Source: a virus. From it: a stretch of DNA of 34,053 nucleotides. The position numbers and the translations under genes are program-made. A model generated the notes under the pieces. That model worked only from the letters and a program-made list of their open reading frames with translations, searched no databases and was not told the origin of the DNA. The stretch's first letter is position 1. Each line of letters starts with the position of its first letter. Of the stretch, positions 1 through 34,053 are shown one piece after another. The DNA is taken from the IMG/VR virus record IMGVR_UViG_3300030329_004776, positions 1-34,053 of that record; one strand, written 5' to 3'.

Positions 1-549
1 GATCCTGCGGTCTATACTCTAGAGGGGCAACAGACTGCCGTACCCGGTGTCCAGAATACCGGGTTAGGTCTTAGTACGGTTGAAGGAGCCATGAACTCGT
101 GGATCGGTGACACCAGAACTGATCAGGAAGGTTATAATGATGCGGCGGTTACGAAAGCACTTCAAGAAGGAAATCCTACATTTAGGGATGCGCGTGGCAA
201 CGAGCGGTCAGTTTCAGGTTACGAAAGGGATTTTAGTCCACCAACACCGGATAGTACGCTGGATAAAATGGGTCGCGGACGGATGGCATTGGGTCCGGTG
301 CAGTTATTAACATCAGCGGCGACGGGTGGTTTGTCAACTCCACTACAATTAGGTATAGGATTTCTCGCGGGGCAGGTTGATAAAGCGTTAAATACCCCGG
401 AGATGGTTACTATTGAACCAGCTTCCCCGACAGGTCCACGAATAGGGGGAAGTTTGATAGACAGTCTACGGCAGGAGCGTGACTCAAGATTTAAAGACGC
501 ATCTGATGATATGTTGGAACAAAGCCGTAGCTTGTTAGGATTACGCTGA
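1..549 (+). CDS. Head-region protein between terminase and portal, 3' part (5' part lies at the other end of the window)
   Basis: The frame is open from base 1 and reads DPAVYTLEGQQ; its 5' end is at 33658, so the gene crosses the circular junction. Joined, it would be about 203 residues. The N-terminal third is acidic and Gly-rich. A hydrophobic Gly/Ala/Leu stretch (MALGPVQLLTSAATGG, then LQLGIGFLAG) lies in the middle, and the C-terminus is charged and helical. An internal ATG at 91 follows GAAGGAG, but the longer frame continuing from 33658 is preferred. The stop overlaps the portal ATG (TGATG), so the two are translationally coupled. Position between terL and portal suggests a minor head or connector-associated protein; I do not recognise the family. 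This copy differs from the right-end copy at 11 of 333 bases, mostly changing amino acids. Confidence 0.7.
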   Translation, partial: DPAVYTLEGQQTAVPGVQNTGLGLSTVEGAMNSWIGDTRTDQEGYNDAAVTKALQEGNPTFRDARGNERSVSGYERDFSPPTPDSTLDKMGRGRMALGPVQLLTSAATGGLSTPLQLGIGFLAGQVDKALNTPEMVTIEPASPTGPRIGGSLIDSLRQERDSRFKDASDDMLEQSRSLLGLR

Positions 550-2126
550 TGGCCGCAAAGTCTATTGAAGATATTATTCGTTGTGAATCCCGTGCAGTAG
601 CAATGCGAACAACATGGGAAGGTACATGGGGTGACTGTTATGATTATACTATGCCGGGCCATAACGGTTTTTCCCGGCAAACCCGTGGTGATCGTGGCGA
701 TGAATTAATATTTGATGATACGGCTGTGGTAGGTGTTCAGGAGTTTTCGTCACGAATGATACAGGGGATTGTCCCCGATAATGCGAGATGGATCAGGCTG
801 GAACCATCTCCAACGGCTGCTGGTGAACTGGATGATGATCAGCTTAAAACCGTTCAGGGCAATCTTGACGAGGTTACAAATTATTTATTTGAAGTTATAC
901 ATAATTCCAATTTCTCTCAGGAAGCACATGAAGGATTCCTTGATCTCGCTGTAGGTACGGGGAATATGACTATTGAAGAAGGAGATGCAGTCCACCCTAT
1001 AAAATTTAATACAGTACCATTATACCAAATTGCTCTCGAACCCGCGCCATTTGATGGTATCGGGGGGCAGTTTAGAAAGCGGAAAGTGCGCGTTGATCAG
1101 ATAAAAGTCATTTGGCCGCAAGCTAAACTGCCCACTAAATACTCTCGTAGGATGAGTACGAAGCCTGATGAGGAGCTTGAGGTATCAGAGTATACCTATA
1201 GGGATTGGAGTGAGCCTCTTATCTATCGATATTATCATTGTGTCTATCTTTCCAAGGATAAGGAAAAGATATATGAGGAAGAGTATAATGGTCTTGGGTC
1301 TAGCCCTTGGGTTAATTTCCGGTGGTCCAAGGTAGCCTCTGAAGTTTATGGAAGAGGCCCGGTTTATAACGCATTAGCTGCGATCAAGACCGCTAATTTG
1401 ACTGTTCAGTTAATTCTGGAAAATGCAGAACTGGCTTTATCGGGTGTATGGCAGGGGGACGATGACGGAGTTCTAAATCCTGCGAATATTCGTATGATTC
1501 CGGGTACAGTTATTCCAAGGAGTCCGGGTTCCCGAGGTCTGGAGCCGTTACAATTCCCCGGAAACTTTGATGTAAGTCAGTTAGTGTTAGCTGATATGCG
1601 ACAAAATATTAATAAGGCACTTTATAATGAGACTCTGGGTCGTCGGCAGGGTACGCCAATTTCTGCTACAGAAGTTGCAGAAAGAATGGCCGAGCTATCC
1701 CGGCAGCTTGGGAGTGTGTACGGTCGTTTACAGGCCGAGTTTGTATTCCCGGTAATACAACGAGTTATTTACCTCCTTAAAAAGCAAGGGCGTATTGAGT
1801 TGCCGGAAATAGACGGTAGGGAAATACAAATACGTGCGGTGTCACCGATGTTAAGGGCACAAAGGAATGAGGATATCTCCCAACATATTAATTTTGCCTC
1901 GGTCATTGGTCAGCTATTTGGCCCGGAACTCGTGCAGACTATTATTAATCCTTCTAAATATTCACAAAAGCTTTCCCAGTGGTATGAAGTTGATCAGACA
2001 CTTTTGCGTGATGAAAATGAGCAGCAACAGATGTCTCAGGCAAATCAGGCAAGTCAGGCGATGGCTGCTGCCGGGCAAGGTGGAGGCGGTGAAATGGTTG
2101 AACAACTGAGAAACTTCTTGCCATGA
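549..2126 (+). CDS. Portal protein (T7 gp8-like head-tail connector)
   Basis: A 525-residue protein, the usual length of podoviral connectors (T7 gp8 is 536). It should form the dodecameric ring at the packaging vertex through which DNA enters and leaves the capsid. Recognised features are the N-terminal helical stretch with RTTWEGTWGDCYDYTMP, the segment FDDTAVVGVQEFSSRMIQGI, and the mid-protein PVYNALAAIKTANLTVQLIL with a following SATEVAERM motif, all typical of the Head-tail connector family. The C-terminus is Gln/Ala/Gly-rich. It starts on the stop of the upstream gene (TGATG) and its stop overlaps the next ATG (ATGA), placing it firmly in the head operon. Family assignment rests on overall pattern, not on a search. 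Confidence 0.93.
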   Translation: MAAKSIEDIIRCESRAVAMRTTWEGTWGDCYDYTMPGHNGFSRQTRGDRGDELIFDDTAVVGVQEFSSRMIQGIVPDNARWIRLEPSPTAAGELDDDQLKTVQGNLDEVTNYLFEVIHNSNFSQEAHEGFLDLAVGTGNMTIEEGDAVHPIKFNTVPLYQIALEPAPFDGIGGQFRKRKVRVDQIKVIWPQAKLPTKYSRRMSTKPDEELEVSEYTYRDWSEPLIYRYYHCVYLSKDKEKIYEEEYNGLGSSPWVNFRWSKVASEVYGRGPVYNALAAIKTANLTVQLILENAELALSGVWQGDDDGVLNPANIRMIPGTVIPRSPGSRGLEPLQFPGNFDVSQLVLADMRQNINKALYNETLGRRQGTPISATEVAERMAELSRQLGSVYGRLQAEFVFPVIQRVIYLLKKQGRIELPEIDGREIQIRAVSPMLRAQRNEDISQHINFASVIGQLFGPELVQTIINPSKYSQKLSQWYEVDQTLLRDENEQQQMSQANQASQAMAAAGQGGGGEMVEQLRNFLP

Positions 2127-2368
2127 TAAAACCTCGGCGTGGGACAGGAGAAAAAGATCAAAAACTAAATAAAATGTACGCTGCCGCCTTTAAAACTGGC
2201 GCTGGTAAAGCGGTCTTGAATCATTTAAAACAAATTTCTATTTATGCAGTAGGTGGTCCCGGCATAACGCCTGACCATTTAATGCATATAGAAGGGCAGC
2301 GCTTTATTGTCGCTGAAATAGAAAGGCGTATTACGTTAGGAAAGGAACCCGGCGATGAGAGCAGTTGA
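2123..2368 (+). CDS. Bbp19-like small phage protein
   Basis: An 81-residue protein between portal and scaffold. The pattern of a helix with FKTGAGKAVLNHLKQ followed by HLMHIEGQRFIVAEIERRI resembles the Bbp19 family (named after Bordetella phage BPP-1), which usually occupies this same position in podoviruses. Its role is not established; position suggests head assembly. The ATG overlaps the portal stop as ATGA, and the 3' end overlaps the scaffold gene by 14 bases, so it depends on coupled translation. The family call is moderately sure; the existence of the gene is very sure from spacing on both sides. Confidence 0.8.
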   Translation: MIKPRRGTGEKDQKLNKMYAAAFKTGAGKAVLNHLKQISIYAVGGPGITPDHLMHIEGQRFIVAEIERRITLGKEPGDESS

Positions 2369-3191
2369 GATTTTAAGGAAACCGGACGATGGAACAGCAG
2401 CAGGTGCAGTACCTGAAGGAGACAGTGGAGAATCAGTTCAAGATAATAGTGCATCTCAAGATGGAACTAGCGAAAGCAATACTGGAAGCCCGTCAACTTC
2501 AAGGCCAGATTATATCCCGGCAAAATATTGGGACGAGGAAACAGGACGAGCCAGAGTAGCGGATCTGGGTAATGCGTATAATGAGTTGGCTACCAAGCTT
2601 GGGAAGCGCGATGAGGTTATACGTGACGAAATCGCAAAGGAATTGCAAGGCAAGGCAATGGAAGGGGTGCCAGATAGTGCTACCGATTACAGCTTCACGC
2701 CAACAGAGGGGCTAATACCGGATGGTTTGCAGTATAATATTGATACCAATAACGCCCAGTATAAGAAATTTGGTGACGTAGCACATGAAATAGGATTAAG
2801 TCAGGATCAGTATAATAAGTTATTTTCGTTATATGTAGAGAATGAAATTTCTCTTGTTCCTGATAAAAATGCTGAATTGGCTAAATTGGGAGATAATGCA
2901 CAAGCCAGAGTAGAACGGGTTGATATGTGGGCAAAAGCCAATTTGACAGATGGAGCTTATGATGCGGTTGTTCAGAGAGCTTTAAGTGGCGAGTTTATTA
3001 TCGCAATGGAAGAGTTGATCGACAAGACTGGTTCAGTCAGTATGGAAGGAAATGAGCATCAGTCTCATGGTCCCCTGACACGGCAAGAATTGGAGACTAT
3101 GATGAAAGATCCGCGTTATCGTGATCCTCAGCGGCGTGATCCAACATTCGTACGAAGAGTGCAGGACGGATTCGCATCGTTAAAAACCTAG
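2355..3191 (+). CDS. Scaffolding / capsid assembly protein (T7 gp9-like)
   Basis: A 278-residue acidic protein placed immediately before the coat gene, where tailed phages keep the scaffold. The first 55 residues are low-complexity and rich in Ser, Gly, Asp and Glu. The segment DYIPAKYWDEETGRARVADL is typical of T7-like capsid assembly proteins (usually PEKFWD followed by a helix with N and L). The C-terminus has a helix with REL-like spacing (LTRQELETMMKDPRYRD) and a basic end, RRDPTFVRRVQDGF, which in scaffolds generally binds the coat. The start overlaps the upstream gene. A strong intrinsic terminator follows 41 bases after the stop. High confidence for role, moderate for exact subfamily. 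Confidence 0.87.
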   Translation: MRAVEILRKPDDGTAAGAVPEGDSGESVQDNSASQDGTSESNTGSPSTSRPDYIPAKYWDEETGRARVADLGNAYNELATKLGKRDEVIRDEIAKELQGKAMEGVPDSATDYSFTPTEGLIPDGLQYNIDTNNAQYKKFGDVAHEIGLSQDQYNKLFSLYVENEISLVPDKNAELAKLGDNAQARVERVDMWAKANLTDGAYDAVVQRALSGEFIIAMEELIDKTGSVSMEGNEHQSHGPLTRQELETMMKDPRYRDPQRRDPTFVRRVQDGFASLKT

Positions 3192-3232
3192 TATTATTTG
3201 CCTCCCTAGACTAGCACAGTTATTTTGTGCAT

Positions 3233-3264
3233 TGACCGGAAGTAAAATTTCGGTCATTTTTTTT
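3233..3264 (+). terminator. Rho-independent terminator between scaffold and coat genes
   Basis: TGACCG at 3233-3238 pairs with CGGTCA at 3251-3256, extended inward by GAA/TTT pairs (one G-U), followed by eight T. It lies within the head operon, upstream of the most heavily expressed gene. It could attenuate upstream transcription, or a separate coat promoter may exist in the 100 bases before 3368; I see no convincing one. Confidence 0.85.
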
Positions 3265-3367
3265 AGGTCGGCCCGAAGTTTAGCAAATCGGCCCTAGATG
3301 GATACCCGTTTTTGCCCTCTGACGATACCCGCGTTTGAACTTTTTGTTTTAACTTTTGGAGGTCGTT

Positions 3368-4198
3368 ATGGCTTTTCCTGATATTGATGACAGCTTTGTA
3401 AAGCAGTTTGAAAGTGAAGCACATATTGAATACCAGCAGATGGGTTCAAAGCTTCGCAACACTATCCGTACCAAGTCTGGTGTGGTTGGTGAAAGTACTA
3501 CGTTCCAAGTAGTCGGTAACGTCGATGTTGGAACAAAATCCCGTGAAGGCAAGGTTCCGCGTTCACATCCAAGTCATGCGCCTATTGAGGTGACGCTTCA
3601 AGATCGGTATGCTTCCGTTCTTATTGATGATCTCGATGAGCTTAAAATCCAGCATGACGAGCGTGGTGTTCAGGCCAAAAATATTGCATCTGCAATGGGC
3701 AAGGACACTGATGACATCATCACTACTGCGATGGATGCATCGGCCAACTCAAACAACGTAAGTACAGCAGAAACATTCTCTGCTGTTGCTACTCCAATCG
3801 GAATGATGGAAGACTTTGGTAATGCCAGTATTCCGTTTGATGGCGAACTTTACGCTGTTGTATGTTGGGAAGCTTGGGGTGATCTAATGGATCTTGATGA
3901 GTTCTCCAATGCTGATTATGTGCAATCGGAAAACCTATGGTTTGAAGGCGTTACGGCCAAGACGTGGCTAGGCTTCAAATGGTTCCCACACGAAAACCTG
4001 CCAGTAGATGGATCTAATGATGCGAAGAATTTCTTCTATCATAGGTCTTCTTGTGGTCATGCTATCGGGGCTGATTATTCGCAGCGGATTGATTATCTCG
4101 CTGAGTATGACAGCAACCAGGTCATGGCTAAGATGTCGCATGGTGCCGGTCTTGTTGACGACACTGGCTGCATTGAGCGGGTTTATAACTCTGCATAA
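3368..4198 (+). CDS. Major capsid protein
   Basis: A 276-residue coat protein of the podoviral HK97-fold type. The start at 3368 is chosen over the in-frame TTG at 3356 because GGAGG (3358-3362) lies five bases before this ATG. The protein has the usual pattern: an N-terminal helix (DDSFVKQFESEAHIEYQQ), a beta-rich section with TTFQVVGNVDVGTKSREGKV, an ASVLIDDLDELKIQHDERG segment like the E-loop/P-domain hinge of T7-like coats, and a C-terminal half with AVVCWEAWGDLMDLDEFSNADYV. Length is somewhat short for T7 (gp10A is 345) but normal for small marine podoviruses. It follows the scaffold and precedes a small Gly-rich protein, matching a coat/decoration arrangement. Confidence 0.9.
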   Translation: MAFPDIDDSFVKQFESEAHIEYQQMGSKLRNTIRTKSGVVGESTTFQVVGNVDVGTKSREGKVPRSHPSHAPIEVTLQDRYASVLIDDLDELKIQHDERGVQAKNIASAMGKDTDDIITTAMDASANSNNVSTAETFSAVATPIGMMEDFGNASIPFDGELYAVVCWEAWGDLMDLDEFSNADYVQSENLWFEGVTAKTWLGFKWFPHENLPVDGSNDAKNFFYHRSSCGHAIGADYSQRIDYLAEYDSNQVMAKMSHGAGLVDDTGCIERVYNSA

Positions 4199-4241
4199 GT
4201 TGCAGGGTTGGGTTTAACGCAATTTTTAGCGGAGAAAGCAA

Positions 4242-4532
4242 ATGGCTTTTGATAAAACTGGACTAACCCGTATGGCCTCTGGAGGCGGTGCCAATATATG
4301 GTTCTACCGTTCAACAGATAATAAAGCGACTTGCAACAGTGCAGGTTACTTTACAGGTGATGCGGTTAACTATCTTAACATTGGAGATCTGGTTATCCAG
4401 CAGGAAGTATCGGGCGCGACTGCCCTACCAACTGCTGCGGATGCCGGGTGTTTGATGTGGGTTGTTTCTAATGATGGTTCAACCGTTGACGTTTCAGACG
4501 GTACTGACATCGTGGTAACTGATAGCGACTAG
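4242..4532 (+). CDS. Putative head decoration protein
   Basis: A 96-residue protein directly after the coat gene, with GGAG about 8 bases before the ATG. It is rich in Gly, Ser, Thr, Asp and Val, with predicted strands (IGDLVIQQEVSG, GCLMWVVSNDGSTVDVSDGTDIVV) and no basic patch. The small size, beta-rich composition and position are those of capsid cement or decoration proteins, but no specific family is recognised. A fibre-related or head-completion role is possible. A weak terminator-like T-run follows, so coat and this gene probably form one highly expressed transcript. Confidence 0.6.
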   Translation: MAFDKTGLTRMASGGGANIWFYRSTDNKATCNSAGYFTGDAVNYLNIGDLVIQQEVSGATALPTAADAGCLMWVVSNDGSTVDVSDGTDIVVTDSD

Positions 4533-4540
4533 TAGAGGTT

Positions 4541-4575
4541 CCACGCCGGAGCAAGGAATGGGGGCGGGTTTTTTT
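4541..4575 (+). terminator. Possible weak terminator after the coat / decoration pair
   Basis: CGCC at 4544-4547 can pair with GGCG at 4563-4566, plus C42/G68 across a mismatch, followed by seven T (4569-4575). The position is analogous to the terminator after T7 gene 10, but the stem is short and imperfect. Confidence 0.35.
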
Positions 4576-4603
4576 CTCTCCCTTTGTCTCGTCCCCTTTC
4601 CAC

Positions 4604-4615
4604 CCTCCTAGGAGG
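4604..4615 (+). promoter_or_regulatory. Ribosome binding site embedded in a 12-bp palindrome
   Basis: CCTCCTAGGAGG is a perfect palindrome whose right half is a full Shine-Dalgarno sequence, five bases before the GTG at 4621. The left half could pair with the SD in RNA, although as a loop-less palindrome it would pair best between two molecules or with shifted bases. Confidence 0.5.
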
Positions 4616-4620
4616 TTTAA

Positions 4621-5199
4621 GTGAGTGTTGCTACAACTGATGTTGCTGTTGCTTCTTTAGGGCTTGTTCTCATTGGGGATAGCCCTATTGCTGCTTTTGA
4701 TGGTAGTACAACGGGTGCAACAGTAGCAGGTAATATCTACGACGAAGTAATCGAAGGATTGCTGGCAGAGCATCCTTGGAGATTTGCAACCAAACAGGTT
4801 GATTTATCTCATCTGGAGGCGACACCGGAAGCCTTATGGACAGATGCATGGCAAATACCGACTGATGTTCTGGTAGTCCGCCGTGTGACATTGAATGGAT
4901 CAGATATCAAATACGAGATATATGGTGATAAGGTCTATGCCGATGTTAATTCCAGTAACACACTTACGTTAAATTACATATTTCGGGCCTTGGAACAGGA
5001 TTGGCCTCCACATTTTCGGATGGCTGCTGTGTTAAAACTGGCGTCTCTTTTTGCTATGGCTGTAGCAGGAAAGCCAGATATGGCACGAGAGTTTGAAACA
5101 CAGGCCGATTTTCAATTAAGAAAAGCAAGATCAACTGATAGTCAGAGTGATACGACTCACGATATTCCTACGACCCGCTTTATTACGACACGGAGGTAA
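4621..5199 (+). CDS. Tail tubular protein A (T7 gp11-like)
   Basis: A 192-residue protein, matching T7 gp11 (196). It should form the ring that joins the portal to the nozzle. The start is GTG, five bases after AGGAGG. Typical family features are an N-terminal helix in which the protein counts its own copies (ALIGLVLIGDSPI-like segment, here ASLGLVLIGDSPIAAFD), then NIYDEVIEGLLAEHPWRFATKQVDL, then a beta insert with LNYIFRALEQDWPPHFRMAAVLKLASLFAMAVAGKPDMA. This is the standard layout of gp11-type adaptors. It is followed after two bases by the gp12-like gene, which has the same partner order as in T7. Confidence 0.92.
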   Translation: MSVATTDVAVASLGLVLIGDSPIAAFDGSTTGATVAGNIYDEVIEGLLAEHPWRFATKQVDLSHLEATPEALWTDAWQIPTDVLVVRRVTLNGSDIKYEIYGDKVYADVNSSNTLTLNYIFRALEQDWPPHFRMAAVLKLASLFAMAVAGKPDMAREFETQADFQLRKARSTDSQSDTTHDIPTTRFITTRR

Positions 5200-5201
5200 A
5201 A

Positions 5202-7454
5202 GTGCCTCTTCGAGCGCGGACTTTTCAAACAAATTTTGCGGCGGGTCAAATGGACCCAAGGATGCTTGGGCGTGAAGATATCGGTATCTTTGCCAACTCT
5301 GCATCAAATGTAGTTAACTCAGCGCCTCTTGTGCAGGGAGGTGTTCGTAGGCGACCCGGTACACAATATCTGGCTGCTGAGACGGCACATACCCGTCTTG
5401 AAAGATTTCGTTTTAGTTCAACTCAACTGTATATTTTTGCATTTTCCAACACAGAACTGAAGATATTCAACGCAAGCGGGACGTTGTTACAGACATTATC
5501 ATCCCAACCGTGGTCAGCTACGACGATGTGGGAAATGCGTATGACAACATCGGGTGATACAACAATTATTACTCACCCGGATTTTATAATGAAGAAGCTT
5601 CTGCGTACCGGGGCATCAACATTCACGATCTCGGATTTCGTATTTGAAGCTCATAGTAGTGGATACCCAAGATACCAGCCATATTATAAGTTTGCCGCAG
5701 ATACTATTACGCTTGATCCGTCAGCAACAAGTGGTTCGGTCACACTGACCACGAGTGATGACCACTGGACCTCCAGTCATGTTGGTTCAGTTGTTCGGTA
5801 TAAGGGCAAGGAAATAGATGTGACTGGTTATACCAGTGCGACGGTGGTTAGTGGGACAGTGCGGGAAACCCTGTCTGCACATACAGCCGATGCCGACTGG
5901 GATGAAAATGTGTTTTCAGCAGCAAATGGTTATGCCCGTTCCGTGACCTTCCATCCTAGACGTTTATGGTTTGGCGGGTCACGAGATCTACCAAACTTTA
6001 TGTGGAGTTCCAAATCAAATGCATTCTTTAATTTTGATGTAGGTACAGGTCTTGATGACGAAAGTATTCAAGGTGGGCTAGGTCAGGATGAAGTTAATAA
6101 TATCATGCATCTCCATTCTGGCAGACACTTGCAAATTTTTACTGATTCAGCGGTGTTATATTTAAGAGAGAGTGATTCAAAGCCGATCACGCCTAGCGAT
6201 TACGTGCCAAGATTTACGGTGCCATATGGGTCATCGGATGTAGTCCCTGTTCGCTTTGATGGGGCAACTATTTTTGTTCAGGACACAGGGAAGGTAGTAC
6301 GGGAATTATTGTGGAATGATCTACAGGATGCCTATACCGCTAATCCTATAAGCCTTGTATCAAATGATATTATCTCTGATGTACAGCAAATGACTGTATT
6401 TTACGGAACAACAACAGGGCCGGAACAGTGGGCATTAATTGTTAATGGTGACGGGACTCTTGCGCTTTATCATTCTGTACGATCTGAGAAAATAGCTGCG
6501 TGGTTCCCGTGGTCAACAACAGGTAACTTTGAGAGTGTCACAGAGTTGAATGGTATTGTCTATACATCGGTTAAGAGAACTGTACCAAATCAGGCGACTT
6601 GTACAATTACAGTAACAGACTATTCAAATATAGCGACAAACGCGACAATTGTTTTGACAGATAATGCAGGAACGGCAACTACATTTACTTGTCAAGGTTC
6701 AGGTACAGGGACACCAGAGACAAATAAATTCTTCCATCATGCAAGTAATGACACAACAGCAGATAATATTTACACGACAATCAATACCCATTCCAGTTAT
6801 ACTGTTCCCAATCCGGCTGCTAATGTTATAACAGTTACAAGAAATACTGCCGGGCTAAGTAATCTGACGGTTACAACTTCTGATAGTACCCGTTTGGCGG
6901 TAACGGATTTTGTGGGGGCTGATGTCTATCATCTGGAAAAATTTGATTTTGATAAGACAGTGGATTCATCGGCAACACTTTCCAGTGTGTCGGGTAATAC
7001 GTGGGGCGGCTTATCCCATCTATTATCTGGTGGGTATGGCTTTAACAGCGAAGTGGTTGATGGCAATCTGTATCATGGTAATTATTCCGTTAATAGTTCC
7101 GGGCAAGTTGTACTTGATGAAACAGCTACTGCGCCCATAGGTGGCCTTGACTTTACTCGTACTATCAAGGATATGCCCGTTGTTATTTCTGGACCGTCTG
7201 GTTCAACATCCGGTGATATGAAGCGCGTTGGTCAAGTGGTACTTCGTGTGTATGATAGTGTTAATTTTTCGGTATCGGGGCAAGAGTTTCTTATTCGTCA
7301 GGTTGATGATGATCTTCAGGCAGATCCGACTCCGGTAGATGGCCAGCATGTTTTTTATCTAAACGGATGGACAAGAACAGGACAGATAACAATAACGCAA
7401 ACTGCACCATTGCCGTTTACATTATTAAGTATCTGGAAAGAGGTATTAACATGA
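5202..7454 (+). CDS. Tail tubular protein B / nozzle (T7 gp12-like)
   Basis: A 750-residue protein (T7 gp12 is 794) that should form the tail nozzle. The start is GTG with GGAGG at 5192-5196. The N-terminus is diagnostic: FQTNFAAGQMDPRMLGREDIGIFANSASNV followed by PLVQGGVRRRPGTQYLA corresponds to the conserved G-x-L-D-P-R and PQGGLRRRPGT motifs of podoviral gp12. The rest is beta-rich, with FNFDVGTGLDDESI and HLHSGRHLQIFTDSAVLYL blade-like segments. A Thr/Ala-rich stretch around residues 455-575 (TCTITVTDYSNIATNATIVL and following) looks like an inserted bacterial-Ig-type or fibre-like beta domain, not part of the core. The stop overlaps an ATG of a six-codon micro-frame leading to the next gene. 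Confidence 0.92.
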   Translation: MPLRARTFQTNFAAGQMDPRMLGREDIGIFANSASNVVNSAPLVQGGVRRRPGTQYLAAETAHTRLERFRFSSTQLYIFAFSNTELKIFNASGTLLQTLSSQPWSATTMWEMRMTTSGDTTIITHPDFIMKKLLRTGASTFTISDFVFEAHSSGYPRYQPYYKFAADTITLDPSATSGSVTLTTSDDHWTSSHVGSVVRYKGKEIDVTGYTSATVVSGTVRETLSAHTADADWDENVFSAANGYARSVTFHPRRLWFGGSRDLPNFMWSSKSNAFFNFDVGTGLDDESIQGGLGQDEVNNIMHLHSGRHLQIFTDSAVLYLRESDSKPITPSDYVPRFTVPYGSSDVVPVRFDGATIFVQDTGKVVRELLWNDLQDAYTANPISLVSNDIISDVQQMTVFYGTTTGPEQWALIVNGDGTLALYHSVRSEKIAAWFPWSTTGNFESVTELNGIVYTSVKRTVPNQATCTITVTDYSNIATNATIVLTDNAGTATTFTCQGSGTGTPETNKFFHHASNDTTADNIYTTINTHSSYTVPNPAANVITVTRNTAGLSNLTVTTSDSTRLAVTDFVGADVYHLEKFDFDKTVDSSATLSSVSGNTWGGLSHLLSGGYGFNSEVVDGNLYHGNYSVNSSGQVVLDETATAPIGGLDFTRTIKDMPVVISGPSGSTSGDMKRVGQVVLRVYDSVNFSVSGQEFLIRQVDDDLQADPTPVDGQHVFYLNGWTRTGQITITQTAPLPFTLLSIWKEVLT

Positions 7455-7470
7455 GTACAGGTCTAGAATA

Positions 7471-7935
7471 ATGGAAATCGGTACAGCGGTTCTTCTTTCT
7501 TCTGTATTATCTGGTGCAGGACAGTTTGTAGCAACTCGGGCACAGGCAAAAGCCGGGCAAAGAACAGCTGATATTATGGCCAAACAGCATAAAACCAACG
7601 CTGACTTAGCTAAATTACAGGCTTTACAGCAAGAAAATGATCGTCGTAAAGATTTTGAGATGATTGAAGCGTGGAATACCGCACAGGTTGACTATGATCC
7701 GTGGTCCTCGCCGTCGTTTCTGGCAACAAAAGAAGAAAATGTGGCTACATTGCAGCGTGATGTCGAAAATATTCAGTTAATGGGCAAGATTCAGCAGAAT
7801 CGATCTCTTCAAACTGCCCAAGCCTATGAGATAGAAGGTGCTAATTTCAGAACAATGGGTCAAATGGCCTGGTTGAAACCAGTGGGAACAATGACTGAAG
7901 GTTTTTATAAATATAAAAAGCTTGAGAAAGCCTAG
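7471..7935 (+). CDS. Internal virion protein (T7 gp14-like ejection protein)
   Basis: A 154-residue protein between the nozzle and the large gp15-like gene, where T7-like phages carry gp14, the part of the ejectosome that inserts into the outer membrane. The N-terminus is mildly hydrophobic (IGTAVLLSSVLSGAGQFVATRAQAKAG), followed by a Gln/Ala/Lys-rich helix (KTNADLAKLQALQQENDRRKDFEMIEAWN) and a Gln-rich centre, the usual composition. There is no good ribosome binding site. The ATG overlaps the stop (TAATG) of a six-codon micro-frame at 7451-7471 that itself starts on the gp12 stop (ATGA), so translation appears to be handed along. Function is by position and composition. Confidence 0.75.
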   Translation: MEIGTAVLLSSVLSGAGQFVATRAQAKAGQRTADIMAKQHKTNADLAKLQALQQENDRRKDFEMIEAWNTAQVDYDPWSSPSFLATKEENVATLQRDVENIQLMGKIQQNRSLQTAQAYEIEGANFRTMGQMAWLKPVGTMTEGFYKYKKLEKA

Positions 7936-7946
7936 GTAGATTAATA

Positions 7947-10900
7947 ATGGTACAGAAAAGATATATAGGACGTACAACTGCTGGCCCAGTAGGTCTATCT
8001 AATATTGGTGGTATCAATAGAGGTGCCAGTGCGGTCGCTCAGACGCTGCTGGATGGCGTTGGTGTTGTAAGTAGGCTTGGTGACATAGCTTATAAAGAAG
8101 GCGCTGCACAGAGGGAAGAGGAGGGTCTGGCGGCAGGTGCAGAAGTAGATTTAATTAAAGACCCCCAAACAGGTCAATATCAATTACCCGACGATATGGG
8201 CTTTAGTTCTAGTATTTATGACCAATCATACCAAAAAGCGGTTTTAGCTAAATACTCCGCTACGTTGCAAACGGACATAACAAATACTTTACAAAAAATG
8301 TCCGAAGATAATTTTATGGATGGCCCAAATTTTGAAGCAATATCGGGCAGTTATATTAAAGAATTAATAGAAGGTGTTGATCCAAGGGTTCGCAATGTAG
8401 TGGCGAGTTATGCTGCGAAGAAACAAAGTCAATTATCTGCTGGTATTGGGAATAGAGTTTCTAGGGTAGTCAGACAAAATGCTGATGCTGCTAATGCAGC
8501 AGCTGTAAAACAATCCGGTGGCGAAGTGTTAAGTGCAGTTTTAGCAGTAGACGATGGAGATGTATTCGACAATCCAGAGGTTAAAAGACTATTTGGTATT
8601 TATAAGCTAAATATTCAAGAGCGTGCTAATGCTCGTTTTATAAATCAAGATAGTGCTAACCTGTTAGAAGCTGCTTTAACAAGAAAAGTAATCTCGGTTT
8701 CTAGTATGTCTCGGTTTTTGAAATTAGACAAAATAGGAAGAGCAGAAGCACTACTGGCTCTAAACACAGGTCGCGGTAAATTTATAGATGATAACCCCGG
8801 TTTAAAACGTCTTACAATAGATGAGCTAGGTCAAACGGCAAGGTTGTTTGGACCAGTAAACAAAGGTTTAAATTCGAAAGAAATAGCCTACGATAGTGCA
8901 AATAAAGAAATTATAGCAACTAATTTACTGTTACGGATGACGAATCTGTTGTCTCCAGATGATGCTAAGGTAATGAACGATTTAGCACAAGATCCTGGTA
9001 TGAGGGCTTCTGTACTTCTTAGTGGTGTACGAAGTTTTGTAAGCATAACAAATATGGAACGTCTTGCATCAGAGAGAAAACAACGAGAAGTTATAAAAGG
9101 GATTAAAGGGCAGAAAACTATAGATGGTCTGTTGAAAGTATTAGGTATTGAGGATCCAAATGCAGTAGTTGAATATAATAGTCAGATAATAAATTTCGGA
9201 ATTAAAGATAATATAGAAGCTCAAAAAGTATTAATAGAAACTATATATAGAAATAGTCAAGCATATGCTAAAGCAAAAACAGATCAACAAAGACATAAAC
9301 TTAATATAGAAAAACTAAATATATTATTAGCATATGAAAAAAATCCAGCAGTAAGAAAACAAATAGAGAGTTTAAAAAACAACCCTGACCTAAGTGGAAG
9401 CCTAGTAAGTCATTTAACTTGGCTTAGAAATGACAAAATAAAAACAGAAACTAGGCTTGAAAAAGAAGCTATAATAAACGCAAAGAATGGAAATTACGAG
9501 GAATCTATTGAAGCTAGTATGAAGCTATTAAAGATGATGAACCGTTCCGAGCACGACAGAATTCGGGCACGTCTTGACAATAAAAATGATCCTGTTAATA
9601 AAACAAAAAGTTTACAACCAAGATTAGATCTGGTTAATCAGACGGTAAACAACATTAAAGCTACTGATGGATTTATAGCAAAAGCGAATAGACTTGATAC
9701 TGCATTAACTGACGCGAAAAGGTTAGCTAAACTTCTTGAGATTGATATATCAGAACGAATATCAAATATGCTAGATGGTCTTGAGACCCCAGAAAATAAT
9801 GTTGGACAAGTTGAAAAGTTAGTTTCAGAGTTAACAACTCGATATAGAGCACTTGAACAGCAAGCAATAAAAGACCGACCATATATTACCGCAATCACGA
9901 ATCCTGATGCTTCAAATGTTGCACCTAGCAAGTCTAATGCTGCTTACTCTGAAAGAATAGGTGCACGGCTTATAGCAGTTCGTCAATCTCAAATTAATAG
10001 TGGAGATTATTCTCATCAAATAAAACTTGATCCTAATGACCCCGGCACTTGGGCAAGTCTTGGTTTGTTTAAAGCGGGTATTCCGCAACGTTTTATTGAT
10101 GTGATGAATGGCGTTAACTCTATAAATGACGTTGAAAAAGTTGCTAGAGCAAGAGCGGTATTTCAATTTCTTAGAAACCCAAAGAATGAAACAAGTATTC
10201 ATCTCAAGGCACAATTAGACGGAGAAACTCTAGGTCGTTTAAGGGCTGTAAGTAAGTTGGGTGGCGATCTTGGTCCTTATCAGGAGATGTTAAAAGCAAA
10301 GGCACAAGGCAAACAACCTGTCTCCCAGTCAAATAAAGTACATTTGCCTGATGAATTTAAAGCTGTGCGAGACAATGGAACCTACAAAACAGATACACAA
10401 TTGCGCGAAGTATTTCTTGAAAAGTTTAGAAATCTTCATACAAGACTTGCAGAAGGAACTTCTGGGCAAGGTTATGCGCCATTTATGGTAAGATCTTATG
10501 CTTCTAAAGAGCTTAAAGAAAAAGCTGAAGTAGCTACAGTTTCTACCCCACCCCCAGCGTTTGTAGACGAATTGTATGTTGGTGTAATGTCAAGATTGCA
10601 TAATTACTCAGCTGCTTATAGCGATAAAGATGAAGCATTTGAACAAGCAATGAGAGATGAAGTGGATTCAATGCTAGGTCGTGGAGGGGAAAATTCTTGG
10701 GGTCTTACTAAATTAATGGGAAGAAAGCCGGGAATTGAACAATTAGGAACATATACTTTAGACAAAGATGTTCCTGAAAAATTTTACCGTGTGTCGACGC
10801 CCAAAGACCCTGAAGGTATTAGTTGGATTTATGACGAAGTAAAAAGGCAAATTAATACTCAAATACAAAAAACGGATTTAGGCCCTCACAAAATTACGTT

Positions 10901-11282
10901 TGGTCAAGATAAGGGTACTGTATTTTTAATCCATACAGGACAACGTAGCGATCTGAATATGCCTTTGTATCATGTAGGTATGTATAATTCTGAGGGCGAT
11001 GTTGTACATTACAAATTATTTAGGAAAGACCGTAATCCAATAACTAACTTAGCGAATCCAATAACTATTGACTTAGGTTTTGAATTTCAAAAAAGACGGG
11101 ATATTGCAACAAGTGCTTTAATTGCTGAAAAAATAACAAATAAAGCATTAGCAGATAGAATGACAGAGGGATTCCAGATACAAGAAAAGAGAAGGGCTGA
11201 AGTATTAGCTGGTAAACGTCCGGGCGAAGAACCGCCACGTGATCCTGATCAAGGCTTAACTGAGTGGTCAGGTGATTACTAA
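7947..11282 (+). CDS. Internal virion protein (T7 gp15-like)
   Basis: An 1111-residue protein (T7 gp15 is 747), in the gp14-gp15-gp16 order. It should form the periplasmic section of the DNA-ejection tube. The N-terminus (VGLSNIGGINRGASAVAQTLLDGVGVVSRLGDIAYKEG) matches the start seen in gp15-type proteins of marine podoviruses. The bulk is long charged helix: residues about 380-620 are Lys/Glu/Ile/Asn-rich and predicted coiled coil. The corresponding DNA (about 9100-9480) is markedly more AT-rich than the flanks, with many AAA/ATA codons. The C-terminal 250 residues have a more globular look (VDELYVGVMSRLHNYSAAY, GTVFLIHTGQRSDLNMPLYH). No enzymatic motif is obvious. It is larger than usual, so an extra domain is likely. 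Confidence 0.82.
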   Translation: MVQKRYIGRTTAGPVGLSNIGGINRGASAVAQTLLDGVGVVSRLGDIAYKEGAAQREEEGLAAGAEVDLIKDPQTGQYQLPDDMGFSSSIYDQSYQKAVLAKYSATLQTDITNTLQKMSEDNFMDGPNFEAISGSYIKELIEGVDPRVRNVVASYAAKKQSQLSAGIGNRVSRVVRQNADAANAAAVKQSGGEVLSAVLAVDDGDVFDNPEVKRLFGIYKLNIQERANARFINQDSANLLEAALTRKVISVSSMSRFLKLDKIGRAEALLALNTGRGKFIDDNPGLKRLTIDELGQTARLFGPVNKGLNSKEIAYDSANKEIIATNLLLRMTNLLSPDDAKVMNDLAQDPGMRASVLLSGVRSFVSITNMERLASERKQREVIKGIKGQKTIDGLLKVLGIEDPNAVVEYNSQIINFGIKDNIEAQKVLIETIYRNSQAYAKAKTDQQRHKLNIEKLNILLAYEKNPAVRKQIESLKNNPDLSGSLVSHLTWLRNDKIKTETRLEKEAIINAKNGNYEESIEASMKLLKMMNRSEHDRIRARLDNKNDPVNKTKSLQPRLDLVNQTVNNIKATDGFIAKANRLDTALTDAKRLAKLLEIDISERISNMLDGLETPENNVGQVEKLVSELTTRYRALEQQAIKDRPYITAITNPDASNVAPSKSNAAYSERIGARLIAVRQSQINSGDYSHQIKLDPNDPGTWASLGLFKAGIPQRFIDVMNGVNSINDVEKVARARAVFQFLRNPKNETSIHLKAQLDGETLGRLRAVSKLGGDLGPYQEMLKAKAQGKQPVSQSNKVHLPDEFKAVRDNGTYKTDTQLREVFLEKFRNLHTRLAEGTSGQGYAPFMVRSYASKELKEKAEVATVSTPPPAFVDELYVGVMSRLHNYSAAYSDKDEAFEQAMRDEVDSMLGRGGENSWGLTKLMGRKPGIEQLGTYTLDKDVPEKFYRVSTPKDPEGISWIYDEVKRQINTQIQKTDLGPHKITFGQDKGTVFLIHTGQRSDLNMPLYHVGMYNSEGDVVHYKLFRKDRNPITNLANPITIDLGFEFQKRRDIATSALIAEKITNKALADRMTEGFQIQEKRRAEVLAGKRPGEEPPRDPDQGLTEWSGDY

Positions 11283-11287
11283 AGCCA

Positions 11288-14200
11288 ATGGACACTTATA
11301 GTATATATGATCCAGTTAATGAGATTGAAGAAGAACGACGTGCTCATGGCCGTTCTTATGGTCAGATTACTGGCGAACAAACATTTATAGAACGTATGTT
11401 AAGCGCTACTGCGCTTGATACTGGCGTAGGGCAATTAGTTCAATCTTTAATATATAGATTTGAGTTAGACCCTAATATTCCCAATCAAGTAGATAACTAT
11501 AATCCTATGCGAGATCCTCAAATAGAAGGATTAGACGATCATGTAAATGAGTTTATTACATCTACAAGCCCAAGAGAAACCGCTCTTAGGATTAAGATGT
11601 TACAAAAAAACTTGCAAAGAAGAGCGCAGTTAAAAAATCACGGGTTTGCAAGGTTTATGGGTAATGTGCTTGATCCCATTAACATTATACCTATTCCTAT
11701 TGCAAGAGGATTAGGTTTTGCACAAGGTTTTAGGAAGGGTGCTGTAGCTACAGCAGCACCTTTTGCTATATCTGAAACAGCACGAGCACAGATTGATCCT
11801 ACTAATCCGGCGTTAGAGCCATATTTTGCAATAACTGGTGGTGCATTATTTGGTGGTGCGCTTGGTGGTTTAGTTGGCAGTATTCCTATGAGAAATATAG
11901 AGCGAATTGGCAATGGTTGGTTTGCTCATAATGATCACCTTGATGCGTATATTAAGCTGAAAGAAGATTATGGTGAGGATGTCGCTCAAGGGCTAAAACC
12001 TCATGTCAGGAAGGCCGAAGGTGAAAGTAATTTTGATCATCTAAAAAATATTGTTGCCAAAAGTTCAAGAGAAACAACAGCCGAATATGAGGTGCGATTA
12101 CAGGCAATTGCTGATGATGATGATACCTATAATCAGTTTGTCGCTGCGTCAAAACAATGGGATCCAGATGAAATATTGCCGACTGGGACAAAGTTAGAAA
12201 AGTTACGAATCTCTGAACTTCCATATTTGCTACTAAAAAATAATAAATTCGAGGGGCATCTTGGTAACTTGTTACGTCAGGCTGCTGATCGGATCAGCGG
12301 CCCTCCGGGCTTGATAACCAGAGGAGCCGCTACTGGTGAACAAAAACAGATGCAGGGCGTTTATAACAAAGCGCGTATACATAGTAAATTACTAGGGGAC
12401 GTTACTAATCGTTTATATGATGCCTATTTAAAAAGCCTTGGGAAATCTAGTGTTGATGAACTGACTCCTGGACAGCGTGTTATTGAAGGTTTTCGTGAAC
12501 TAACGCCGGGTAGGGCAAGAAGTCATAATGAATTTAAGCGTGAAGTCGTAGAAACGTACTTAAACCCAAAATCAAGGGACACTGCTGATAAAAATGTTCT
12601 TGAGGGCGCAAATGCATTAAGAACATATTTTAAGGAAATGGAAAGATTGGGTCTTGAATCGGGTGTTTTTGGCGTCAATCGGATACTAAATGAAGTCAAG
12701 TCGCTTGAACAAGGTATAGTTCGTAGTGAAGATTTTATTGATAGATTTCTAAGGGGTGATCCTGAGAGTGAAGTTGACAATTTTAGATTAGGTCTTCTAG
12801 GACGTATAAAAAGAGATGAAAGAATATTAGCAGACCTTTCTAGGAAAGAAATCGATGCTGGATTCAGATTAAAAAGTATACAAGAAGCGGCCAGTGGGAA
12901 GGGGCTAACAAGAAAACAGCTTAAAGAAATGCAGAGGCTGGAAAAAGGTCTATTAACGGAAAAACAACAAAAATACAAGAAAGAACTAAGAGAAAGGTTG
13001 GAAGCTAATAAGCTTCAGTTAGCTGAAATTGAAAGATGGCGCTCAGATCCTGACTCATTTAAGGATGTAGATCTAAAAGACATTATGAATCGAGGTGTTG
13101 GCGTAGTAGTAGGTCGGACAAGGAAGGCATCACGTTTACGATCACTGGCTGAAGAAATGCGTAAGCAAGAAATAGATGTGGCCCAAAAGGTTGATCCTGA
13201 CGCTATGGGATACTGGTCGCGTCAGTGGAACTATGAAGCTATTCGTAAAAATCGTGAGGAATTTCTTGCCATATTAGAAAAACATTATGCAAAAGATGGT
13301 GGAGAACTCGCCAGAGCAGAAAGTACCATTGCCCGTATTCTTTCTGAAATGGATACTGTTAGTTTAAAGCAGTTTATGAGAGCAGAGATGAGAAAGATCG
13401 ATGTTCCAGAAGAGCAAATAGCGGCGATGGAATTTAAAGTTGATCAAATTTCTAGACGCAAACGTGCAAATAAGGAAACAATAGCGGAGCATAAACGAAA
13501 ACAGATAGCGGATCTAAAAAAATTATCTGATGACTATATGAAATCGTATGGTTTTGGTGATGATGTCAATGTCAAAGTAGCAGAAAAAATGAGAGAAATT
13601 GAAAGAGCGGCATCTAGTGGTAATGATGCGGACTTTGGGGCTGCTGTGTCAACATATTCCAGAAAGATTGATTTGCCTTCTCATTTATTTATGCAGAAAA
13701 GTGATGGTTCTGGCCCAAGTATAGACTTTTTAGAAATAGATCCCGAGCGATTAATACGGCGCTACCATCAACGCATGGCAAGTAGCATTGAAATGGCCAA
13801 TGAATTTGGCGATCCCACCATGAGAAATTTCATAGATGAAATAGAAGATATGGTGGAACTGGAAGCCGCTATGGCCAAGACTCCTGAAGAAGGTGCGGCA
13901 ATTCTTCAAGAAGGGCAGCGCATGGTCCAGTCTATGACTGATCTAAGCCAAAAGGTATTAGGTATTTATCGTGTCCCGGCAGATCCGTCAGCGTTAAGTA
14001 ACAGAACAATTCGGGTTGTCAAAAATTTTATGGTACTTAGCCTTATGGGTAAGGCAGCTATAGCTGCTCTTGCTGATATGGGCCGCACAGCTATGTCTGT
14101 AGGGCTTAAAAACTCTTTTGAAGGCGCATTTAATAAAATGGGTGCTGCGGCTAGTGAGTTCAGAAGGGCTGGTCACATGGTTGAGGAAGCCGGAGAAGGC

Positions 14201-15244
14201 TGGGAAGTTGCTACACACGCGAGATTTGAAGGCATTTTTGATATTGATGGTTATATTTTTGAATCAACACCTTTTGAGCGGATGGTTGAGGGTGGTGTGA
14301 ATAAAATGTTTATTCTTAACTGTCTGGCACCTTATACGGATGCGATGAAAAGATTTTCGGGATCAATCATTCAGTCGGAAATGGCTCGGTTATCTGTAAA
14401 GTGGGCAGGTGAGGCTAAATTTGTATCTCGGGACGGAGAAATGGTCATTGAGGGGGCTGCTGGTAAGCTTTCTCGTGATGAAATATTCCTGCTAACACGA
14501 AGCGGCATCGGTTTTGAAGAAGCTGTTTTGATTACAAGGCAATTTGAGAAGCATGGAGACAAAGGGGATGCTCTTTACTTGTCAAATGTAAGTGACTGGG
14601 ATGATCCAGTGGTTCAAAAGACTTTTAGAACAGCGTTAGTAACAGAAATTAATAACGCGGTGATTACACCGGGACCAGCAGAGCGCCCTAATTTTATGGG
14701 GACTGGAATTGGGTCATTAATGTTTCAATTTAAATCATTTGCGTTCTCCGCTACCCAGAGAACTCTTATGGCAGGACTCCAGCAACGCGATGCAAAGGCA
14801 TTTCATGGTATTCTATCAATGGTAGCAATGGGATATATGGTAGATTTTATAAAGTCACCGTCTTATGATAATCGGGATTTTACTTCGTTAGACCGCTTGG
14901 TTCAGGCAGTCGATTATTCTGGCGCGACAGGTATTTTGTTTGATTTAAATAATATGTTAGAAGTAACAAGTGGTAATAGTTGGGGTGTTCGTCCATTATT
15001 AGGTGTTGACAGTTTTTTTAAAGATCCGAATCTAGCTCAACGTAGCGGACAAGTTGGTGGTCCTGTAGCGTCTTTGGGGCTTGATTTTATGAATAACCTG
15101 TTTGATCCCGAAACAGCGGGATCTGATTGGGCGCGTTCTGCGCGTAGATTAATACCATTTAATAATTTAATATGGTGGTCTTGGGCAGTAGATAGGTTAC
15201 AAAGAAGTGCTGGTGAATTTATTGATGATGAAGGTGAAGATTAA
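11288..15244 (+). CDS. Internal virion protein (T7 gp16-like, cytoplasmic-membrane ejection protein)
   Basis: A 1318-residue protein, exactly the size of T7 gp16 (1318). It should span the inner membrane after ejection and pull DNA in. Glycine-rich hydrophobic segments suited to membrane insertion are visible near residues 170-200 (EPYFAITGGALFGGALGGLV) and 920-960 (FMVLSLMGKAAIAALADMG). A long charged coiled-coil region lies between about 500 and 780. The N-terminus lacks the lytic transglycosylase signature (no E-S/T-x-F pattern) found in T7 gp16, so peptidoglycan cleavage during entry must come from elsewhere or be absent. The C-terminal part, with FQFKSFAFSATQRTLMAGLQ and WWSWAVDRLQR, is typical of these proteins. 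The stop overlaps the fibre ATG (TAATG). Confidence 0.85.
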   Translation: MDTYSIYDPVNEIEEERRAHGRSYGQITGEQTFIERMLSATALDTGVGQLVQSLIYRFELDPNIPNQVDNYNPMRDPQIEGLDDHVNEFITSTSPRETALRIKMLQKNLQRRAQLKNHGFARFMGNVLDPINIIPIPIARGLGFAQGFRKGAVATAAPFAISETARAQIDPTNPALEPYFAITGGALFGGALGGLVGSIPMRNIERIGNGWFAHNDHLDAYIKLKEDYGEDVAQGLKPHVRKAEGESNFDHLKNIVAKSSRETTAEYEVRLQAIADDDDTYNQFVAASKQWDPDEILPTGTKLEKLRISELPYLLLKNNKFEGHLGNLLRQAADRISGPPGLITRGAATGEQKQMQGVYNKARIHSKLLGDVTNRLYDAYLKSLGKSSVDELTPGQRVIEGFRELTPGRARSHNEFKREVVETYLNPKSRDTADKNVLEGANALRTYFKEMERLGLESGVFGVNRILNEVKSLEQGIVRSEDFIDRFLRGDPESEVDNFRLGLLGRIKRDERILADLSRKEIDAGFRLKSIQEAASGKGLTRKQLKEMQRLEKGLLTEKQQKYKKELRERLEANKLQLAEIERWRSDPDSFKDVDLKDIMNRGVGVVVGRTRKASRLRSLAEEMRKQEIDVAQKVDPDAMGYWSRQWNYEAIRKNREEFLAILEKHYAKDGGELARAESTIARILSEMDTVSLKQFMRAEMRKIDVPEEQIAAMEFKVDQISRRKRANKETIAEHKRKQIADLKKLSDDYMKSYGFGDDVNVKVAEKMREIERAASSGNDADFGAAVSTYSRKIDLPSHLFMQKSDGSGPSIDFLEIDPERLIRRYHQRMASSIEMANEFGDPTMRNFIDEIEDMVELEAAMAKTPEEGAAILQEGQRMVQSMTDLSQKVLGIYRVPADPSALSNRTIRVVKNFMVLSLMGKAAIAALADMGRTAMSVGLKNSFEGAFNKMGAAASEFRRAGHMVEEAGEGWEVATHARFEGIFDIDGYIFESTPFERMVEGGVNKMFILNCLAPYTDAMKRFSGSIIQSEMARLSVKWAGEAKFVSRDGEMVIEGAAGKLSRDEIFLLTRSGIGFEEAVLITRQFEKHGDKGDALYLSNVSDWDDPVVQKTFRTALVTEINNAVITPGPAERPNFMGTGIGSLMFQFKSFAFSATQRTLMAGLQQRDAKAFHGILSMVAMGYMVDFIKSPSYDNRDFTSLDRLVQAVDYSGATGILFDLNNMLEVTSGNSWGVRPLLGVDSFFKDPNLAQRSGQVGGPVASLGLDFMNNLFDPETAGSDWARSARRLIPFNNLIWWSWAVDRLQRSAGEFIDDEGED

Positions 15245-15960
15245 TGGCTCATATACCGATAGGAACAACAGCGACGGAAGCGACATTTACCGCGACTTCC
15301 GGGCAAACAGCATTCGCTATTTCCTTTGAGTTTTTTGATGAAGATGATTTAGACGTTTATAAAAACGGTACTAAGCTTACAAAGACTACGCATTATTCCG
15401 TAACTGCTAATACAACATATAGTGGTGGTTATGATGGTGGCACTATCACCCTTTCATCTGGCGCTGCTACTAATGACAAAGTTGTTATTGCTCTTAATAT
15501 GTCGGCACAACGGGCAACAGATTTCCCGACTTCTGGCCCATTTAATATTGATACTCTCAATACATGGATTGATAAAAGTTGGTTAATGTTCAAGCAGGTG
15601 GAGGCAGAGCTTGCACGGAAAACCGGGTACTCGGTAACTTATACAGGAGGTGCGTCACCTGCGTTACCTGAACCTGTTGCTTCTTATTATATAAGATATA
15701 ATAGTGGTGGTACTGCGTTAGAGACTGCTCTTCGTCCTAATACTCTTTTGAATGGCAGTGGTGCGCCATCTAGTGGTACAGGTATAGATGGTGACTTCTA
15801 TCTAGATACCGCAGCAAATAATATTTATGGTCCTAAAGCAAGTGGATCGTGGCCTTCTGGTACATCTATTGTTGGGCCGACAGGATCAACTGGTGCAACT
15901 GGCGCAACTGGACCTACGTCGATTTCTGAAGCAACCGCGTTATCACTTATCTTGGGATAG
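15244..15960 (+). CDS. Tail fibre / adaptor protein with T7 gp17 N-terminal-like domain
   Basis: A 238-residue protein. The first 150 residues match the virion-anchoring domain of T7-type fibres: a short beta start (FTATSGQTAFAISFEFFDEDDLDVYKNG), a second strand pair, then NIDTLNTWIDKSWLMFKQVEAELARK, the classic position of the dimer-of-helices linker. It ends with a short collagen-like run (GPTGSTGATGATGP) and no receptor-binding head, so it is probably an adaptor to which the next gene products attach. GAPSSGTGIDGDFYLDTAANNIYGP is a common phage fibre repeat unit. The start overlaps the gp16-like stop. Recognition module is split over three or four small genes. Confidence 0.88.
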   Translation: MAHIPIGTTATEATFTATSGQTAFAISFEFFDEDDLDVYKNGTKLTKTTHYSVTANTTYSGGYDGGTITLSSGAATNDKVVIALNMSAQRATDFPTSGPFNIDTLNTWIDKSWLMFKQVEAELARKTGYSVTYTGGASPALPEPVASYYIRYNSGGTALETALRPNTLLNGSGAPSSGTGIDGDFYLDTAANNIYGPKASGSWPSGTSIVGPTGSTGATGATGPTSISEATALSLILG

Positions 15961-15969
15961 GAGCAAATT

Positions 15970-16317
15970 ATGGCTAATACTTATAAAGTAATTACAAAAG
16001 CAGGGGTGACGAGTGCTGATGTAATTTACACTGTTGCCAGTAGTACTACGACAGTAATTTTAGGGTTGATGTTGGGAAACACGACGAGTGGCTCGGTCAA
16101 CGCGACCGTCACTCTTGGCACGGATACAGCGAACCGGGCTGGCGCTAACAATGAAGCTAATCAGGACGTGGAGCTTTTGACGACAACTCCAATTCCGGCG
16201 TATACCACGCTTGATCTGCTCAGTGGAAACAAGGTTGTGATGGAAACAACAGACACCTTGAGCGTTACAGGTAGTGGTGCGCTCGATGTGGCCTTGTCGG
16301 TTTTGGAGATTACGTGA
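15970..16317 (+). CDS. Fibre-associated beta-structured protein
   Basis: A 115-residue protein, almost wholly predicted beta, rich in Thr/Val/Gly/Asn (YKVITKAGVTSADVIYTVAS, TTTVILGLMLGNTTSG, ALDVALSVLEI). Proteins of this length and pattern occur beside fibre genes in marine T7-like and T4-like phages and are taken as virion appendage subunits. AGGAG lies about seven bases before the ATG. The stop overlaps the next ATG (TGATG). Base composition here (16080-16320) is richer in GC and CG-codons than the internal virion genes, which could mean module exchange. Specific function unknown. Confidence 0.65.
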   Translation: MANTYKVITKAGVTSADVIYTVASSTTTVILGLMLGNTTSGSVNATVTLGTDTANRAGANNEANQDVELLTTTPIPAYTTLDLLSGNKVVMETTDTLSVTGSGALDVALSVLEIT

Positions 16318-17078
16318 TGAGATTTATCGGACCAGCACCAATTGCGGGTAAAGTCAGCACCAGCCAGATTGATGATGACGCTATCACGTTGGCGAAAATG
16401 GCATCAGGAACTGACGGGCAAATTCTGAGCTATGATGCATCTGGAAACCCCGCTGTATATGGACCAGGTAGCGACGGGCAAGTGTTGACCAGCACCGGGG
16501 CTGGAAGCCCTCCGGCATTTGAGGCTGCTGCTGGTGGCGCGTGGACGTTGATCACTTCAACAGACGTATCAGGTGCAAGCTTTGATTTTACATCAGTCAA
16601 TGCCAGCCTTTATGATGGTTACATCATGTATTTGATGAATGTTATCCCAGTCAATGATGAGGTGTTCATTTGGGTCCGCACATCGACTGATGGTGGTTCG
16701 AACTACGATAGCGGTTCAGCCAACTACAGCAACGATATGCTAGGTGTGGATGGAAGTGGTTCTGTCCATGATCAGTTTTCTGCAACAGCCATTTCGCTTA
16801 ACGGCGACAGAGCACATAACGATACGCGGATCGGATCTGGCGCTGGAGAAGATGGAGTAAGCGGTCATGTGATGGTACATGCACCCCACCTGGCAAAGAT
16901 GACAAACATCACTTGGCAGATTAATTTGACAAATGCCAACGGCGATAATGGCGGTGGCTTCTGGACTGGTGCTGGTCGTCGTTTAAGTTCAGCAGATGTT
17001 GATGCTTTTCAAGTTCTTTTCTCGGCAGGAAACATTGAGAGCGGTACGATAACCGTACTAGGTCTCAAAAATAGTTAG
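16317..17078 (+). CDS. Tail fibre / receptor-binding protein
   Basis: A 253-residue protein if started at the ATG that overlaps the previous stop; the GTG one codon upstream is the alternative. It begins with a short positively charged segment, then DDDAITLAKMASGTDGQILS and SDGQVLTSTGAGSPPAFEA, the repeat found before the distal domain of many phage fibres. After AAGGAWTLI comes a roughly 165-residue beta-rich distal domain ending GTITVLGLKN, a C-terminus common in receptor-binding tips of marine and enteric phages. It is likely the host-range determinant. It is followed by a tail-fibre assembly chaperone, as expected. Confidence 0.82.
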   Translation: MRFIGPAPIAGKVSTSQIDDDAITLAKMASGTDGQILSYDASGNPAVYGPGSDGQVLTSTGAGSPPAFEAAAGGAWTLITSTDVSGASFDFTSVNASLYDGYIMYLMNVIPVNDEVFIWVRTSTDGGSNYDSGSANYSNDMLGVDGSGSVHDQFSATAISLNGDRAHNDTRIGSGAGEDGVSGHVMVHAPHLAKMTNITWQINLTNANGDNGGGFWTGAGRRLSSADVDAFQVLFSAGNIESGTITVLGLKNS

Positions 17079-17084
17079 GACAAC

Positions 17085-17402
17085 ATGATGGCACGATCAG
17101 ACTACACACATAAATATGTAAACTCAGAGCGGGTCGCTCTCAGCGAGGCCGAGATTGATGCATGTGTTGCAAGAGAGACGGCGTGGAGTAATGGTGATGC
17201 AGTTAAATCATGGGCTGCACTTAGAAACGAGCGTAATCAAAGATTAACTGCATGTGACTGGACCACCTTATCTGATTCTGCCTTAACTGATGACAAAAAA
17301 GCTGAATGGGTAGCATACAGAAAAGAGTTGAGGGATCTCCCAGCTTCTTATAACGATAATAGTGTGAAGGGTACAATCACTTGGCCCTCCGAACCTTCAT
17401 AA
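17085..17402 (+). CDS. Tail fibre assembly chaperone-like protein
   Basis: A 105-residue protein with the features of the phage tail assembly chaperone family: R-N-x-R-x-x-x-L-x-x-C-D-W-T at LRNERNQRLTACDWTTLSDS, then KKAEWVAYRKELRDLPA, and a WPSEP end. These proteins help fibre trimers fold and usually sit just after the fibre tip gene, as here. Two ATG codons in a row start the frame, with AGGA at 17077-17080. The last 22 bases overlap the next gene, which begins with TTG. Confidence 0.85.
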   Translation: MMARSDYTHKYVNSERVALSEAEIDACVARETAWSNGDAVKSWAALRNERNQRLTACDWTTLSDSALTDDKKAEWVAYRKELRDLPASYNDNSVKGTITWPSEPS

Positions 17403-17716
17403 TTGTCCTAGTTCTACTATTTTTACCCTTCAAAAGTAGTGAGGGGCAGGTAGTAATTCCTGATCGGGATCATTTACTTGAATGGTTGAAAGAAAAGTTT
17501 GGTGAATCTCGACGGGTAATAGCAAAAGTACAGACAGGCCATGTGTTAGAAATATTTGTATCTCCATCAGGTAGTTGGACAGTATTAATTACGACACCTG
17601 AAGGACTTTCGATGTTGACTAGTTCAGGGGATGCGTGGCAAGAGTTTGAGCTAGAGAAAGTAGAGAAGAAAAAAGAAAGTAATCAAGAAACTAACGAGCC
17701 TAAGTTGGACATATAG
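17381..17716 (+). CDS. Exported protein with signal peptide
   Basis: A 111-residue protein. The only start giving a signal peptide is TTG at 17381, preceded by AAGGG about nine bases away. Residues 1-22 (MALRTFIIVLVLLFLPFKSS) are a clear secretion signal: two charges, a long hydrophobic core, then small residues. There is no lipobox cysteine. The mature part has VIAKVQTGHVLEIFVSPSGSWTVLITTPEGLSMLTSSGDAW, which resembles a small exported family seen in many proteobacteria and their phages whose pattern is G-x-v-x-E-v/i-f-x-S-x-x-G-S-W-T. The C-terminus is Lys/Glu-rich. It precedes the small membrane proteins, so a periplasmic role in lysis or superinfection is possible but not shown. Confidence 0.65.
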   Translation: MALRTFIIVLVLLFLPFKSSEGQVVIPDRDHLLEWLKEKFGESRRVIAKVQTGHVLEIFVSPSGSWTVLITTPEGLSMLTSSGDAWQEFELEKVEKKKESNQETNEPKLDI

Positions 17717-17717
17717 C

Positions 17718-17876
17718 ATGGAAGCAAAGACTGTAGTAGATGGTGTAGCTGTTGCGGGAGGTATAGGTAGCTGGTTGGCTCTTTTACCTGATATTGCTGC
17801 ATTATTCACTGTAGTTTGGCTGGCATTTAGAATCTGGGAGACTGAAACTGTAAAAAAGTTAACGAGGCGTAGTTAA
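17718..17876 (+). CDS. Small holin-like membrane protein (52 residues)
   Basis: A 52-residue protein read from ATG at 17718, two bases after the previous stop and two bases before the next ATG. It reads MEAKTVVDGVAVAGGIGSWL, then ALLPDIAALFTVVWLAFRIW and the charged tail ETETVKKLTRRS. Two hydrophobic segments (about residues 9-23 and 26-40) with an Arg/Lys-rich tail are typical of class II holins of T7-like marine phages, and the VVDG...WETETV pattern resembles proteins annotated that way. A second, better-recognised holin candidate lies at 20204, so which one sets lysis timing is unknown. Confidence 0.7.
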   Translation: MEAKTVVDGVAVAGGIGSWLALLPDIAALFTVVWLAFRIWETETVKKLTRRS

Positions 17877-17878
17877 CT

Positions 17879-18424
17879 ATGGACCCGGTTACGATAGGGG
17901 CAGCTATTGCAGCCACGAGAGCGTTAGTAAAGGGAGCCTCGGGCGTTAAGGACATAGCTCAAGGGCTTGATCAACTGTTTCACGCTCAATCAGAACATGC
18001 CAAAAAGGAAACTAAAAAGAAAAAAGGCGCTCCGACTTCCCGGATGCAGCAAGTCATTGGGATTCGTAGTGGTGATCAGGATTTTGACGATGATACATCT
18101 ATGGGTACAGTTGCCGCAGATGTTCTTGAACAAAAACAACTTGATCTCAATATGGCGGCGTTAAAAAAGGAAGTAGATTCTAAGTGGGGTATTGGCACCT
18201 GGTCAACAATTCTTCAGGAGAGAGATAATAGAATTAAGAAAAAGAAGGCGTTGCATAAGCAGAGAGTTGAGGCAGCAAGGCAACGGGCAGAAGAGAATAA
18301 AGCGTTATTTAAAAAAATAATGACGGAGATTTTGAAGGCAGCAACAGTGATTTTGTTTGCTGGCGCAATGATATGGTTTATCTGGTGGGCGGCTACGACA
18401 GATGTGGATGTCAACATACGCTGA
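17879..18424 (+). CDS. Conserved phage membrane-anchored protein
   Basis: A 181-residue protein starting MDPVTIGAAIAATRALVKGA, a start found in a widespread protein of T7-like cyanophages and pelagiphages. A Lys-rich patch follows (KKETKKKKGA at about 42-51), then an acidic/helical middle with ALKKEVDSKWGIGTWSTILQERDNRIKKKKALHKQR, and one C-terminal membrane helix (AATVILFAGAMIWFIWWAA, about 154-172) with a short acidic tail. The topology is cytoplasmic N-terminus with a tail anchor or type II orientation. It is not a recognised lysis protein, and virion or membrane-remodelling roles are both open. The 3' end overlaps a 35-residue frame beginning at 18408. Confidence 0.75.
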   Translation: MDPVTIGAAIAATRALVKGASGVKDIAQGLDQLFHAQSEHAKKETKKKKGAPTSRMQQVIGIRSGDQDFDDDTSMGTVAADVLEQKQLDLNMAALKKEVDSKWGIGTWSTILQERDNRIKKKKALHKQRVEAARQRAEENKALFKKIMTEILKAATVILFAGAMIWFIWWAATTDVDVNIR

Positions 18425-18515
18425 TCGCAGACTCTGGCGATGGTTTGAAACACCTGACTGGAATGGCCATATCAGTTGGAAGCCCACCCTGTATAGGTGG
18501 GTCAAGGGCTGGTGA
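18408..18515 (+). CDS. Trp-rich 35-residue small protein
   Basis: A 35-codon frame, MSTYADRRLWRWFETPDWNG then HISWKPTLYRWVKGW. It begins 17 bases before the stop of the upstream gene in another frame, and its TGA overlaps the ATG of the next gene (TGATG at 18513-18517). It has seven Trp, strong basic character and no low-complexity drift. It fills exactly a gap that would otherwise be empty in a region where every junction overlaps. A short inverted repeat (CCCACC / GGTGGG, 18483-18501) lies inside it. No clear ribosome binding site is seen, so it would be translated by coupling. Function unknown; a membrane-interface peptide is conceivable. Confidence 0.55.
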   Translation: MSTYADRRLWRWFETPDWNGHISWKPTLYRWVKGW

Positions 18516-18868
18516 TGGAACTAACTGCCAGCCATGCCATTCAAGGCTTAATGCTTATCGCAACGATTGCTGGTGGCTACGCTGTCGTAAAGTCAAATCT
18601 TCAAAGAGTGATGGAAGATCTTGAATTATTTCACAAAAATGTAGATGAGTTTAAATCTAAATTTGATGCTCGTCTTGATGATGCTGAAAGTCAGAGGGCG
18701 GTTTTCACCTCTCAGATCTCGGTCTTGAAAGACATCAATTCAGTGGAGGCCTTGGAGGCTAGGAACCGGGAGCTTGCCACGATTCAGGCAGAATTAAAAG
18801 TGCTTCGCCAGATGGTAGATCACCTGATGCATATTCATAATTCCAAGCATCCGGGTCTAGATAAATAG
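18515..18868 (+). CDS. Membrane-anchored coiled-coil protein (spanin-like topology)
   Basis: A 117-residue protein from ATG at 18515, with AAGGG at 18504-18508; the GTG at 18497 is rejected because it lies inside the upstream small gene. Residues about 6-24 (SHAIQGLMLIATIAGGYAVV) form a single membrane helix. The rest is a long coiled coil (LQRVMEDLELFHKNVDEFKS, then EARNRELATIQAELKVLRQM) ending in a His-rich tail. An N-terminal anchor plus periplasmic coiled coil is the topology of inner-membrane spanins, but no partner outer-membrane lipoprotein is visible, so a virion or membrane scaffold role is equally possible. Confidence 0.7.
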   Translation: MELTASHAIQGLMLIATIAGGYAVVKSNLQRVMEDLELFHKNVDEFKSKFDARLDDAESQRAVFTSQISVLKDINSVEALEARNRELATIQAELKVLRQMVDHLMHIHNSKHPGLDK

Positions 18869-18875
18869 TATTAAC

Positions 18876-19919
18876 ATGAAAAAGTTAAGCGCCCTAGAAA
18901 TGGAAGCCTATGAGCAATGGAAAGCATGTGGAGAGAATATAAGAAAAGCAGCCAAGTCATTAGGTGTTCCAAGAACTACGTTCCGTCATCGGCTTTCAGG
19001 GGCTAAAAAAAAATACGAAGATAATGATGATCAGGATGACTATCAGTTTCCTGTCTTTCCTGATGATGACATTGATGCCGAAGAAATACTTGATCATATG
19101 GAGCGGCGTTTTAAGCAACGCCTTAAACATGATGAAGCATTAAACTGGTTTAAATTAACAATGAAGACCGATGATCCTATTGGTCTGGTCGTTGTCGGTG
19201 ATCCTCACCTTGGTTCCAATGGATGTAATATAGAATTACTACGTGCTGATGTTAGTATTATGGCAAATACGCCGGGTGTCTATGCTGTCAATATAGGGGA
19301 TACAGCAGATAACTGGGCGTATGGTAATCTTGTCCGCTTGTATGCGGATAATGATGTTTCACGTCAAACAGAGAGGCGACTTGCTAGGTGGTTCCTTCAG
19401 GATGCCGGGATACCTTGGGTACTTTGGTTGATGGGGAATCACGATACTATGGCAGGGGAGTTCTCGACTTATCTTAAAGCAATTAATGCTAAAGAATTAC
19501 CAATGGTAGATTGGAGGGCAAAGTTTTCGCTGGTTTTTCCTAATGGTTGTGAAATAAAAGTCGATGCGGCTCATAACCACAAGGGTACAAGTATCTATAA
19601 TCCCTTGCACGGACAGAAACGAGCGGCTTTATGGAATGAAAATGCTGATCTTTATATTGCTGGTCATCATCATAATTGGGCGATTAGCCAAGAGGAACTA
19701 GAAGATGGTCGTATAGTTACAATGGCAAGGGCAAGAGGATATAAATGGCTGGATGAATATGCTGTTCATCATGGGTTTTATAATCGTAAACATGGTGCTT
19801 CTATTATGTTTGTTATTGATCCTCGTGCTGAAGAACCCACAGAAAGATTGCAATCCTTTTCTAGTTTAAAGGCTGGAGCTAATTATCTTAAATTCAGGAG
19901 AAATAATGGAAGCGCATGA
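18876..19919 (+). CDS. HTH domain fused to calcineurin-like metallophosphoesterase
   Basis: A 347-residue protein. Residues about 5-42 form a helix-turn-helix of the Fis/terminase-small type (ALEMEAYEQWKACGENIRKA, then AAKSLGVPRTTFRHRL). Residues 100-310 carry all metallophosphoesterase motifs: GDPHLG (D109, H111), GD (141-142), GNHD (187-190), an AHNH segment (H233, H235) and GHHH (263-266). Such enzymes hydrolyse phosphodiesters with two metal ions; SbcD/Mre11-like nucleases and nucleotide phosphatases share the fold. The HTH implies action on DNA. It sits in the late plus-strand operon, not the replication block, so it could act in DNA maturation, host DNA breakdown or nucleotide signalling. 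Substrate unknown. Confidence 0.88.
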   Translation: MKKLSALEMEAYEQWKACGENIRKAAKSLGVPRTTFRHRLSGAKKKYEDNDDQDDYQFPVFPDDDIDAEEILDHMERRFKQRLKHDEALNWFKLTMKTDDPIGLVVVGDPHLGSNGCNIELLRADVSIMANTPGVYAVNIGDTADNWAYGNLVRLYADNDVSRQTERRLARWFLQDAGIPWVLWLMGNHDTMAGEFSTYLKAINAKELPMVDWRAKFSLVFPNGCEIKVDAAHNHKGTSIYNPLHGQKRAALWNENADLYIAGHHHNWAISQEELEDGRIVTMARARGYKWLDEYAVHHGFYNRKHGASIMFVIDPRAEEPTERLQSFSSLKAGANYLKFRRNNGSA

Positions 19920-20211
19920 GATCGCGGAACAGGCTAGTAGCATTGTATCAAATGATCGGCAGGATCAGTATGGAGATCCCGAGAAAAATTTTGAATTGAT
20001 TGCGTCTTACTGGAATACTTATATCAATAATAAGTATAATACTGGTGACTATGAGATTGAGTTAACGAGTGTTGATGTGGCCACCTTAATGATTTTGCTA
20101 AAGGTATCGAGATGTACTACGGGACGTTTTAGTATAGATAATTTTAGGGATATCTGTGGGTATGCTACCTTGGGTGGTAGTTTAGGAACAGGAGTAATAG
20201 GTGATGCTTAG
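19906..20211 (+). CDS. DUF6378-like protein
   Basis: A 101-residue protein with AGGAG five bases before its ATG. It has the family pattern: AEQASSIVSNDRQDQYGDPE (v-x-x-D-R-x-x-x-Y-G), NFELIASYWNTYI, ELTSVDVATLMILLKVSRC, then DNFRDICGYATLGG. DUF6378 proteins are common in phages; the helical arrangement with E, D and K residues recalls all-alpha NTP pyrophosphatases, but that link is not proven. It overlaps the metallophosphoesterase gene by 14 bases and the next gene by 8. A nucleotide-pool role beside a metallophosphoesterase is an inference. Confidence 0.8.
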   Translation: MEAHEIAEQASSIVSNDRQDQYGDPEKNFELIASYWNTYINNKYNTGDYEIELTSVDVATLMILLKVSRCTTGRFSIDNFRDICGYATLGGSLGTGVIGDA

Positions 20212-20626
20212 TTTAATTGGTAGTGTAGTAGGATTCGGGGCATCGTTTGCTCCCAAGATTCTAGATTATTTTCAGGATCGTGCTGATAAGAAGCATGAGC
20301 TTGCTGTTATGGAAAGACAGGCTGAAATAAAATTAGATCAAACAGCTATAGAAGCTAACATAAGAGAGATTGAATCTTTACATGAACATGATGCGCGTAT
20401 GTCTGGAGGCAAATTTATAGATGGCCTTCGGTCTTCGGTCAGACCTGTCATTACTTATTTATTTATGGGTTTGTTTATGACAGCAGAGATAACTGCGTAT
20501 CTTATATTAATTGATTCTGGAATTAATGCAGCGGATGCTGTGCAATTAATATTTGATGATGAGATCATGGCGATCTGGGCGAGTATTCTTGCTTTCTGGT
20601 TCGGTTCCAGGTCCATAAAACGGTGA
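20204..20626 (+). CDS. Holin, three-TM GTA-type family
   Basis: A 140-residue protein. ATG at 20204 is chosen over the GTG one codon earlier. Features match the holin_3TM family of gene transfer agents and alphaproteobacterial phages: an N-terminal hydrophobic segment (LSLIGSVVGFGASFAPKIL), a charged amphipathic helix (KKHELAVMERQAEIKLDQTA), DGLRSSVRPVITYLFMGLFM with two further membrane segments, and the ending IWASILAFWFGSRSIKR. It should open the inner membrane for the endolysin encoded by the next gene, with which it overlaps by four bases. The family's usual hosts support an alphaproteobacterial or related host, though weakly. Confidence 0.85.
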   Translation: MLSLIGSVVGFGASFAPKILDYFQDRADKKHELAVMERQAEIKLDQTAIEANIREIESLHEHDARMSGGKFIDGLRSSVRPVITYLFMGLFMTAEITAYLILIDSGINAADAVQLIFDDEIMAIWASILAFWFGSRSIKR

Positions 20627-21066
20627 AGACTAACGATGCTGGTGTTGACCTCATCAAGCATTATGAGGGGTTAAGGACAACATCCTATCTTTGTCCTGCA
20701 AATGTATGGACAGTTGGTTATGGGGCCATTCGTTTTTTTGGGGGGGAGCCTGTTCCACCTTCGACAACTATTACTGAGAGTGAGGCGGATGAGTTGTTGA
20801 GGCGCGACCTTGGTCATATGGAGGGTATGGTATCCCGTTTAGTAAGGGTGCCTTTGAATGAGAATCAGTTTAGTTCTCTTGTGTCTTTAGTATTTAATAT
20901 TGGGGCGGGGAATTTTCAGAGAAGTCAGATTAGGCAGCGGGTTAATCGCCGTGATTACGATGGCGCGGCGTCTATCTTTTGGCAGTGGCGGCGGGGTGGT
21001 GGTCGTATATTGCCGGGCCTTGTAGCTCGGCGTGAATCGGAGAGGGTTTTGTTTGTGAGTCGATAG
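20623..21066 (+). CDS. Endolysin, GH24 lysozyme
   Basis: A 147-residue muramidase that cuts the glycan strands of peptidoglycan. The start is GTG overlapping the holin stop. The catalytic triad reads E15-x8-C24-x5-T30 (HYEGLRTTSYLCPANVWTVGYG region), the E-8aa-D/C-5aa-T arrangement of T4/P22-type lysozymes with Cys in place of Asp, as in several phages. NENQFSSLVSLVFNIGAG and WQWRRGGGRILPGLVARRES are the second and third conserved blocks. There is no N-terminal signal or SAR helix, so release depends on a holin. The stop codon is part of the stem of a 15-bp hairpin that ends the operon. Confidence 0.95.
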   Translation: MKTNDAGVDLIKHYEGLRTTSYLCPANVWTVGYGAIRFFGGEPVPPSTTITESEADELLRRDLGHMEGMVSRLVRVPLNENQFSSLVSLVFNIGAGNFQRSQIRQRVNRRDYDGAASIFWQWRRGGGRILPGLVARRESERVLFVSR

Positions 21067-21103
21067 CTGGAGGAGGTAGGAGATACACCCTCCTCCAGCT
21101 ATC
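21062..21103 (+). terminator. Strong hairpin ending the late operon
   Basis: GATAGCTGGAGGAGG (21062-21076) pairs perfectly with CCTCCTCCAGCTATC (21089-21103) around a 12-base loop. The endolysin TAG (21064-21066) lies in the left stem. The following TCTTTG is only a weak T-tract, so this may be a transcript-end stabiliser as well as a terminator. Confidence 0.7.
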
Positions 21104-21105
21104 TT

Positions 21106-21135
21106 TGCAGAATACCTCCCTGTGCATATTCTGCA
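21106..21135. terminator. Second hairpin between convergent operons
   Basis: TGCAGAATA (21106-21114) pairs with TATTCTGCA (21127-21135), with a 12-base loop. It sits between the endolysin hairpin and the end of the minus-strand operon (stop at 21145), followed on the plus strand by TTCTTTG. Neither strand has a long T-run, so it could serve both directions. Confidence 0.5.
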
Positions 21136-21144
21136 TTCTTTGAG

Positions 21145-21315
21145 TTAATCATTAGTATTAGAATGATTAACAGATTCACCTGTTTGATTATTAGTTTCAC
21201 CGTCACAGCAATCCATGACAGATCTTCGGCATACTGGACATTGGTAGTGTCCATTTACCTGTAGATATTGTGTACTAAATTGTCCACACCAAGGACAATT
21301 CATAGCAGGTATCAT
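21145..21315 (-). CDS. Small zinc-ribbon protein
   Basis: A 56-residue protein, last gene of the minus-strand block. It reads MIPAMNCPWCGQFSTQYLQV then NGHYQCPVCRRSVMDCCDG and an Asn/Ser/Thr-rich tail. CPWCG and CPVC are the two knuckles of a C4 zinc ribbon, with a further CC pair. Start 21315 is preferred to the ATG at 21303 because it overlaps the upstream stop as ATGA and has GAGAAAG before it. Small ribbons of this kind are frequent in phages and may bind nucleic acid or a host polymerase; the actual partner is unknown. Confidence 0.75.
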   Translation of the reverse strand: MIPAMNCPWCGQFSTQYLQVNGHYQCPVCRRSVMDCCDGETNNQTGESVNHSNTND

Positions 21316-21413
21316 TGTCTTTCTCGTATTATAAAATAGATCCAGCTAATCAAGATTACCATTGTTAGCAAAGAAACAATAGCACCTCCGATAGAAATAA
21401 TTAGAAAATACAT
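21312..21413 (-). CDS. 33-residue single-TM peptide
   Basis: The frame encodes MYFLIISIGGAIVSLLTMVI then LISWIYFIIRERQ: one long hydrophobic helix and a basic tail. It starts six bases after the DnaA-like gene stop and its TGA overlaps the zinc-ribbon ATG, so both junctions are tight. No strong ribosome binding site is visible; reinitiation after the upstream gene is likely. Function unknown. Confidence 0.55.
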   Translation of the reverse strand: MYFLIISIGGAIVSLLTMVILISWIYFIIRERQ

Positions 21414-21419
21414 TAGATA

Positions 21420-21731
21420 TTATAAAGCCAGTTCCATCTGGTCTTTGTTGTGGCTTGATAGCTGGTTATATATTTTGTTTATGATGTTGCTTTCTTCTGT
21501 CTGGTTTTTAATCGCTTCATCAATACGGTTGCAACCATGCATTATAGTTGTGTGATCTCGTTTATGTATGCGACCGATACGTGGGTAACTATAATCGGTA
21601 AGGTTTTCATATAACCAGTAGGAAGCATGTCGAGCTTTAATTAGATTTTTTTTACGACGGTGGCTAAGAATTTGTTGTTTGCTAAGACCATAATAGTCAC
21701 AGACAACAGACAATATATTTATGTCATTCAT
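21420..21731 (-). CDS. Free-standing DnaA domain IV-like DNA-binding protein
   Basis: A 103-residue protein whose whole length corresponds to the C-terminal, DnaA-box-binding domain of the replication initiator. Residues about 5-70 follow the domain: VVCDYYGLSKQQILSHRRKK, then KARHASYWLYENLTDYSYPR, IGRIHKRDHTTIMHGCNRI. RDHTTIMHG (58-66) matches the DnaA signature (G-R-D-H-T-T-V-L-H-A), and RRKK matches the region-specific basic turn. There is no AAA+ domain. GGAG lies before the ATG, and a promoter with TATAAT precedes it. It probably competes with or redirects host DnaA, or marks a phage origin. DNA-binding is highly likely; the biological effect is inference. Confidence 0.88.
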   Translation of the reverse strand: MNDINILSVVCDYYGLSKQQILSHRRKKNLIKARHASYWLYENLTDYSYPRIGRIHKRDHTTIMHGCNRIDEAIKNQTEESNIINKIYNQLSSHNKDQMELAL

Positions 21732-21759
21732 TATTTTATCTCCTGTTTTAATGTAATGA

Positions 21760-21801
21760 TAGGCGTTCCTTACGACAGTACAACTGTATAAAAAACGCCT
21801 A
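21760..21801 (-). promoter_or_regulatory. Structured leader upstream of the DnaA-like gene
   Basis: TAGGCGTT (21760-21767) pairs with AACGCCTA (21794-21801), enclosing a small hairpin ACAGT-N3-ACTGT. It would lie in the 5' untranslated RNA just downstream of the TATAAT promoter. A protein or RNA regulatory site is possible; no known riboswitch pattern is recognised. Confidence 0.5.
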
Positions 21802-21812
21802 CCAAATTTTAT

Positions 21813-21842
21813 ATTATAATAGATGATAACCTTAGATGAAAA
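21813..21842 (-). promoter_or_regulatory. Sigma70-like promoter for the DnaA-like gene
   Basis: On the minus strand, TTTTCA (21842-21837), an 18-base spacer and a perfect TATAAT (21818-21813). The -35 falls in the T-tract of the preceding terminator, so termination and reinitiation share bases. Confidence 0.65.
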
Positions 21843-21871
21843 AACTTAGGGAGCAAGCCAAGAACCTAAGT
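21839..21871 (-). terminator. Rho-independent terminator after the SSB-like gene
   Basis: On the minus strand, ACTTAGG (21871-21865) pairs with CCTAAGT (21850-21844) around a 14-base loop, followed by a run of six T. It closes the exonuclease / annealing / SSB operon. Flanking repeats (GATAACCT 21825-21832 with AGGTTATC 21887-21894; GCAGAGA 21872-21878 with TCTCTGC 21929-21935) allow alternative larger folds. Confidence 0.75.
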
Positions 21872-21951
21872 GCAGAGAGTCTATTCAGGTTATCTATTTA
21901 CTGACGCTACTATTCGCCTGTTCAAAATTCTCTGCTTCTCGAAACTTTATT

Positions 21952-22206
21952 TTAGAATGGTATCTTGTCATCCTTGAGACTATTACCTTGTGACTTTCCA
22001 GCATTAATTGCTTTACTATCTTCTATATCAAAGAAGTTTATCCAGCCTTCAAAGGTATTCCCAATGGGAACAGAGTCAAGTTTCAATACAAGGTCGCCAT
22101 TATCTTTTTCAAGTAGACCTCCACATTGAATCCATCTGGTTTTAACATTCCCATCTTTATCAGTGTATTCACCGTTGGCAGCAACTGCGTTCTTAATTCG
22201 TCTCAT
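21952..22206 (-). CDS. SSB-like single-stranded DNA-binding protein
   Basis: An 84-residue protein. The body is a short beta-barrel-like run (KNAVAANGEYTDKDGNVKTR, WIQCGGLLEKDNGDLVLKL, FEGWINFFDIED), and it ends SLKDDKIPF. The D-D-x-I-P-F end is the tip by which bacterial SSB recruits its partners, and together with the order SSB, annealing protein, exonuclease it supports an SSB role. It is shorter than bacterial SSB (about 178). The ATG overlaps the upstream TAA, giving translational coupling. The fold is inferred from strands and tail only. Confidence 0.72.
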   Translation of the reverse strand: MRRIKNAVAANGEYTDKDGNVKTRWIQCGGLLEKDNGDLVLKLDSVPIGNTFEGWINFFDIEDSKAINAGKSQGNSLKDDKIPF

Positions 22207-22892
22207 TATTTTTCTCCATTAGTTTTAGTGATCCGACCTATTGCTAGGTTATAGGCATTCTCTAGTTCAGCAGCTTGGTTGAGATAATTTTCTTTGCGTA
22301 GATCTCCAATGAACTTTTTGAATTTATCATCAATTAACTTTTCAATATGAGATTGTTCTGTGCAAGAGTCAAAGGAACTAATGTATGTTGATAGCATACC
22401 ACTACGTTCAGAGCTTAACTTTGCAGGATTCTGTTTGCTATTTTCAGTAGCGTATTCATCCCTCATCTCTTGTACATATTTATTATCATCGAATTTTCCA
22501 AGGAATACATCGGCATTAAATCCAAGATAAGATAAGCATTTGGTTATACCATCAGTAGTAGCCTTTTTAAAACAATCGGTATCCGGGCTTGATTTATTTT
22601 TATCTCTAAATAAACCAGCCTGTCCCCATTGTTCATAGGTCTGGCTTCGATCTCCATGCCATACCTTTACAAGTATACCGAGTTGATCATTGGGAGTGTA
22701 TTCAACTCTTGAAACTTCCCAGCCCCAACCTTGTCCGACTGGTCCGAATGCATTGGTGGCTTCAAGTATCTGTGAGTAAGGATCTATGGCAGTAAACTCA
22801 CGCCCAAGTTTTACTTTCTTGGTGTACTTGGGATTGGTTGTGCTTACTGTATCCCACAGTTCTCTATTCTTTCTTATAATTGGTTTATCCAT
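22206..22892 (-). CDS. Single-strand annealing recombinase (Rad52/ERF-type)
   Basis: A 228-residue protein. The N-terminal half has the Rad52-superfamily layout: REFTAIDPYSQILEATNAFG (helix setting up), PVGQGWGWEVSRVEYT (beta), and TDCFKKATTDGITKCLSYLG then FNADVFLGKFDDNKYV, which resembles the K-x-A-x-T-D-A...G segment of Sak/Rad52 and ERF proteins. The C-terminal part is a charged helical tail. It should bind single strands and anneal complementary DNA. Between SSB-like and exonuclease genes it makes a lambda Red-like cassette. Subfamily is uncertain; the annealing role is fairly likely. Confidence 0.68.
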   Translation of the reverse strand: MDKPIIRKNRELWDTVSTTNPKYTKKVKLGREFTAIDPYSQILEATNAFGPVGQGWGWEVSRVEYTPNDQLGILVKVWHGDRSQTYEQWGQAGLFRDKNKSSPDTDCFKKATTDGITKCLSYLGFNADVFLGKFDDNKYVQEMRDEYATENSKQNPAKLSSERSGMLSTYISSFDSCTEQSHIEKLIDDKFKKFIGDLRKENYLNQAAELENAYNLAIGRITKTNGEK

Positions 22893-22901
22893 TAGTTTCT
22901 C

Positions 22902-23180
22902 CTATCCTTTAAGTTGTCTTGTTTCAAAAAATCCTTCATGCTTTGGATGTTTGTGCATAAAGAGTCGTGCATAATACGGGACATGATGATCATTGATCTT
23001 GAAATCCATGTCATTTGTTTGGATATCATAATGCCAGCGTATAAGCTCAACGATGGTACGAGATGAAAACCTTTTGCGACCTTTGTTAATTGCTTTAAGG
23101 GCCAAGTTTTCAAACAGTTCGTAGACATGGGGGTTCTCTTTATGGAATGTCCACCATTCCTCTTTAAGTTTCTGTGACAT
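22902..23180 (-). CDS. Conserved phage protein of unknown function
   Basis: A 92-residue basic protein, MSQKLKEEWWTFHKENPHVY, with ELFENLALKAINKGRKRFSS, TIVELIRWHYDIQ, then KINDHHVPYYARLFMHKHPK and GFFETRQLKG. The pattern N-P-x-V-Y-x-x-F...G-x-x-x-x-S-x-x-x-I...IRW...INN-x-x-x-P-Y-Y-A-R-x-F...P...G-F-F is recurrent in phages of Proteobacteria, often next to recombination genes. It overlaps the exonuclease gene by 17 bases. A helical DNA-binding fold is plausible, but no function is established to my knowledge. Confidence 0.75.
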   Translation of the reverse strand: MSQKLKEEWWTFHKENPHVYELFENLALKAINKGRKRFSSRTIVELIRWHYDIQTNDMDFKINDHHVPYYARLFMHKHPKHEGFFETRQLKG

Positions 23181-24048
23181 GGAAAGACACTGCTCCTTTA
23201 CGATTTCTTTTAGCTGAAATTCCGTAAGCTGTGATTTCTTTTACATCGTCAGGCATAAGTGCTTTGAAATCTGATTTGATTTCTTTGAGCTTCTTGTCGG
23301 CATTGTGATATTTGGGAAACTCACAGCAAAGATCGACCCATTCGTTGGCGCAGTTCCATGTACTCAAGTCTTTCTCTGTAATAACCCTCATGTTGTTATG
23401 CGTTTGAGTGGGGACATCAACAGGTTCGGGATCAACGGGTGGTATTTTAAGAGTGACATGCTCCCAGAACTTTATAGCTTTGTTAAGAAGGAGATCTTGC
23501 ATCTCATAATTTGCGTGAAGAATAATAGGATGTCCGTAATTGTTACCGTATATGGGAACAATGACTCCTCTTTCGTATCCGGTACACATCATTTGCTGTT
23601 GTATTTGCCATTGATATCTATCGATAACTCTCTCTTCTGCTGTTTGATCTGCCTTATATGATCCTGCATGTGTGTGTTTAAAATCTATTACGGCTTTCTG
23701 TCCGTCCACTATGCCAAGACAGTCGGGTGTAGCTCTCATAAAGTCATGGGTCTTATGGACATAGGAGATTTGATCATATTCATCTCGTAATAATCCTTCT
23801 GCCCATGCGCGAGTATCATCATCGAATAGTTCGGGGTGTTCTTTTAATGTCCAGAATAAATTAAAAGATTCAGTATAAGTACCGAGTTGTACCTGAAATA
23901 TATCACTGAGATCCCGATTGATATTGCCGATTTTTTCTTCGTAAAGATCCAGCCAATTACCAGCCATGATCTCATAGGCCTCTGACGCATTAATATACCT
24001 ACGTCTTTCTTCATTTTCTTCAGGCGTGAAGCTGCTATACATCTTCAT
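23164..24048 (-). CDS. YqaJ/lambda-exonuclease-type recombination nuclease
   Basis: A 294-residue PD-(D/E)XK nuclease. Recognised parts in order: RRRYINASEAYEIMAGN (the conserved SAS-like substrate motif near residue 20), LGTYTESFNL with E60, ATPDCLGIVDGQKAVIDFKH with D109 and D122-x-K124 as metal ligands, and YQWQIQQQMMCTGYERG, the Q-x-Q-x-Q motif of YqaJ exonucleases. It should resect linear duplex DNA 5' to 3' and load the annealing protein. An AAAAAGGAG leader precedes ATG 24048. It leads the recombination operon and is preceded by a structured noncoding region (24083-24142). Confidence 0.88.
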   Translation of the reverse strand: MKMYSSFTPEENEERRRYINASEAYEIMAGNWLDLYEEKIGNINRDLSDIFQVQLGTYTESFNLFWTLKEHPELFDDDTRAWAEGLLRDEYDQISYVHKTHDFMRATPDCLGIVDGQKAVIDFKHTHAGSYKADQTAEERVIDRYQWQIQQQMMCTGYERGVIVPIYGNNYGHPIILHANYEMQDLLLNKAIKFWEHVTLKIPPVDPEPVDVPTQTHNNMRVITEKDLSTWNCANEWVDLCCEFPKYHNADKKLKEIKSDFKALMPDDVKEITAYGISAKRNRKGAVSFHVTET

Positions 24049-24082
24049 TGGTTTTCTCCTTTTTGTATAGATAGTGATGGTT

Positions 24083-24142
24083 GACTATTTGAGTGTGTTA
24101 AGGGCAAGGTTCAGAGTACCCCCTTGGGGGACTCAAATAGTC
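24083..24142. repeat. 12-bp perfect inverted repeat with internal G/C hairpin
   Basis: GACTATTTGAGT (24083-24094) and ACTCAAATAGTC (24131-24142) are exact complements. Inside lies CCCCC-TT-GGGGG (24119-24130). Beyond it are TTCGG-G-CCGAA (24143-24153) and GATGCCATC-type bases. There is no coding frame of note in 24049-24196 and no T-run on either strand, so this is a structural RNA or DNA element upstream of the exonuclease gene, not a terminator. Confidence 0.75.
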
Positions 24143-24196
24143 TTCGGGCCGAAATACCCGCAGATGCCATCAGACACCTGGTTGGTTCCCCCCAAT

Positions 24197-24454
24197 CTAT
24201 TTTCTGGTAAGGTATTCCAGAACTTCTCGGGTGTTTGATTCGATCATTTCACAGTGATGTAGGATGGTATGGAAATCATCACCTGTTAAAGTTTGAATAT
24301 GCTCCTTGATACGCTGGGTATATTCATTGATGGTGTTGATGTTGGTCGTTAATCGCCGTGATACTCGATCACGTTCAGCACTCAGGGCAGCATTAGTTTG
24401 TATGCTGGTTGCCTGAAGCTGATCCTTAATAATTTTATCTATGCTATCTACCAT
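24197..24454 (-). CDS. Small coiled-coil protein
   Basis: An 85-residue protein, mostly helical and with heptad-like spacing: MVDSIDKIIKDQLQATSIQT, ALSAERDRVSRRLTTNINTI, NEYTQRIKEHIQTLTGDD, then HTILHHCEMIESNTREVLEYL. There is no membrane segment or catalytic motif. AAGGAG lies before the ATG, and it is read from the TTGACT/AACAAT promoter carrying the TGCA-N4-TGCA motif. Being the first gene of a possibly repressed transcript suggests an early role, such as an anti-repressor or host-takeover peptide; no homology is recognised. Confidence 0.7.
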   Translation of the reverse strand: MVDSIDKIIKDQLQATSIQTNAALSAERDRVSRRLTTNINTINEYTQRIKEHIQTLTGDDFHTILHHCEMIESNTREVLEYLTRK

Positions 24455-24479
24455 TTAATATTCTCCTTTGTAATATACT

Positions 24480-24508
24480 ATTGTTGCATTTGTGCAGTTA
24501 TAAGTCAA
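24480..24508 (-). promoter_or_regulatory. Minus-strand promoter with TGCA-N4-TGCA operator
   Basis: On the minus strand, TTGACT (24508-24503), a 17-base spacer and AACAAT (24485-24480). The motif TGCATTTGTGCA (plus strand, 24485-24496) fills the spacer next to the -10. The same motif recurs at 27898-27909 inside another promoter and at 24868-24879 before the HTH genes, so a repressor site is likely. Confidence 0.6.
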
Positions 24509-24510
24509 GG

Positions 24511-24570
24511 GGCAGGTTGCGCCCCGCCGCCTCGGCCTTTCGAAGAAAGGCGGCGGGACGCATTCCTGCC
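24511..24570. repeat. 60-base GC-rich imperfect hairpin
   Basis: GGCAGG (24511-24516) pairs with CCTGCC (24565-24570), GCG with CGC, and CCCGCCGCC (24523-24531) with GGCGGCGGG (24549-24557), separated by small internal loops. It is far more GC-rich than its surroundings and has no adjacent T-run. It lies between the 24821-24594 gene and the promoter at 24508, and a 21-codon minus-strand micro-frame with a strong SD spans it. Confidence 0.7.
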
Positions 24571-24593
24571 TCCTTAATGCAAATTCGGTTCCA

Positions 24594-24821
24594 TTATTTT
24601 ATTTCCTTTTCTGTTTCCCAATCCAGCAACGCCTGTTGCTGGTTAAATGTTATTAATTCTTCGGCGGCTTCCTCAGTTGGTGCCATTGCATAGGCGGCGT
24701 GCATTACAACCGTCATTAGGCCAGCCAGGCCGTCTCTGTAATTAGCGCCGGTATTTTGTAACACTTCCAGCGCATCAAGACCGGCGTCATGCCCTGCGGC
24801 GTATGATTTTTGAATGTCCAT
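24594..24821 (-). CDS. Small helical protein of unknown function
   Basis: A 75-residue acidic protein from the ATG at 24821, chosen over the upstream ATG at 24848 because GAGGAG lies eight bases before it. It reads MDIQKSYAAGHDAGLDALEV, then NTGANYRDGLAGLMTVVMHA and AYAMAPTEEAAEELITFNQQ with a charged tail. It appears all-alpha with one amphipathic or weakly hydrophobic segment (LAGLMTVVMHAAYAM). Its codons are more GC-rich than the AT-rich regulators beside it. It diverges from the HTH operon, and the 70 bases between hold the third operator motif. No family recognised. Confidence 0.65.
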   Translation of the reverse strand: MDIQKSYAAGHDAGLDALEVLQNTGANYRDGLAGLMTVVMHAAYAMAPTEEAAEELITFNQQQALLDWETEKEIK

Positions 24822-24867
24822 TATTTGCACTCCTCTAAAATGCTTCAATAAAAAGTGTGGTAGTTTA

Positions 24868-24893
24868 TGCAGTAATGCACTATGTTATGTGCA
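24868..24893 (+). promoter_or_regulatory. Operator-like TGCA repeats before the HTH genes
   Basis: TGCAGTAATGCA (24868-24879) is the third copy of TGCA-N4-TGCA, and TGCAC (24876-24880) also pairs with GTGCA at 24889-24893. The repeats sit between divergent genes and directly before the first HTH gene, as expected for an autoregulated repressor. No convincing -35/-10 pair is visible on the plus strand. Confidence 0.5.
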
Positions 24894-25084
24894 TGACAAA
24901 ATTTTATCCTTACCTGGACCAGTTAATCAGCATAGCAGAAAAACATGAAGTGGATTTACGTGAGGCATGTTTGGCTGCTGGTTTACCTTCATCGACTTAT
25001 TATAGATGGATACAACATAAGTCTCACCCTAACGAGCATAGTGCCAGAACCGTGTTTGAAAAAATAACAGGGATTGACACCTGA
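24893..25084 (+). CDS. Small HTH regulator, Cro/CI-like
   Basis: A 63-residue protein from ATG 24893; in-frame ATGs at 24875 and 24887 are alternatives, but 24875 would put the start codon inside the operator-like repeat. It has an HTH at about residues 20-50: EVDLREACLAAGLPSSTYYR, WIQHKSHPNEHSARTVFEKI. This is the compact phage-repressor pattern in which a recognition helix (PSSTYYRWIQ) is followed by SPNxxTA-like residues. There is no clear ribosome binding site, so translation may be weak or leaderless. The stop overlaps the ATG of the next regulator (TGATG). Likely binds TGCA-N4-TGCA, but which of the two regulators does so is not decidable here. Confidence 0.75.
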   Translation: MTKFYPYLDQLISIAEKHEVDLREACLAAGLPSSTYYRWIQHKSHPNEHSARTVFEKITGIDT

Positions 25085-25317
25085 TGGATGATACCAATCA
25101 CCTTAATGTATGTATCATCAAGCAATTACAAAAGCGTCGAGAAGATCTGGGATTAGCTCAGCGAGATGTTGATGATATAATTGATATGGCATGTGGACTG
25201 GTCGCCAAGTGGGAGACTGGTGTTCGTATTCCAAATGCTGGCTCATTATTAAAGTGGGCGAGTGCATTAGACTGTGTAATAAAAGTTGTACCTAATGACA
25301 CATCCGAACAAACTTAA
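25084..25317 (+). CDS. Xre-family HTH regulator
   Basis: A 77-residue protein with a standard HTH_3 fold at about 10-62: IIKQLQKRREDLGLAQRDVD, DIIDMACGLVAKWETGVRIP, NAGSLLKWASALDCVIKVVP. VAKWETGVRIPNAGSLLKWA is the usual W-E-x-G-x-R-x-P-x-x-x-x-L-x-x-W signature. It is co-translated with the preceding HTH protein. A tandem of two tiny DNA-binding proteins in an otherwise lytic-looking genome suggests control of early genes rather than true lysogeny, since no integrase or partition gene is present. Confidence 0.85.
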   Translation: MDDTNHLNVCIIKQLQKRREDLGLAQRDVDDIIDMACGLVAKWETGVRIPNAGSLLKWASALDCVIKVVPNDTSEQT

Positions 25318-25657
25318 AGGTAATCGTGGTGAGAACCGCATTTGTACAATATTGTGTGATGCTGGTGCTACTGCTGTTCGCGTACCTCTTAGTGGTGCTT
25401 TGGGCGGTGAGTTTTCTGGTGACATACTTATTGATGGAATTATTAAACGTCGCATGGTTGCCGAAGTCAAAAGTCGAAAACCATCTGGCGTTTTTTGGAA
25501 CACTATTAAAAGATTTTTGGCAGAAAATGATATGTTATTTTTACTTGAAGATAGACAGGATCCGTTGGTTGTCATGCCTGTCAATATTTTCACGGAGATC
25601 TTGAATGAAAAAGATAGACAAGATAATCGACCACGCGAGGAAGGGGACAAACCTTAA
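25295..25657 (+). CDS. Holliday junction resolvase-like nuclease (Hjc/PD-(D/E)XK)
   Basis: A 120-residue protein from ATG 25295 (the TTG at 25286 is rejected). It has NKLKGNRGENRICTILCDAG with E13, VPLSGALGGEFSGDILIDG with S41-G-D43, and VAEVKSRKPSG with E57-x-K59, the metal-binding E...D...E-x-K set of archaeal-type Hjc resolvases used by many phages. It should cleave four-way junctions before packaging or after recombination. It is overlapped by 23 bases by the HTH gene and by 53 bases by the 58-residue gene downstream. Its plus-strand location inside the minus-strand recombination block suggests separate control. Confidence 0.85.
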   Translation: MTHPNKLKGNRGENRICTILCDAGATAVRVPLSGALGGEFSGDILIDGIIKRRMVAEVKSRKPSGVFWNTIKRFLAENDMLFLLEDRQDPLVVMPVNIFTEILNEKDRQDNRPREEGDKP

Positions 25658-25781
25658 TTACCAATCGGTAGTTAAGGGTGTCAAACCTTCCCGCGCAGAA
25701 CGATCTGAACAGATCAAGCTTTCACAAATGTCTCGACAGGATCGGTATGATTACTGGATGTCAAGATTACATAAAGGGTGA
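25605..25781 (+). CDS. 58-residue basic protein
   Basis: A 58-codon frame with GGAG seven bases before ATG 25605, overlapping the resolvase 3' end by 53 bases in another frame. It reads MKKIDKIIDHARKGTNLNYQ, SVVKGVKPSRAERSEQIKLS, QMSRQDRYDYWMSRLHKG. It is lysine/arginine-rich with a helical C-terminus (QDRYDYWMSRLHK). A good SD, sensible composition and the coverage of the whole gap up to the convergent DUF932 gene support it. Function unknown; a small DNA- or RNA-binding protein is likely from the charge. Confidence 0.6.
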   Translation: MKKIDKIIDHARKGTNLNYQSVVKGVKPSRAERSEQIKLSQMSRQDRYDYWMSRLHKG

Positions 25782-25803
25782 AAGCAATAGCTGAAGCAGT
25801 ATG

Positions 25804-26790
25804 TTAAGTAACGCTTCCATTGCCAAAACGCTCCTTCCAAGGATTAGAGTTTAACATCTTCGCAACTTTATTTGATCTGTCTCTTCGGACATTATGAGGT
25901 TGTCCGCGATAGCCTCGCTTTGCATATGGATACACCATCCTATCAATGTGTGTAGCCCATTCAGTTGCTGTATTATAGACAGCGTAACCATTCTTACCTA
26001 GAGCTTGCATATTATCATGGAGCATAGGATCAAGTGCTGATATCACCATCTTGGAAGCCGACATCTTACCTTGGGTATTTCGATATGCGGCGAGTGTCTG
26101 CTTAAAGATACCCATTGCATCCTGATGATCACATCTAGTGTTGATTAATTGTTTCATCAAGGTTTCCTGATTACGGAAATCTTCTACACCTTTTATTATT
26201 CGAGCCTTTAGTTTTGCAAAGGCCTCGTCTGTAGACTGTTGTTTTGTATGCTTAGTGTAGAAAGTTAGTTTAAGATCTTTATGATCACATCCGTTGTCAC
26301 ACCAATATCGATACAAGGACCAGTTGATATTAGCTGCCCAACTTCCATCAGTGCTGTCGGTCAAACTATATTCACACCTTGAAATATCCCCTACTGCTGG
26401 TTCAATTTTCTCACCGGGTAAATATATTTTAGCCTTCATCTTTCGTCCCTCTTCGTAGACTTTAAATTCTGTACTTGAATCATCAAGATTGATTTCATTA
26501 GAGCTTTCATTAAATACATCAATCAATAGATCACAGCGTTCAGTATACGGTGTTAGCTTATATCTATCGCCAACAACTCCGAGAGCGATACCATTATCAA
26601 CCCGAACATTTACTTTTTTACCAGCTAATGGAATATATTCTTCATCTTGCAGTCTATATATTAGCCGCTGTTCAACTTCAAAGTTAATGTTTTCATAGCT
26701 TGGATCTGGCACTAACCTTGATGATGGATATAAGGAATCCACTATGGATTTCCTTAATGGATTTGTAGATATCTTTGTGTCTTCAAGCAT
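25804..26790 (-). CDS. DUF932 family phage/plasmid protein
   Basis: A 328-residue protein. DUF932 features are the beta start with VNVRVDNGIALGVVGDRYKL, a central conserved stretch LTDSTDGSWAANINWSLYRY with CDNGCDHKDLKLTFYTKHTK, and the helical C-terminal half with AYRNTQGKMSASKMVISALD and YNTATEWATHIDRMVYPYAK. The family occurs in phages and plasmids and its molecular role is not settled; association with DNA replication or recombination genes is frequent. It overlaps the upstream gene by eight bases and has GGAG before the ATG. Cys and His residues (C165, C169, H171 region) could bind metal. Confidence 0.82.
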   Translation of the reverse strand: MLEDTKISTNPLRKSIVDSLYPSSRLVPDPSYENINFEVEQRLIYRLQDEEYIPLAGKKVNVRVDNGIALGVVGDRYKLTPYTERCDLLIDVFNESSNEINLDDSSTEFKVYEEGRKMKAKIYLPGEKIEPAVGDISRCEYSLTDSTDGSWAANINWSLYRYWCDNGCDHKDLKLTFYTKHTKQQSTDEAFAKLKARIIKGVEDFRNQETLMKQLINTRCDHQDAMGIFKQTLAAYRNTQGKMSASKMVISALDPMLHDNMQALGKNGYAVYNTATEWATHIDRMVYPYAKRGYRGQPHNVRRDRSNKVAKMLNSNPWKERFGNGSVT

Positions 26791-27067
26791 TGTCTTCTCC
26801 TTTGTTTATAGTGGTTATTCTATCCTCCTCAATATGAGAAGGGATCTTCTGTCGTACGAGATAATCTATATTCTCGCACTGACAAAATCTTTTATCGAAT
26901 TGTATTTTTCTAAACAATTCGTTGGGCGTCATGCTGAGTGTTTCACCATTATGAAAGACCAATAGATTTTTAAGGTGATGATAGACATATGTTCCGGCAC
27001 CGTCGGATTTAAAAATTGTGTGTACATCAACTGGCTTTCTTTTGGTCTGCTGTTTTCTAACGGTCAT
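26783..27067 (-). CDS. Hypothetical protein upstream of the DUF932 gene
   Basis: A 94-residue basic protein: MTVRKQQTKRKPVDVHTIFK, DGAGTYVYHHLKNLLVFHNG, ETLSMTPNELFRKIQFDKRF, then QCENIDYLVRQKIPSHIEED. The N-terminus is very basic, and the NELF and ENIDYL segments look helical. It overlaps the next gene by eight bases and the preceding one by eleven, so it is in the middle of a tight operon. I recognise no family. A role linked to the DUF932 protein is the simplest inference from overlap. Confidence 0.65.
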   Translation of the reverse strand: MTVRKQQTKRKPVDVHTIFKSDGAGTYVYHHLKNLLVFHNGETLSMTPNELFRKIQFDKRFCQCENIDYLVRQKIPSHIEEDRITTINKGEDNA

Positions 27068-27317
27068 TAGCCCTATCTTCCTGAAGAGAATGGATGGGCA
27101 TCTTTAGTTTCCATAGAATATATGGCTCACTACACCTGTTGTTATTATCACAGATCTGACCGGGTATAGATTTAGCAGTAGGATCAAGTGATTGTTGTCC
27201 TACATAGTGCCATTCTGCACCTTGCTTCATTTCTTTAATGGCTTGATCAAAGAACTCCTTGTTCTCTGATATGAAAAGATTAGAGATAAGTAAAAAGCCT
27301 GATACTATAAATTCCAT
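27057..27317 (-). CDS. Small protein with weak signal-like N-terminus
   Basis: An 86-residue protein. Residues 1-17 (MEFIVSGFLLISNLFIS) are hydrophobic enough to be a signal or anchor, followed by ENKEFFDQAIKEMKQGAEWH, YVGQQSLDPTAKSIPGQICD and RCSEPYILWKLKMP. The motif FF-x-Q-A...M-x-x-G-x-x-W-x-Y-V-G...SIP...YILW is familiar from small exported phage proteins of unknown role. It overlaps the next gene by eleven bases. GGAG lies eight bases before ATG 27317. Confidence 0.65.
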   Translation of the reverse strand: MEFIVSGFLLISNLFISENKEFFDQAIKEMKQGAEWHYVGQQSLDPTAKSIPGQICDNNNRCSEPYILWKLKMPIHSLQEDRANDR

Positions 27318-27331
27318 TTTAATTCTCCTGC

Positions 27332-27874
27332 TTATGAGGTGCTACTCGTAAGAGCATATTTTAAGGAAATGGGTAGATTATCTAACCGTGCCGGGACAAC
27401 CTTCTCAAGGTTACATGAGTTACAGCATCGACCATCTTCTAATGGTTCGGCATTGTTGCCATGATACCATTCACCTTGAGGCTCGATGTCATTTCCACAG
27501 AGACAGCAAGCAATCAGCTTTGATATATCCTTACGCGATCCGAGCTTTGAATCTATTTTATTTAATGCCCATACTCGTATGCCAATTCGCTTATGGTTGA
27601 CTCCATTAACTCGGCGTACCGCTATATTGTTTTTTGATTTTGGATTCTTAGCCGAGGTATATAATACCTGTCTGATACTGTTTAAGGTTCTATCCATCTG
27701 TTCTTCAGTATCATGTTTGTATCCATGATTAGTCAGCCAGGTCTTGTCGATGAGAAAGCTGTCGCCATCATCCATGAAATTAAGAAGGGCTATCCATTTA
27801 CCACCTTTCTTTAATGGTCCCATAGGCCGACCGGATTCTATGATAGTCCCGTCAATATATCTTTTATCAGTCAT
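27332..27874 (-). CDS. Zinc-finger protein with GNNA motif
   Basis: A 180-residue protein. The N-terminal two thirds (RYIDGTIIESGRPMGPLKKG, KWIALLNFMDDGDSFLIDKT) is unrecognised and slightly basic. The C-terminal third has a C4 site: CCLCGNDIEPQGEWYHGNNA (C123-C126) and EDGRCCNSCNLEKVVPARL (C150-C154). The C-x-x-C-G...G-N-N-A-x-P...G-R-C-C-x-x-C-N-x-x-V-V-P-x-R pattern is shared by many phage proteins and may sit in an HNH-like nuclease fold, though the metal-binding His of a true HNH is not obvious. It is the first gene of the operon driven by the best promoter in the window (TTGACA/AATAAT). Confidence 0.75.
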   Translation of the reverse strand: MTDKRYIDGTIIESGRPMGPLKKGGKWIALLNFMDDGDSFLIDKTWLTNHGYKHDTEEQMDRTLNSIRQVLYTSAKNPKSKNNIAVRRVNGVNHKRIGIRVWALNKIDSKLGSRKDISKLIACCLCGNDIEPQGEWYHGNNAEPLEDGRCCNSCNLEKVVPARLDNLPISLKYALTSSTS

Positions 27875-27897
27875 TATTCTCTCCTAATTAATGTTGT

Positions 27898-27929
27898 TGC
27901 ATTATTGCAGTACACCTTTGTTGTGTCAA
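27898..27929 (-). promoter_or_regulatory. Strong minus-strand promoter with TGCA-N4-TGCA operator
   Basis: On the minus strand, TTGACA (27929-27924), a 17-base spacer and AATAAT (27906-27901). The operator motif TGCATTATTGCA (27898-27909) covers the -10 box, a position where bound protein would block RNA polymerase. AGGAGAG then leads to ATG 27874. The -35 overlaps the end of the preceding gene. Confidence 0.75.
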
Positions 27930-28117
27930 GTAAACAGGGATTTAAGCTTTTGAAATTCCTGTATTCTTTTTAGTTCTATATCCAGATTCTTGATATTACG
28001 GGTGCATTCTGCCGCCTTTTGTTCAGCCTTGGATCTTTCAATTTCAAAATGATTTCGATCAGCCAAGGCATCATTTAGTTTATGATCCAGACAAAAGTTA
28101 AATAGATCCTTTTCCAT
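27926..28117 (-). CDS. Small coiled-coil protein
   Basis: A 63-residue protein: MEKDLFNFCLDHKLNDALAD, RNHFEIERSKAEQKAAECTR, NIKNLDIELKRIQEFQKLKS. From residue 20 on it is a continuous charged helix with heptad-like hydrophobic spacing. AGGAG, which begins inside the stop of the preceding 39-residue gene, serves as its ribosome binding site. Its 3' end holds the -35 of the next promoter. Function unknown. Confidence 0.65.
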   Translation of the reverse strand: MEKDLFNFCLDHKLNDALADRNHFEIERSKAEQKAAECTRNIKNLDIELKRIQEFQKLKSLFT

Positions 28118-28126
28118 CTTTATCTC

Positions 28127-28246
28127 CTACAGGAATGAGCAGATTATTGGTTGAAAGGCGAGGAACATAGCGTTCATCCATATCAGGAGGAAGGCTGCGA
28201 AGACTGCTATTAGCAGCATACTTGAAATGTCTTTGAAGATTCTCAT
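28127..28246 (-). CDS. 39-residue membrane peptide
   Basis: The frame reads MRIFKDISSMLLIAVFAAFL then LIWMNAMFLAFQPIICSFL, a single long hydrophobic segment with a charged N-terminus. AAAGGAG lies seven bases before ATG 28246, a strong ribosome binding site. The stop merges with the SD of the next gene (TAGGAG). Good signals at both ends support it despite its size. It could be an inner-membrane early protein; function unknown. Confidence 0.65.
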   Translation of the reverse strand: MRIFKDISSMLLIAVFAAFLLIWMNAMFLAFQPIICSFL

Positions 28247-28259
28247 GGTGTTTCTCCTT

Positions 28260-28478
28260 TTATGTTATGATGTTAATTAATTTGGTTTCACCTGTGATAT
28301 CATCGACAGTGTAATATTCTTTCTGTCCATTGTTATCATATCGATAGGCCGTTACATCCTGTTCAGTATTGTAAGTATCTATCCTGATTTTATGTCGGCC
28401 TATTCTTGTAGTGGTGGTTCCTGTGTAACCTGTGTGCATGATTTTACCTCGCTCGATTAGCTGTAGTTTTGTTAACAT
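28260..28478 (-). CDS. Small beta-rich hypothetical protein
   Basis: A 72-residue protein, MLTKLQLIERGKIMHTGYTG, TTTTRIGRHKIRIDTYNTEQ, DVTAYRYDNNGQKEYYTVDD then ITGETKLINIIT. Most of it alternates polar and hydrophobic residues as a small beta sheet. Two starts are possible: ATG 28478 after AAAGG, and the internal ATG 28439 after GAGG at seven bases, which gives 59 residues. It follows the terminator at 28574-28602, so it needs its own promoter or readthrough. No family recognised. Confidence 0.55.
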   Translation of the reverse strand: MLTKLQLIERGKIMHTGYTGTTTTRIGRHKIRIDTYNTEQDVTAYRYDNNGQKEYYTVDDITGETKLINIIT

Positions 28479-28573
28479 TTTGCACCTTTTTTTCTTTGTT
28501 TTAAGAGACAGGGGTGGTGATGATGTGAGACAGATCGTGCGTTGGTTGAGATGTTGAAGGCATTGGAGTAGAG

Positions 28574-28602
28574 AAAAAGGCCCGCCTGAGTAAGACGGGC
28601 CT
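28574..28602 (-). terminator. Rho-independent terminator of the 28983-28609 gene
   Basis: On the minus strand AGGCCCG (28602-28596) pairs with CGGGCCT (28584-28578), then five T. The loop also contains a CTCAGG that could pair with CCTGG-type bases. A degraded inverted copy of the same terminator ends the pseudogene on the plus strand near 29670-29699. Confidence 0.85.
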
Positions 28603-28608
28603 GGTTCT

Positions 28609-28983
28609 TTAGCCTACGTTGCGCTTTTTCCAGAACTCTCGAGTTGCTGTTTTGTTTTTGTTGGTGAGAGATTTCTTTGATGCAGGTTTCCATTCAGAGC
28701 CAGTAACTTCTTTGAATGCGGCTTTTGCTAGAGCGTGGACTTCCTCAAAGACTTCCAGTTGAGCTTCACGATACATAGTCTGCTCTTGAAGTCTTAAGAG
28801 CTTGTATTCGTTGTCTTCTTTTATTGCCTGTTCAGCGTCTCTTCCAAGATCACCTATGGCTACATTTTGAAAGTTAATATCATTTTGACTTGAATAGCAC
28901 AAATTCCGAAGAGTTTGGGAGACTACCCATTCCGGGGTGTTCTTGTGAGACAAAAGATTTACAAGTTCTTTAAGATTTTCCAT
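28609..28983 (-). CDS. Early hypothetical protein, intact member of the inverted duplication
   Basis: A 124-residue helical protein: MENLKELVNLLSHKNTPEWV, VSQTLRNLCYSSQNDINFQN, DAEQAIKEDNEYKLLRLQEQ, TMYREAQLEVFEEVHALAKA, AFKEVTGSEWKPASKKSLTN. It has an acidic middle and a basic tail and no recognised family. It is a monocistronic unit: a promoter region with the palindrome TGACA-N4-TGTCA upstream, a GAGGATAAG leader, and its own terminator at 28574-28602. The same gene, leader and terminator exist as a decayed inverted copy at 29191-29700. Being first to be read from the divergence point, it may be an early host-takeover protein, but that is inference. Confidence 0.75.
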   Translation of the reverse strand: MENLKELVNLLSHKNTPEWVVSQTLRNLCYSSQNDINFQNVAIGDLGRDAEQAIKEDNEYKLLRLQEQTMYREAQLEVFEEVHALAKAAFKEVTGSEWKPASKKSLTNKNKTATREFWKKRNVG

Positions 28984-29010
28984 TGGTTTTACTTATCCTC
29001 AATAAAAATA

Positions 29011-29024
29011 TGACAGTATTGTCA
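29011..29024. promoter_or_regulatory. Palindrome TGACA-N4-TGTCA, operator candidate
   Basis: TGACAGTATTGTCA is perfectly symmetric in its five outer pairs and lies 28-41 bases upstream of the 28983 start codon, in the promoter zone. Its copy in the other arm (29203-29216, TGACAATACTGGCA) has lost one base of the symmetry, consistent with relaxed selection there. Confidence 0.45.
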
Positions 29025-29064
29025 CGCACACTGAGGTTCCAGAAAATTCGAACTGTCCACATGA

Positions 29065-29073
29065 TTATGCACA
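29065..29073 (+). promoter_or_regulatory. DnaA-box-like 9-mer near the duplication axis
   Basis: TTATGCACA fits the DnaA-box consensus TTATNCACA. A near-match, TTATCCTCA, lies at 28993-29001. Both are in the noncoding divergence region, and the phage encodes a DnaA domain IV protein. One box by itself can occur by chance. Confidence 0.4.
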
Positions 29074-29136
29074 CGAGGCATCAACACCAACACAACAGAA
29101 GACGGCAAGAAAGAACGCAAGCCCCCGCACAACAGT

Positions 29137-29700
29137 CACACATAATCCTGTTGACAGCAGAGAATAGGGCGCACTTGCGCCCGGTTTCTGGATACCGTGC
29201 CGTGACAATACTGGCATGCTTATTTTTATCGAGGATAAGTGAAATCAATCCTTGGAAAAGCTCAAAGAACTTCCTTGTAAATCTATTGGACCACAAGAAC
29301 ACCCCGGAATGGGTTCTGAGTCGAGCCAATGATTCGGGATTTGTGCTATTCAAGTGGGATGGCGGGTGGGATGTTTATGTATATTAACTTTCAAAATGAT
29401 ATATGTAGCCATAGGTGAACTTGGAAAAGACGCTGAATATATGTAGGCAATAGAAGATGACGATGAATACTTTATGCTCGCCTAACTGAAAGTGCAGACT
29501 ATGTTTCGTGAAGATCAATGGTTACGGCTTTGATAAAGTCCACACTCTAGCAAAAGCCTCAGAAGTTACTGGATCTGAATGGACACCGGAGTCAAAGGAA
29601 GCGTGAACCCACAAAAACAAGCAACTCGGAGTTCTGGAACAAGCAAGCAACGTAGCCTGGCTAAAGAACCAGGCTCGTTGTCTCAGGCGTCTCCTTTTTG
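29137..29700 (+). repeat. Right arm of the inverted duplication (decayed)
   Basis: Diverged inverted copy of 28574-29078. It has gained a 16-base GC hairpin (GGGCGC-ACTT-GCGCCC, 29167-29182), which shifts the symmetry axis from about 29105 to 29113.5, and a G-rich insertion around 29353-29375. The gene it carried is disrupted and its terminator has lost pairing. Confidence 0.85.
29252..29664 (+). pseudogene. Decayed inverted copy of the 28983-28609 gene
   Basis: The plus-strand sequence follows the coding sequence of the intact gene but the start is TTG instead of ATG, two bases (CC) are inserted after codon seven, a G-rich insertion lies near 29353-29375, and later segments carry stops and indels. 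Recognisable remnants in shifting frames correspond to HKNTPEW, FQND, LGKDAE, EDDDEYF, QTMFRED and VTGSEWTP of the intact protein. The end coincides with TAA before the old terminator. The long plus-strand frame 28983-29387 is only an accident of the repeat. The decay is clear; its age is not measurable here. Confidence 0.82.
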
Positions 29701-29808
29701 AGACGGAGATGCTATGGTCCGGGTGCTGGGCAAGCTCGATCTGTAATTAAATAGTGTGTTCGCTTCTAAAACTTAATATGTGCGAACCTTCCGTCTAAAA
29801 TAAAACGC

Positions 29809-29839
29809 TTGACATTAGCCGCCAAATCCCCCCTATATA
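29809..29839 (+). promoter_or_regulatory. Possible late promoter before the terminase genes
   Basis: TTGACA at 29809-29814 and TATATA at 29834-29839 with a 19-base spacer, longer than the ideal 17. A CCCCC-AGC-GGGGG hairpin follows at once. It is the only promoter-like pair seen between the pseudogene and the first late gene. The rest of 29665-29808 holds short inverted repeats (GTTCGC/GCGAAC 29758-29787; AGACGGA/TCCGTCT 29701-29796) and no gene. Confidence 0.4.
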
Positions 29840-29880
29840 CCCCCCAGCGGGGGTGCAGGGGGAGAAAGGAGAAAAGGTCT

Positions 29881-30306
29881 ATGTCATCCGGTGGTAAGGG
29901 TTATCTCAGTAAGAATCACCCGGACTTCAAGACAAAACTGGACGCAGCTGAAGACAGAAAGAAAAGACTGTCTCCCCTGCGTAGACGTATCATCGAGCAC
30001 ATCGTGGCTACAGGTGATAACCAAAGCGCAACCGCTAGAGCATTGGAATGTAACAGGGTATCAGTCGCCAAAGCTCTGGCCGACCCAAGAGTACAGGAGG
30101 AATTGCACAGGCAAGTAGGGGATAAGCTTAGTCTAGCCTCCGCCATAGCTGGCAATACTCTGGTAAATCTGGCATCAAAGGGTAAATCGGAGTACGTACA
30201 GCTACAAGCTGCCGACAGTATTCTGGATCGTACAGGATTCAAACCGCCTGACAGGCAGATGCATGCAGTCCAGGGGGATATACGTATCAGCATCGACTTG
30301 GGGTAG
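29881..30306 (+). CDS. Terminase small subunit (putative)
   Basis: A 141-residue protein from ATG 29881 (AAAGGAGAAAAGG leader); the upstream in-frame TTG at 29809 would remove the promoter and is rejected. Residues about 30-72 form a small-terminase-type HTH: RRIIEHIVATGDNQSATARA, LECNRVSVAKALADPRVQEE. The rest is helical and ends with an acidic/hydrophobic tail, DRQMHAVQGDIRISIDLG, normal for small terminases. It should recognise the packaging site and stimulate the large subunit. It is separated from terL by four small genes, unusual spacing but not rare in this phage type. Confidence 0.8.
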   Translation: MSSGGKGYLSKNHPDFKTKLDAAEDRKKRLSPLRRRIIEHIVATGDNQSATARALECNRVSVAKALADPRVQEELHRQVGDKLSLASAIAGNTLVNLASKGKSEYVQLQAADSILDRTGFKPPDRQMHAVQGDIRISIDLG

Positions 30307-30448
30307 GGGGGTTTAAAAACCTTGCCGGGTCGCGAGTATATGTCTAGTACACGCATTTTTTTCTCTCAAGGTACTCTTCCAAATATTTTATTTTTGTTGT
30401 AGGGTTTTCCTGTCTTAAAAATATTTTTTTATGGGAAGGTGATTTGTC

Positions 30449-30778
30449 GTGGACTTTGGTGTAGACAGTTCGGTTGCAAAGGGGGGTAAGGGTCAGGTTC
30501 AGGTTCGGTCAGTTCCTCCGGTCTTTAGCTCTAGTGAGGAGATGGCGAAGGGTTTTTCCCGGTCTTTGCCAGCGGCTACGTATGCTGAACAATCTCGCCG
30601 TGGTATTATGGGGGATGCTTCTATAGTAGGTGCGTATATGAAAGCCGTGTCCAGTTTGTTTAGTCTTTTGGGTGGGGAAGAGGGTCGTCGTGGTGGCCGT
30701 CATGCCGGGAAGATAGGCCCAAAGTTGGTTGATCGTAACAGGGCAGATAAAAGAATTAAGCATTTAATGAAAAGGTAA
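30449..30778 (+). CDS. Hypothetical protein of the packaging region
   Basis: A 109-residue basic, Gly/Ser-rich protein starting at GTG 30449 with AAGG at 30436-30439. It reads MDFGVDSSVAKGGKGQVQVR, SVPPVFSSSEEMAKGFSRSL, PAATYAEQSRRGIMGDASIV, then GAYMKAVSSLFSLLGGEEG and a strongly basic tail (RRGGRHAGKIGPKLVDRNRA). No family recognised. The 142 bases before it (30307-30448) contain a short GGTTT/AAACC hairpin and T-runs but no gene. Position suggests a small virion or packaging-associated protein. Confidence 0.6.
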   Translation: MDFGVDSSVAKGGKGQVQVRSVPPVFSSSEEMAKGFSRSLPAATYAEQSRRGIMGDASIVGAYMKAVSSLFSLLGGEEGRRGGRHAGKIGPKLVDRNRADKRIKHLMKR

Positions 30779-30829
30779 TCTGGGACAAAAGTGGACATTG
30801 TGTCCAGTAGAGCTTGGAAAGGGAGTGTT

Positions 30830-31228
30830 ATGGAATCTGGTGTAATAGCGAAGCGGATGCAGAAACTTGGTAAAAGACTTCACAAGACTATGGACAATTT
30901 GCCTGAGATGGTCGAGATTGATTCGAGTCTTTCCTCTATAGAGGTTCAGATTGACAGTGCATTGGCCTCGATTGAGGCGAGGGCGAAGGAAAAGTTGGCA
31001 CAAAAACGGGTAGGGGAGACTCGTGTTGAGGCGGAGGCAAAGGCAGAGAAGGCGAAAAAGGCTGATGAAGAGGCGAGAAGGGCTGATTCGGAGGCCCGGG
31101 AAGCTGATTCCGAAGCCAAGGCCGCAGCCGAAGCAGTGAAAGAAGTTGAGACAGCGAAAGGAAAGTCTAATGCCTCGAGGAAAAGGAACGTACGGAAAGC
31201 AGGTGGGTCGTCCACCAAAGAAACCTAG
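30830..31228 (+). CDS. Ala/Glu/Lys-rich coiled-coil protein
   Basis: A 132-residue protein from ATG 30830, with GGGAG five bases before it; GTG 30791 is the alternative. Residues 25-60 are helical (PEMVEIDSSLSSIEVQIDSA). Residues 62-115 are a low-complexity charged repeat built on E-A-K/R-x-A (for example EAEAKAEKAKKADEEARRAD then SEAREADSEAKAAAEAVKEV), almost surely a single long helix or coiled coil. The end is basic (NASRKRNVRKAGGSS). The 3' 59 bases overlap a second, real frame (31170) in a different phase. Role unknown; a structural spacer or scaffold-like function fits the composition. Confidence 0.65.
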   Translation: MESGVIAKRMQKLGKRLHKTMDNLPEMVEIDSSLSSIEVQIDSALASIEARAKEKLAQKRVGETRVEAEAKAEKAKKADEEARRADSEAREADSEAKAAAEAVKEVETAKGKSNASRKRNVRKAGGSSTKET

Positions 31229-31271
31229 GGCGAAAAAGAAATCCTCTTCTTCACGAGGGCGCAAGAAATGA
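31170..31271 (+). CDS. 33-residue basic AT-hook-like protein
   Basis: The frame reads MPRGKGTYGKQVGRPPKKPR then AKKKSSSSRGRKK. VGRPPKKPR is an AT-hook-type core (G-R-P flanked by basic residues). Very similar short MPRGKGTYG...GRPPKK proteins occur near structural genes of other podoviruses. AAAGGAAAG lies just before ATG 31170, and the TGA overlaps the next ATG as ATGA. It would bind DNA in the minor groove, perhaps helping packaging or condensing DNA inside the head; the latter is inference. Confidence 0.7.
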   Translation: MPRGKGTYGKQVGRPPKKPRAKKKSSSSRGRKK

Positions 31272-31492
31272 TCTCTGGCGTGGGACCATCCGGGCATAAG
31301 TCCAGTTTTTGCTCTGAGTTACATCCGAAGGATCTTGAGCGTCTGCGTAATGTTCTGAGAAGGATGTTCAAGGTGCGGACCAAACGGCATGAAATCTCTG
31401 AGTATGAACTGGATCGCTGGATAGAAAGCGTAGGTCCGAAGGTAAGGGAAAAAACCATCAAGCAAGCGGTTGATCGCAAGCTTGTAGACTAG
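31268..31492 (+). CDS. Small helical protein before the large terminase
   Basis: A 74-residue protein: MISGVGPSGHKSSFCSELHP, KDLERLRNVLRRMFKVRTKR, HEISEYELDRWIESVGPKVR, EKTIKQAVDRKLVD. It is basic and all-helical from residue 20. It starts on the stop of the AT-hook-like gene and ends four bases before the terL ATG. Similar small proteins stand next to terL in related phages; function is not known to me. Confidence 0.7.
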   Translation: MISGVGPSGHKSSFCSELHPKDLERLRNVLRRMFKVRTKRHEISEYELDRWIESVGPKVREKTIKQAVDRKLVD

Positions 31493-31496
31493 GAAA

Positions 31497-33035
31497 ATGG
31501 GCTATGATTTCAATTATAAGCCGGGCGGCGAAGTTCTTAAAAAGTTTCTTCTGGACGAGAGTTTCTTCCGTGGCATACGCGGTCCTGTTGGGAGTGGTAC
31601 TTCCAGTGCGTGCTGTGTTGAGATATTCCGTAGGGGTAATCAACAGGCTGCTGGACCGGATGGGATACGTCGATCCCGATTCGCGATAATCCGTAATACA
31701 AATCCCCAGTTACAGACAACAACGATAAAGACGTGGCTTGAGTGGTTTCCCGAGCGGATATTCGGGAAGTTTAACTGGTCTGTTCCCTATACTCATCGCA
31801 TTAAATTGGGTGATGTCGAGATGGAAGTCATGTTTCTGGCTCTCGACAGGCCCGATGATGTGGATAAATTGCTGTCTCTGGACCTTACAGGTGTGTGGAT
31901 TAACGAGGCACGGGAGATCAGCAAGGCAATTGTAGACGGTGCAACGATGCGTTGCGGCAGGTATCCGTCGATGAAGGACGGGGGGCCGACGTGGTACGGT
32001 GTTATTGCGGATACTAATGCTCCAAGTGATGATCATTGGTGGCCAATCATGGCGGGGGAGAGTCCTGTGCCGGAGTATATCCCACGAGAAGAGGCGTTAA
32101 TGCTTCAAAAACCTGCGGACTGGATGTTTTATACGCAGCCAGCCGGGATGAAAGAGGTCATGGATAGTAGTGGGAAGGAGGTTGTGCGCTATGAACTGAG
32201 TGATAATGCGGAGAATGTTGGCAATTTACCGCCGGATTACTACCAGAAGGTTATTCTGGGGAAGACAAAAAGCTGGATTGATGTCTATGTAATGAACCGT
32301 CTGGGTACTATTGAGGATGGAAGGACGGTTTATCCGACATATAATGACGAGGTTCACGTTTCCAAAGACCCGTTGATGGTTATAGAGAACCTTCCTATTT
32401 ATGTAGGCATGGATTTTGGGCTGACTCCGGCGGCTGTATTTGGTCAGCACATGCCTAACGGCAGGTGGCTTATTCTTCGTGAACTTGTCACCTATGACAT
32501 GGGTACGGTTCGATTTGCCGAGGCGATCAGGGCAGAAATTTCCAGACATTTCCCCGGTCGCCAGCTTGACAAGTTTGAGTTTTATGGTGATCCGGCGGGT
32601 GATCAGAGGGCGCAGACAGACGAGAACACCCCATTTCGTATTTTGAAGGCGGAAGGTATTCTTGCCAGGCCTACCCACACTAATGATCCGGTGGTAAGGA
32701 TCGAAGCTGTAGAAAGTGTTCTTAATCGTATGGTTGATGGTTTACCGGGGCTTCTTCTTGATCCTGCTTGCAAGACATTGCGTCAAGGTTTTCGATCTGG
32801 CTACCAGTACAGACGCTTGCAGACATCGGGCGAAGCCCGTTACGAAGAGAAACCGTTCAAGAATAAATTTTCTCATCCCCATGATGCGCTTCAATATATG
32901 ATGGTAGGTGGGGGAGAGGGTAAAAAGCTGTTACATGGTGGCCATCAGATGAGGAGTTTTAATATTAAAGCGGAGGGAGGATTTTGGCAAAGGCAAAAGA
33001 AGAGTCGCCTCAGTCGAGGGCAATATGGTATATAG
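31497..33035 (+). CDS. terL: Terminase large subunit
   Basis: A 512-residue packaging motor. The ATPase half has the P-loop at RGPVGSGTSSACC (G29-S37), where Thr35 (ACT, 31599-31601) stands in the usual Lys position; the following conserved block SRFAIIRNTNPQLQTTTIKT with WLEWFPERIFGKFNW; a Walker B-like LTGVWINEAREI; and GVIADTNAPSDDHWWP. The nuclease half has YVGMDFGLTPAAVFGQ, FYGDPAGDQRAQTDENTPF and FSHPHDALQYMMVGG as metal-site regions. It should pump DNA into the prohead and cut it. The length is normal for the podoviral type. The 3' 52 bases overlap the next gene. Confidence 0.94.
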   Translation: MGYDFNYKPGGEVLKKFLLDESFFRGIRGPVGSGTSSACCVEIFRRGNQQAAGPDGIRRSRFAIIRNTNPQLQTTTIKTWLEWFPERIFGKFNWSVPYTHRIKLGDVEMEVMFLALDRPDDVDKLLSLDLTGVWINEAREISKAIVDGATMRCGRYPSMKDGGPTWYGVIADTNAPSDDHWWPIMAGESPVPEYIPREEALMLQKPADWMFYTQPAGMKEVMDSSGKEVVRYELSDNAENVGNLPPDYYQKVILGKTKSWIDVYVMNRLGTIEDGRTVYPTYNDEVHVSKDPLMVIENLPIYVGMDFGLTPAAVFGQHMPNGRWLILRELVTYDMGTVRFAEAIRAEISRHFPGRQLDKFEFYGDPAGDQRAQTDENTPFRILKAEGILARPTHTNDPVVRIEAVESVLNRMVDGLPGLLLDPACKTLRQGFRSGYQYRRLQTSGEARYEEKPFKNKFSHPHDALQYMMVGGGEGKKLLHGGHQMRSFNIKAEGGFWQRQKKSRLSRGQYGI

Positions 33036-33430
33036 GTTTCCGACCTATAGGGCGTCCTCTGCCGTGGCCGTGGCGTTGGTTTATACGACCGGATTTTGCT
33101 CATGTAATGGCTTTTCGTTTTGATCCCCGTTTATCTGAATGGATCTTTGTTGAATGGTCGGGGATGACGGTATTTGTAGAGGTCTGGCCCGGTGAGAATA
33201 TGGATGGTCTTTTTACATTATTAAAACATGAAGGGGCATTAATATCGTACGAAGCAGAGTCACATCTTAGTGAATGGAAGTTCCGAATGCCTTTTTATTG
33301 TGTATCTTGGGTAAAACATCTGTTAAGTTTGCGGGGGTGTGCCGCAGTAACGCCGTATCAATTATTTTGTGCATTGAAAAAACGTGGCGGAACGGTGATA
33401 TTTGAAGATGGTCGGTCTACTATTGAATAG
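32984..33430 (+). CDS. Protein after terL, possible permuted papain-like fold
   Basis: A 148-residue protein starting with TTG 32984, justified by GGAGGGAGG just upstream. It reads IWYIGFRPIGRPLPWPWRWF, IRPDFAHVMAFRFDPRLSEW, then MPFYCVSWVKHLLSLRGCAA and VTPYQLFCALKKRGGTVIFE. A conserved His after a strand (FAHVMAF) and a Cys at the start of a helix (FYCVSWVKHLL) before T-P-x-Q-L give the order His then Cys found in circularly permuted NlpC/P60-type enzymes. Proteins with this C-V-x-x-V-K...L-G...TP-x-Q-L pattern are common next to terL or portal in many phages. Enzymatic activity is a hypothesis only. Confidence 0.7.
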   Translation: MAKAKEESPQSRAIWYIGFRPIGRPLPWPWRWFIRPDFAHVMAFRFDPRLSEWIFVEWSGMTVFVEVWPGENMDGLFTLLKHEGALISYEAESHLSEWKFRMPFYCVSWVKHLLSLRGCAAVTPYQLFCALKKRGGTVIFEDGRSTIE

Positions 33431-33439
33431 GAGGGTGGT

Positions 33440-33658
33440 ATGGGATTCTTGAGCGGAGGAGGTAATCAGGAGTCTGTGCAAACTGTTGACCCTGAAATTG
33501 AGAAAACCCGGAAGGCTGAAGAGGCGAAACGTAAAAAGTCTCTGGCAAAAGAGGCAGAGGATGCTAAAGCTTTTGCAGGTGGCTGGCGGGGACAGGCGAG
33601 TTTGCTATCTCCTAATAAGTATCGTGGGTTTCGTAGTTCTCTAGGAGGTGGAATGTAA
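33440..33658 (+). CDS. Small charged protein of the head region
   Basis: A 72-residue protein: MGFLSGGGNQESVQTVDPEI, a Lys/Glu/Ala-rich helix (KTRKAEEAKRKKSLAKEAED), then AFAGGWRGQASLLSPNKYRG, FRSSLGGGM. The end resembles the R-G-x-x-S-L-L...G-F...LG ending of small proteins placed between terminase and portal in many podoviruses. GGAGG lies before ATG 33440. The stop overlaps the next ATG (TAATG). Function unknown; a head-completion or connector accessory role is probable by position. Confidence 0.7.
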   Translation: MGFLSGGGNQESVQTVDPEIEKTRKAEEAKRKKSLAKEAEDAKAFAGGWRGQASLLSPNKYRGFRSSLGGGM

Positions 33659-34053
33659 TGGGTTTTGGTTCTGATGGTGGAGATGCAGGTGGCGATAGTG
33701 TCGAATATGATGAGCCACAAGATCCTGCGGTCTATACTCTAGAGGGGCAACAGACTGCCGTACCCGGTGTACCGGGGACCGGGTTAGGTCTTAGTACGGT
33801 TGAAGGAGCCATGAACTCGTGGCTCGGTGACACCAGAACTGATCAGGAAAGTTATAATGATGCGGCGGTTACGAAAGCACTTCAAGAAGGAAATCCTACA
33901 TTTAGGGATGCGCGTGGAAACGAGCGGTCAGTTTCAGGTTACGAAAGGGATTTTAGTCCACCAGAACCGGATAGTGCGCTGGATAAAATGGGTCGCGGAC
34001 GGATGGCATTGGGTCCGGTGCAGTTATTAACATCAGCGGCGACGGGTGGTTTG
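33658..34053 (+). CDS. Head-region protein between terminase and portal, 5' part
   Basis: It starts at ATG 33658 on the stop of the previous gene and is open to the window end, continuing at base 1 (see 1-549). It begins MGFGSDGGDAGGDSVEYDEP and then overlaps the left-end copy. Compared with that copy, residue changes include Q to P, N to G, I to L, G to S, T to E and T to A in about 110 shared codons, against few silent changes. Function not recognised. Confidence 0.7.
   Translation, partial: MGFGSDGGDAGGDSVEYDEPQDPAVYTLEGQQTAVPGVPGTGLGLSTVEGAMNSWLGDTRTDQESYNDAAVTKALQEGNPTFRDARGNERSVSGYERDFSPPEPDSALDKMGRGRMALGPVQLLTSAATGGL
33721..34053 (+). repeat. Terminal copy of bases 1-333 (circular junction, about 97 % identical)
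   Basis: The last 333 bases match the first 333 with 11 substitutions and no gap. This is what an assembly of a circular or circularly permuted genome gives when the two ends come from slightly different members of a population. True terminal repeats of one virion would normally be identical. Confidence 0.9.

Follow-up and report, generated by a model that had tools for sequence, protein, structure and literature searches.

A putative rod-like RNA formed by an early gene and its imperfect mirror copy in a family of marine phages

Hairpin RNA (hpRNA) loci and young plant miRNA genes of eukaryotes arise by inverted duplication, and their product is processed by Dicer. In phages P1 and P7, the c4 antisense RNA is short and shares one strand with its target. 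Among longer structured RNAs, the cabRNA of about 400 nt that derives from terS-terL of staphylococcal phages activates CBASS (PMC10686824), and several of the large structured non-coding RNAs GOLLD, ROOL and OLE are phage-associated (PMC12286853). Obelisks and viroid-like RNAs, in turn, are RNA replicons of ~1 kb that have a rod-like fold and no DNA copy (PMC11922315).

The present analysis concerns a viral DNA stretch of 34,053 nucleotides (the window; IMG/VR record IMGVR_UViG_3300030329_004776), whose TerL shares 60% identity with its counterpart in the Pelagibacter phage EXVC031P Hodr. Between the first early gene of the window, here called G, and the terminase small subunit gene terS, an inverted copy of G faces the gene itself, and the plus strand (the terS direction) of the segment 28574-29699 probably specifies a long RNA element folded into a bulged rod, with the apparent pseudogene as its 3' arm (Table 1). 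The locus is like the hpRNA and plant miRNA loci in that an inverted copy of a gene segment gives a long imperfect hairpin with one arm antisense to the source gene, but the bacterial host has no machinery comparable to Dicer, and the phage mirror arm keeps following its gene across very diverged genomes. As with P1/P7 c4, antisense and target adjoin in a phage regulatory region, although the asymmetry described below shows the anti-G sequence pairing with the mirror arm and not with the G message. The analogy to cabRNA is one of place and structure rather than of membership: the predicted rod would likewise be a structured phage RNA of the terminase region, but cabRNA lies inside terS-terL and is not described as a rod of gene and mirror copy, and no sequence link is expected. 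The two gene-length arms and the absence of an Rfam match set the rod apart from GOLLD, ROOL and OLE; with Obelisks and viroid-like RNAs it shares a size of ~1 kb and a predicted rod-like RNA fold, but it resides in the genome of a dsDNA phage, and the ORF it carries is not known as an Oblin. Specifically, the covariance models of Rfam 15 gave no match at the gathering threshold in the window and 12 related loci, and a literature search of open-access papers found no description of the element, which is weak evidence of novelty.

Table 1. Features of the inverted repeat and its right flank in the window
Feature	Position	Strand	Evidence and remarks
Predicted rod, 5' arm (plus-strand reading)	28574-29069	+	Antisense to G together with leader and terminator; alignment, fold, covariation with L004
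Intrinsic terminator of G, predicted base of the rod	28574-28604	-	From sequence
Gene G, 124 aa, first early gene	28609-28983	-	Predicted all-helical; family common to the Hodr homologue and other loci
Palindromic site TGACAGTATTGTCA, 5' of G	29011-29024		From sequence
Apical part (loop region) separating the arms	29070-29140	+	
Mirror arm (M), predicted 3' arm of the rod	29141-29699	+	Non-coding copy of G: bulges, G.U pairs, start codon gone
Side hairpin GGGCGCACTTGCGCCC, insert on the M side	29167-29182	+	Comparably placed hairpins occur in other lineages
Mirror of the palindromic site, TGACAATACTGGCA, symmetry broken	29203-29216		Sequence and arm alignment
Likely late promoter TTGACA-N19-TATATA, 3' of the rod	29809-29839	+	L006 has one before terS too; many loci have TTGACA-N17/19 boxes
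terS, terminase small subunit gene, right neighbour	29881-30306	+	PHROG 2538, E 3e-14

A preliminary description of this DNA had recognized an inverted duplication whose left arm keeps an intact gene with its palindromic site, leader and terminator, and whose right arm holds degraded counterparts of all four. Pairwise alignment of the arms agrees with this account, coordinates included. The reverse complement of 28574-29069 aligns locally to 29141-29699 with a score of 520, far above the maximum of 69 among 300 shuffles, and with 414 identities in 580 columns (87% identity, gaps excluded); the runner-up inverted repeat elsewhere in the window scores 77, which makes 28574-29699 the sole such repeat of the genome. 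The 124-aa ORF of the left arm is confirmed. In the right arm the start codon is lost (ATG to TTG at 29253), numerous inserts of 4 and 7 nt break the reading frame, and the mirrored terminator of G (29669-29699) is weakened; without a start codon or an unbroken frame, this arm has lost its coding function as a pseudogene would. The plus-strand fold of the window pairs 28574 with 29699, and the longest uninterrupted helix of the predicted rod is 23. The idea that uninterrupted helices never exceed 10 bp, as if to escape a double-strand nuclease, was considered and rejected as a general rule, being true in Hodr (maximum 10, 20 expected) and not in the window.

The G protein has no significant match in Pfam and PHROGs, and at the search sensitivity used no relatives were found in GenBank phages and GTDB genomes beyond Hodr and L003. 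Its AlphaFold2 model (pLDDT 83.7) has four helices, a fold that says little. The Hodr gene at the matching place is a distant homologue of G (27-29% identity), and between phages G diverges down to 20-30% identity; the mirror arm nonetheless follows its own G each time.

Several other features of the window genome were recorded. Its two ends (1-333 and 33721-34053) repeat one another over 333 bp, differing by 11 substitutions without any indel; assembly of a circular or terminally redundant genome of ~33.7 kb from mixed strains would look like this. On the plus strand, two small HTH genes (24857-25084 and 25084-25317, the latter HTH_3) and a further ORF (24857-25657 in all) oppose the surrounding early genes. 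On the minus strand, 22206-24048 holds a YqaJ-type exonuclease (Pfam PF09588) and an adjoining ORF, which may, judged by position only, encode a single-strand annealing protein.

The inverted repeat is genuine, and dozens of related phages have one at the same place. In the cultured phage Hodr, a long inverted repeat likewise lies between G and terS, with a mirror arm that enters the start of terS; its core arms of ~330 nt (262 matches, 22 mismatches, 42 indels) reach a score of 178, where random sequence attains 34 at most, and a rod is predicted in 9/9 Hodr-like contigs with enough upstream sequence. A terS-based search of IMG/VR gave 69 testable loci, at which a rod was called when the arms scored at least 40 (shuffled maximum 33); 40 of the 69 carry one, whereas 58 control windows taken at these loci contain none. 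The loci belong to related phages, so that their counts are not independent events, and the mismatch statistics below use 30 non-redundant lineages. The remaining 29 have no clear rod and include the L006-related group, whose TerS is closest to that of the window; a GU-aware rod search in 30 negative loci came out near noise. The contig L007, picked up through a match to the motif GGATGGCGGGTGGGATGT, proved to be unrelated and to match by chance. Of the states that the preliminary description proposed to seek in related phages, genomes with one arm (L006 and L029-L031) were found and mirrored non-coding arms are common, while an intact second G was seen in none of the loci inspected.

The arms vary in length from about 45 to 540 bp. 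In loci with a placed start, the inner arm end lies 47-76 nt upstream of the G start codon; the outer end ranges from 34 nt of the ORF up to the whole gene and terminator, and several lineages end just past the G terminator. In L099, L067 and L094 the rod is confined to the leader and stops before the start of G. The 5' arm of the window, and of most lineages where the start could be placed, complements the G message without a mismatch, through both the ribosome site and the start codon. Many lineages extend the pairing into the apical palindrome and have side hairpins on one strand. A short recurring motif like GCGAAGCAC / GGGCGGAGCAC was also noted beside the apical stem, on the M side of the rod, in L099, L103 and L067.

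A second strain bears on the concern that the right arm might be an assembly chimera. The contig IMGVR_UViG_3300030107_005564 (L003/L004) has both arms, the same right-arm inserts as the window, near-identical flanks and a TerS protein that is 100% identical; the repeat is not an assembly chimera. The mid-arm sequences of the window and L004 differ within a covarying block of ~60 nt, inside which the inserts persist, and the right arm tracks the left within each strain; independent decay of the right arm therefore does not explain the pattern. Between the two, 20 pairs have changed on both sides (0-3 with slid partners), and double changes number 13 in the L073 group (2-4 slid) and 42 cells in the Hodr group (3-15 slid), with the proviso that the structures were predicted from the tested alignments themselves, which favours them, that the slid control has the same weakness and that the window alignment consists of two rows. 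In all three comparisons, the compensatory changes expected of a structured non-coding RNA thus stand above the slid controls. Synonymous variability of G codons in the Hodr group, furthermore, is 32% under the rod and 69% outside it (p 7e-4), which is consistent with constraint at the nucleotide level, although 5' gene ends are often conserved anyway.

The differences between the arms are those that an RNA helix on the terS-direction strand would tolerate. When mismatches are read as RNA in the terS direction over the 30 lineages, G.U is the most frequent (300), followed by G.A (214), U.U (108), C.U (85), G.G (60), A.C (47), A.A (28) and C.C (17); read on the opposite strand, the ranking is the reverse of RNA stability. 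The excess of G.U over A.C has p=3e-46 for all mismatches and persists for isolated mismatches flanked by pairs (119 to 15, p 3e-21). It is visible in single loci, with G.U:A.C counts of 33:0 in L100, 33:1 in L066 and 26:4 in L004. The window by itself is weak at 14:7, so that the inference for the window leans partly on its relatives, and the Hodr group has no asymmetry (7:7); the strand-specific tolerance of G.U that marks a structured non-coding RNA is accordingly found over the lineages and absent in that group. The terS-direction fold is the more stable one in 30/32 loci, by as much as 137 kcal/mol in L068, and the window folds at -598.3 in the terS direction as against -575.5 on the other strand. 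Background G+T of terS and the late genes on that strand is about 0.47-0.56, and a 6:1 ratio is therefore not explained by general strand bias. A P1 c4-type pairing with the G message was considered as the selected duplex and rejected, as the wobble asymmetry falls on the other strand.

Promoter-like sites stand out in the terS leaders (combined p 1e-5). A scan for sigma-70-like promoters before the rod (combined p 0.9) and in the rod centre found no enrichment, and for the rod and for G it gave nothing above shuffles, sigma-70-like promoters appearing in the terS leader only. Directly 5' of terS, the window (29809-29880) and L043, L066, L073 and L087 have conserved TTGACA boxes that resemble late promoters, after which comes a G-tract leader (such as GGGGGGGAACACAAGGGGGGG). 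In the interval from rod to terS, L064, L049, L073 and L087 have a second structured-looking stretch (GCAACGTCCGTCAGTGC ... GCTGTCGCAACGGCC), conserved among them and with no Rfam match. Hodr (L008) carries a near-consensus TTGACA-N17-TATACT on the minus strand (12129-12100), within the mirror arm and partly made of bases missing in the G arm.

We infer that the plus strand is transcribed as one RNA spanning both arms. The rod may function as a self-masked antisense or a target mimic of G, a role that we favour with reserve on three grounds: the way the locus is built makes one arm complement the G message perfectly, neither end of the arms strays from that message in several lineages, and a perfect target could displace an imperfect mirror. 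Specifically, the 5' arm would act as the antisense of the first early gene, matching its message perfectly in the leader and, in most lineages, across the ribosome site and start codon, and the 3' arm would be the mirror copy, no longer coding and preserved for the sake of base pairing. The imperfect mirror arm would mask the 5' arm until the G message, a perfect match, displaces the mirror arm at the bulges; in this way the rod would determine how much G is present, or when, at the early/late switch. A strict antisense role at the start codon is weakened by L099, L067 and L094, where the rod falls short of that codon. The broader proposal is more tentative still: a family of marine podovirus-type phages might control its early/late switch by an RNA that combines its first early gene with a mirror copy that stays permanently imperfect, a self-masked antisense rod whose pairing is kept by compensatory change over deep divergence.

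The main rival to antisense control grants the RNA rod but assigns it a job of its own, as a scaffold, a packaging-related RNA or a decoy for host proteins that bind or sense double-stranded RNA, with the overlap with G owed to genome compactness. Such a job would suit the recurring side hairpins and apical stem-loop, the three lineages in which the rod does not reach the G ORF, the Hodr rod that enters the terS coding sequence, and the structured RNAs that some staphylococcal phages make from terS-terL (PMC10686824). We nevertheless consider it somewhat unlikely, since one arm always starts 47-76 nt before G where starts are placed, and some arms end past the G terminator, which ties the element to the G message.

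Selection might also act on a hairpin of plus-strand single-stranded DNA, for instance a replication or packaging signal, in place of an RNA. The full order of mismatches, with G.U, G.A and U.U above C.U, A.C, A.A and C.C, fits RNA helices well and makes a DNA hairpin improbable, even though G.T is the best-tolerated mismatch in DNA also, and better than A.C, the repeat adjoins terS, and the promoter scan found no promoter for an RNA. Extrusion as a cruciform, which the preliminary description had suggested, is disfavoured: with both strands folded, as in a cruciform, the arm differences should have no strand preference, and the counts of 300 and 47 show one.

Concerted evolution without selection, by gene conversion or template switching between the arms, earns little credence as a full account and may supply some of the mirrored changes. 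The ~60-nt covarying block is what it would produce, and the phage encodes a YqaJ exonuclease (domain in 23164-24048) and probably an annealing protein too. Conversion should, however, erase the inserts, which persist inside the block; it predicts no asymmetry of G.U over A.C, and the uninterrupted matches in Hodr (at most 10 nt) are short for homologous recombination.

That the right arm, an inverted copy of G from long ago, has no function and simply drifts, as the preliminary description held, is now very improbable. An early gene was indeed copied in inverted orientation, and the copy is non-coding; the lost start codon, frameshifts and weakened terminator fit drift, as does the excess of right-arm-only over left-arm-only changes between the window and L004 (44 against 20 columns). 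What does not hold is that the copy is being lost. Neutral decay would leave strand-symmetric differences, whereas those seen are of the kind an RNA helix tolerates; it predicts neither mirrored changes between strains nor recurrence, and the arms covary, 40/69 loci carry the repeat and each mirror arm tracks its own G. Least probable of all is strand-biased mutation by deamination of A and C on the plus strand: deamination does yield A to G and C to T, but G.A also exceeds C.U, U.U exceeds A.A and G.G exceeds C.C, all toward pairing stability, and the G+T content of terS and the late genes is far from what a 6:1 bias would give; a purely local bias is improbable rather than excluded.

If the rod is expressed, it would be a long structured RNA element that is widespread in abundant marine phages, including one that infects SAR11, and undescribed in Rfam, which annotation has missed, as one half looks like a gene and the other like a pseudogene. 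It would constitute a counterpart in prokaryotic viruses of the hairpin RNAs born from inverted gene duplication, as well as an example of a 'pseudogene' retained for base pairing. The asymmetry of mismatches between the arms of inverted repeats would offer a simple and general test to tell RNA-level selection from decay.
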